Positions 1-64,000 of a stretch of DNA of 64,000 nucleotides are shown one piece after another. Both the position numbers and the translations under genes were made by a program. This DNA comes from Paramacrobiotus metropolitanus (lineage: Eukaryota > Tardigrada > Eutardigrada > Parachela > Macrobiotidae), in NCBI RefSeq assembly GCF_019649055.1, contig NW_026570267.1, positions 620,001 through 684,000 of the forward strand, read 5' to 3'. The notes under the pieces were generated by a model, which saw only the letters and a program-made list of their open reading frames with translations, made no database searches and was not told the DNA's origin. Position 1 is the first letter of the stretch. Every line of letters begins with the position of its first letter.

Positions 1-206
1 TCTTGAGAAGATAGTGGCAAACGCAGACGGGAGGACTAAACAGGTGGGGAAGTGGATGTAACTCCGGCATTCACGTATTTGTAGTCGCATTTCATTACTC
101 TCTTTATGTACTATTCTTGCTAACATTTAAGTGTTAACAGAAAATGCAACAATTTAAATAATTTTGCTAATAATAATATTAACAAACAATCAAATAATAA
201 CTGAAA

Positions 207-732
207 ATGAATTCGTCTGAACTATCACAAAAGTTAAAAAAGGCAAAGGAAAAGAAAATCATCATCTGCACAAGAAAAGAAAATAAGAATTTACGTAAAA
301 AATCTAAAAACAAGGAAAATGTTATTGGAAAAAGTTCAAATGAAAATATACACACCTTTCGAAATTCAACAGAAAGAAACTGCATGCATAAACGAAGTTT
401 TTCAAAAAAAGAAAAAAATCTTGTCATACGCTAATTTTATCGCAAGCAATCACCGAAACTAAATTACTGCACACAAATTCAAAACACATTGAAAAGAAAT
501 GGCAAAACAACAAAAAATCACAAGATTTAGCTGATTTACTAAGACAAAATAAGTTAACGTAAGTAATTGTCGACAGTCGTGTACCGTGTCGAACAGATGC
601 ACGGTCGCCAGATATCAGGACCGCCAACGGAGAAGATGCTGATGCTGATTTGAAGACGAAGATGCTGATTTGTGAGGTCACTGAGGTGCAGTGGCCGAAC
701 TGCAGATATAGTGCGGTCCATGATGAGATGAT
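207..732 (+). CDS. Possible lysine-rich protein, frame-broken, unrecognised
   Basis: No family is recognised. The ATG at 207 opens a very Lys/Asn-rich frame that stops at 434. From about 400 a second frame, one base out of register, runs to a good donor (GTAAGT at 559), with a run of seven A's at the changeover. If the 18-nt segment GTAAGTAATTGTCGACAG (559-576) is skipped, the second frame continues open to a TAA at about 732. The composition looks like a charged nuclear or coiled-coil protein, but that is inference. The changeover could be a homopolymer error, a pseudogene or chance. No conserved motif supports function, so confidence is low. Confidence 0.2.
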
Positions 733-1061
733 GATTTATGAGTTGTAATGGCAGAGTTGCAGGTACCGTTCCAGTCCATCATGTGTACCAACGCATACCA
801 CCGCAGCGATGTAGAAGTAGCCAAATTCGCAAGCCAACCTGGCTTGATGGAATCCAGTTTTGGCTGCACCCGCATGCCAACAGTGAACATTTCACCGACC
901 GAACTTTTCGGGCGAAACCTTTCGCCATCACTCGCACTCACGAGCTTGTTTTCTGTCATTCTCTGTCTCATCCCGAGACCTGAGATATCTCTCAGTCGTG
1001 TCAAGACAAAGTCCCATTGCTTCGTCTCTACGTTTTTATGGCGCACTGTAACTGCAGCCAT
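678..1061 (-). CDS. Weak MBT-like open frame, possibly a 3' exon of the gene at 1526-2435
   Basis: A 127-residue open frame on the minus strand. Its middle contains a stretch reading FTVGMRV, then LATSTS, then LVHMMDWNG. This resembles the start, ATV strand and HFDGW turn of an MBT repeat, the methyl-lysine reader fold of Polycomb-type proteins. The resemblance is short and the usual aromatic cage cannot be assigned. The strand agrees with the Ser/Pro-rich exon just upstream (1526-2435), so it could be a downstream exon of that gene. However, the plus strand is also open here in two frames, and no convincing acceptor links the two pieces. The 3' part carries an imperfect duplication of about 57 bp. 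Treat as a hypothesis. Confidence 0.2.
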   Translation of the reverse strand: MAAVTVRHKNVETKQWDFVLTRLRDISGLGMRQRMTENKLVSASDGERFRPKSSVGEMFTVGMRVQPKLDSIKPGWLANLATSTSLRWYALVHMMDWNGTCNSAITTHKSSSHHGPHYICSSATAPQ

Positions 1062-1183
1062 TCAGAAGCCTGCTGCCACTCTTTCCTGGCGCAGTTCACA
1101 AAATTATCGTCAGACCAACATCCGACGAAATATCACTGATGTATCTCAGACGGTAATCTGATATGTGATACCCTGCCGGAATT

Positions 1184-1380
1184 TTGAAATTCGAAGAAGA
1201 AACTATCACAAAGCCCGCTTGTAGAAAAACTTATCTAAATCGAAACACAAGGAATTCGGCAGACTATTGTCTGTGCTTTCAGGACCATCCACCAAAAGCC
1301 ACTTCCGAAAAACTTACCACCAGATGTTTGCAGGGGCAGAACAATCGGCGCAACAGGGGGACCTTCAAATATAAATCAAG
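1184..1380 (+). other. Open frame ending at a good splice donor, unassigned
   Basis: An open plus-strand frame of about 65 codons, basic and Cys-containing, ends exactly at a consensus donor (ATCAAG followed by GTAAGG at 1381). It could be an internal exon of the weak plus-strand gene starting at 207. No clear acceptor was found in front of it and no family is recognised. Confidence 0.15.
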
Positions 1381-1499
1381 GTAAGGGCAAAAATTATATA
1401 ACGCGAAAAAAAATATGCCTGGGGTGTCTCGAGAAAATTGTTTCAATAAATTTTACGGTTTCTTTCAAGCCGAACCAATGAACTATCGATACTACTATT

Positions 1500-2435
1500 T
1501 TACTGTAATACAGAAAAAAACTTACCATTTACGCGTTGAACTACTACGAGATGAATTCCCCACCCCGGTTCAAGAGAAACAACCCCCGCGTGATCCGTTT
1601 GACTTTCCATATTCGCCACACTGGCCGATGCTATCGCATCCTGACCACTAACATCAGTCTGAACTGCGTATTCGCGCTGCTGTGTTTTCTGATCCAGTGA
1701 GATAAAATCATTGGTCTTGGTAACGGGATTGGTCACAAACACCCCGGATATTCGCCGAAACATATCCGCTAACAAGCGCATATCTTCCGCCCGTGCGGAG
1801 CTCACCGGCGCCGACTGCTGACTATGCGGCAACGCGGCCGGTGGTGCATCGGGAATTTCGGGAAAAGGTTCAGACACGTCCATATCGATGTGATCATTCG
1901 AATACAAACTGCCGTGCAGAGCTGATGGAGACGGCACATCCGTGCAAATCATGCTCATCCAGCAGTGACCAGCCCCAATATCACCATTAACAACCGAGCA
2001 CTCTTCGCTGGACGTGCTGCTTGTCTGCGAACTACGACTCTCTGAAGGAGCCGGATGCGGCAGCGTAAGCGCTGACAGCACATCGTGACGCGGTGTTACA
2101 AAGGTTTCTCCGCGATTATGACCGTTTCGCCATGAACGGGAGTTATTCCCGGCAGGTGAAGCGTTAAAAGCTTCTACGGCGCCAGGCTTCCTCAGCGATT
2201 CCGCTCGTACCTGGCGACTTCCAAAATTCACAGATTTTCGCAGCGGTATCTCGGATATCGCAACAGATGATCTACTGGGTGGAAGAAATGAGTGGTGCAT
2301 TCGTATGTAGTCATCCGTCCCACTTTCCTGCTTAATGTTAACGGCGTCATCAACGACTGAATCCAAAAAGAAGCAGTCGATATCTTCGGACTTCACAGTA
2401 GTCAGATGCTCCGAATCATAACTCCATGTATCCAT
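1500..2435 (-). CDS. Ser/Pro-rich regulatory-type protein, unrecognised
   Basis: A 311-residue frame starts at the ATG complementary to 2433-2435 and ends at TAA 1500-1502. A strong donor (AATG then GTAAGT, boundary at 1526) lies nine codons before the stop, so the true exon may be 1526-2435 with the C-terminus encoded further left. The protein is rich in Ser, Pro, Thr and acidic residues and looks largely disordered. Near the N-terminus it has two SUMO-acceptor-type motifs, VKSE (about residues 14-17) and IKQE (about 34-37), separated by an acidic segment; such motifs are common in transcription regulators. A more ordered part (DMRLLADMFRRISGV) lies about residues 218-232. No DNA-binding domain is visible. 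The role is inference; the presence of a gene is fairly likely because a long GC-richer frame is retained. Confidence 0.5.
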   Translation of the reverse strand: MDTWSYDSEHLTTVKSEDIDCFFLDSVVDDAVNIKQESGTDDYIRMHHSFLPPSRSSVAISEIPLRKSVNFGSRQVRAESLRKPGAVEAFNASPAGNNSRSWRNGHNRGETFVTPRHDVLSALTLPHPAPSESRSSQTSSTSSEECSVVNGDIGAGHCWMSMICTDVPSPSALHGSLYSNDHIDMDVSEPFPEIPDAPPAALPHSQQSAPVSSARAEDMRLLADMFRRISGVFVTNPVTKTNDFISLDQKTQQREYAVQTDVSGQDAIASASVANMESQTDHAGVVSLEPGWGIHLVVVQRVNGKFFSVLQ

Positions 2436-3097
2436 TGTAGATAATTCTTTGTAAATATAAGGATGAAAATACCAGATTCAATATTTATCCCATTTCAGTT
2501 TGACAAAGCTATTATTCGTCAACGGTCACCCTAAAAAACAAAAAATGATTTTAACATTCTGTTTCGATCCTCGATCAAATGCGTGTCACTATCAGATACG
2601 ATTTTAATACCATTTTAGTGATTTTACATCATAAACCTGCTTCATATAAAAAGCAATCTATTATACGTATTTACGGTGTTACATAATTATTATGAATATC
2701 TATATGTGTTACCTTTATCAAGACGATCCATATTCTCGGCAGTTTCCAGGTTAAAGTAGAGACAAACCCATCAGTTCAGATTTCTAGTTGTTACGTTAAA
2801 TGTTACCATTTGATTTCAAGAAAAATCGGAAGACATGCTAGCTAGAACACAAAAGACTGCACAGCTCAAATTCAATTCATAAACATAACAATCACGCTAT
2901 AACCCAAATATCCAGTCGAAATGGTAAGACTAACCGTAAGATTTTAAATATTCACCGTTCACGTACCCACAAATCCACAACAAGCAACATAGCTGATTTA
3001 CAAACTTTTAAGTAGCTATCCCTTATTAGGTCTTAGGCAGTTCAACATAAAAGGTTCACTTCTACAGAACACTTTTCCGTAAGTCTTAGCCAAACTA

Positions 3098-3263
3098 AGG
3101 CCTTGTCCCGAATTCGAAGCGAATCTCGCTATGGTACGGTTGCTCAACCGCACGAGGTGGCTGTATGCAGTGGCCACGCCTACAGATACGGTACGCGAAG
3201 CCACCTCGCGAGGTGGAGTTGCTGTATCGCAACGAGATTCGCTTTGAATTCGGGACGAGGCCT
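3098..3263. repeat. 166-bp foldback (long inverted repeat)
   Basis: The outer 31 bp of the two ends match as inverted copies at 29 of 31 positions, starting AGGCCT and running through GAATTC to AATCTCG. The next 34 bp align without gaps at 23 of 34 positions, most mismatches being transitions. The right arm contains the perfect palindrome CCACCTCGCGAGGTGG. Flanking target duplications are not evident. The whole could form a long hairpin and looks like an old foldback or MITE-type element. No protein is encoded. Confidence 0.75.
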
Positions 3264-3493
3264 AAAATTAATACGAGTTCGTTAAATGTTCTATTTTTTC
3301 GCATTCCATCAAACCTATTCTGTACTCTGTAAGCCGTAAGGTCTAAAAAGTAAACAGTGGAGTAACTCGGTGTCGGTGTCGGGTCAGTTCTAAACCTACT
3401 CTACTCCAGTAGCTGCCAAGTTGCCAACGTTTTGGCTACGATCCGATGGCGTCATGGTTCACATCACTGTCGGGCTTGCGGCCGCTTGCTACT

Positions 3494-3542
3494 GTACAGT
3501 GTACAGTACAGTACTTATTTGTACAGTGTACAGTACTTATTT
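3494..3542. repeat. GTAC-rich palindromic tandem repeat
   Basis: The unit GTACAGTGTACAGTAC, followed by a TTATTT tail, occurs twice in succession with a short extra CAGTA between. GTACAGTGTAC is nearly palindromic, so each unit can fold on itself. It sits 43 bp left of the MITE and is followed by a further short palindrome, CTTGTACGTACAAG, near 3550. Function unknown. Confidence 0.6.
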
Positions 3543-3585
3543 GGTAGTACTTGTACGTACAAGGATACTTTAACCAGAGAGGTTA

Positions 3586-3815
3586 GGGGGCATCCATAAA
3601 TTACGTACGCAGAAAACCACGATTTTTTCACCCCTCCCTCCCCCTTCGTAGCGGTCCGTCACGTCTGCTTGAGCCCTCCCCCCTGGTTCGTTCAATCGTA
3701 ATACATGGAGCTGACCACCCCCTCCCCCTGGGTTCGTCGAGGCCGTCACAGCTTGTCACACTTTTTGGACCCCTCCCTCCCTGGTTCGCTGCGTACGTAA
3801 TTTATGGATCCCCCC
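3586..3815. mobile_element. Harbinger-like MITE, 230 bp, TTA target duplication
   Basis: The ends are inverted copies: GGGGG, one variable base, then ATCCATAAATTACGTACGCAG on the left (from 3586), and its complement on the right (to 3815). TTA flanks the element on both sides (3583-3585 and 3816-3818), which fits the TWA target duplications and G-rich tips of PIF/Harbinger DNA transposons. The interior has no coding frame. It is C-rich and carries three spaced copies of a CCCTCCC..CTGGTTCGT-like module. The size and lack of a transposase fit a non-autonomous MITE. The family name is inferred from tip and target-site features only. Confidence 0.75.
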
Positions 3816-4385
3816 TTATACAGTATGGCTAGTAGTGGCTACCTTAATAAGTACATTCTGCATTAACCTTGCACTTTATTAAAATTAATAGCAGTACTAG
3901 TCGTATGTCCGTCCGCCTCGATTGCGGCGTTATTACAATGAATCAGGGGCTTTCGCAACAGAAAAATTATTTTCCGTTTAATTTTAATCCAGATTATTAT
4001 CACTCGTTTCATGTATTGGTGCTAGTATTTGAATAATTTGGCCAGTTTTTTCAATATTTTGACGATTAAACTGCTTAAATCCGGCAGTCCAGTGACCCAG
4101 ACTCCAGTCGGAGTAAGGTATGGTTAATCAACTGAAGAGGGGGTTGCCATTGAGTTAAAAACAATCTCGTGGGGGGTGCGGCATTTTTATTTACGTGCCC
4201 GCGCATGTTTTCTGATTTGTTTTTATTTTCTGCAAGGCATCTCTTCTGGAATTTAACAAGCGCTTTATTGGGTTGAATTGTGTGCGTTCTTGGAGTTTTT
4301 CTGCTTTTAGTTAATTAAGCGATTACATGGGAGAACAAAATAGGATGCGCTTCTTATACCTTGCTTGAACTTTCGAGTTTGGAAG

Positions 4386-7300
4386 ATGAGCGCCGCAGGC
4401 GAGAACGCGATTAAACGAATCGATGAGGATTCCAGACACCAAATTTCGTCGGGAACAGTCATCGATTCATTGGCAACAGGTAAAGACCGAGTGTTGTTTG
4501 TAGGCTCGAGTAGGAAGTTTCGACTTCGCTGACGTACATTTTTTGTGCATTTGTAGCGGTTAAGGAACTGTTGGAAAACAGCCTTGATGCTGAAGCTACT
4601 GCAGTTGGTATGTAAACAACAAACAAACGTTACAAATTCAAATGAAAACGTATGAAAAATTAAAATTCTACGGTTAAATTCATTTCCCTGCTGTTTGGTA
4701 GAGATTCGGTTAACAGACCATGGCACGGAATGCATCGAGGTATCTGATAATGGCCATGGAATTGCGGAAGAGGATTTTGGTGCACTGGGTAAGAGACAGC
4801 TTATCCAAAAAAATCCTGTTATTAAAATTTGGAAAGTTCTGTGCTTAAATAGTTAAATTAAAATATTTTTTTAGCGTTAAAGAGTCATACCTCGAAAATT
4901 ACGGAGTTTGATGACTTGACTACTGTGGAAAGCTTTGGATTTCGCGGCGAGGCAATCAGTGCTTTGGCAGCCTTGGGGTAAATAATTTGTGCATCGTTAT
5001 TTGATTCACAAAACCATCCTGGGATGTGCAAACTGTTTAACTTATTTATTATTTTACATTTATCTATAGCTATAAAATTTAAAACAAATTTAATTTTTAA
5101 ATTAAATTAAATTTTTTTGGGGGAATTGGTATTCTAAAATAATTGCAGGGATCTCAGTGTGCAAACAAAAACCAAAGATATGTCAGGCGCGTATGTCCTG
5201 AAATTCAATCGAAAAGGGGAATTGATCGAAAGGAAGCCTGCTACCCGAAATGTGAGTGACTGAGAAATCAGTAGTTAAGCACTTTTTATGTGAAAAACGA
5301 ATGTCTTATTTCTTCTAGGTGGGCACAACGGTTACAGTGCGACATCTGTTTGCAACGCTTCCGGTACGACGTGATCAATTCGTGCAGAATACGAAAAAGG
5401 AGCTCTTGAGACTGACTCGCACTCTAAACAGCTACGGAGTGATCGGCAGCGCCAGACTGTCCTGCGTTGACTTCGTCAGTGGGTAAGTATTCACGCTTGC
5501 ACAGTACTGTAATTATACCGGTAAACGATTGATTATCTCTTGGTAATTTTTTTGCTATAGGAAAACCATAAATTTGCTTCGCCTGAATGGACGAACTGAT
5601 ATGTTATGCAACATTCGCGAAATATTTCCGGCTGCAACGGTAAAAACGGTGGCAAAAATCGATAGGAAGGACAATAAATATGGCTTACTTATGTGGTAGA
5701 ATGTGGAATAGCTGATGTCTGTACTTATGCATTGGTAAAACCATAAAAGAGAATTCAGTGGGGAGGTTTACTTTGTCCTAGTTTATTTTTGTTCTTGCCT
5801 CAGGCAAATAACTTGGTACCTTTGCGCACCAGCGTGCCCAATCAGGAAATCTTGGATGAATACGGAATTCATGACATGAAAACCATTGAGTCATATGATT
5901 TGCAAGGCTGGATATCCAGCGCCAAGCAAGGTGCGAGCCGCAGTTCCAGTGATCAGCAGTTCCTGTATTTCAACAGGAGACCCTGTGAACATCCAAAAGT
6001 ACTGCATATATCTGGATTCTGTCTTTCGCGAAGGAGCATGAGCATGTGTTCATCCATGAATTTGTTTTTGCAGATCGTGAAACTAATCAACCAAGTTTAT
6101 CGTGAATACAACACTAAAGAGTATCCCTTTTTCGCTATTAATATCCAACTGGAACGGAAGAAAATCGATATTAATATTGTTCCGAATAAGAATCAAGTGA
6201 TGGTGGAGGATGAAAAAGTTCTGTTGGCAGTTCTGAAGGTTTGCTTCGTGAAATGCTTGAAAACAGGACTACTTTTGAGAAGTTTGTTTTTTTCACCCCA
6301 GGCCTCACTGCGGCAGACTTTCCAAGATCTCCTAGCAAATATTCCTCTGAAAACTCTGCCCGCGAACATGCAAGCAAAGCCCAACGCACTTTCTCAGGCT
6401 TCTAATCCAACCAGCCCTGCTCTGCTCGATAAAACTTTTGGTACAAAGAAATTCTTCGAATCATTGCGTTTTGGTACCAAACCAACCGATACCGGAGTCA
6501 AGCGTGTGAAAAATCCACTGCATTCTCCACTCGGCTCAAACTCAAAGGGTATTTTAATTACTACTATTTTTTCTTCGAGTTAACTGTCCATATCAGGTTT
6601 TTTCTAGCGGTAGTATTTATTCTAATCTAAGCTCACGCGGGGGTCATGAACTGTACAAAAATGTGGAAAATTCTGTAAGCGATCTAGCAGGAATTATTTG
6701 GAATATTTTCTGTAAGTAAACTGCTGAAGCGGAAGTCCTTGTGAAAGATATGGGTTCAGATAATTAAAATTATTATTCAGATAATTCAAATTATTTACAA
6801 TTGCTTGACGGTTTGTCAATTTATTAACTAGGTAACTTTAAGTATTTAGCGTGAGTTCTTTTGTTTTTTATAGCAAAGCGTCCGAAAGAGAACTCTATTG
6901 TGGAACAGGCACCGTCTGTCGGATCAAGAATTACCGATTATTTGACCAAATTCCCCGTGATAACTTTGGATCCACCTTTCGCAGAGTCATCTTTTGGATC
7001 ACAAATCCAGGATACCGTATCAGTTATTGACGAGGCCGAAGTGACACGAAAGAAATTGGGGTTTGGACGTGAAATACAAGAGACGGAATCGGTTATTGGA
7101 ACGCAGCGCGTAACCAGTCAGCCGATATTCAGTCAGTTTTCCACACCGGCTCCTGCAGACGCGAAAAATTCTGGCAAACAGAAAAGCTTTGGGGAATTTC
7201 ATCCACTAGGATTTGATTCCGTGAAAACTCCGCGTGCGGAAAGTCCTACCGGTTTTGGATGTTTTCGTTTCCCTGCCTTGGGGAATTCTCGCTCTGGAAA

Positions 7301-10300
7301 TGCTGCGCTGCCGCTGCGAACCACCACGGGATCTAGTGAGGAAGTGGTTGTCGACGGATCGGGTATAAGACTCACTATAAAACATCCAAAAATTCCCGAT
7401 GGTTTTACTACTGCCTTGGATGAAATGCGGAAACGTGAAATTGAAGGTACTTAATATTGATTAGCAACATTACATAAGTGCTATTAGCTCCCCTGTGGCT
7501 CAAGTTCTGTAAATTTTAACCTTTACGAATGCAAATAACGATGATGCGATTAACTGCATACGTGGATACCTACCGGGTTTGAGTTGTTAGATCCATTGTT
7601 TCAGTGTGGATATGCTGTACGAAATTGGTTAAGACGACAGGAAACGGTTCTCACTGGCTACTTTTTTGTGCTGTAGGAGTTCCCCCTGAAATCGACGCAG
7701 TTGAAGCGCAACTGAAAGAAGACTTGGAGGCACTGGAGGCCGAAGTAACCCAAGAAGTGCTCGCCGACACAACGTCTGTTGACCTTTCAACAAACATTAA
7801 CAGTAGCCTAAATGAAGATGCTGATATCTCACGTGTTACCACTGAAATTAAGGTGAAACCAAAGTATTATTTCATTCGCAGCATTCAGTATCTTTTCAAA
7901 AACCTGCGTGGATTTTAGACGGGTGCCGTTATGGAGACTATCGACGAAGACTTGCAGAATAATTATCAGCGATCAGGTACGTTAAACGGATTGAAGACCG
8001 CACTATTCTAAGGTAAAACTATGGAAAAAATGAAACGGTTTGTGTCTAATCAGCGAATACATTTTAACTGTTGGTTACAGAAATTGTCAGCGTTACGCGC
8101 AATAAGGTCTTTGAGCCTTCGGTCAACAGTTCTGCAGTGATAAATTGTAATGATCTCGCTGTGACAAGCGATTGCGTGCTGGATAGCTCCAGTTTGGTGC
8201 GGAAACGCGTGAGTAGCAAGAAGCCAGCAAGTCCTGGAAAAGCTGTTGATCACGAGACTGACAGGGACAAGCCCATCGGCACGGTAAGCAGTCACTAAGC
8301 ACCAAGTTATCCGAATGCTTTTTTAGCCGACCACCGCCGGGTATCGATGTGTTTATACAGATCCCTGGGAAGCGGTCCGCCGTTCCCATTCCATCGTCTC
8401 ACCTGTCACTGGAACGCATTCAAGCTAGCCGTATTAAGGGTAATTATAGCTCACCTTTGCCCCCGGGTATTCACTTGCCATTGATTACAATTTACAGGGA
8501 AACGCAATTTTAATACCTTTTTATTTAGCGGGAGGAGATCGGAGCCGATCGATACAAAATGCGGAGGCTGGTCACTTTCGGGCCGGCATTGTGCCCACAC
8601 AGAATGAAACCGCTGAGGGGGAACTGCAGAGAAATATAAAGAAAAGCGATTTTCAGAGAATGGAAATCATCGGACAGGCAAGTGTGTCTTTTGTTTACAA
8701 AATGAAAAACAGGATGATGAACAGAATGACTGCTTTAGTTTAACGATGGGTTCATCATTGTTCGTCTGGATTTGGATGTGTTCATCATTGATCAGCACGC
8801 TTCCGACGAACGCTATAATTATGAGAAGCTTCAACAGAATTACACGGTTGACAGCCAAAGAATGGTTTGGTAAGAGCATAATTTAACAAATAAGAATTGT
8901 AAACACTGGTGCTAAGACTGTTGCATCTTTTGAACAGATCTCTTAGTTTTTGTGAAAATTGAACGAGAATGATTCACAGGTGTTTCGAGGTTTGGTTTTC
9001 CCCGCTATCGTTATGACCCGAAACAAAAACTAAACATTTGCACTCTTAGCCAGCGTATCATACAGAAAAATTTTTTGATTGAGTTTTCCCTTCTTAGCGG
9101 CAGCCAAATTTAGTAAACTTTTGCGGATACATTGTATCCCCATTTGTGATGTATTAGCGCGATATAAACTTATCCAACAGGCAGTTGAACAACTTATGGC
9201 ACATTGTGCCGTTAGAAACGCCATATCTAAACGGGAAAGGTTTATGTGCCTTTTTCCCTAATAAAAGTTGAATTACTGTGTGAATTTTATTTCCATGAAA
9301 TCTATTAATCTTCATTACGAATGCTTTCCGAAATTTGGGTCTTGGCTTACCATTTGCTATTGCACTTTACTTAGTGTGTGTGATGACTCGTGAAAGCTCC
9401 ATTAACTTAACCGGAAATATGATCTATGGGTTTGCCTACTGACAATATGACATCTGTTTGATTTAGTGCAGACTAATATTTTTGAATTTAGTGGGATGCA
9501 TATTTAGGATATCCGATGAAAAATTGGTCAAACAAAATATGCACACTGGAGTATTGTACTCTTATCATTTCCTGTGTACCACAGTGGTGTGGGACGCGGC
9601 CGGGTGTTGTGGCTTTCGGTTTGCGAATCGATATGGCATTGTGCCGGCATTCCCTTTTCGGTGTTCCGGCTTTTACCCCTTGTCCTGATCACTTCCGTGT
9701 TACAAAATTTATCAATATGCGTGACGGATATTTATACGTTTGCCGCTTTGTTAGTTCACGCTACATTTTGTGTAGTTCGTTTTCTCATGCCACGCGATCT
9801 CCTGATTCGGGTGATTTACACTGGTACTTCTTTTATTATACCACCAGGGAAAGGTTAGGGAACACCGGTTGGTTAATCGAGAAAACGGATATTTCGAGAA
9901 GTCTCGAAGAAGTCTCGTTTTAGCCTTTTAGGACGAATAAGTTTGGCGAAGTAGTATACGCTTTGTGACGGTGGACTGACAATGACAAAGATTCTTGAGT
10001 GTTTGCAATAATATGCAATTTACAGTTTGATATTATAGTACTTATTAACCGTATTGGCAGGGTACACATACAGTTGAGATGCGATGCAATGCTTGACGGT
10101 TACAGTGCATTAAGTAAGTACACAAATACGAATTTACTGTAGGCGGTTGCATATTTTGAGACAGCCGAATTTTTCCCATATGTTTTTTTATAAATATCTT
10201 GCGGAGAAACCGCGTAAAATGGACTGTGATATAACCCCCAATCCCCCCACCAATCCGCCGTCGCCGAACATAAAATGCGAACGGATATGTTTTTCAGACC

Positions 10301-13300
10301 GTTGCACATGGCTTGTTTAGAACGGTAGCAACTGAAACAAAAGAGGAGAGATCACCACCGCATGATGATAATTATACAAATGTAGTCGGAAATTAAGCAC
10401 GAAGTTGATAAGTATTGCATTTAAGCGGTGCTGTGTTTTGTGAATTACGGGAAATGGAAATTCAGCGTAGTTACTGTCAGGTGTGCGGTGGCATGTGATA
10501 TCGTGTTTAATGATTATTTTTATCAGTCCATAAACTGAGTTGTCCGAATCAGTCCGATTCTCTGTTTTTTCTCGCATGGAGTTCCGCTGCAGGCTTCTTA
10601 GCGTACTTGTGAATTAAGTTTTTTGGACTTTGGCTTCGTATGTGTGAAATCGAAATTATTGACCTAATCTTTTGCATTGCACGTGTCCTGATTCTGGCGA
10701 TATGTTTTCGCGTTTCGACACTGACAGGAAACGGGCTGTGGAAATATGAGGATCACTTGGCATAGACACCGGTAGTCATCAATGATTAAATATAGCCTGT
10801 GACGTTCAGCAATTATTGATTGTTTGATCAGCTTAATCATGCCTGGCTGCATTACGGGAAGTGAAGTAGCAAGTGTGAAAAACAAACTGAATTACTTATT
10901 ACGTAAATGTGATCACGGCCTGCCGCGTTCAAATAGGTACAAACAACAAGCAGAATCACACGTTGTCCTTTTCGGTTTCATTGACGCTGCTGTACATGTG
11001 TAGCTTTTTACAGTAGTTCGAATTGCGTGCGCAATTTAAATCTGAGTCAATAAAAGTATATGAAAATTGTTTAGAAAAACATCTGGAAGTGGTTATCGCG
11101 GAAAGCAGGTTGAAGTAAAAAAGAAAGGGGTGTTCTACGTTTTAGCTGGTAAATTGAACAGCGCATTAGCATCGTAGGGTAAATTTTTAAACGGTGATCC
11201 ATCAGCATTCCATCCAGTTTTGAGAGTTTCGGCTAGGTGTACCTGATCACTAGTAGGTTTTCCCTGAGCCTTAGCCTGCTGATCATGGATCATTTTTCTC
11301 ACCAGTTGCTGTTCGTCAGTTTTCATATCCTGGAAGGAAACTTCCGCGTTGATATGTTCGAGGTCAATTTTTCCTTGTCCCTCAATCAAACAGTTCCACC
11401 ATTCTTCCGTAATTTTCTCCAGCGTCATTTGAATGTACTCCGCCGGTACAAGTATCCACATCGATTCCGCTGAATTTATTGGGCGATGAAACGGGCCTTC
11501 CAGAAGAATATCGCCGGTATCCTTCACAGAAATGCGCACATGTGTGCCTGTCAGCTCCACATTCAGCTGTTTAGACTTTGTGACAGATTTGGGAACGTGA
11601 ATCTTCACATCAAGATCATGCAGGGTCTGGTTCCAGGAGTATTTGTCATGTACGGCTCCATTGCCGGGGTCATCGGCATGTTGGGCCGTTATGGTGGGAA
11701 TAGAGCGGGTTTCGCCGGTCTCGGGGGATGTCACACCGTGTTCAGTGTGAATTTTGATGGTTGGATTGGCGGCTGGCGGTGCAGAAGAACTGGGAGATTT
11801 TTCCCGATGCGCCATGCGATCGTAACGTTGAAAAGAGTTTTTTACCAAATTCTCCGCGGTACCCGGTAGAAATCCGCTTTTGCCGTCCGGCGACAGGGAA
11901 TGAAAGAAATCGGTTTTCCGGTATAGGAATCCAAAAATAACGTCCAAAAACGGCGCTATTTGACCTTCGTTATTCAGAATACCAGATAGAGTTTCATCAT
12001 ACAATGCCAGCTTTCCGTGGGACATGGCCTGTTATAAGAATATTCGGGAAGTACGAGTATACTTCAATGGCCACTAATGAAAAGTTGGGCGGAAAGTTAG
12101 CGTGGCACCGACTTATCCCAAATTTCCTGGGCGCATGTGTTCAGTCTTGAGGCAGTAGACAGGGATGATTACTTCAGCAGTGTATGGAGGACAATTTGAT
12201 TAATCTTACACAAATGGTCGGCTGCGGCTGTGGAAGAGGGAACGGTTATCCGGTTGTTATTTTGACATTACTGACAGAGCAATGTTTGAATGCAACTCCG
12301 CATGGGCGCCTGTGAATTGGGCAGTTGAGTAATCAAGAAACACTATGAAACCAAGCGAACAACTTCGTTAAAGAATACTTGTCGGAAATGCTCAAATTAT
12401 CCTGGCCAGAATTAATCTGACAGGGCGCACAACACAGCACATATGTGCCGGCGAAATTAAACGCGGCTCAAGTGCTATTCTTTGAGCGGAAAATGGATGC
12501 ATGTGCTGAAGATTGATCGGTGGTGTCGTCCTTTCGCTGCCCCGTTGTGTAAAAGTTATGTACGATGCGAGTGTGTGTACTAAAATATATCATCCATCAG
12601 TCAGTGGCTTTTAACAGCATCCGCCAAAAATATCGCTGACACGGTCTGAGCCCGCGGATAGGGTTTTTAGCGGGTTATGGATTCGACACTGGTTCGGAGT
12701 CAATAGGCAGAGTTGGCATCCCTCGCCTCCGCAGTGGTTGTCCTTCTGCAGCTGTAAGGGAAATAGGATGGCTTGAGCCTTGAGGGGCGTTTTACCAACA
12801 TCGCAGCTATGTATTTACACTTTCGGTTACAGGAGAGTGTACGTCGCCTGCCAAAAAACTTATCACAGCGTATAATATATCGCACAGAAAATCCACCTTA
12901 TTCTTTTTGGGCGAATACCATACTTTTATAAACTGTTACGAGTACTCGTATGGCCTATACGTCAAGGGGTCCAGAACCGACTCGGACCTGCTTTTTAATT
13001 TTAAGTACTCACTTTAATTATGATGGGCTTATTTATGGCGAGTGCCTGGTGTCATAAATGTGACTGTGTGAATGTTGCCAACCCTCGATGCGCTGCATCT
13101 GCTGCGTTTCAGATTTAAAATCCTATAAAGTGCATGATTATTTGATAGCGAGATGATAAATATTGCATGACCAGATCGACAGAGTATCCTACATTGCTGA
13201 AAATTTGAATTAAATTATGGTTACTGAACTTGTACATTTGTTTGCATTGGGATTGGGCAAAGAGTTGCACGCAGTGCACTGTGTCAGATAATACCAGTGA

Positions 13301-15587
13301 CAGATATTTTTAGAGTGGCTTAACAATTTCGAATAAGCTGGCTGTTTAAAATTGTTTGTTCACACACATGTTGTAAAAACTACAGACTGATTGCCAATAT
13401 GATTTAGCTGGTGAAAATTTAGAAGATGTGAATCAAATCATCGTAACTACAAATATAATAATCGTAAAACGAGCGTGGTATTTTACTCATCTTCAGCTGT
13501 ATGGTCGAATTCTCATTTGTTTGTGTTCTACCAGGGTTGTCACGCGGTAAGCGAATTGTGAGACTTACCTCCACCAGTGGTAATCCTGCGCTTACTTGAC
13601 GATAGGAAATCCGTAGAAGATGTCTATCACCAGCGATTAAAGATGGCCTTGCTTATTCAAAACGCCCGCTCACAGTCAGAAGTGTCTTGTGCTACGGTAG
13701 ATTTAAATTTAGTGTTGGTTAAAAGTTTTTGGGAAGGAAAGTTTTTAGATTGCTTAGAAACGCTTGTACCTGAAACTGATAAAGTACCGTACATACGTGC
13801 AGTAGTTGATAATCATTCAGTCAGTTTCATCGAGTTAATATGGAACCAGAATGTTACAGCGACTCTTTAAATGAATTTAATTTTCTTCGGGTAATGAAGA
13901 GAAACAAAGTGATAGAGCTGATGAAATAATAAAACAATTTGACGTACTGTAGTTAACATATATTTTTACGAGCAGCATTTACTCGGCGGCGAATCGGCGC
14001 TTGTGCCGGCTTATGCCCGGCTACCAGTGCGCGCGCAGATAAAGGGCGCCAGCATCTGGGTTCCTTTACGTTTGCTATACCCAAAAGCTACGAGTAGAGA
14101 AATTTGTGTTGAAGGCTATAGGTGAATGATCGTCCTGTGGTCAACTTATTCCACATTAAGTACTTAATAATCCGACATTGATTGCCGGTTAAATTCATGG
14201 TCAACTGGTGATTTGCGATAAAACTTCTTCTTAACTAATGCTTTAGAAAAATGAGTTGGTATTACTAGAAATGGATAAACTTAACTGGTTAAGAAATGTG
14301 TTCAGCGTGTTTATTAGGTTGGCATATTCAAAACCCCTGTTTCGATTGTTTTACTGTTAAGAAATTGTTTGATGTCGTGTATGGCTTAGCGATTGCGTTA
14401 GATATAATGTCTGTGGACTGTGAGTCATTGAAAATGATATAATTTATAAAAAAGCGGAAAGTTGTTGCTATTTTTAAAGCAATTGTGTACTATATTGCAG
14501 TTATTATTAATTGTGATAATGCTGTGACTATGCACGGCGTTTATTTTAGTTCGCTCCCGTTGGATCTGAACCCTACTGAAGAGGCCATCCTGCTCGAAAA
14601 CAGACACGTATTTCAGCAGAGCGGGTTTGATTTCATAGTTAATCCCGGTTAGTCAGTTAATAAGAATATATCAACAAGATTTTCGTAAGACGCGTTGCTG
14701 GGAATTAGCGCGTAATTATATGGATTCCGGAATGCAGTCTGAGTAGGAGTACATTATTACGCAGCGTCTTTTATACTTTTGTGTATGTTCCAGATGCTAC
14801 CACGAAAAGAGTATCTTTGTGCGCGGTTCCCATCAGTCACAACATGACCTTTGGCAAAGAAGGTAGGTTGTCAACATTTAATTAAAATGGAAAATTGACA
14901 GCACATTTACATAATAGTTGTTAAAACGAAGTTATATGGGAAAAGCTGCCTTAATTTGTGTCGCTTTTAGACGTAATGGAGATGCTGCATTTATTAGAGG
15001 ATGCACAGGTACTTAAAAGCTGAATTGGTAGTGGCTTAAATGCCCGCTGAACTGTTAAACATTTTATATGTTAATTGGAGGGTAATAAATCAGGCTTGTT
15101 GTGCATATTTGCTGAACTACTAAATGAATTTAGCGGCTAATGTGCTTTAACATGTCTACGTTGTAATGACATGGAAACTCCATAATTTTGACAATTAGAT
15201 ACTTCACTGTATTTTGTTTGAAGGGAATCAATGTTAGACCAACACGACTCCTGCAGCTCCTAGCCAGCAAAGCGTGCCGCAAATCTGTTATGATTGGCAA
15301 GCCACTAAATTCCTTTGAAATGAAAACAGTAAGATACGATCGAGAATTCCCAAGTCACTTTTACAAGCGCACTCATTAATTATTTGTTCTGCAAATGGTG
15401 CATTACGTTGTAGATTGTTTCTCACATGGCAGACCTCAAGGAACCATGGGTAAGAGATCGAAAGGTCGGTCTTTCAAATGATCGGTACGTTAAGATTGCT
15501 CACTTTTAGAGATGTGCTCATGGACGACCGACGATGCGGCATCTGTTCAACATCGACGACTTGGAGAATTTAGGAAAGAATATGTAA
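4386..15587 (+). CDS. PMS2: Mismatch repair endonuclease PMS2
   Basis: MutL-family subunit that pairs with MLH1 to form MutL-alpha and nicks DNA during mismatch repair in the nucleus. The 23 exons are 4386-4479, 4557-4607, 4702-4788, 4875-4977, 5149-5251, 5319-5482, 5561-5639, 5804-5998, 6074-6238, 6302-6548, 6874-7446, 7677-7852, 7919-7976, 8081-8283, 8361-8439, 8529-8677, 8739-8869, 14550-14647, 14794-14862, 14971-15008, 15224-15328, 15414-15449 and 15510-15587. All phases agree and give 1026 residues. GHKL ATPase motifs: ENSLDA (38-43), DNGHG (64-68), GFRGEA (99-104). Endonuclease metal motifs are complete: [12 protein letters not shown] (860-871), ACRK (971-974), CAHGRP (1003-1008). The linker is longer than in human PMS2 (about 860 residues). 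One intron uses a GC donor (8678); another spans 8870-14549 and contains NUDCD3 on the other strand. Confidence 0.95.
11135..12025 (-). CDS. NUDCD3: NudC domain-containing protein 3, single exon
   Basis: Hsp90-associated cochaperone of the NudC family that stabilises dynein intermediate chain in the cytoplasm. An uninterrupted 296-residue frame from the ATG at 12023-12025 to the TAG at 11135-11137. The N-terminal NudC dimerisation motif includes [11 protein letters not shown] (about 31-41). A variable Ser/Pro linker follows, then a p23/CS domain at about 129-217 with EGPFHRPIN and [10 protein letters not shown]. The C-terminal GWNADGSPF and ALFNL stretches match the family tail. Length is somewhat shorter than the human protein (361). 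It lies wholly within a PMS2 intron on the opposite strand and has no introns, unlike nearly every other gene here. That could reflect a retrocopy or intron loss; the frame is intact, so it is probably functional. Confidence 0.92.
   Translation of the reverse strand: MSHGKLALYDETLSGILNNEGQIAPFLDVIFGFLYRKTDFFHSLSPDGKSGFLPGTAENLVKNSFQRYDRMAHREKSPSSSAPPAANPTIKIHTEHGVTSPETGETRSIPTITAQHADDPGNGAVHDKYSWNQTLHDLDVKIHVPKSVTKSKQLNVELTGTHVRISVKDTGDILLEGPFHRPINSAESMWILVPAEYIQMTLEKITEEWWNCLIEGQGKIDLEHINAEVSFQDMKTDEQQLVRKMIHDQQAKAQGKPTSDQVHLAETLKTGWNADGSPFKNLPYDANALFNLPAKT
13562..13870 (+). CDS. Small intronic open frame with poly(A) signal, unrecognised
   Basis: A plus-strand frame within the PMS2 intron, open from 13562 to TAA 13868-13870. 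It has no early ATG (first Met at 13642), so if real it is a terminal exon or an N-truncated copy. The encoded sequence looks protein-like, for example [17 protein letters not shown], then [15 protein letters not shown], then [10 protein letters not shown], with well-spaced hydrophobic residues. AATAAA follows at about 13926. Codons are AT-rich (many TTA, GTA and TTG), unlike the flanking genes. It is not an expected PMS2 exon, because the known family alignment is continuous across the junction. It may be a fragment of a gene copied into the intron. Confidence 0.35.
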   Translation, partial: DLPPPVVILRLLDDRKSVEDVYHQRLKMALLIQNARSQSEVSCATVDLNLVLVKSFWEGKFLDCLETLVPETDKVPYIRAVVDNHSVSFIELIWNQNVTATL

Positions 15588-17660
15588 TTCGACCTTCGCG
15601 ATGGTCAATTTCTCGAGTTGCATTCTAGTGGTACGAGTTTTATAAGTTGTGCCGCTTATCGGTGCCGAACCCACTCAGTTTCTTTTGGAGATTTTCGAAG
15701 GTTGTGCAGAACAACACCCTTGTAAGTTGTAAATTTGGGAAGAGTCCTTTGCGGCTGCGGTGGATACTTGGTTAATTGATTTTATTTATTTCCTGATTAG
15801 TGATTCCGAAATCGTTTATGGACAAAGCTCCTTACTTTGTGATTTTTATTGCGTTAAATTGTTACTTGTTGATTTCATTGTTGTGATAGAAGGAAGGAGA
15901 GGTGAATAAACTGAACGCTTATCGAGGAGCTGGAGAAGGCAGTATAATAGTGAAACAGTGGCATTGATATTTCCTTAAAAATAAGATGAGAACGTTGTAC
16001 TATGCGCTCCTTTTCGAAATCGTGAAGACTGAAAACTAATAGCTTGTTTGCATTATGTAACATGGTGTTTCCCCTGAAAGCGATAGCGCCATCTTTTCGG
16101 CGGTCATTATATTTTATGAAATGCATGAGTTTTACGAATGCCAGTGAATATGGTTTTATATTTATTGTATTATGGGATCCCGCTGTTTATACAGATATTA
16201 TGTTATCATATGTACACGCCTTCACGCTTGGCAGTCGTATTGTATCCCTACAAAAGGTGCCTAGTATAGCCTATTATGCCATATGCTCAATGCAACATCG
16301 CAATTCCCAACAATTTTTTTTACGCGATTAAGTAGTGCAAATGACTAGAACATGTATAGATTTGAATTTTCTGTAAAAAATTTGTTTTAACGTTAGGGAA
16401 AATTGGAGAGTTTCTCGACAGAAACTTTTAAGTCGATGCTGCTTTTCTCTTTTCCGACGAAAATAGGGGTCAGCTTTTCATATTGCTGGTGTCGTCCTAC
16501 AATACAACATCATTGCGCACAGATGTCAACGCCAAAACTTCTCTTACAATTAGGAAATTACCCTTCGGGCGATGGGATAATAAAGGAACGAATAATAACC
16601 GCATAAATTACTAAGCGGCACCGAATATCCTTTAGAATTTAAAATACACCGTAGTTCATAGTAAACTTGAAGCCATGTGGACTTTTAACCTTAAGGATTG
16701 TATTTCGACAAGTGTTTTCTCGGTATTTTTCCTCTACTTCGAGAACCGACCAAAAGTGCGATTAATTTACTTACGGTAGTATTGCACCGGTTTGCACGTG
16801 ATGCACTATGAAACAAACCTACTGAAACAACGCCTGAACTGGTTTGCGATTCTCTCTTACCAGTTAATTGTGGAGTCACGAAACACGAAGGGTTCGTCAT
16901 CGTCTCACCGATTGTTAACTGACCGGAAGCTGGACCGATCCCAGATTTCACGTGGGTGTGAAAATAGGAAATTGTAAAGAGCGCTGCGGCCGTATCGACC
17001 ATTGACAGCGCGCGAGGGCGGGTTTACGTAACTAGTTAGGATGCCGCTGTGGTTTGTCTATGGTGCCATAATTCACACAAATTGCCAATTATTCCTTGAC
17101 ATTTTTTATGCGCTTGCAGTGGGCCATTTGAATTCTCTTTGAATAAGTAACGTTTTTTTTTCCTTTTTCCATTGTTTTTACTGGTGAACAGACTGCAAGC
17201 TGATGCTGCCTAAACAGTATAAAAGGAGTCAATTTCTCATCGCGGAAAATCGGCAAGCGAGCTCGATATAACGAGGCGCACTTTTTACGCTTCCGGTACT
17301 TGTACTGTTGCAGCGTACCGCATCGTTCTTCTGTTTTTGTTTGGCATTGGATCATGAAATTCAATTTCCAGTAGACGTACCGGTTAATTAATTGCTCTGC
17401 TTGATCATGATTCATATGTTTTCCTTTGCGTGAGTTTATTTTTATGTTAATATTTTGTTTTTATGGACTTCTTAATGATTTCAGAAATGGGACCTTTTAT
17501 GATATGTGTGATCTCGTGATTCTTCCCAAAGAATGTGCGCTGGTAAATTGTACACGATATTATTATCATCACTGCAGTGGGCAGAATTTGTTGCTCCATT
17601 GCTGCTGATCTGAATCTCGTGATCATATAAATCTACCAAGTATTTTGGTGTGGAGTTGCG
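15588..17660. other. Intergenic between PMS2 and MSTO1
   Basis: No gene is seen. The stretch is AT-rich with scattered short frames on both strands, the longest being 108 codons on the minus strand at 17089-17415, without recognisable motifs or splice support. The MSTO1 promoter should lie at the right end. Confidence 0.6.
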
Positions 17661-20600
17661 ATGCCTAAGGAGCTGTTAACACTGCAGTGTGGCCATTATG
17701 CGAATTTTGTGGGGACTCATTTCTGGAACTTGCAGGTACTAGTTGCACTGCCAGAACGCGCAGCTGACATTCGCGCAGGCAGTGGCTGTGTGTTTTCTAC
17801 ATTTCTCATCACAGGAAGCTGGATTCTCCTACAATCCTCAACAGCCAACAAGCAAGGAGATAGATGTCGGTGTTTTGCACCGCGAGGGTGAAACGTTACG
17901 GGTGAGTATTTGTGAAAATGGATGGCAGGCTAAGGAATGCCCTGTTGCATTTGCATTATGCATGCGTTTGCAGGGCGAACCGACATTTACGCCTCGTTTG
18001 GTGCTGTGCGATCTCAAAGGTAGCCTGAACAGTTTGCAGGCAAATGGGGGATTGTATGATGATGGATATCACGAGAAAACCAATTCGGAATCTTTGTCTT
18101 GGTAATTCGGAATCGGTTGATTTTGTATCGATGCTTGAATTGCTTGTATAATTTACGTGGGTTCTGTTATGCGTTGTTAGGAATGGGCCGGTGACAGCAT
18201 TGAAAATTAATGATGTGAAACCCAATAAATATATTGAAGAAGTCCGGAAACTCCAGGTAATACCGCAGTTATTGAGATCATCAATTACACTTTAATTTTA
18301 TTTATGACTTACGCTGGTATTTCTCTCTACTTACCCATTTGATTGCGGATTTGTTTATTTATTCATGTTGACATGCTGCATAGGTTTGTGTATTTTGCAT
18401 GATTGTTGTGTTATGGGTTAGAATCTGTTTCAGTTAAAAATCTTTTAACATTACAAAATAATTATCGGATATTGTTAAGTCGTTTCACGCCACATTTGGG
18501 CACTGTGATAATTTAGTGATAATACTTTTTTTTTCTGGTATTTCCTTTAAGAAATCATGATTACTTTGATCAATTTAGTAACAATACTTTTTTCCACAGA
18601 ATGCTGACTGTACGATAATTAAAACTGAGAAATTCTAAATTTTCGGCTTTTAGTAGCATTACAAATAGTTACACAATTGTTTTGCTCAAATTTTGAATAT
18701 TTTAAGCACTTGCTGGACGATATTACATTTTAGCAGTGGAATAGTAAAGATAGTACGAATACTTACAGAATTTCGGTAAATTAGATGAAAGTGGTCAACA
18801 ACTACGGTAATTGTGGCATTAATATTATGGAAATGCAAATTTTAATTGCCGCTTACTGGGGGAATTTTTTATGTCACTGTTTGTCATGTGTGAAATGAGA
18901 AGTTTAATGAATAATTACTGTTCTTTTAGAAAGCCGTCCCAGTGGTGGAGAATGAAATTCCCAAACGTCCCCGTCAAGCCGACTACCAGCTGGAGGAAAG
19001 TGTGAGCACATGGAGCGATTTCCTGGGAGTTCTGCTGCATCCCCGGTCCATAGTGTCCCTGAAAAACTACTGGCTCGAGTAAATTCTGCACTTAGACTCT
19101 GTGAGTCTTGATTTCGCATTACTCTCTGGTAATTTCATTTTTTTCTCCCCGGCCCAGTGATGCGCCGTCATTCGAATTATACGGTCTGGGATTAGAAGAG
19201 TATAAGCAGGCCGCGGTACGGGAACCACTGGAGAATAGCATACGCTATTTCGTGGAGGAATCCGACAATCTACAGGGCTTCCAGCTCTTATTGGATGCTG
19301 ATGATGGATTTAGTGGATTTACGGCAGCGCTCCTTGATCATCTGGCCGATGATTACCAGTCTAAACCCATACTGATGTATCCTCTCATCCCGACACCGGT
19401 GCTCCCGGCTGAAATTGTGAGGAGAAGCGATGTTTTTCTTCTCCTACAGTCTGGATAATCAATCCGACCTCTGATATTGTAATGAAATCGTTTTTCTCAC
19501 AGGATCCGCGGAAGGATTTTTATAGATTATTCAATTTGGCCTTGACTCTCGCCGGTTCTTCCGATGATAACAATTCCCACTGTCTCTCCGTGCCCTTGAG
19601 CGTCACTGCCAAGCTCACCCGACCAAAACAGTACTTGGATCAATTGCCTTACGTCCGGTTTCAGGTGAGAAGCGCTTTCGGAGTCGCCGCTTTTGGAGTA
19701 GAGCTGAATGCAGTCCATTTGAATACATTCTTGGTACTATTTTTGTAGCCCATTGCATATCATACGAGTGCCATTCTGGCCGGTGCAGTGGATTCGATTA
19801 GCGTGCTCAGTCGCCTTTCATCGGATGAACTGGTCCCACTACGGGATATTATCAGTGCCACTACCATCCATCAGCGCAAGGTGGGGAGAAATATTTCATT
19901 GATCTTGTTCCTTGACATATGATCCGATCATATTTGGTTATGTAAACATTTGATGCGCAGAAAAATGGTGTGCAAGAAAAAATCTGTGCATAAATTGCGA
20001 TGTTGTGATCGCAATTGATTCCGCTTCCTGTGCAGGGTTTTCTTTGCGCTTTCCCGTTAATCGAAATTTCCGTTTACCGTATCGATCTAAATGTTACCAA
20101 TTATTACATCATTGTCAGATTAGATGGCTTTGAATGTTTTTTTTGCTTGCTCTCGTGGCTGCTTCGTTAGCCGTTTAAGTGGAAGAAATCAGTTCCGTCT
20201 GAGTACGAAAGCACGTCAGCCTGATTTACACGGACCGGCATGATAAGTATGCTACAGAGGACGACTATAAATCTTTCCTGCAGTTTTCCTAGTTGAAAAC
20301 CGTCCGCAATAAATCAAAGCTTTCATAGCCAGACTTTTTGTTCAGGTTGCTGCCATGTCGACCATGATACCGTTTCCTCTGCGCGCCACGGATTCCTTGT
20401 TCAGTTCATTAAAAGCCATCGATGCAGAGTATCTTCCGGTTAGTTCACTGACTCCCCATGTCACTACACCACTGATCGATTCGCAAAATCGATGCTACTC
20501 CCAAGTGATGAGTCTACGTGGAATCCCTCAAGAACGCTGGAAATGGTAAGAATCATTTCCGACATGAGCGCGGTTTTTTCTCCCTCCTATGCTGTTTAAC

Positions 20601-21488
20601 CAGCATGTACGAGAGAGAACATTATTGACTAAGTTTCTCTTATTCCATTGACGGCCAGCTCTACAGAGGAAATCCAGTATCATCGACTCAGCTACGAAGT
20701 GGCCAGTATGCCGGCATCACGGCTGCTGGAGAATTTTATGCAGTCGTATTGTCCCAATACGTTCGGGTGAGTAGAACTGGCAGGAAAAGTGTGAGCGTCT
20801 TTTTATCAAGATGCTGCTGCTCGTCATTGCTCCGTTAGCGTCTGTCTGATACCCATTAAGATGGAAGTGGGGGCATGTTTGTAGGGTTGGTCGCGTAATG
20901 GAATTCCCCTGCCACACAAGAGTGCCTTTTCCGCAGTTTTTCTCCAGCGAAGTTTCAGAAAATGGCTTCCTCCAAAGTAATCATAAAAGACTGGAAGGTA
21001 ATTTTTATTCATTACGATTATTAATGGGCTTGCATTTTGAGCGCCAGTTCGACTTTTTATAACAGAATCTGATTATTGAGTCGTCAAACAGCACCTCAGT
21101 TATCGGAGATGGAATCCAGCATGAAAACTTAAACCCCAGTTACATGAAGATTCTCGTTAATTCGCTTTTCGTCTTACTGTCAGTTATGCATAGTTACAAC
21201 CTAAAATAATCGACCATTATCCCAGGAGCACTTGTTGACTGTATTTACTTTGTATTAGTGCTTTAGGAATGCACTGAGATTTTTGCAGATGTACAAAAAT
21301 TGCCCATATTTGCGGGAATCCATTCCACAGACAAGGTGACGGATCTCCTAACGGAATTAAAAGATGCATGTAGCAAAGAAAATATGGCAAAATACTTCAA
21401 GGTGGTGGATTCTGGATTGGAATGTGATGAATTTAAAGAGTCTTTCGAGAGACTAGAATCTTTGTCTGGAAGATATCGTGAATGTTGA
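17661..21488 (+). CDS. MSTO1: Protein misato homolog 1
   Basis: Tubulin/FtsZ-related protein that governs mitochondrial distribution and morphology. Exons: 17661-17735, 17815-17901, 17974-18101, 18181-18256, 18930-19078, 19158-19416, 19503-19664, 19749-19880, 20346-20545, 20659-20766, 20937-20997, 21066-21138 and 21289-21488. The phases close to give 569 residues, the same size as the human protein (570). The N-terminus has the misato signature LTLQCGHYANFVGTHFWN. TPRLVLCDLKGSL follows, then WSDFLGVLLHPRS, FYVEESD-like YFVEESDNLQGFQ, and AMSTMIPFPL. The C-terminus (LPIFAGIHSTDKVTDLL) matches the family end. Exon 12 ends at a weak donor (GTTACA), chosen because it alone keeps phase; that junction is the least certain. 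Confidence 0.93.
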
Positions 21489-22173
21489 TAGATTTCTGTC
21501 AATAATACTGCAGGAGTATTTTGTGAATGAATACGAGCACAGTTGAAATTTTATTCTTTTATTGCATACGTAAAGTCAAATTATGCCGAAAGAAAATACA
21601 TTTTATAGTATGGTAAAGAATATGCATTAAATGCCATTAGTGCGCCAAAAAATTTAAATTCGCCCAAAACCGACTGATTTCAACCGTACACCCCTTATTC
21701 CTGACTGAAATAACGTACGACTACGTAACCTAAATTAACCTAATGCGCACTGCACAGTGTATACATTAAAAAACTTCATTTTTTCTGCTAACTACACAGG
21801 CCGGGCTGCTCGTACAACGGTACTAGTACAAGTACCAATACTACCATTGTGTCGTGAGGTAAACATTAATCAGTACCTCTTACCTCTACTTCAATTATTG
21901 CTGCAATGCCAATCTTTCCCATTTATTAACAAAAACTGAATTATAACAAAACATGAGCCGCTTTTTCAAACATTACAAAACACGTGAGCTGCAAACGAGC
22001 TGGCCATTATTAACCATCAAAAATTTTATTATGGCTTAGTACTGGCTATAAGGAATCAGCGACAAAAATGTATGCGCTTGTCAGCTTGTATAACACAAAT
22101 AATACGATAGATACAAAAATAATATCAAACGAATTTTCGCCTTGTACCAAGGCCCAAAAAATCTCGCCACGCT
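21489..22173. other. Intergenic between MSTO1 and the acidic-tail gene
   Basis: A shared 3' flank: MSTO1 ends from the left and the minus-strand gene ends from the right. AT-rich, with no recognisable gene. Runs such as GTACAACGGTACTAGTACAAGTACC near 21813 resemble the GTAC-rich palindromic DNA upstream of PMS2. Confidence 0.6.
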
Positions 22174-22691
22174 CTAATCCGAATCGTCGCTACTACTACT
22201 ACTGTCGCTCTCCAGTCCCGGCATTTCCATGTCTCCGGGATCCAGATCGTCCGCGTCCGACTCCTCCGAATCAGGACTATCCGTGTCCACCCAGGAATCG
22301 TTCATCGATGAATGCATATCAATATCGCTGTCCTCCGTGGCGGCGGCATTCGGCGGGGATTGGCTGGACGTCCCGCTGTCACGGGGGAACCGTTGGCTCA
22401 TGAATTCTACAGCATAATCGCTGAAAGATGGAGTGCGAATAGGCCAGCAGACATCCAAGAGATCCTTGTCCAGATCAGGCACGTGTGGATGCAGCCGGAG
22501 AGGTACATGGTTCTCGGGTACTGAAAGCACGTTGTGCACTGGCTGCTGTAAAGGGAGAAGGAACGAGGATTTATTGAGGGCAAGTCGTCGCAAAGAGAGA
22601 TCGAAGTATTCGGAACATTGTCGATTTTCGTCATAGTTTGCTGCGGAGGGTTTTCAGCTGCCATTGATGCGTCTTCCAGCTCTTGCTCCAT
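22174..22691 (-). CDS. Acidic-tailed protein, unrecognised
   Basis: Proposed two-exon gene: 22617-22691 (from the ATG) and 22174-22545, giving 148 residues. The acceptor (CTTCTCCCTTTACAG) is excellent; the donor (GTTCCG) is weak but is the only one that keeps phase. The alternative is a one-base frame shift, because the upstream frame is open up to the acceptor. The middle reads HVPDLDKDLLDVCWPIRT then PSFSDYAVEFMSQRF. The last 50 residues are strongly acidic and Ser-rich (SDSSSSSDDSD), typical of casein kinase 2 substrates and nuclear proteins. The gene is divergent from TIMM44, with about 570 bp between start codons. A strong donor upstream (GTAAGC at about 22714) may belong to a 5' untranslated exon. 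No function is proposed. Confidence 0.5.
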
Positions 22692-23260
22692 TCCGTACAG
22701 ATTTAAGGCCGGCTTACCAGCTGGTCTTTGGGTTTTTACAAACGTTTTAAGCAGCAGTTATTAATTATGTAAAACTTGGGAACATATTCATAGAGCGTTA
22801 CAGTAACACTTGTAGCTTCACTATAGGAAAATTCATTGCGAAGTACAATAAACAGCTGATCTAGTGATCTGATGATTTGCAGTTTGTTGGGAAACTTTAA
22901 ACTAGCCGATCTCGCTATTCCTGTTCTGTCGCAATTGCAACCAGCTGGTATGACGTTCACTTTACAAAATTCGGCTTCACTGCCTGAAATGTGCGAAGGA
23001 ATTTCGTAATCGGCCAGAAATCGATCGCAAGGCAGATTATTTTATTAATTTTTCTTTTGCAGAACGTTAATGGTCGTTTTTATTTATGATTAATTTGTTT
23101 CCAGATAATCTTGGTCAAGATATTTAACTTATTTCACGTTGGGTGTTTTTAAATTGGTGATAAATGATACCAGTTTACTTCGATTTGTGTTGAACTGCAT
23201 TACTGCTGCTGTCTGTCGAAGGTGGTACTACGCTGTGCGCATACCATTTGAAGCATCGCG
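22692..23260. promoter_or_regulatory. Shared upstream region of two divergent genes
   Basis: About 570 bp lie between the start codons of the acidic-tail gene (minus) and TIMM44 (plus), so the region must hold both promoters. No TATA box or known element can be assigned. Role inferred from gene arrangement only. Confidence 0.4.
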
Positions 23261-25863
23261 ATGACGAGCTTGCGGATGTGTGCTTCGCGGCTAGTGGCCG
23301 CCGGTGTACTGGTGCAAACCTGGAAATCCCCTCGACCGACGAGTGTCTCGCTCTCCTACTTCCCCAAGCTGGACCTTGTAGACTATTACAGGAAAATGGG
23401 CTACCTAGCCAAATACTTCCGCCGATGTATTGTGCGACGCAGGTGCGATAACTCAGCGATAATCCGCGAGATTCATCCCAGTGCGACTTGTCACATGGTT
23501 TTATGATTTCGATTCCTTAGACGCGTTCGTATGCCAGCGGTCGTGGATTCTTCGGACAAATTGTTGAGAATATCCGGCAGGAGTTTTCAAAAAATAAGGA
23601 AATGAAGGTTGGTGGAGAACCTGGAGTATGCTGTATCCTGACATAAATGATAGACCCGTATTTTGTTTGCCCACTCCAGGAGAGTTTGAAAAAGTTTCGC
23701 GAAGAGGCTGAAAAGCTCGAGCAGTCCGACGCGCTACAACAAGCCCGAAAAAAATTTGTGAGCAGCACCAGTTTTACTTGGAACTGCATTTTGTTTATTT
23801 GTATTATTCTTCATTTTTAGCAAGCCATCGAAGCAGAGACAAGTAAAGGTTCGGAAACACTGAAGAAAACTTTTGTCGGACTAAAAGACAAATTGAGCGA
23901 GGTTCGAATTCAGCAACAGCGCCAACAAGATAATTTGTGTAATTTTTTTTATTGCTATCGCAGACATTGGAGGAGGTTCAGAAAACCGAACTTGGCAAAA
24001 AAGCCGGTGAACTGTCCGGGAAATTCGCCCAACATGCTAAGGATGCCGCGGAAACAGTGGCGAAATCCGGAGAACAACTGGGCGGAGCGAATGCTGTAAA
24101 AAGGATCTCAAAGGTGCAAAAATTCTGATAACTGCATGAAATTTGCATTTTCCATCTACATGGATCGTACAGTTTATTTTTTCTATTCAGATAACCTTTT
24201 TAATATTTTTTTCTCTAGTAAAGTGTAAACTGTAATTTAAAACATTTTGGCTGCTGTTGTGTATTTAACACGTTTTTAAAACACCTTTTAAAGATTAGTT
24301 TTAATTATTATTGTATTAGTCATTTTCATATTCTGTTTTTTATTTTTTTAAGTCGACGCAGAATGCAGATACATAGATGGAGGAACCGTTTAGAGCCAAC
24401 TTTGCCAGCGTAGTGTGCCATGTTAGACAGAGTTGTGTTTTAGGGAGTACAAGAAATCACCACAGAACTGGAACAGAATAGTATGGCCCGGCCTTACAAA
24501 TCTCCTGCCGCTTTACGAAAGCGTGCTGATTTTGCTGTGATGCCGGGAGCTGGTGCAACAGCCGAGCCCAATAAAGTTTACGATGCCAACACGGAAGCGA
24601 CGGGGATGGAAATACACAAGGATTCCAAGTGGTTTCAGAGCTGGGAAAGCTTTAAGAACGACAACGCCTACGTGCACAAACTGTTCGAGTATAAGATGAA
24701 GTACGACGAAAGTGAAAATCCCATTGTAAGAGCATCGAGGGCTGTCACCGATAAAGTTGCTGACATAATGGGTATGTTGACTGAATACCAAAAATTCATT
24801 TGCATTCGTTTTCGCCTTTACGGTACCGGCATGTCGCTTTTGTGTACCTTTTTCTACCGTTTTTGCGATGGTGTTGTCTGGTTTTGGTTTGTTAGTACAG
24901 ATGGTACTTGGTTGGTAATGTTTTAGCAATTTGTACGTGTATGTAGGTGGATTGTTTAGCAAGACAGAATTATCGGAAGTTTTGACGGAAATCCTCAAGA
25001 TAGACCCTACATTCGACAAAGAAGAATTTTTACGGCTGTGTCACAATGAAATTATTCCGAATCTCCTGGAAGCGATCATGCGAGGAGATCTGGAAATACT
25101 TCGCGACTGGTGCTACGATGGCCCTTATAATATTTTAGCGACTCCCATAAAACAAGCTGCCAGTAAGTGAACTTTGTTGCTATTAACGGTAAAATAAATT
25201 TTGCGATTCTTCATTATTTACTTATAACAAAATTGTGGCGTTGTTAGGTTTGGGGTACCATTTTGACTCGAAAATACTGGACATAAGCAACGTTGACTTA
25301 GCAGGTGAGTGAAGGAGTGTTGCTGTTCTTTTTACTTTGTGTCGTGAATGTGTTGATCTGTTTTCAGCCGCAAAAATGATGGAGCAGGGACCGGTTCTCG
25401 TCATATCATTTCAAGCTCAGTCCATAATGTGCGTTAAGGATAAAAATGGAGCTGTTGTTGAGGGTGATCCGGTAAGCTAAACTTCATTTTGTGTGTTGGA
25501 AATTTTTGGAATTTGATATTTCACTGCTGCTTCTTTGCTAGTAATCTTTGGCTGTTTTTGCTAAATATAATTATGAACAACACTTATACTTTAATATTCA
25601 TTTATACCCGTGTCTCTAATTATTTGATGAAGTAATCAGAGGAATTGTTGAACTTTTTTGAAATCCGGATAGATCGTTTTCTTCGTTCACCACTGAGTAG
25701 GGTATCTGTAGTATTTTAATATATTTGGACGACATTGTTACAGAACAAAGTGATGCGAACAACGTATGTTTGGGTGCTTTGCCGGGACCAAGCTGTCCTT
25801 GATCCACGTGCTGCCTGGAGATTGATAGATTTGTCTGCCAATTCGGTAGAGCAGTGGCTGTAA
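23261..25863 (+). CDS. TIMM44: Mitochondrial import inner membrane translocase subunit TIM44
   Basis: Matrix-side peripheral protein that tethers the mtHsp70 import motor to the TIM23 channel. Exons: 23261-23442, 23538-23607, 23680-23757, 23821-23901, 23964-24113, 24444-24771, 24947-25162, 25248-25304, 25368-25471 and 25744-25863. They sum to 461 residues (human 452). The N-terminus is rich in Arg and Ser and lacks acidic residues at first, as a matrix presequence should. GRGFFGQIVENIRQEF begins the conserved part, followed by a charged coiled-coil region. The Tim44-like C-terminal domain includes KWFQSWESFKNDN, DPTFDKEEFLRLC, EIIPNLLEA and the terminal AAWRLIDLS. Exon 2 has two nearby acceptors (23520 and 23537); only the second keeps frame with the presequence. 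Confidence 0.95.
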
Positions 25864-26200
25864 AACGGAACATCGGGAATTTCTGGATGGTTTACAGAAG
25901 GAATGTGATGTCAGTTCGGTACAAGTTGTGAAGGTTGTTATTTTTGCTGTTGGGATTGTTAATGTGGTTTGATTCAAGACACTTTTTAATTCTACGTTTT
26001 AACATTTAATTATCACACCCTTTTTGGACCGAAACATAAGCTGCCGAATGCGAATTTGAAAGGCTAGAAGTACCAAAGAAACAATTTGTTTGTTAACATC
26101 TGCTCGACTAGGAACTAGGAACAAAATTAAAACTTGAAGGCTGTGGAAAAAATTAATAAAGCAAACCAAAAGGCGAAAGACTAGAGCAATCCTTGACTAA
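25864..26200. other. Short shared 3' flank of TIMM44 and macroH2A
   Basis: The two genes converge here with 337 bp between stop codons. An AATAAA at 26155-26160 fits the TIMM44 transcript end, placing it only 41 bp from the macroH2A stop. Nothing else is recognised. Confidence 0.55.
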
Positions 26201-28375
26201 TTATTCTACTAAACGGGCTAATTCTGTGCGATAAATGTTGACGCTTTGTTTGTCAAAGAGCACGAAAATAATCTTCTCCGTCTCGATATCGGCTCGTGGC
26301 TTATTCTTGAAGTACTGGGAAATTGCTGCCAGAATCGTGCGAGCTGCGGTTTGCTTTGGAAATTGGTTTCTGAAAAATGAAAAATTAAATGTAGTGAAAT
26401 AATTATAACTTTTTAAACTCTTTTCCGTACCCTCCACTTCCAATGGAAGGAATAGCCACCGTACGAATATGGTTGTCGCACACAACATCCAAACAGTTTT
26501 TCACTGTTTCTTCCAGAGACTGGATGGCATTTGTGGTATTCCAAGAGGGACTGTTACAGTGGATAATATGCTGAGCTTTCAATCCAGCTGCCGGTGTCCT
26601 CACAGCTAAATAAAATCATTGTAGCCAGTGCTCTATGTATCTTTATTGAAATAAAGTGAGGTTTGTAAAGCAAACCAAATTCTGTAAAGGCAAAAAGACT
26701 CCCTAAATTAAATAATCGAGAATTTTAAAATAGTCCTTTTATCGAAGAGTTTTGTAGCAAAATAATAAATTATTGGGAGAAAGTAAATCACGATTCGCAA
26801 GACTTACCGCCGTTATTTGGTATGTTCACGCTCATGAAAGGTTGTGTAGCGGTCATTAAAGCCGCCCCGCCCACACTGGACAACCGCGATCCGACTTGTC
26901 CACCGAATCCCACGGAACTAGATGTGGGATTCACATAGCAGTCGGCTTCAACAGATGCTATGTCAGCTTTCAGTATGGACAGCTACGAAACAGCTATGTT
27001 ATACCGATTTTTACTGACAGTTACATTAGTTCATAACTTCATTTAACAAATGCATGCACAGTCATAAATTAACCGGGCAAATTAATTATCCATAAAAACG
27101 TTTTTCTGATCGTTTTTACCTGGACGCCAGAAATCAACGTCCTTCCAAGCGTCTCGACGTTTCCGCCCAGTTCCGCATCGTCTCCTGTAGCGGCTGCGGC
27201 ACTGACTGCCAAGGAGCTGGTTTACGTCCCTTGGCCGTCGTTTTTCTTGTGGTGGATTTCACCGTGCGGACAGTTTTCACGGGGATCTTTGGTGTGGTCA
27301 ACGATGTATTCGTCTGGGCAGTCGTCGTTGCATTTCCGGTTCCTGTCGTAGCGGTACCGCCCCACAGATTACCACATTCCGGCATGATACTTCCTCTCAT
27401 TAACTGCAAACAGATCAGCGTTACACAAAACTCACAAAAAGTTTAATGACAAAACGTACTACTGATAACCCTGCGTGTACAAAGGATTGATTAATAATAT
27501 CACCAAATCAAACATCTGTACTGTTTCCATATCCAGATTTATTCTGAGCACATTAATAAAATTAGTATATCTTCCTTTTATCCCATCTGTAGCGTTTAAT
27601 CATACAATAAGTAATACTCTTTAACTTACTTTTCGGAATTCGTCATCGCTTTTAATGGCCAACCAAATCCATCGCTGTAAAGAATATCCAAAAACAGTCA
27701 GATTATTCGGCCCTGTGAATACGGTCGAAGAGAGACATTCTAGGATAAATCTGGTAAAAATCAGTTTTGTATGCATATACGCGAGTAACGTACAGGATTT
27801 ATTCTTGTTGTTTTTGCCTTGGCTTTTTTGTTCTGCTTTGCAGCCATACCAGCCAGCTCCAGAACCTACAGAAGAAGATTGAAATAATGTAAAACATGGC
27901 CAAATCCAACTGAAATCGACACTATGTGCTTATACGTCGGAAAATGAGCATGTACAGATAGCTTGGTTAAGCCACTAAAAATAACATTCCTTATAACGTT
28001 TTTACACTTCACAATTCAAAACCGTTTCACAAGATAACGGAAAAAATATAAAACAAGTAAGAAATATAAGAACCAGGTAAATAACAAACCAGAAAAATGT
28101 ATTATTTAATTACATGACATTTGTTCAGAATTTACAATCAAACTTTAAATTTGATATCATGCATACATATTTATATAATAATGTACCTCAGCCACGATAT
28201 ACTCGAGAACTGCAGACAGGTACAGCGCCCCCGTGGTGGACACACGCGCCTTCCGGTTGACCAGGTGGTGACCCTTCAGGTAGCGTTGAATGCGCCGCAC
28301 AGGAAATGTCACTCCTGTCTTCTCGTAGAATCCGCGACGGCTGCGAGAAACCTTCGCCCCCGTTCCGCGGCCCAT
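26201..28375 (-). CDS. macroH2A: Core histone macro-H2A
   Basis: Histone H2A variant with a C-terminal macro domain that marks repressed or signal-responsive chromatin. Exons in transcript order: 28187-28375, 27794-27865, 27630-27674, 27120-27403, 26808-26982, 26431-26605 and 26201-26369. The histone fold is clear: GVTFPVRRIQRYLK, GALYLSAVLEYIVAE, VLELAGMAAK, then RWIWLAIKSDDEFRKL. The macro domain follows with KADIASVEADCYVNPT, HIIHCNSPSW, IPSIGSGG and FPKQTAARTIL. The Asp of KADI aligns with the ADP-ribose-contacting Asp of human macroH2A1.1. The linker exon (27120-27403) is 284 nt, one short of a whole number of codons: its first part is open in one frame (Lys/Thr-rich linker), its end only in another. 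Every other junction is in phase. Length is about 369 residues if one base is missing. Confidence 0.9.
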
Positions 28376-29781
28376 CTTGCTGGTCTGCCGCGAGACCGAT
28401 CCGTGTCAAAGAAAAATTGAGAAAATAATAATGCACTCAAGTCTTCGTGTACGGCTAGGAGCAGAACGGAAATGGGTGTAATGCGAGTACAAAAAGAACA
28501 AGAATATTAGGGATTAGGAAATGAAAAACAGACTCATTCTTCTCCCTTATGAAGTTACTTTCGCTATGCTGTGGGTGCAGGAAGTAAAACATGCTGCAGC
28601 ATGTCTATACGCGATGACGAACACGATGATTTAACGACGGAAAGACTGCAGATGTTAGAAGCGCCGCAGTTTATTGATGTGTTGTGCAGTGACTGGCACG
28701 CATGCATCCCAAGCCGACACTTGTACACTACGGCTTTGTAAAATTTAATAGCTACCGAGTATTTGTTGTACCTACTCTACCCGTAGACTGCAGCAGCACA
28801 TTACATAATTCTTCATGGATAACCGAATTTACCCAAAGATATCGCGAATTCTGATAATGTACGCGCGAATAATAAGGTGTCAAGGATTTTGTATACCCTC
28901 ATCGCTGTTACAGATACACAGGCTGCAAAAACCAATCAGAAAACTACCGGACGGTGTTTGCAGTATTTTAAACCTAGTTGTAGAATGCTATCAGACATGA
29001 CATGTAAAATTGTGAACAAGCTATTATGCGACCAGGTTGTTTAGGTCCCCAAAACATAACCAATGAAAGAAAACTAAACAATAAAGAAAACTGATAGTAA
29101 TTTCTAATGCGTTACTGAAACATTGAAGGAAAGTTAGGAAACACAACACATGGTCAAGCTGAGCAGGTAAAGTACTTTACTCTCCACACTTCGATGCCAC
29201 AGTTATCTCCCTCAAAACCTTACAAAGGTCATTAGCGTGATATCGCCTTTCATAAAGTAATTATGTAAATGATTTAAAATGCACACTTATTTCCAATTAC
29301 GTGCACTGAGTCCACAATCTTATTAAAGTGCTCGTGATAGACCTGTACGCAATACTACGTATCTGTTCACATATTACTGCACATGTATCATGTATGTGCA
29401 TCACCGATGTTTTATGATGAATTATTTAATTGCAAATTACATATGTACAAAGTCACAAACATAGAAATCAAAATACTATAATTAAACAAACAGGTACTAT
29501 TAACACGAATGCGAATGAAATACTCGTATTTTTTTAATGGTCGAAGAAATGTTCCAGTGGAAAGTATGTATTAAAAATATATAACGAGTGAACATCATCG
29601 CGATGATGGATTGACAACAGGTCTCTTGTCAGTATTCAGTACCCACTCGACAGTGCATTAATTAGCACTCGGATACAAAGACCGCGATGACGTCAGCGAC
29701 GTGTATAATTGTCGGAAAACATTCTGTAATACACGGCAATAATAGTCTCCCCAATGGCGGTGCATATACATACTTCCATCG
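28376..29781. other. Intergenic between macroH2A and the DQF GPCR
   Basis: Both neighbours are on the minus strand, so this holds the macroH2A promoter on the left and the GPCR 3' flank on the right. No gene is seen. One full CRE palindrome, TGACGTCA, lies at 29688-29695. Confidence 0.55.
29688..29695. promoter_or_regulatory. CRE palindrome TGACGTCA
   Basis: A perfect full-site cAMP response element. It lies 1.3 kb upstream of the macroH2A start codon and just beyond the DQF GPCR stop. A single 8-mer palindrome is expected by chance about once in this much DNA, so regulatory use is only possible. Confidence 0.2.
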
Positions 29782-32700
29782 TCACAATTTCTCATCGTTA
29801 TCCATAACCGTAAGACGCACCACCTGAACATCTAATGATTCCCGTCGTGATGCCAGATGATTATCCTCATAATTAAAGCTGGATTGGTTGGAAATACGGA
29901 AGCTGACGGCTTTGGAGCCCTTTCGCGAATTGTTTTCCGTCCTCATAAGTGCTACAAACAAGTAGGCCGGTAATATAAGTACAGTAGATTGTACGAGGCA
30001 TATCCCGGCACAATTGCTGGGCATGCGCTGACCACTTTTATTCCCCGGTTCTAATTAACTTACCAATTTCTGTAGTGGCACCCTCTTGTAGACTGCGCCG
30101 GCGGCGATTTTTCTGACAGGTAAGTACATAGAGAAAGCCTTGACGAAATTTACTATTCAAGAAACAGTAGATTAACGGATTTATTGCACTGTTGGCGTAT
30201 GCAATGAAATGGGCAAAATAGCCGAATTGGTTGTACCATTCGGGCATCTGAAAATGAAAAGAAAAATTATAAAATTTGGATTCCCTCTGCAGTATGAGGT
30301 TAAATTTCCAGGTCGTGGGTCAACATACTGAGAACAAATCTGATGGTTTAAAACTGCTGTAAAGTATCAGAACTTGCAATGGCATCCAACAAGCAAGGAA
30401 TCCGAATAACACTGCAGCCACAAGCTTAACGATCTACAAAATATGTAAATACTAAATAGCTGTAGTCTGTATATATATTTTTATTCCTATTTATTATATT
30501 AATTTATGGTAGGGGTAGAAAAAAATACTTACAATTACCTTTGACTTGGATCTAGCATGAAGGACGGTATTGTGCTCTTGAAGGTCACCAGGGACATGGG
30601 ACGACCATACTTTCGCCATAATAACACTGTACGCCACAATCATCACACCAATGGGAAAAAAGAATAGTGCAGCGGTAATAAAAGTGTAATAAGTTGTCTT
30701 GGATGGTTCGTGCTTGAAACATGTCGCCAGGTACGGATCAAAGATTTGGACAGAGGGCCAAGCTATAAAATTCATACAAAGTTTCCAGTTAGCGGAAATC
30801 AGTGCTTTAAAGCCGCTATTGAAGCTTTGCGGAAAATACATGATATATTTTGCCGAGTTGTGCCATAAAAAAAATTTTCTAGGACGGCGCGTTTTATTTT
30901 TTGGGAGGCTACTGTGTGTTCACATTATATTTTTTAACAAAATTTAATTTATTTATTGATATAAAGTTGGGTGTCCAGTACTGCATATACTGTGCATCGT
31001 GCGCCTCTATAAAAAATAATGCCGGTTTTTGTCATATATGACTATAATTATCAAGGTAAGCGCATTATTTGTTATATTCACTTGTAATTCAAAGGAACTG
31101 TTGGCGTAGTCTAACCAGAAGTAGCATGTCTGGCTTTTTGCTGATCACTGGAGCGTTTTCGTCACCGTTTTATGACGCTAGTCGGTTCGTATAAATCAGA
31201 AAAAGTGTATTACCGCACTATAGCGTCAATATTTTGGCCGTTATTTTACTGCATAAGTCGATGCGCACTCGCACCCATCTATTGATGTTTGCATTCAGCC
31301 TGGCCGCAGCTGATATATGAAAACAGTGGAAAGTCATGCAAGTAAGTAAATGCAGTCGTGCATTAGTTGGTTAATAATCAAGAAAATTGATTTGTCAATA
31401 GATGGGAGAGAACAGGCTCGGCGTAATCTGGTTGGGCAGTTATATATACGACTGCTTAAGATATTCAAATTAAGCCATTCTATCCGGTCAATTCGTTTAG
31501 CTGGCAAACTGGTTGCAGACAGCAGCGACATAGGGAAGCATCGAGAAAAAACTGTCAATCGTTTACCTTCAATGCAAGTCTTGCTGGAGAAATCCGAAAA
31601 TCGATACACAATGTGTTCCTTATGTACCAGCAGCGGGACGGAGACGCCCGCGGAAATGATCCATATGCCAATGATTACCCATACTGGGCGTAGGCTAGTC
31701 GTAAAGCGAGCATGTAACGGAAACGCAACGGCCACAAACTGGTCCAGGGAAATCAGGGCTAATGCTGCAAGCATCGAAAGGGAAAAGCGATCAAATTGAA
31801 TCACAGTATTGCTGCGGTGAAGTGGTCAAATTAATTATGTACCATTCACAAGTGGCAGTTGTTTACTTACTCAGTACGGATGCCACCATAGATGTCACTG
31901 AAACCGGACAAAAAACACTGATCAACATGGATCAACACATGCTCAATGAGTCTGTCTACAGCTTTTACACAACATAATAACTTAGATCGTATAATGCGTG
32001 CATGCCTATCATGGTACATACAACAAATTTTCTGCAAATAAACATAGTTATTCATATGAGCGGCACACAAAACACAATAACATAAAACAATAGTGTTTTC
32101 AATTATAAGCATATAAAGAAATTTTATACAGATAGAAGTATATACAAACTTAATATCATACTGGCGCACACTGTTTGCGTAAACTCGAAAGCGATAAAAT
32201 GTGCAATGTAAAAAGTGCCTTCGAATATATATAGATATGCGTTTTTAATATCAGTCTATAGTTGTTGCACTAGAATACTCTAACGTAAACAAATTATGGA
32301 GTGCGCAACATTCTCTGGAAGCGTTACAAAACATTTTATAAATTGTTTTATAGGGTCCGCAATTAACAACAAAAATATATGCGTTTTAACCTCGGGGATT
32401 TTTTTTAGAAAGACTACTATATATGCGCATCGGCACTATTTGGTCAGATAACAACCACTGACTATCAAGATGGGATTCGCATACAAGTAAAAAGCAGTTA
32501 GATGTGTAATTATATTTATAAGCCAGGGATTGATTACGAGTCCAGCTAACGATCGCATATTTGTGGTAAGTATGATGATGGGTTGGTCTACATTTCCTAA
32601 CTCCCAGCGTAACAAACATTATATCAGTACATAAAAAATTGGGGGGAAGATTTCTCCTCCGCTGCAGCACACAATACACAGTCGTCGACAAGGCCGTTTC

Positions 32701-35241
32701 CAGCCCCGGTTTTTGATTAATGATCCTATTTAAGTTTGTTTTGTTTGATCGCCGTAGTTTCCTATTGGATAATGATAAACGATGCAGCTGCAGCTCGGAC
32801 TGACTTTCTGTACTGAGACTTTACGGCCAGCTCAACAGCGCTCCGGCTCGGCATCTTACGGATTGTTGGCGAAAACAAATAGTACTTGATGACGGAATGC
32901 CCGGGTATTTTGCAGTTAATTTGCGTAAAGGAGCGTAACCAACATTGGCGCATGGATGATGGGCGCCTTTCCACGAAGTGCAGCTCCCTTTTTACTTACA
33001 TTCCTACTAATTATGTGGCATGGTTATATCCAACACTGTCATGACATGGGCGCGCGCGATATATCGCCCCAAGTCCAAATGGAAACATATAGTGCTCTCC
33101 AGAGACCGCATCTTAATTTTCCACAAAAAGATGTTCCCGTGTTGATAGTCAGCTTGACGGAAGAGACGAACATCAGGACCAAAGTAAATTGAGCGTAATT
33201 GCCAGTATGCTTGAGCTGAGCATGTGCCTGTGTGTGTGCGCTTTTTCCGTTATATATGCCCAATCGGTAATCGCTACTCGGTTTACGAAAGGTCATATTG
33301 CTCGCCATGAGGTAACACACTCTCAATCATTTAGAATGTTTCTACACTCCAAAGTCGCTCTTTTAAAACTATCCACATCAAATTTATCGCGATGTTTTAT
33401 CAAAAATAAATATTTTATATTAAAGAAATAAATATTTTGTCTGGCTTAATTTACCGGTATCTATACATCTCTAGCAGTTAACGTACTCTTGGGGTATGGA
33501 GAAACAAACGCTTATAAATTTTTATCTTATTTTGCACATCAACGCGCATATTCATAACAAAAACATTGCGTGTTAAACGTCAATGATCATTTTAAACGAC
33601 AGGAAACGATTTCGGAAATTAAAACATACGATCACGATTTGGTTGAGCGTATGGAATATTCTAGTGTTTCCGGGCACAGAAAAACGGCAAAAAGTACAGT
33701 TTTACTGATAAAATGAAACCACTTAAATGTTCTCCGCACACTTGACTGTGCAGGCTCTTGATGTTGAAGTGCTATAAACAACAATTAGCTGTTTTAAAAC
33801 CGATAACTAATTTTAATTTAAGAAATAGTATTTGGCTCCAGGTCATCGGCAGCAGTGGGCAGTATCTATTTATCGGTATCATTAATAATTCTAATGCTTG
33901 TTTGTTTGCCAGATTTTTAAAAATTCGTATGGAGAGGTAGAGATATGGTGCGTTAAACGTGCTGTCATCGCCAGTGAAAGATTATGTGCCGACTGGCGAA
34001 AAAACACTCATTGCTCTACAATTTCTATTGGGCATCTATCCAGCAATAGGGAATTAAAGCACTCACGATGTAGGCTGATCGACTCGATCACGATAACTCG
34101 GGTGCAATGAAATAGATTTGCATCGTTTCCGGGACGTATATATGTGTCTTCTACGTCTTGGGCACAAAGTAGTTTTAATCCCCGTTTAAGTACAGTGTGT
34201 TGTTCCCGTGCAGAACCACGAGCTGACTTGTGAGTTGTATACGCTTAAAAGAAAACATGGATCACGGGTATGATATACCACACTCACACTGCAAGAACGG
34301 ATGAATTTTACACATGGCGGATCCCAAAGGGTACTCATGGGCAATGCTGACCATAAAGTACGGCCACATACATCCTGAAAATAAAACAGCATTTAAACTC
34401 TACCCCTGAAAACCCATGAAAATAAATCGCTATCCTTTAATAATACAGGTTGTTAATTTAATAATACAGAGTATTTCCAATACGAAAATTAAAGTTATAT
34501 GCATATTTATGTACAGTCTGTAGAGATAAAGCATTAAGTAAATCATTACCCTAAAATCTTAAAATGGTCGAGCAGTGGACGTAACTATCATTTCAATCGT
34601 TGCTGGGTAGTAATTAGCCGGCTTAGATCTGACTATAAATATCAGTCAGCAAAACAGCTGCGCTTGCAAAATTTGTGTTTGTCTGACCATGGTAATTTCG
34701 TTAATTTTTAACGAAATCCATTTATCGTACAGGCGTAACGTTTTCATTATTAGCGGGAAGAAAACTGCGTATACTTATAAGATTTCATTATTTCGGGTTG
34801 TTTGGGATTTTTCGATACGTATACCTTATAGCTAGAAAGAATGTGTACATTATAAATATATATCTGCAATTGCGAGTAGAACATCACATCGAATCACACT
34901 GTACACGTACCAAGTGCAATAATAAGTCCCGCCACGCTGAGATTCAGTAAGTATATGTACGCACTACTCTGCATTTTCTGCCGGTATAGATACACAACAA
35001 GGATCACAATAACGTTGCCAAAAAACGAGGCGGCAAAAACCAAGAGGTAAAATGCTAATTTGATGAACAATTCCCACATCGGGATTTTGATGTAAGGCCG
35101 ATCGGGACCGCACTGTTCCGGAAAAAAATCACAGAATGACATATTGGAAAAATCACCGTTTCCATTAGGACATGTGAAATTTGCCGTCAGATTTGTCATA
35201 ATTAGATGATGTTGAGAATTATTGCGTAAGAAATTGGACAA
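29782..35241 (-). CDS. Class A peptide-type GPCR with DQF instead of DRY
   Basis: Seven-transmembrane receptor, probably for a neuropeptide, in the plasma membrane. Exons in transcript order: 34911-35241, 34288-34374, 31871-31897, 31567-31764, 30533-30762, 30329-30433, 30064-30247 and 29782-29951. All phases agree, giving 443 residues. The N-terminal tail has sequons NNS, NLT, NFT and NMS. TM1 carries GNVIV, TM2 LNLSVAG, and the TM3 start has the disulphide Cys (GSAMCKIHPFLQ). TM3 ends LALISLDQF (DQF at 156-158) where most relatives have DRY. TM6 has CWMPLQ and TM7 NSAINPLIY, both normal, followed by KFRQGF of helix 8. Exon 3 is only 27 nt. Subfamily was not resolved: TM3 and TM7 resemble NPFF/QRFP-type peptide receptors. 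Confidence 0.88.
31898..34287 (-). other. Large intron 2 of the DQF GPCR
   Basis: A 2.4-kb intron between the TM2-TM3 exon and the 27-nt microexon. AT-rich with scattered short frames on both strands; nothing recognisable was found in it. Confidence 0.7.
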
Positions 35242-38200
35242 ACTGGGACACTTCTAACCAACTCCATCGAACGATTTATGGAGTCACCGCGCCGGCGAGT
35301 GGACGGCTTAAAGCTGCAGCAATATGGAGATTTATGGGCCGTTATAGCGTTCTACTGGATATGATCATGGTCTAATCACGAAATAGTTATGAAAATGGGA
35401 AACGCAACATCAGTATGACAAGTGTTATCAACAAGCGGTATTTTAACGATCGCGATCTGTGGCGGTAGATCATCCATCCAAGTAACGATGGGAAGTATTA
35501 ATAGTATATCAACACGACATCAGCTGGATCTTTAAGATTGTCGTCTGTTGCATTCACGTACGGTGCACCGGCGCGCTTGAACAGCGCTGCACATAAGCAG
35601 TGTTGCGCCGGATATGCAGTAAAAGCTGGGCAATTAGTAAATCAAGGAACAACAATCACCATCCTAAAGCATATCCACTACTCTTGTATATTGAATCAAT
35701 TTTTTCTAATGTGTTCGGAATAAATACTGTCACTGCGCCAATTTGTTGACCCCATCCACCGCGACACAATGGATGATGTTTGGTCGGCCGGATGCCGGTT
35801 GCAGTCAGGGTGCACACAGTAACTGTGTAAAAGGGAAACAACACCGTCATATATAACCATCATGAGAGCGTTCTGCTTTTGTTCATATAGCGACAATTTA
35901 TGGAACAACTAAAATTCGAGAGAAGTATGTTGGGTATATAACCCTTTAAGTTTCTTAACATGTACAATATATATCACCGAAATTGCACATGTACTGATAC
36001 TTTTATATTGTAAGTATAAGGCAATTTGCGGCGTACTGGTAAGATGTACACATGTTATATTCGCCCGTGTTGCTTTATCGATTCGTAAAGTGCCACCCAC
36101 GATTTTGACGGGTCACGATTATGGTTGAGTCAAACTGGAAATGGCTTGTTGGTGGGTGCCAAGCAAAACTGTTCCTACGTCGTACGCGTTTATGTCTATA
36201 AGTGATGTTCTCCATAATGACGACTAAAAATGCTCTAGTTACTATCCAAAAATAACCAGTAAACGTATATGGCTAGTTGAGGACCCCAATTGAAAGATAG
36301 TTAAGTAATTTAGCTCCCGGACAGCGTACAACGCAGTCTGTATGATATTTGTAACAAGGCGCACTTTTACCGGTAACCAACAATATTTCTTTATTAATTT
36401 AAAATATTCAAACGGACGACTTCACACGTGCGGTGAGAGTTATATGCAGAGATTTTTGATACATTGCTAGCTAAGTGGCTCCATTTGTTGGGAACGATCA
36501 TTAATGGAAGACTCAAGTATGCTGCTCGTTGGCGTACTGTTTATGGTTTCCGGTTTCATGGCAAATGTCATGTTGTAATAATATTTTAGCGCATCCAGCA
36601 CTTTGCGTAGCTTGTCTGGTCATATGAATACCGCGGAACGCATTTAATTGATACATGTACAATTTTATTTGACATGAGTTTTTATCAAAGCGATTATTAG
36701 TACTGATGGTGCTGTCTCGCGCTTCTATCGATTGTTACTTTACCACACATAATTGAAATTTGACAAGGTTACCATAAAGTTGACTGCTCATCAATGATAC
36801 AATGTCAGATGCTCATTTTGCGACAATCTGTGTATACTGCGTCTTTGTATCCAAATTCTAAGTGTTTTACGGATCAAGCTAAAAAATTATTTCAATGTCA
36901 TTAGAGATTATCTTATACTTCTTGCACCTGGCATGCTGTTGGCGTTTAAATGATAAAAAGACATAACTCACAGAACCTAACAAAATTAAAGAAAGTTCGC
37001 TTCAAAACTCACAATAATACGCAATGCTGATATAAATGTTATTGCGAATACTAAAATATCTACATATTATTGCAGCTCGCAGTCAATAATCAGTAAAAAC
37101 GATGCAGGCAGCTTGCAACTGAATCGGCACATGCAAGCTTATTTCCTTGACAGGACAGTAAAATGATTAATATTATCGAATATCGTTTCCAGCTTTGCTG
37201 CCGGTCTCTGCCATGTCTCATCATTGTGCCGGGAATTTTTCTCCAAAAACCATCCTAATGAAATCATCTTTCCTCTAACTTTGTTTCAGTTAGGATTATC
37301 TTCACCACGTTTTCTCTCCTACGGCAACATTCTGTCTCCCGGGATGTTAGTATCAGTGGCAGTTGCTATCGCTAAGCCGTTCAAGATCAATCTGTGTCTA
37401 TCCTCTACAATTTAATCGTCCAAGATTTTGCCCTTTTGGTGTCGAAAAATCATTTGCGTTTTCTACTGGCAAGCATGGATTGTACGAGTATTTATTATTT
37501 ACTAACCGTGATCATGCTGAACATTCCCATTAACGGTTTGTTTAAATTCTCCCTTGAGAGTTCGCATAATTTATTTCAATTTAAATTTCCAGTAGAATGC
37601 AAGCCTACAATAGGAACAGTACAAAGAAATAAAGAAATAAATTAATGAAAATTGTTATAAAAATTTTGCATAAACGGAAATGCAGGCTGACTGCAAGCGG
37701 CAAGTCAAATATGCTGTACGTACTTAAATTTGTCGATCTTAAAGAACGTGCGTTTCAAAGACGAGATTGGCAGCAATCCCAGCTGTGCATCTATACCACA
37801 CACAATAGTCGTGCGTGATCATAAGCATCATTCGGTTTGAACATTTTCCAAAATTGTAAAATTTCCATTTTCGAGCACGCCGTGCACTCAAAAAATTTTA
37901 ATATAGGTAATTGTTTGGAGCATGATACGTAAACTGCGCCGTCTGTATTCTAGCGGTATTACAGCACTGTTTAATCTAGTTCTGTATTTGTATGTTTTTA
38001 CTCTAAATAAGCAATGCATTATACGAGTTTTTTTACTTGTATCATCTTAGCAGCTTGCAGTTCGCAGCAGCAATTAGTAAAAACTTAGGAAAACCGTACA
38101 AATTTGATTGTCATAATGGAATTACAAAAAGAGGCGTGTCGCTATCATCTGCTAAGGAAGCACTGTGACCTTTGCGAACCGAATACTTAGAAAGGGTCAG

Positions 38201-39958
38201 ACCTTAGAAGTTAGATGTGCATAATTAAAATAGGGAAATGAACATTTTATGAAATCATAATACTGGCAGAGACAGTATATTCAGGGACAGGTCATTTTGT
38301 TCAGCCACCCGGTACTGACAGAGACAGTACATAAAAGCATGTATAGTGTTTTTGGAAGTCTGTAAAACATGTAAGTTAATGCTACGTGATGCTACTTTTC
38401 AAGTTTGTCAGTTTTGTGATATTGGGCAAGTTATATAGTAAATAAAAATTATGAAATTATTGTAGTACTGTAAAAAAGCAGAGTATTAATTTTGTTTGAA
38501 ATATTTTATGAGCAAAAAGTGTCTAGAGAAAATGCGAATGGCTATCACTGAGAGCGCATTCGGATTTTCTCCGGACTTTTAGAATCGCCTATCACTAACT
38601 TTTGTAGTTGTTGGAGCATATTAGAGCACTGACTACACTTATCGATAATTTGCTTATCCAATGCTCTACAATTCACAATACGTAAGGTAGTACTCGTACT
38701 ATTTGACAATACTTGTAGTGAGTGCTAAGCTGTATCAGCAAATTTGACAATATTCTGCTATGAAACATGCTTCCCTTCAACAAAAAACTAGCCAGTTTGA
38801 GAAAGATATTGCAATTTCTTTGAATAATGCTTTTTTGATAATTTTAAACATAATTCGGTGTGAGTTGTTAAAAATTCCGATTAAAATCTGCTAGTTTCGA
38901 GAAAAGTTATTATGCCCAGAATTTTCAAAAAGATTGCCTATCTAGAATATCACTTTCCGTTAGCTATATAAGCATGTCGCGAACGATGCTAGTAAAATTA
39001 GAAATCTTCGGGATTTGTCCACACACCGAAACACCGGTTAGTAGGTGTGTTTGACTACGATGATTTAATTTGAGTGGTCATACGGTATGTACAGTACATC
39101 TATATTCCGGTTCAAGATTTCTAATTTTTTTAACGGAACCAGAATTTATTTGTAACGCTAATACTGACAAATTTTGCAAGTTAGGTAAGGAGGTATTCAT
39201 TTTTATAATTATTATATTCTGATATGTTATGTTGATAATTCAGAATACATAATTACTTTAACGATGTCTGGCGATATTGACATTTGACATTTCATCGACT
39301 AGACTCAAAAGAGGTATACAGTACAATACATACATCTTTGATCTCAGTAAGCAGAGAATTTTTCATTGGTACACCATGCTGGATGTGCCATGTATAAAAT
39401 TTTGGAAAGCACACAAAGTGCAAAATTTACCCTTTACGAGCATTACCTATAAATTAGTAAGCCTATATGGCATTGTTGCTTGTTGGCATATTGTGTAGAA
39501 GTACCACACACAAAAAGCAAAAGTTCAAATTTTTAAGGATTGGACGGTACTTACGTGTAAAAGTAAATTAGTGGCATCGCTAACATCGCGCTCTCTACCT
39601 ATGTTCAAATCACAGTCGGAGAAATGCTACTAAAGCGTAAGAATATTCGTACTGAACGTTGCTGAAATTCGAGGTTTTAAACTTTTAGGCCCACTTTGTA
39701 CCTACAATGCTTTCTCTGAAATTTATAAAAGGCTGCCACCGGCACTTTATGGCAAATTCACAAATGCAATCTTTGCATTTATATCATATCTATTAATCAT
39801 CATCGCTTGAAGAAAAGCCCGACGTTTTAAATATAATATTTAATAATCGTTGTGCTGTGTATACACTTAATCATTTTTGTACAAAGTAGCATAAAAATTC
39901 CAAATTTTATATATGAACACCATGGAACTGAATATGGGCGCCTACATACAGCGAATAT
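35242..39958. other. Intergenic, about 4.7 kb
   Basis: AT-rich with no credible gene; open frames are short and lack splice support. It contains the upstream region of the DQF GPCR (left) and the 3' flank of the LRMDA-like gene (right). Notable short sequences: TACTCGTA or its complement at 37483 and 38691, and two copies of TACTG(G/A)CAGAGACAGTA at 38261-38277 and 38313-38329. Confidence 0.55.
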
Positions 39959-41287
39959 TTACAAATCTTCGCTTAAAATAAATCGGTTTCCTTCGCTTTG
40001 CGCTCCGACATACTGCCGCACAAGTTTTCCGTATTTTGCTGTTTTTTGACAACTTCGATCTAGCAATACTTCTCCTGGACTGCAGTACGTTTCAACCCGG
40101 AAAATTGTTCCGCTGGCTCTTTTTGCTAATCGTGGATGCATTTCAGCTTGGTTTAGCTCATTTCGCTCGTCCGCGGTTATTTTTTCCGAATCCAGAAATC
40201 TAAGAATCGGGAAGGCGCGCAGTACTTTAAGTCTACAAAAATTAAAGGTCTGCCTATTACAAGTTGTATACGTAAAAAGATTTCTGCTCTACTGCAAAAA
40301 GGAGGAGACGAGATAAATTTAGATCGTATAAACGTTTGTTTATTTTTGCGAAAATCTATAGCACCTAGGTACGTAACACAACAAATATTACAAAATACAG
40401 GATGCTCCATATTATTTCAAAACATGTTTATGAAGTATGCGTAATATACAAGTTAGGAGTATTTAGTGGGTTTTAGGCCGGGGATAAATTTCGACGTCCA
40501 TTCTGGAGTGTATACTGGAGGGAGATAAATCGACACTATGACCTACGTATACTCTACAAATTCGACGTTGTGGAAGGAGGTGTCAATCGTAATACCTGTA
40601 CAAATGATAATCATCTTCAGAATAATTTTTCTTGGATAACTGCGTTGGACACGCCGGATTGCAGATCAGGCTAAGATGGTTCACAAACGGACATGCTATC
40701 TGCGTCCTGGACAGGAAGTTGTCCAGATCACAGATGTTGTTTTTATTCAAAGATAAGACTTTCAAGTTTGTCAGAAGGGGCAAATGCAGGTGATCGTCCA
40801 ACTCATTATTGTCCAGTATCAAAACTTCCAGATGCGAAAAAATGCGAAGACCGCGCAAATTTCTGCAATTAAAAATGGGTAGCCTTAAATGAAAAAGTAA
40901 GTAACAAAACAGCGAACGAAAAATCTACGTAAGGAATCGTAACGGATATACCTAAGGCAGTTGTAACTGATGTCCATATAATACACCGAACCGATGTCGA
41001 TGTTTGATGATTCTTCCAAATTTTCGAATTCCGCCAAACATTCCTCAAAATTTTGCAGCTGACTTCCAACAAAACAAATCTGCAGAAAAGTCTATTAAAA
41101 TTTGTAAGGTCATTTAAAATAAATTATGTACTGAGAGTCTCATGCATATATGAAGAAACAATTCACGACAAGCAAAAGTTTACGATGTTCTGCGAGTAAT
41201 ATAAACTGCATTTGCTTTGCTAAAACATGAAAGTGCAAGCGCACTTACCTTGTATCCGATCTGATCCTTTTCAGTTGTAGTAGGCAT
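39959..41287 (-). CDS. LRMDA: LRMDA-like leucine-rich repeat protein
   Basis: Orthologue of the leucine-rich melanocyte differentiation-associated protein, linked in vertebrates to melanosome biogenesis; its role in an invertebrate is unknown. Coding exons in transcript order: 41249-41287, 40952-41079, 40596-40862 and 39959-40232, phases consistent, 235 residues. The first exon extends 5' to about 41306, where an acceptor implies an upstream untranslated exon. Repeats are visible as VYYMDISYNCLRNLRGL, LEVLILDNNELDDHL and LKVLSLNKNNICDLDN, followed by the LRR cap SLICNPACP and DDYHLYR. The C-terminal block ILRFLDSEKIT and the extreme end SEGNRFILSEDL match the vertebrate protein, whose end is SEGNRFI followed by acidic residues. 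The C-terminal match makes this more than a generic LRR call. Confidence 0.88.
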
Positions 41288-44200
41288 TACGCTACATCCG
41301 TTGTTACTGAAAGTATGGGAATTAAAAAGCTGTGATAGTGGTGTATAAGTTACAGAAAGATGCCATATTCGTGACTCGATATCTGGAAATTCCAAAGTGG
41401 CATCCCGTTAATGAATAGCTATAGGATGGTAAGTATACGATTCTTTTGATGGAATTGTGGAACAACCCTTGCGTAAGCGGTCAACATTGACGTAAAAACT
41501 GTGAACGTCACTGTATTTCGAAGTTCGAAGCACACACGAAAGTACCAATAACGTTTCGTACAGTATAATCGGAGTTTTTTGTTTAAAATTACAGTGATAA
41601 CTGATAATGTACGATCGTTTGAAACTAAAAATAAATTGCCTACATAAGTATACTCGTATAGCCTTAAATGCAGGATAACGCAGCAATTTGCAAATGCTGT
41701 TGATTATTATGTTGATTCTCACGGATTGCTGCGCAGTCACTCGAAGTCCGCATCCAGATAACGCGGGTTTGTGAATCTACGTTTGCAGAACGTATAGCTT
41801 TTCGAAAGTACGTAATCTTATCTTCGGTTGGGTTTGATTTATCCAAATAAACAGCTACGAAGTACACAGTTCTATTATTACGATCTAGATATCGTCGCCT
41901 TTATAGGGATGCGTCGAATTAACGTATGTACCATCGTGTCCACAATTAAATTATAATTATGTACTTAGGAGTGTTTTAATATTGTTAGCTGCTCCGCACT
42001 TAGGGAAGAAATGCATATACGCTAATACCTAGTATGCTACAAGTCTCGATTTACTATTCTAGATCTATATTTATAAAAAATCTCTTTTTCGAAACAGTGT
42101 AGCTGATAATATGATGCCATTGATTCAGCAGTTATACCCCTATGGCAAGATTGTTATTTTTGGTGCATACTTACGTTTATTGTCAGAGTAATAATTAGTT
42201 ACAATTGTAGTACAGTATACTTTGCGCTTCCTTAATGTTTTTTATAAGAAAGCAGTACGAAATCACAATTTTTAAAAAGTGTTATACAATTGTAGTGTCA
42301 GTTACGATCGACCACCCACAGTCGCAGTGTGATGTGCAAACCAATCCGCCTGAGTTATTTTTGACATGGTCGATCGTGGTTTAGTCTTTACGTAGCAATG
42401 TATCCAATTCTTGTATGGCACATATACATAGATCTGAACATATTTGCGCGGAAACAGTTTTTGTTTTTAGCTAGATGTGCTTGTTTATCGTTAAAAATTA
42501 AACTGTTCACTCCTTAAAATATTTAGCAAGATAAAACTTATGCGCAAGGCGATTCCAGTAAAAGCGAATCCTATACTTATGCATCGAGAGAAAATTATAT
42601 ACGTGAGCTGAAAGCTTATTCGAGCTGTTCAGGTGTTGAGTCTCGGAATTGTTCAAAAACTCCTGATGCATTCCATGGAAAAGTAAGCCTTAGTGTATTA
42701 AACAGGCATAAAAATTGTGTTCATTATTTCTAAGAAGGAATAGTATGGGAATGCTGTAAAGAAACACGAAGATTCGTATACATAATTGAATTTGTTGTTT
42801 CTAGCAAAAATTGTAAATTGCTTGCTGTTCGTGCGTATAAATATAACGTGCGTATAAAACGTAATCAGTTTTTTTCTGTAAGTTGGTACACATGTAACTC
42901 TAGATTGGTACTACGTGTTACTGTTTGCTTTCTCTAGCTGCACGAATACAACATTTGGCGGTTGAATAACACTTTAACGTTTGGCTATTTGTCTCAACAA
43001 GATTTGTTCTCCCTGGATGCACAGAAAAATCAGTAACAAACTGCTGCGTAGGATGCAAGCTGGCATTTAATGCTGTGCACATGTTTTTTAAATTGAAGAT
43101 TAATATGTTCACTCGCCGGCTGTAAGGCAGGCCAACGTAATGATGGGCAGCGCCAACTATGCGCTGATGTTTAAGCAGTGCAATAAGACATTATAATGTT
43201 TCCACGCTCCTTAAAGGTCGCTTGTCATTCCCATCAAAGCGTTCCTTAACGGCCGATAGTTTTAACGTAAATGAGTAATTTGTTGGTTAGATGCCAAGTC
43301 ATACAGCTACCCTTAACTGTCAATCCCTCCACGTCCACATCTCCATCAAACAAATGTACATTCTATGCCTGTGCACTGTGTATGTGTGTGCGGGGGAACC
43401 AATCCTAATATTAGCGGATGCAACCCGGAACCTATCGAAACAAGAGGATGACGGATATGCATACCGCATACGCATATACGTCGACTCGTGTCCATATGTG
43501 AGATAGGATACAGCCCCATAGCGCTATGTTTGGCTAAGCACAGTAATTTGCTAATCTATGCAGTTTTATTGTACATGTACACCGGAAGGCAAATCTAAAA
43601 GCATCTGGTAATTACACATATACGTAAAAAAAGCCCAGGAGTGGGGCCTCCCCGCCGGTAGAGTGCGCCGGGACATTATTAGACAAATTATGTTGGTATT
43701 AGGTCTGTCAAGCCTGTTTGCTATACACTTATCGGTAAATTTGTTTAGGAAGCATTCACTAGGAATATTGGGTTGAAACAATCCATTCTACTGATGGACA
43801 TACATATCCATTTGGCCATATATACGTGTACATATCCATTTGGGAGGTCCAGAGATGAAACCAGCGCGCCGATGGCGTAGAGATATTCCCAAGCTTACCG
43901 AAGCCGTGGGATTCCAATGGGTTATACGTGAAGGGACGTCTTGCGGCCGGCAATCAAATTAAATATCGTTTCGTTTGGACAAAATCGATATGTATACATA
44001 TGCCGGCGGTGCCTTCTGGACGGTTTACGTCGCACTTCTTTGCTTTACCGATCTGCCGGCTTTTGGGAGGAAAATGTATCCTTGGATTGTTTCACAGATT
44101 TGCTAAGTCGAGACTACTTTAACTGATCTCCAGGAACCTCATCGTGGGCGCTTATCATGACGGATGCTCTCTTATGATACATGTTGGCCGCTTATTCAAG

Positions 44201-47200
44201 TGATCATCACACGGATTACCCCACATTCTTTTTCATCCGCTGAATTATTCTCTAAAAGTGGCTTCTTGAATCCATGTTTGCGCTGAACAAAGGGTGGCTA
44301 AAAAGCAACGAAGGTAAGTTGGGCGTGGCAAATAACATTTCCAACGATAATAACCTTTTAATGACATTAAGGATCTCCAAAGAAAGCCAAAGCAGCCAAA
44401 AGTTTTAGTGAATTTATTAACTAATCATAAGTGAAAAGGAAAAGCCTTGTCTGTACTGGACACATAAATTTATTAGTGAGCCATATTTTTACCTCTAAAT
44501 TTTGTATATTGCAAACATAGCACCTATTCTAGTTGTATTTGTAACTATATATTATAGACTGTATTGTTCTGCTATGTACGCCTTTGCTTATCCGCAAAGC
44601 GAAGTCAGTTATATGGGAGCAGACATAACAATGCTCGTGCTGTAATGTGCAATAATTTTTTCTAAGTTTTTTTTGGAGTAACGGAAAATACTCAGAGACG
44701 CACTTCAAATAGCAGTTAATTCCGCTAGAGCTACGTTCTAAGATCGAATATATATGGCACAGTATTCCGAAGGGCAGACCAGAACTTCTTCATCCACCTA
44801 TGGTGACCCTTACCTTCTCAAGGAATCATTTCTATTTCTTGTATCACAATCACTGCATTAATCTCTAAATATTTTGTTTTATCTAAGAATAATTACAGAG
44901 ACTTTATAAAGTAAAATCCTAACATGAAAACATGTATCTTCATTTAGTTGTAAATTTATAATCACATATTCTGGATTGTCTCGTACAAATAGTCCTCTGC
45001 AGCATTTGACCGTGATGGATAGCAGTACATAACCAAGTGGCTGACGAATTTTTTTTCCGTATGCGTAATGGCATCTGCGCCTGCGTAGTATTTTTATTGT
45101 TTACATTGCAAAGAAAACATAGAATTGCAAATAGTACACGAGTTTTTGGATTACTACATGTCCTAAACCATCTTGCAAATTCCGACCGAATCTGCAAAAT
45201 GACTTGCTTGCCATGACGCGGTAGCTAGAAGGTCTTTAAACAAACAAATAACAGCCGCCTTTTTTGACCGCTGTGAAAACGCGTGTTCTCCTCATGTACA
45301 TTATACCTACGAAAACACTTGTCATCGATGGATGAACTTACAGACACGTTTACCCATTACAATTACGACGAAGGCTGCAAACAATTTGTTACACACAATA
45401 ATCAATTAAAGCCGCTCCACATATGTAAGTGCATATTCTGTAACATGGTGATTAATACATTATTTGTAGTGGGACAATAAACTGGTCCGTAAAAGGTTTT
45501 GGATGCTGTTTTTCAAATTAAAATGTTGCATCACGGATGGACAATATCGTCAACAAACCTTCACACATACATGAAAATTATCACTATTGATTTCAGCGCT
45601 TTTAATGACACACGCACACAGCGTTGCGCGCAGCGGTGTCGCATATGTGCACGAGGAAACGAATCTGACCCCGGAGATTTTGCCGGCTGTTACGTTAATG
45701 TCGATGTGCGGTATTTGTGCATGACGATTCGATGATAATTACAGTAATCGTATTAATCCGACTGAATGCCAGTGACACTCCATCTAAACATTTCCAGTTA
45801 TGTATGCAATTTGCACTATGCAGTTACTGGCTATTGCGAAAAAAAACTGGAAAATTTAACTGTACTGAACGTTTTCGATTGCCGGCAGAACGGAGAAAAG
45901 TACTGCAGTAAAACCATTAATATGAGCAGGAAGTGAAAGAAGTTACAGGAAGAGGCTGTTCCCACTTTGTCACAGTCTGACTAATTAGCAGTCATAAAAC
46001 CGGTGCGTGCGAGTCGATGGATCTTTTTATGCGGAAAATTTTCTAAGCACACATTTATCTACAGACAGCAGAGCAATCCAATTCATAACGCCGTTTTTTT
46101 TCTCATTACACGGCGTCACAACGCATGAACAGATCATCGAGGCTTTTATGCAAATATTAAACGCCGTTAATGTCGTTTTTCTTCTGAGGGGAAAAAATGA
46201 AAACGGTACACAGAGTGTCGTTTTAAATTGCCGGCAATCAATGGGCAGTGTTTGTTATTTTTCAGCCAATATTTCAGTAGCGTGTAAATCAGATGGTCCT
46301 TAAAGCGCTGTCATTACGGTTCATTGATTTTTACTACCAACATCAGCAATATCCTGTGCTTATCGTTTATCATATGGGGGATTATGGATGACAACACATC
46401 AGCCGCAAGCAATGTTTAGGAGCATCCCCGAAATGCAGCAACCACAAAATTTTCATAAATGGCGCATAAGCCGTAAAATTGCTTCTCAACTAAGTTCATC
46501 TGCTGCAGCTACAGCACCCTGTTGCAGTGTTCCAAGTTAATTTGCGTATATTGTTGATATGGTAATTAAAATATTACAGCAGATAATTTTTGCAATATTA
46601 GTAGATCTTTTAGATAATTTTATTTTATTAAATATACACGTATGCACAAAATATTAAAAATACGCAGAATAAACTCATCTTCAGTTAATTATTTAAAAAA
46701 ATACTGGTAATTATCTTAAAAGAATTTCTTGTTTTAATTTTAAATTTTATATGAGATCTGGAAAAAGTTTATGCAGAACTAACAAAAGACAACGTATTTG
46801 CACTGCAAACAAAAGTTATTAAAAGACAACGCTTGATGATCCGAATATCCGTAGTAAGTAACACATCCTACGCTCTGCCGGCAAACAGTCAGAAGAAAAA
46901 CTCAAGTCGTACATAATCCGACCTTGCGCAGATAGCAGTGTTGCCGTCATATGGGTTGTTTTTTTTGCCGCGTACGATTTCCGTGATTTTTTAATCGATA
47001 GTTCGTAAATCAAGTCGACCCGTTTTGGTTCACGAAACAACCCATATGAAATTAAGAGCAGATCTTTAACGTCGTCTCAAGAGAATAAGCGTCTTCTTCT
47101 GTGTCAGACAAAAAATATTACAGGAATCGAAATCCATTTACTGATAAATAATTCTGGTGCTAAACTCAGTCACACGGTAATAATGGTCTAAGGTTCGAAA

Positions 47201-48796
47201 ATTTTAGTTTTGTAACGTTAAAAAATCATGTAGTGTACCACAACAGATTTTAGTATCAGTTTTCCAAGGTCACAAATATTGTTTGGTTTATTGCTTTTGT
47301 GGAGCTTATGCACATTTACAGTACGTCATAACTTGCTAAAATTCTACTTGTACTCTACTTGTACTAGATTTGTAAAATATTGTATTCAACAAGATATTGT
47401 TTAAGTATATTCGTAGCATTTTTTTCGCGACTAAATTCACAAAAAAATTCGCGCATAGGCTGCCCCAAGAAGTGCCCATTACAGCATTTTAAAGAAGTAA
47501 CTGTTGCGAAATATGCCGATAAGCTGCGACTTCTGCAGTAATCCGAGAAAAGTCAACAAGTCTACTGTTCTAACTGTAGTCATCGGCGAAGTGTCCTATG
47601 GTTTTGCTAATTAACTTTGAAACGTTAGATATCGAATATCAGCGTTACGTTATGTTAGCAAAACAGTGAAGCATCTATTCTTAGCACCGGCCAACAAATA
47701 ACTCTTTCCCGGATTGTAAATCGCAGGTACCTTTGCTTTGTAGAAAAATGCGAAAAGTTACTACTGTAATATTTACACAACAGTATCGGTACTGTACAGG
47801 ATGCCATTCTTTATGTCGACCTTTACGGATCTGATGGCCCGTAAAAATTTGACGCAACCCGGTCGGTGCGTAAAAACAGTGGTCACTTGTGTGAAGTTGT
47901 ACAGGTTGCTTGCATTAATAATAACTGCATAATTTCTGTCCGATCGAACAAATTATTTCAAAGAGATCTATGATTTACCCTGTACATGTATGATTTGCGT
48001 CAGAACTGCAGATTACGCAAACATAATAATTGTAACATCCGAAGATAAATGCGGGTGATTATTCTCCGGCAATTTATCCCACCCATAATGCGCGGAGACT
48101 GTGGAGCAGATTTTAGGGCGGTGCCCGTGTGACATACACATCACACCCACTGCACCATGACCGCGCGCGCGTCCTTTTCGGCGTATGAACCAATACATAC
48201 AATTCTCATAGAAACGTTGGGGCAGCTAAAGAAACAAACATCTTCAGCAGTGGAATGTAAATCTTATCGTGTGTTCCGTGAAAGGAGAAAACAGTCCAAG
48301 AACTGACAAGACACCGCCAAGTAAGCAAGTGGCGCACTTGTCCGAATAATCAACGCAGGACATTGAACCGTGCGCCACGGCGGGCGGCGCGTACACACAC
48401 GCGCGCGCGATATTGCTTAATATTTTCTGTGAGGGGGAATCTGTGATCACATTGACGATTAAATGTGGGTCAAGCGCGAAGTCTCCGTTGTCTTCTTTTT
48501 GACAAGAGACGTGAAATCAACAGGAAAACACACTTTATTTTTATTTGGGGTGCAACACATGCTGTGTGTGTATGCATGTGTGGAGAGGCGATTCTGGTCT
48601 GATTAAGTTATCGTTTACGTATTTTTCCAGTGATCATATCGACCAAGTGGCCTACAATGTACGCTGCCGCTGCTGTTGCCAACTGACAGACAGCGTATTC
48701 TCTCCCGGCGCACACACTCGTGCGGATGATCTTTACTGATTGAAAAGGGCAATAACGACGCGTAGCGTATCCACACGGTCGAAGGAGAAAATTAGT
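41288..48796. other. Gene-poor stretch, about 7.5 kb
   Basis: No gene could be supported on either strand. Open frames are all below about 110 codons, overlap in several frames and show no motif or consistent splice signal. It lies between two divergent genes (LRMDA-like on the left, RYamide-receptor-like on the right), so it includes both promoter regions. Purine/pyrimidine CA-rich and CG runs (for example CACACGCGCGCGCGAT near 48400) occur about 400 bp upstream of the GPCR start. Regulatory DNA for a neuronal receptor is a plausible content but is not shown. Confidence 0.5.
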
Positions 48797-51700
48797 ATGG
48801 AGAATTCGGCCACCATTGCCTCCAACCTCCTGAGTAACGATGCGCATTTAAGCACTGACAGCGAGCGTCTTCCCGGTCACAGCTTTGATTTCACCGGGCC
48901 AACTATCCAGGCCAACATTAGCGGTTCACTTGTCACTTGGAACCTGACGACGACCTTTACCGGCGCTAACATGTCACAGCTGGGCGATCCATTATGTGAA
49001 ATGCCCAAGATCCCGCCGCCGGAGGATCAGCAGGCCTTTTTCATCTTCTCCTACGGGTTAATCACACTGGTGGCCATTGCCGGTAATGCGATTGTCTGCT
49101 ACATTATTCTTGCCTTTGAGAAGATGCGCCGGACGGAAAATATTTTCATATTTAATCTGGCCCTGGCCGATATTGTCCTGGCGTGCTTTTGTGTGCCCTT
49201 CTCCTTTGTGCCCAATATTATTGTCGGATATTGGCCATTCGGTCTGATCATGTAAGTGGCGGAGGCATGCACCGTATAATCGTCAACAAACTCAAAGCGT
49301 CGGCACAAATATTTCGTAAATGTTTTCACGTGCATTATGAACGCTTCATTTAAAATTCAGTGGTGACATACAGTATTTGTCAAAAGGATTTTGCCGATTC
49401 GTACACAATCATCATTTCAATTCTAATTTGACATTTTTTTAATATTCGAATTTTTTATTTCCGTCTGGCAAGGAAGCCATATTAAAGCATAAAATATCGC
49501 TACAAAAATAATCTGCAAAGTTAACCGGCAAAATCTTACACTGTATGCTTCACATATACAGATATTTTGTGCATCTGTGTTCTGCAATGTGATTTGTCTC
49601 AATGCGCTGTAATATTTTCTATTCCCGAAGCATAAACTGCGCCAGTGTTTTTAATGTGTTTATTCACTTTATTGTTAATTCTGCCGTAATTTCTGCGCAA
49701 TGATATAATCCTGATCGTAACTGCTCTAAATTTTATTTCACGTGAACGTTTACTGAAAAAATTATTGTCTGCTCGCATCGTAAAGGGAAGGAGAGAAGGC
49801 CTGTTGGGAAATCTGCACACAATTAAACCGATCGTGCTTTTGCAGGTGTAAATTGGTAAATACGTCCCAGATCGTAAGCGTGCTGGTCTCATCGTACATT
49901 TTAGTCGCCATTTCTGTGGAACGCTATGTGGGCGTCTTTTATCCGTTCCGGCCGAAGATGACGTTTAAGCAGGTGCTGATCGTGGTCTTCCTTACGTGGT
50001 TCGGATCGTTTGCCATATCGCTTCCGGTGGTAATTTATATGGGAATGTTCGAGCAGCCGCTGCCGGATGGGATATTCTTACCGTTGTGCCGGGAGAACTG
50101 GCCTGTGACTGAAGACAGTTATAAATATGGCGTAGTATTATTGGTGCTACAGGTTAGTTAGTGAAGCACAAACACCGACCTTCTGTTAACTTTATTATAT
50201 TTATTTTTTATAAAACTGCGAAAAAGATTGCAGTTGTGTTTGCATGCACTGATTTTTTATGACATACGAAAACATAATGATTAGCGTGAATTAGGATATC
50301 TAAGCACTATCAATATTCGAACCCACATTTTAAGTAATTATAGATATTAATTATAGATTATTTTATAGATTTCTTGTGGATTTAATCGAATTACTTATAA
50401 TTTTTTCCCGAGCAACTCTCATTTCGAAGGGTCAAAAATTCGATCGGGATCTTTCTTTTTAATGGGGTTTCTGCTTATTGCACACCTACCTAGTTTTTGC
50501 TAAAAAATGCCACAGATATTTTTGAAGAAGTTTGAAACGATTATCGCATATCCATTTTTCCGTGTGCAGTATTTCCTTCCTATCGCAATCATGGGGCTAT
50601 CGTATAGCCGAATTGCCTGTCATGTGTGGAAAATGAAACCACCCGGAGAAGCATTGAAAGACCGGGATAAAAAATTCAAAGACGAAAAAACTCGGGTAAA
50701 TACAGTTTCAGTGCAAACAGGGTCACGCGAACTTTATCAACATTGTTTTTTATTGCAGTTAATTTTGTTTTTATTCGATTTCATTTAAAATTTTATGATT
50801 ATGTGTTCTTAGTCGTGAAAATAATAATTATTAGGATACGTCAGTATTGGTAAAAATAAAATGACCATAAAACCATTTATGAACGTAAAGATCGGGCTGT
50901 CGGTATATATTTTTAACTTTATCGTCGCGCCTTGTTACAGATGACAAAAATGATGGTGGTTGTGGTGTTGCTGTATGTTATTTCCTGGCTGCCGCTGAAT
51001 GTGTACATCGTGCTCTCCGAGCAGTACGGCAATACAATGGGATGCTACCGCTACATCCACTTTGTCTGGTTCGCCTGCCACTGGTAAGTACCCAGCTGTT
51101 GTTGTTGTCGTAAAATTTTAACGCGATTTTTTCCTCATTGAGGATAACGATATGCTAACGATCGCTGTACGCACATTGGCAACGCACATTGCCATGCATG
51201 CACGCATGTCGCCGTAACCCGGTGATCTTCCTTTCTGGCACACCGCGCATATTCGTATATGCTAGAGTACATCCATTAGTCCGATATTTGGGTAATTGAT
51301 GGGAATTATCCTTTTTGACAGGTTGGCTATGAGCCATGCAACATACAATCCTATCATCTATTTCTGGATGAATTACAAGGTAGGTTTGGTTAACCGCGGG
51401 CGATGTCGCGGTGAAGTGCTGTACAATTAGACGTGCTGCACTGTGACCGGATGCAGTAAGCAGATCCTTCAATGCTACACCACATAAATGCCAAATGCTT
51501 ATATAGAAATTTTTTCAATTACGAGCTATCTGCCCAGGTTACAAGAAATTTTCTAATAAAAGGCAAAAGCAGTTAACACCAAAACTGATTGTAATTTCAC
51601 ATTATAAAGGGTTTCTATAATGCACAGAGTATATCAAGCAAGAAACAGCGGTGGTTTTTCGACCAGAGAGGATGCTTTTGCTGTTCTGTTATACTTTACT

Positions 51701-52909
51701 CTGGGGTTTTTTACATCGATAATATTGGCCGTACATTGATAATATTCGTCGTAGTACATGCAATATTATATCACGCAGTGTCAGTGGCTTATGTTTATTT
51801 AAAATTACAAATACAAATGTATGGGCAAATACACGCTTTTTAGTGCCGGTATAATCGACAAGCGACATCAGACAGAATTGATGCGTTTATTATAAAGAAT
51901 GGGAAAAAATATTTGCTTACCCTGGACAGGTGCTCGTCCGATCCAGGGAGTAATATGATAAGGCAAAAGATCCTTTTACCACTGACAAAAGGGTCTTTGC
52001 AGTAAATGTGGCATCCTCCACATAAGTGTCGTAGAATTTCCGTTCGGGTGAGACATTTGAATGGAATTCATAACACTTATCGATCACCGAGATAACTAAT
52101 CGAAATAATGTCAAGTGCTGCTAATGTGATGCATTTTTTTCCTACTCCTTCTTCACACCATCCTAATGGATTAGAACAAATGTTGCTCAGTCGCTTGTCG
52201 GTAAAAAACCTTGACACCACTTGTCGATGGAAACATCTGCTCGAAAATTAAAGAATGCCGGCAAAAACTACTTCTTACACAATCACTTTGTGCGATCGCC
52301 TGTCTTTGTCGTGCAATGTATCGCTGTACGCTTGCAGCACTTTGTGTATACACTGAGCGGGCTGCGAGAGAGAAAAGTGGATTGTTTGTATGGTGTGAAA
52401 TGTAAAGAATGATTAATTAGTATTTAATGGCTTTTGGTGTTATTTAGTTCCGGGCGGGATTTGTCTACGCACTCAATCTGGTCTTTTGCTTCCGGCGCAA
52501 ATCCGATCAGTGGCTAGTCGACAATAAATTAATCGATAACCGATACATATCTGGTCAATCCAGCGCCAGTGGAATGAAGTATACGGAAGTGCTGTCCAAG
52601 TTCGACTGCGCCGTACATACCGGCTATTCCAGTGGACGCTCATCCATAACCGCCGTTGCCGGCAAAAACCCGACCGCAACTAATAACCTGAAAATTGTTC
52701 ACAACAATTTGGCCAGACTACCGGGCAATAAAGCCGAGCATAATCGGGCGAACAGCAATGGTTACATGCCGGTGAAATGCAGCGTTGCTGTGCCGGCTGT
52801 TGCACGATCTCCGCCGCGATCAGCTTCCGTGACTTCCGCTGGCGATACCGTTAGTGATACAACTGAAGCCAGAATTTTATTACCGGACCATCCGATCGCT
52901 GATTTATGA
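48797..52909 (+). CDS. RYamide/luqin-receptor-like neuropeptide GPCR
   Basis: Class A receptor of the NPY/RYamide/tachykinin group, predicted to bind a short amidated peptide at the neuronal plasma membrane. Exons: 48797-49251, 49846-50152, 50570-50695, 50941-51083, 51322-51379 and 52448-52909; phases agree, 516 residues. The long N-terminal tail has sequons NIS, NLT and NMS. TM1 has GNAIVCY, TM2 FNLALADIVLA, then the pre-TM3 block GYWPFG..CKL. TM3 ends VERY at 176-179 (an accepted DRY variant). TM6 reads ISWLPLNVYIVL and TM7 HWLAMSHATYNPIIYFWMN, then KFRAGF. The LAMSH..YNPIIY wording is what I know from RYamide and related receptors, hence the name. The C-terminal tail is long (about 150 residues). 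The nearer ATG (48797) was chosen because the open frame upstream has no ATG. Confidence 0.88.
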
Positions 52910-53583
52910 ATGGGACTGCTCTAGCATGAGCAATTTGTTTGTTGGGAAAATAATTCGAGGATGATCTGGTTCAGTTTGTTTTCATTTTTGCTAATTATTC
53001 TGTATTTTCGATCTAACCATAAGGCTTTCTCGGTTCCGAGATTATGTTTCTGTCTGCCTGTACAGCGCAATATACAGTACAGAGGAATATCTATCTGAAT
53101 ATTTAATCCATATTTGGATTTATATGAATTTAATTTGTCTGAAAGGCAATATTTCCGAGTACTGCATGTTAGCACCTAGTTGATTTCCTGTAGTTCTATG
53201 AACAAAATTTTTGTAGAAATGCCATAGTAAATAAAGACGAATAAGCCATAGATGATCCGACTAAGAAATTGCTTATACTCTTATATAGTACTACTATACG
53301 GTGTATACCGTTATTAAACGTTCGAAGGTGAATGTGTGAATAATCTTTATTTGGGTACATGCAACACCATCAAAGCTGTTTCATGATATTCACAAAAGTG
53401 ACAATCTTACAAACGTTCATAACCCAGAATGATACTAAATAGCAACAAAATTTATCCGAAAATGGATTACATGAGCACCACAGCTGGCAATCATCACAAA
53501 ACGACAGGAACAACAAAAAATGAGTATTTTCAAGTAACTCAATCCATTGCAAGTACATCAAAGCAAGAAGAACTCTGAACGAA
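52910..53583. terminator. Convergent 3' ends of the GPCR and legumain
   Basis: The plus-strand GPCR and minus-strand legumain converge. AATAAA on the plus strand at 53230-53235 fits the GPCR transcript; TTTATT at 53348-53353 is the matching signal for legumain on the minus strand. The two signals are about 112 bp apart, so the untranslated ends probably abut without long overlap. Nothing else is recognised. Confidence 0.55.
53230..53235 (+). promoter_or_regulatory. Poly(A) signal for the RYamide-receptor-like gene
   Basis: AATAAA, 320 bp after the stop codon, on the coding strand and before the convergent legumain signal. Assigned by position. Confidence 0.5.
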
Positions 53584-56500
53584 TTAATTGATTCCATGCA
53601 TGGTTTGATGAGTGCAGGTTTTCCTCATCGCCTAAAAAAACCACAACATTAATAAAGGCGCACCTAATTACTCGTACAGACAGCGCTTCATATGCTTGTA
53701 TAATTATTATGTGTACCGCACTGCAAATATCGAAGCGTTTAAAGATTGACTTTTCGTTCTACTGTACAAAAATCATTGTGTGAATGTAAACGAAGAAAGT
53801 TTAAAAAAAAATGTTTATATGCAAAATACGGTAACCGATACCGAAATATTATGAATGACACAACCGCCGCATTTTGCCAGGATAACAAATTACAGGATAA
53901 AAATTACAGACATTACTGTATTAATTACACGTGTGACACAGTATACGTACCCTGATCAGTTCCGCAGCCGAAATTCCGTCGGCGCACGCATTAGCCAGGA
54001 ATCTCGGCGCAGTAAATAAAGCATACTCATTCTGTAATACGATCATCACACATTACACATCAATGCATTTGGAAAGTAAAAAATTTCCAGGCAGCATCCA
54101 TTCACTTACCCTGGCTAAGGAAAAGCAGTTCTTGCTGAAAAATTTATTAGCTAAATGCAGACACTGATGCACTTCTTCGTCGTCAATCGACTGACGGGTG
54201 TTGATAAGTTCAAGGGCATGGGAAGAACTTTTGGCCACCGTGCCGGCCAGCTTGCGCAGTACGCCATTGATGAAACCACGTTTCTACAGTAGGGAACAGA
54301 CAGAAACGGAGATGTACAATTTACCGGCTTTTTTTCCCACGTTGCGTCAATGATGCGATCACTTACCGCCGTGGCAGCATGGACCTGCTTCATCCAGTAG
54401 TCGGATTCCTCGGGTGTCTGAGATTTCTCCGCTTTTTTGCGCAGAATGGTCAGGTAGACATCCTCGGATTTCACCGCATCGGCTTTGCTGACCTTTGGCA
54501 GTTGGACGGCGTCTTCGTCAAAGCTGTGGCCCATGAAATCACCCACTTTCATCTGGGCAATGGTCAGATCACCGTATTCCATCACATGCGACGTGTTGGT
54601 CTCTTTTTTAACGATTTTGAATTGAGACTGCAGGGTTTCCTTCGAGAGATTCTCTTTATCGGAATCCTCCATCCAGTTAACGCTGTAGACATCTCCTGCA
54701 ATGAAATTATTTTTCAGAATGTTTTTCTAATTTTTAGGATGAATGAAGCAACAAAATAAAAGTATTTTTTCAAGAGGCTGTGCTTTACTTGTATCTATGT
54801 AATCTATGTAATATTAGCTTATTAGTTCCATAAACTTATCAATTTTGTACTAATGAGTAATGGTGTGTGTGATATTTGATATATTTGTCAGCAAGTTATA
54901 TTATTACCCCCAATAAGATAAATCACGCCATGATAATCTGCATTCGTAATAGCGATGTTATGAAATTGCATAATCTAGATATTAGTCTTAATAATAAATC
55001 TGAGCAGATAACCATAGGTCATATGCGCAGTCATGCGACTTAGCTTAAAATAAGGATAAGACATCGATAAAAATTGCCATGTAACTAACCGAGATATGTC
55101 TGCCGTAAATCATCATAATAGCACGCGTAGGATGACTGCAAAAACAAAGCAACGCCAAATGAATCATAATCACACACACGATGCTGTCCGCACTTCGTCA
55201 AGCTTGCAAAGAAAAATTATGACTGCCGGGTTTTCTTACCTCGTCGGGATTGGCAGCGGTTGTGGCAAAAACTGTAAACAAATTATTATAGCAAATTAAT
55301 ATTGCGACACACTTAGCTAGGCAGTGATTAATGGAGAAAATGACTGACCATCAATATTGTTAGGCAAAATGCCGTCGAACATGGAGCCGGATTCGCATGC
55401 CTCAAAATACAGGACCATCTTGGCAAACTTCTTCTGCTTATGCATGTCCTTAATGGCGTTATTCAGATCCACCGCCGACAGTTCGTCATTCGGGAAGGCC
55501 ACAATTCCGGGTGCGCCATGGTCAACAAAGTTCACGAAAACGTGATCATTCTGCAAATTAATTCCGGATGTATATATGTGTATCTGTACATGCATGAGTC
55601 AGATATCGGAAGAGATCTTTCCAACTACGGCTCATACGACTTACGGGACCGCTGTTGATCACTTTACCGGAACCGATTCCCTATGAAAAAAGTGCACGGT
55701 AAATATTGAAGTTTCAAGAAGAAGCAACTTGGCTGAAAAATTGATTTAATAAAATACCTTCATAGCAGCCGCATCTCCTTGGAGAATTTTCAGGAAATTT
55801 GTCGAGGTCACGGTATCTCCGGTGTAATCTTTAAGAGCTCCCTATAATTAATCAAGATGCGATATTCCATACTGTCAATGTATATAACTTTCTTGAAAGT
55901 ATTTTTTGACAACTTTACGGTGTAAAAAATTCGCATCTGAGCATGCTTGACATTTATTAATTTGATTACCTTGTACACATCTGATCCGTTCGGATGATTG
56001 ATGATGATACCCGGTGTAGGGTTTCTGCAAACAAAAGCGGTAACAACGTGCGCACCATCACATGTCAGTACTTTCTACTTGGAAAAAATGACTGTTCGCT
56101 GCACTTACTCAGGGTCATTTGCAATATCGTCCTGCAATAAAACAAATTGTCAAGTAAATTAGTGTAAATATGTATAATTTCTTAAATTGTAAAATATAAC
56201 ACCCCCAGGCATGCAGCGCAAACAGATCATACATACAAATAAAAAATTATATATCCCATTATAAGTTTGTAACTAAATTGCTTTTGGTATACAAATTGCA
56301 GTTTAAATTTTTTTAAAGTTTAAAAAAGTTAAGAAACATAATAGGTAGAATTAAGATTTGAAAGTTTACAGAATTAACGAAAATATCAGTAATCACATTA
56401 ACTTACATATTGCATAACTACAATATTGGAGTCCGGAATGCCGTGTTTGGCCATAATGTGGTACGCATGGCAAGCGTCCGACTAAAACAATGACAGCTAA

Positions 56501-56863
56501 AACCCTACCGAAAGCAGTTGCGGCAAATACAGCAGCGCGCATGTGTATTTTTGATGCACTGGCATTTAAAGTTTAAACATGTTGTGTACCTGATGCCGGT
56601 AATTGTAATAACCTACAAACGAAAATGATTTTTTGTTAATTTAAAGACACATCTCTCTTGGTTGGATTCATAACAGAACATTCAGTCAGCAGTAATTTAT
56701 CTAGAAAATAGAGTCAATTTTTCTTACCGTTGGAGCCGGCAACAATCAGAACCCAGATGTTTGGTGCATCCTCCGCTTTGTCCCTATTTTTCTTACTGGA
56801 TGCCGGAAGTATCACCGCAAACGCAGTGGCAGCCAGAAGCAGAATGGTCAAAATTCGCAGCAT
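53584..56863 (-). CDS. LGMN: Legumain (asparaginyl endopeptidase)
   Basis: Clan CD, family C13 lysosomal cysteine protease that cleaves after Asn. The 14 exons in transcript order: 56728-56863, 56590-56612, 56407-56481, 56109-56131, 55970-56024, 55758-55841, 55645-55680, 55349-55550, 55240-55271, 55090-55135, 54367-54695, 54110-54283, 53951-54031 and 53584-53631. Phases agree; 447 residues (human 433). A signal peptide (LRILTILLLAATAFA) is followed by IWVLIVAGSNG. The catalytic His lies in VDHG (about 155) and the catalytic Cys in EACESGS (about 196), both in exon 8. TTAANP, SSYACYYDD, DVYSVNWMEDSD and TNTSHVMEYG are family hallmarks. The propeptide-like C-terminal domain is present, with conserved Cys in its helices and in the last exon. 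Two exons are only 23 nt. Exon 14 was chosen because its IRAMRKTC wording fits the family end. Confidence 0.94.
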
Positions 56864-58096
56864 TATGCGATGGAAAAAAGGAAACCAAAGCAATAAGCAA
56901 AATGTATTGTACTGGGATTATCGACAGCTCAGCTCGGAGAAAATAATTTTTAAAATATCCCCTTAAAATTAACTGAAACCGTAGATGAGCTTTTTATACA
57001 GTCCTTGTCAGTTTTGAGGTTGTTATGTAGGAAAGTAATCGAAGAAAGATAAGCACGGGGAATAAAACAACTGATAACCTGTGTTTACATTAGCTGTCAA
57101 GTTTTGACTAGGGATGAACTGCAGAGAAAGAAAATCATATTGACAACTGGCACATGGCCTGCTGCACAGTAACAAACAGCGCCTGGTAGACTAGATGCTT
57201 ATCGTCCCGGTGACGGAATGTGTTGGGTTAAATTCTACAAATACATTCGATACGATAAAACCATTGTCGGAAATTGTACAGAATAAAAACGGTGAAATGA
57301 GGGCAGTACTACCAATTAGCAGTAGATCGCATGATGCCGTTTCAAGTTCGTTTACACCGCGTGTCCTGTATTCTGCAGGCTCAGCACGTTTACTTCGGGT
57401 TGATAGCGTTGTTCAAAAGTTTGTTGTCAGAATTGTTTGTACTTATTTTGCACTTACTTGCATGCGCTGTGCATTGCAAAGTGAAGCATAAGAATTCTAG
57501 CTGATACTTCGCCAAATCAAATAGGTATCTACTGAAATTTTAATTTCGACCTTGCATTTACAGGACCACTTTCTGTAAAATGCCGCGCTACGATTATGAT
57601 GATGATATTAATGCTGTCAAAGAAAAATTAATTTCACAGCTGAAATTTTGGCAACTCCAATTTAGACGAACATAAAAAATACTTTTTGTTATAAAAAATT
57701 TATAGTGCAATAAATTTGGAACAGAAAATAATCGTATTGAATTACTTTTGAACATACCATCGTTGGCATCGTATACTTCCGCCACTTCCGTGCAAGTCCA
57801 TACTTTAGCCCCGCCTTTTCTATACGTCATCGCGGAAAGGCGAAATTGACCATCGGAACGGATCGCACAGCACTGAACTCAGTACAGCACTGAAACCATC
57901 TGTAGTGTTCAATCCGGCCTGTTTGCACACTGCGCTGAACAGTGACAAACATCCGCTACAACTTGTGCTACAGTAATTTACAAAAGGGTTCGTTGATTTA
58001 AAGTCCCAACAACTTTTGCAAAAATCTTGATAAGTTTAGCAGAGGTATAATCTTATTGGTTATTCATAGCGAATCAGTACGTTCTAGTCTGAAAAG
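56864..58096. other. Intergenic between divergent legumain and renalase
   Basis: This holds the promoters of both genes. A short minus-strand frame starts at 57830 (MTYRKGGAKVWTCTEVAEVY) and ends at a donor, GTATGT at 57757; it may be the first exon of a small gene whose remaining exons I cannot identify. A 98-codon plus-strand frame at 57195-57491 has no recognisable content. Confidence 0.45.
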
Positions 58097-59657
58097 ATGA
58101 AAGCCGTGAAAGTCTTGATCGCTGGAGCTGGGATCACTGGCTGTGCTATTGCATCTGAACTGAAGAGATTCGCATCCGCACTTGTAAATACATCTGTCGA
58201 AATTGTCGTTTGGGAAAAGGCGGACCGAACTGGTAAGATTTGTAGCTTTGACACCTGGCTTTCGTGCCAGATCGCAATGGCTTTGATGCCTTTAAACAAT
58301 CAACAGGTGGACGCATTATGACGTTCAAACTACCAGAGAACGTGGAATGCTTTGCTGATCTTGGATGCCAATACGTCAGCGTCACGCCGCAATCTCGCAC
58401 TCGCTTTTCCAGGTGAGCCGTTAATTTTTAGCACGTTTGCACAAAGTGCGGATATATAGTAGAATTTACAGATTTTACGATCAGCTGGAGCGCGAAGGCC
58501 TTCTGGTGCCCATGCAAGCGCGAATCGAAGGCAGTAATCCATACTCTGGGAACGATGTTAGCGATTTCGTCTGTCCACTTGGAAATTCCGCAATCGTTGA
58601 TTATTTCCTTCAACAGTCACGAGCGACGCTTAAGACGAACTGTTCTGTGGAGTCCATTGAAAGCACTTCAAACAACCAGTTCATCGTGCAATCAGGAAGC
58701 TCTGGTGTGACGGAGAGTAATGTGGATGTGGTCGTTTTGACCATGCCTATTCCACTGATTGACGGCATACGTTTGAATGGTTTGTTAGCCGAAGAGAGGG
58801 CGAAAATGAGAACAATGCATCCGGTAGAATATTCTTCACGGTACGCACTGGCGCTCTTCTTTCCCGATCGCTGCGACGTGGGATTAGATTTTGGGTTTCG
58901 ATTTCTGGATGATGATATTTTAAGGTAGTGTAGTATACATTTGTTAAAATCGGAATTTGTAATGGCTAGTCTTGCGCATTATCGCCACCTGCCATGCAAT
59001 TTTACTAATAATCCCGTAATTTTTAATTAATAATTAATTATTAATTTAATTATTAATTTAATTTTAATTTAATTTTATTTTTAATTATTAATTTTTTTTT
59101 AATTTTTAATTGAGTAATTTTATCCCGTTTTAGAATATTTTTATTTTATCATCAGGCGTGATATCATAAATATTAGGGTTTGTGTGTTATAATTATTATC
59201 TTGTACACTGTTTTCGCTTTTATACTGTTAGTACTTGTTATGTATCATAAATATTTTTGGTTTTGATTGCAGGTATATTGAAGTGGATAATATAAAGCGT
59301 AATCAGAGGGATAAACCATCCGCCGTCGTAATGCATTCTACATGGCAGTTTGGGCAGAAGCATTTGCAAAGTAGCCTGCTTGAAGCCGAGAAGCTTATGT
59401 TGGAACGGTTTCATATCGTTTTCCCATCCGTACCGCGTACAGATTTCCGGAAAATCCATCAATGGCGATACAGCCAAGTACGCACTCAAAAGGAGGGATC
59501 AGAGCGTTTAGGATATTGTGACCTACGAAATCAAACCGGATTTCTACCTGGAGTATTTTGCGCGGGAGATGGATTTACGTTTTCTAGTATGGACGGATGT
59601 TTTGAGTCCGCTAGTCAAGTCTGTGAAGCAATTTTTAAAAGAATTTCAGACAGATAA
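58097..59657 (+). CDS. RNLS: Renalase-like FAD-dependent oxidoreductase
   Basis: Flavoenzyme that, in vertebrates, oxidises aberrant alpha- and 6-dihydro forms of NAD(P)H, producing peroxide. Exons: 58097-58232, 58307-58412, 58472-58924 and 59273-59657; phases agree, 359 residues (human 342). The FAD dinucleotide motif GAGITG (10-15) is at the N-terminus, with the acidic end of beta-2 (VVWEKADRTGGRIMT) after it. ADLGCQYVSVTP follows as in the renalase family. The C-terminal FAD block is FLPGVFCAGDGF then MDGCFESA. No signal peptide is visible, so a cytosolic location is likely. The third intron contains a long TTAATTAATTA-type AT run (about 59020-59115). AATAAA at about 59970 may end the transcript. 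The family call is firm; substrate is by homology only. Confidence 0.93.
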
Positions 59658-60373
59658 TTAGCCGATATGATGTGTTAATTTAATACTTTAATTTGGATTT
59701 ACTTTAGGGATCTCGTTGCGTTCTTTCGCCTTTCGGTATAAATTATGGAATGAATTGTAAAGATTCGCTGTCAGGTTCCGACTTTTGCACGCTAAGGAAG
59801 ATATTATGTTAATCGTTTGATTTCCACTGCTACTTCCTTTTATAAAATTGTGGTGTACATGCAGATACGTCTAGTGAAACGTTTGAAGGTGGTACGACAT
59901 CGGTACATTGCAATCGTTTGGATTTACAAATTCTAAACAGTCCGAGCTATCACCTCTTTATAGCGTAATTAATAAATGCGTAACTCACCGAGTAAATAGG
60001 AGACGCGATGATAAGCGGTTTAAACGTTAAGTATTGTTTTTGAATTACTCACACAGTACGCATAAATTCACAATGTGCCGGATGTGCTGCTGCTGTGTAC
60101 TGTACTCACTGATACGCCAATTAATAATTCTGTTCGGATTAGATAGTAGTACAACGGAATGATAACATTTTCCGTTATCAGTATGTACATTTGATGTAAC
60201 ATGAATCCGCCGAGCCTGAATTGTTGTATCATTTTATGAATTATGCACACCAAACAAGCTTGCAGACCAGAAGATCCAGTAGCTGTGCAGAGTCCACGTT
60301 TTTTTATGTCCAGAACGTCCAGAACTTATCACAAAATACAATTTATATCGTTTTTGTGCTGATCGGAAGCGAA
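59658..60373. other. Intergenic between renalase and the cadherin gene
   Basis: The renalase 3' flank and the cadherin upstream region. AATAAA occurs at about 59970. No gene is seen. Confidence 0.55.
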
Positions 60374-63300
60374 ATGGTTTGGAGAATAATCGCTTGTAAA
60401 TGGTTAACGTTTATCTGCACAGCGTCCGCTGCATTTTCAGGTAAGTGTTTAAAAATCCTGATTTTGCTAGCAATTGGCGGAATCGTGTTTTTTCGTTGCT
60501 TTCAGTCGGAAATGCTCAGGTGACGTTGGACTTGAGTTCCTTGGATTCGCCGATTGTTTTTCCCCAGATTATTCTCCCAAGCGGTATAGGCGAATTTTTG
60601 ACTTCGACATTCGACAACACAAGTTATTTTGTATTCTGCAGCCGGCGGGATAGAGATCCCTTTCGATTCGGCGCAAACGGTTACAAGTGCTCGGATATTA
60701 ACATGCGGACGATGTTTTCAAGTGGCGGTCAACACGACCAGCTCCATTCCATCCATTATTATTCGACGATCAACCGAGTCCATCTGGCAGGACTGTGTAC
60801 GCCTTGATAGCTTACTTTCGTATTATAAACTGGCTACTTACGACCAGTATGATCAGCGGCCATAATTATTTTCAGGAGCGTGATCTGTCAGACGGATCCG
60901 ATCCGGATCCGATCAAGTACTGTGATGCCGGAATTGCGTTTTACGCTGACTCCAGCCAGGTTAAAAATATTTTTGCAATTATTAGCTTGCCGTACAAATG
61001 TAGTAGTTTGTTGATAATTTTGTAGGTCGGAACTGCAACTATCCGGCTGTATGTAAATCGTCAACCGCAAGTCAACTTCATACCGGATGACCTTTCCAAC
61101 GTCGCAATTGCAGAAGTACAAATTTTTCGGAAAACTTATTTGTTTTTTAATGCCGCTTTGGTATACTGCGCTGGTTAAATTAGTTCGGTATTTCGTCCTT
61201 TTTATTAACGATTGCAAGATTAGCTGTACAAGTATATTTTTGTGTTGATTGTTCAGAATAGCTTAGAAGTCAGTCGGATTGCCGAAATTACTGTCAGCGA
61301 TCCGGATGAATTGAGCTTTTATTACCGCGACAGAAGGATCGAGATTGTAAGTTTACTTTTTTGTGCATCATTCCCTTGTGCTGACAGATCTGCAGGTTGA
61401 TGTTGCAGGATTCCTGTGAAAGCAACTGCCCCTGGAAATTACAGGCGGCAGCAGCAACTGGAACTCTGCCGTGTAATGCTAATAACATATCCTGTGATTC
61501 CAACTTCCAAGGAAGCGATACTTACATTTTATCATTAATTCGAGAACTGGACTACGAGGCTACTGCAGTTCACCAGATTTTTATCCGCACTACGGTAAAT
61601 CCGCTGGACAAAGTTTTTTAATTTTCTTCAAAGGCGTTTATACTATTGTTTTTGTTGATTCCCAACGCAGGATGCGATTGGGAAGCCGAAGTCACAGCAA
61701 AATATTTTACAGCGTTCTATAACTGTACGCGTAACCGACGTGCAGGATACTCCACCGCAATTTGTTGCTTATCAGCCTTTTTATTCCATCGACGAATTGC
61801 TGCCTGAGGTATTGGTTTGAACTTAAATTGTTTTAAATTTTTTTGGGGTTGAAGTAATATTCGACATAAGAATATTCCAATAAGTGATTGTACTAACTGG
61901 ATAATTTTCGATGTGTCCCAGTCACTGGTTATAACAGCTGGATTTAATTATATAGTCCTTAATGGATGTTCTCTTTTGGTCCTGTTTAATTTCGACTGCA
62001 TTCACGTATTAGAGAAGGTATACAATAACAATTCCTTTTATGTACAGAGCATACATAATTAATGCCAATGTTCATTTTAGGGCACCCATTTGTTTTCTGT
62101 GAAAGCCATCGATGGCGACCGTGGACAAAATTCTTCACTTATATATTATGAATTATGTCAAACTGACAGTATTTCCGGACTTTGCGCAGATGTTCCTTTC
62201 CTGAACATAAGCACAAATGCCGCACGCGAAGGAGAAATATCTGTTCAACGAACATTCGCAATCGAAGACATTGTTGATAATACAATCATAATAAATATTA
62301 CAGTTGAGTTCTTCGGAAAAATACTAAAGTTTTTCTGTTAATGCACACGTCTGCAATTTGAAGAGAATTCACATGGCTGGTACCGATTTGTAGGCTGTGG
62401 AGGATACACTGCAACAAGATCGTTCTACCATATCCGCTCGGATTTTAGTGTTGGATGTCGACAACCATAAAGCGGAATTCTTTCTGAATTCCAACGCCGC
62501 CGGTGAAGCGGTGTCGTTGGTTGAAGCTGAAATCGAAGAGAACAGCTTTCCTGGTTCCCCACTTCAACTGACCAGTGGTCAGCAAATTTTAATCCAAGAT
62601 AAAGATCAGGTAAGTGATACAGTTTAATACACCAACTGAAAACATTCTGTTGAACAACCGGAAACAGCAGATATCCAATAATTATCTGTAGGGCATTAAT
62701 GCTCGTTTTAAAATTTATCTGGATCCAAACGATACTTTCGACATTACGCCAACGGAAGCTCAAGGATCAGCCTTTGTCTCCATCCGCGTGAAAGATAACA
62801 AACAACTGGATGCGGAAATTACTCAGATGTACAATCTGACCATCCATACTCGTGGCGAAGTCACTTCAGAAGATGACGGTCCTAAAGAAAGCAGTGCTAC
62901 GGTCCGAATTGCGCTAATCGATGTGAACGACCATTCTTCGATAATTAAGGTATTATTGTTGTAGCTTATAGTACGTATAGTTCGTGGGCGTGTATAACAC
63001 CTGTACAATTTTGGTTTATCAACATTAAAAGTAAAAAAATATAGAATTAGTTCACCAACAACAAATGGTTAAAAATTTGTTACTTAGGTTATTAAACCAT
63101 CATAAATACAATGCCGTATGAAAAGTTAATGTCACCGTTTATGCTTTTTTTTGAATTTTTTTGCAGGGCTGTTCGGAATCGCAACCTATCAACATTACCG
63201 TGGATGAACTCGTCTTTATCACTAGACGCCAAATTCTTCTGGAAGTTGGCCAGCAGTCTAACATTACGGATTCTGATTATGACCTGGTTAACCGGAATAT

Positions 63301-64000
63301 AAACACAACTCGCTTCCGCCTGTACCAGTTCGAAGAGCCTAATTTTGCTGTCAGCGAAACTGGATCGGTAGAGGTTGTTGGACGCTTGGATTTTGAAACA
63401 TCCACGTTTCACCAAGTGTTTGTGGAAACGGATAACGTCGGTTAGTAAAGAAACATGAGGCCGCTTCTGCTTCTGTGCTTTTTAATTTCGTTACTTGAAA
63501 ATTTGCCAGGCATAGAAATGCAAACTTTATGTATATGTACAACATCTAAAATCTTTTTGCTACGTTTCATATCTTCTTGGTGAATATTTTGGAAAATGTT
63601 GAATCTGCATGTTCGTATTCTGTTTCTGCAGGACGAAATGGTAAAGTGATGACCTCGTACTGCGTTATTGGCGTGACTGTTACCGATGCCAATGACGAAA
63701 TGCCCGAACTTGTCGCCGATTCGGTACAGCCAGAATATATCATCCCGGAGAATATAATTATGGATTTTCCAGAAATTCAGGCATTAGACAAGGACACTAC
63801 CGCTTCGCTGACTTTCACTCTGCGACTCGATCGCGCACAAGGACCGAACGGAGCAGTGGTGCCAGCCGCTGACTTCGATTTAGCCAATCACACCAGCATC
63901 GTTGTGCACACGCCTAACGAAGTCAACACGACGTGGAGGGCAACGATAAAGGTCATCAAAGAGTTTGACCGCGAAATAACCGCAGAAATTCAAGCCACTT
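60374..64000 (+). CDS. Cadherin-repeat membrane protein, 5' part, cut by window end
   Basis: Calcium-dependent adhesion-type protein; only the N-terminal ectodomain is in view. Exon 1 (60374-60440) encodes a signal peptide (LTFICTASAAFS). Exon 2 starts at 60506, but its end is unresolved: the first frame seems to shift near 60640, and a second frame is open to a donor at 60796. In-phase exons follow: 60876-60959, 61026-61115, 61257-61346, 61409-61594, 61671-61808, 62081-62302, 62394-62609, 62692-62949, 63167-63440, and 63632 past 64000. Cadherin signatures recur in weakened form: VTDVQDTPPQF, AIDGDRGQNS, LVLDVDNHKAEFF, ALIDVNDHSS, RLDFETS, VTDANDEMPEL, EFDREIT. The degenerate DxNDN motifs suggest partly lost calcium sites. 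The Cys-containing first domain suggests a non-classical cadherin. Orthologue not resolved. Confidence 0.82.

Follow-up and report, generated by a model that had tools for sequence, protein, structure and literature searches.

How did a gene whose coding part lacks introns come to lie inside the one long intron of another gene, on the opposite strand, and does it work on its own there? Such an arrangement was encountered in the window considered here, a stretch of 64,000 nucleotides from the tardigrade Paramacrobiotus metropolitanus. The locus very probably represents a single-copy tardigrade orthologue of NUDCD3 whose coding sequence lacks introns and which lies in opposite orientation in an old intron of PMS2, working independently of this host gene. 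The features on which this reading is based are gathered in Table 1.

The nested frame runs uninterrupted from its ATG through 296 codons. Pfam recognised an N-terminal NudC_N domain (Nudc_N, PF14050) at residues 9-66 (E 2e-21) followed by a CS domain (PF04969) at residues 128-204 (E 1.4e-13), which is the domain order expected of NUDCD3. The family assignment was considered settled by this domain match. The top PDB match was 1WGV (KIAA1068; E 4.5e-23, 85 bits), which we take to be NUDCD3 (NudC-like), while NUDC entries in PDB displayed E values of about 1e-12 and 50 bits or less; judged by these scores, the frame is closer to NUDCD3 than to NUDC. The intact NudC-family frame reported in the initial annotation was thereby recovered, Pfam and 1WGV both agreeing with NUDCD3. 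Domain order and CS-domain sequence resemble those of NUDCD3 from other animals. Human NUDCD3, in contrast, contains several introns.

Coding status was assessed against 300 simulated introns matched in length and dinucleotide composition, in which the longest stop-free run reached 248 codons (median 118). The codon usage of PMS2 preferred the NUDCD3 frame over the other five frames, and GC3 was 0.47 in both genes. As the frame was longer than every simulated run and was favoured by PMS2 codon usage, it was regarded as real and coding.

The host gene was rebuilt from its splice sites as 23 exons spanning 4386-15587 on the plus strand and forming a single open frame. Twenty-one of its 22 introns were 60-325 bp long and the remaining one measured 5,680 bp (median of all 22, 87.5 bp). 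The protein was 1,026 aa long with a GC donor at position 8678, versus 1,027 aa with an alternative exon 16 end, and the PDB search was run on the 1,026-aa version. Residues 6-354 matched the N-terminal domain of human PMS2 (1h7s/6mfq, E 1e-91), corresponding to the MutL N-terminal ATPase, and residues 820-1024 matched the C-terminal domain of yeast Pms1 (4e4w, E 1e-48). The exon 17/18 junction falls at about residue 886, inside the latter match. Since the frame is continuous and this junction lies within the MutL C-terminal domain, PMS2 was considered one gene across the 5.7-kb intron. A division into two separate genes, with PMS2 ending before 8.9 kb and another gene starting from 14.5 kb, had been named as the outcome that would overturn the nesting; it was ruled out at the sequence level by the continuous 1,026-codon frame and by the C-domain match over the junction. 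Intron 16 (8678-8738) was apparently of the GC-AG type (donor CAG/GCAAGT), and its junction reads MEIIGQ/FNDGFII, as in other PMS2 proteins.

Table 1. Position of NUDCD3, its host gene PMS2 and neighbouring candidate signals in the window
Feature	Position	Strand	Evidence or score
PMS2 exons 1-17 (16 introns, 61-325 bp)	4386..8869	+	splice-site rebuild, PDB match
PMS2 intron 17 (host intron), 5,680 bp, phase 2	8870..14549	+	splice-site rebuild
Sequence of ~240 bp just 3' of NUDCD3	10872..11107	.	one 71% identical copy at C7:702037-702280
NUDCD3 coding sequence in a single exon (296 aa; coordinates include the stop codon)	11135..12025	-	ORF, Pfam, PDB match, coding bias
Candidate splice acceptor directly before the NUDCD3 ATG (atattcttataacag/GCCATG)	12028..12043	-	2.4 bits
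Candidate strong donor GAG/GTAAGT upstream of NUDCD3, inside the host intron	13563..13571	-	9.2 bits
PMS2 exons 18-23 to the stop codon, introns 60-215 bp	14550..15587	+	splice-site rebuild, PDB match

The NUDCD3 coding sequence is entirely enclosed by the host intron in opposite orientation, and complete antisense nesting in the sole outsized intron of PMS2, as initially described, was thus borne out. It occupies 891 of the 5,680 bp (16%) and is surrounded by about 4.8 kb that is non-coding. Apart from NUDCD3, the host intron is devoid of recognisable genes. The longer intronic ORFs that were tested (e.g. 9492-9920 and 13562-13867, both on the plus strand) displayed neither a Pfam match over the cut-off nor coding bias, and a second gene in the intron was therefore rejected; ORF 13562-13867 also had no relative elsewhere in the assembly. 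Neither structured RNAs nor tRNAs were detected in the intron by Rfam or ARAGORN. In a search that skips very common words, both flanks of NUDCD3 were unique in the assembly except for the 240-bp stretch just 3' of the gene. Enlargement of the intron by a known repeat was rejected, as the flanks were unique apart from this stretch with its single other copy. Both copies of the 240-bp sequence share an AATAAA on the plus strand. Their two-sequence fold contained a single pair changed on both sides and was not convincing as a structured RNA.

The host intron splits PMS2 codon 886 in phase 2 (QRMV/C). Intron 12 of human PMS2 starts at c.2174+1 (PMC4521968). This position corresponds to phase 2 in codon 725 of the human gene. 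Codon 725 is taken here to be the A of QRLI/APQ, the residue aligned with the tardigrade C at the intron, and the following tardigrade PMS2 intron presumably lies within one residue of the human c.2275 boundary, in the same phase. The register between human and tardigrade introns is provisional. On this alignment, the host intron is probably ancestral and shared with human PMS2 intron 12, and NUDCD3 would have entered an existing intron. Because position and phase match, the intron is likely older than its guest. The earlier view that NUDCD3 landed in the intron and enlarged it was not upheld, given the small share taken by NUDCD3 and the coincidence with human intron 12.

Relatives of NUDCD3 were searched for in an assembly of 169.8 Mb in 533 contigs. 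The P. metropolitanus genome was reported as 170 Mb with an N50 of 1.0 Mb, and the published assembly is reported to have 72.9% BUSCO completeness (PMC11191345). According to protein and NudC_N searches, NUDCD3 is single-copy in this assembly, in which gaps and stretches of N exist. The second, intron-bearing NUDCD3 that the initial annotation proposed to look for was found by neither search; the intron-bearing relative was instead NUDC. This gene, located on contig C15, was the only other NudC_N gene in the assembly and displayed a typical NUDC C-terminus, with seven coding exons and six introns in its coding part (splice sites read by eye). Remaining CS-domain matches belonged to one DNAAF4-like and one CHORDC1-like gene (ORFs read by eye). 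Literature searches yielded nothing usable on NUDCD3 gene structure or on intron loss in tardigrades.

No T or A run of seven or more adjoins NUDCD3, and an old event could have erased such a tract. Similarly, the two flanks of the gene share no exact direct repeat of at least 11 bases, which may have decayed if old. Even flanks shuffled base by base had 11 or more bases in common in 76 of 200 trials, so that nothing points to a target duplication. Part of the initial proposal of a retrocopy or intron-loss allele accordingly stood, namely the coding sequence without introns, while an intron-bearing parent in the assembly, a poly(A) tract and a target-site duplication were all absent. Any retroposition must then be old, with the parent replaced or lost. 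A recent retrocopy, with an intact intron-bearing parent missing from an assembly of limited BUSCO completeness (PMC11191345), was rejected and is very improbable: neither the protein nor the NudC_N search returned an exon match to a second NUDCD3, and neither poly(A) nor target duplication was found. It is even more improbable that NUDCD3 was placed inside PMS2 by mis-assembly. The host intron is one stretch within a 1.06-Mb contig, unique apart from its 240-bp part, and contains no long repeat that would explain a false join.

Two other histories are left to be weighed. Spliced NUDCD3 mRNA may have been reverse-transcribed into the PMS2 intron, where the copy gained a promoter before its intron-bearing parent was lost; this is given roughly an even chance. 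It is favoured by the contrast between the intron-free NUDCD3 coding sequence and the NUDC gene of the same genome, which keeps its six coding introns, and by the fact that single-exon nested genes are usually ascribed to retrotransposition (PMC3933685). The marks expected of such an insertion are all absent, although decay could explain this. Alternatively, and more tentatively, NUDCD3 may have resided in the intron, or have moved there at the DNA level, and have lost its introns afterwards, for instance by recombination with cDNA. Its single copy and the absent retroposition marks are consistent with such an in-place loss, as is the non-coding sequence around the gene, which exceeds what insertion of a bare mRNA brings. 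On the other side, the joint loss of all coding introns is most easily achieved through an mRNA copy, and nothing positive points to an in-place event. Intron loss in NUDCD3 would thus reflect either an old mRNA-mediated relocation with later loss of the parent or a loss in place, which fit the observations about equally well.

Both ends of the NUDCD3 transcript could fit inside the host intron. Downstream of the stop codon, candidate AATAAA/ATTAAA signals on the minus strand were found at 10506, 9832 and 9286, all within the intron. Upstream, the candidate acceptor preceding the ATG was within the range of PMS2 acceptors (1.0-10.6 bits) but ranked only 41 of 261 AG sites. The candidate donor was the best on the minus strand upstream of the ATG, at a distance of 1.5 kb; by simple base counting, its hexamer is expected about 0.6 times per 2.5 kb by chance. 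Given the weak acceptor and this chance expectation, a spliced 5' untranslated region is just possible. The intronless state hence applies to the coding part of NUDCD3, and untranslated exons may exist.

In the arrangement preferred here, NUDCD3 would be transcribed from its own promoter within the upstream 2.5 kb of the host intron and its transcript would end within the same intron, while PMS2 would splice out the whole 5.7 kb. Both genes would act independently and through different products, a dynein/HSP90-type co-chaperone and a mismatch-repair endonuclease. Alternatively, the promoter region of NUDCD3 could also drive or repress PMS2, for example through an internal start giving rise to a short, C-terminal-only form. 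A precedent with a DNA-repair host exists in Caenorhabditis elegans, where the nested gene ceh-10 triggers a short transcript of its host polq-1 (PMC12274878), but this concerns another gene pair in another species, and such coupling, raised as a possibility in the initial annotation, is considered unlikely for NUDCD3 and PMS2. If true, a chaperone gene and a repair gene would be connected in an animal that tolerates desiccation.

The NUDCD3/PMS2 locus, independently working or not, is one more opposite-strand nested pair of an already known type. C. elegans contains 567 opposite nested pairs, amounting to 5% of its protein-coding genes (PMC12274878), and in Drosophila about 6% of genes lie within introns (PMC3786989). 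As a rule, internal genes are short, lack introns and are located on the opposite strand (PMC8467205), an orientation that is usual for nested genes of animals (PMC8467205, PMC12274878, PMC3786989). In many animals, a few percent of all genes are arranged in this way, so the present case is essentially ordinary. Like NUDCD3, ceh-10 is a protein-coding gene fully included in an intron of a DNA-repair gene on the other strand. In Drosophila, 2mit likewise lies in opposite orientation in intron 11 of timeless2, a gene linked to chromosome stability (PMC3786989); 2mit comprises two exons and has been documented as nested in many species, whereas NUDCD3 has one coding exon and its nesting is known here from one genome. 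The LRRTM genes are also found on the opposite strand in alpha-catenin introns, and their intronless state was proposed to result from retroposition (PMC3933685). Their nesting is ancient in vertebrates; that of NUDCD3 in PMS2 was seen here in one tardigrade genome.

Loci of this kind deserve care in annotation, as gene predictors may merge NUDCD3 and PMS2 or drop one of them, and unstranded RNA-seq would mix up their counts. If nesting and intronless state were to vary among tardigrade species, such a comparison would reveal when the event took place and whether relocation and intron loss went together.

Some minor observations were made around PMS2 and elsewhere in the assembly. Just downstream of PMS2, an exon of a misato-like gene was found at 17743-18102 (Misat_Tub_SegII, E 3.3e-11). 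Upstream of PMS2, a C-rich segment at 3590-3810 with near-palindromic ends (ATCCATAAATTACGTACG ... CGTACGTAATTTATGGAT) resembled a small mobile element when inspected by eye. SAHS proteins are known from tardigrades, and a SAHS-like cluster was encountered on contig C3 at about 446-467 kb. It consisted of several two-exon matches arranged in tandem on a single strand, with up to 64% identity to a SAHS query.
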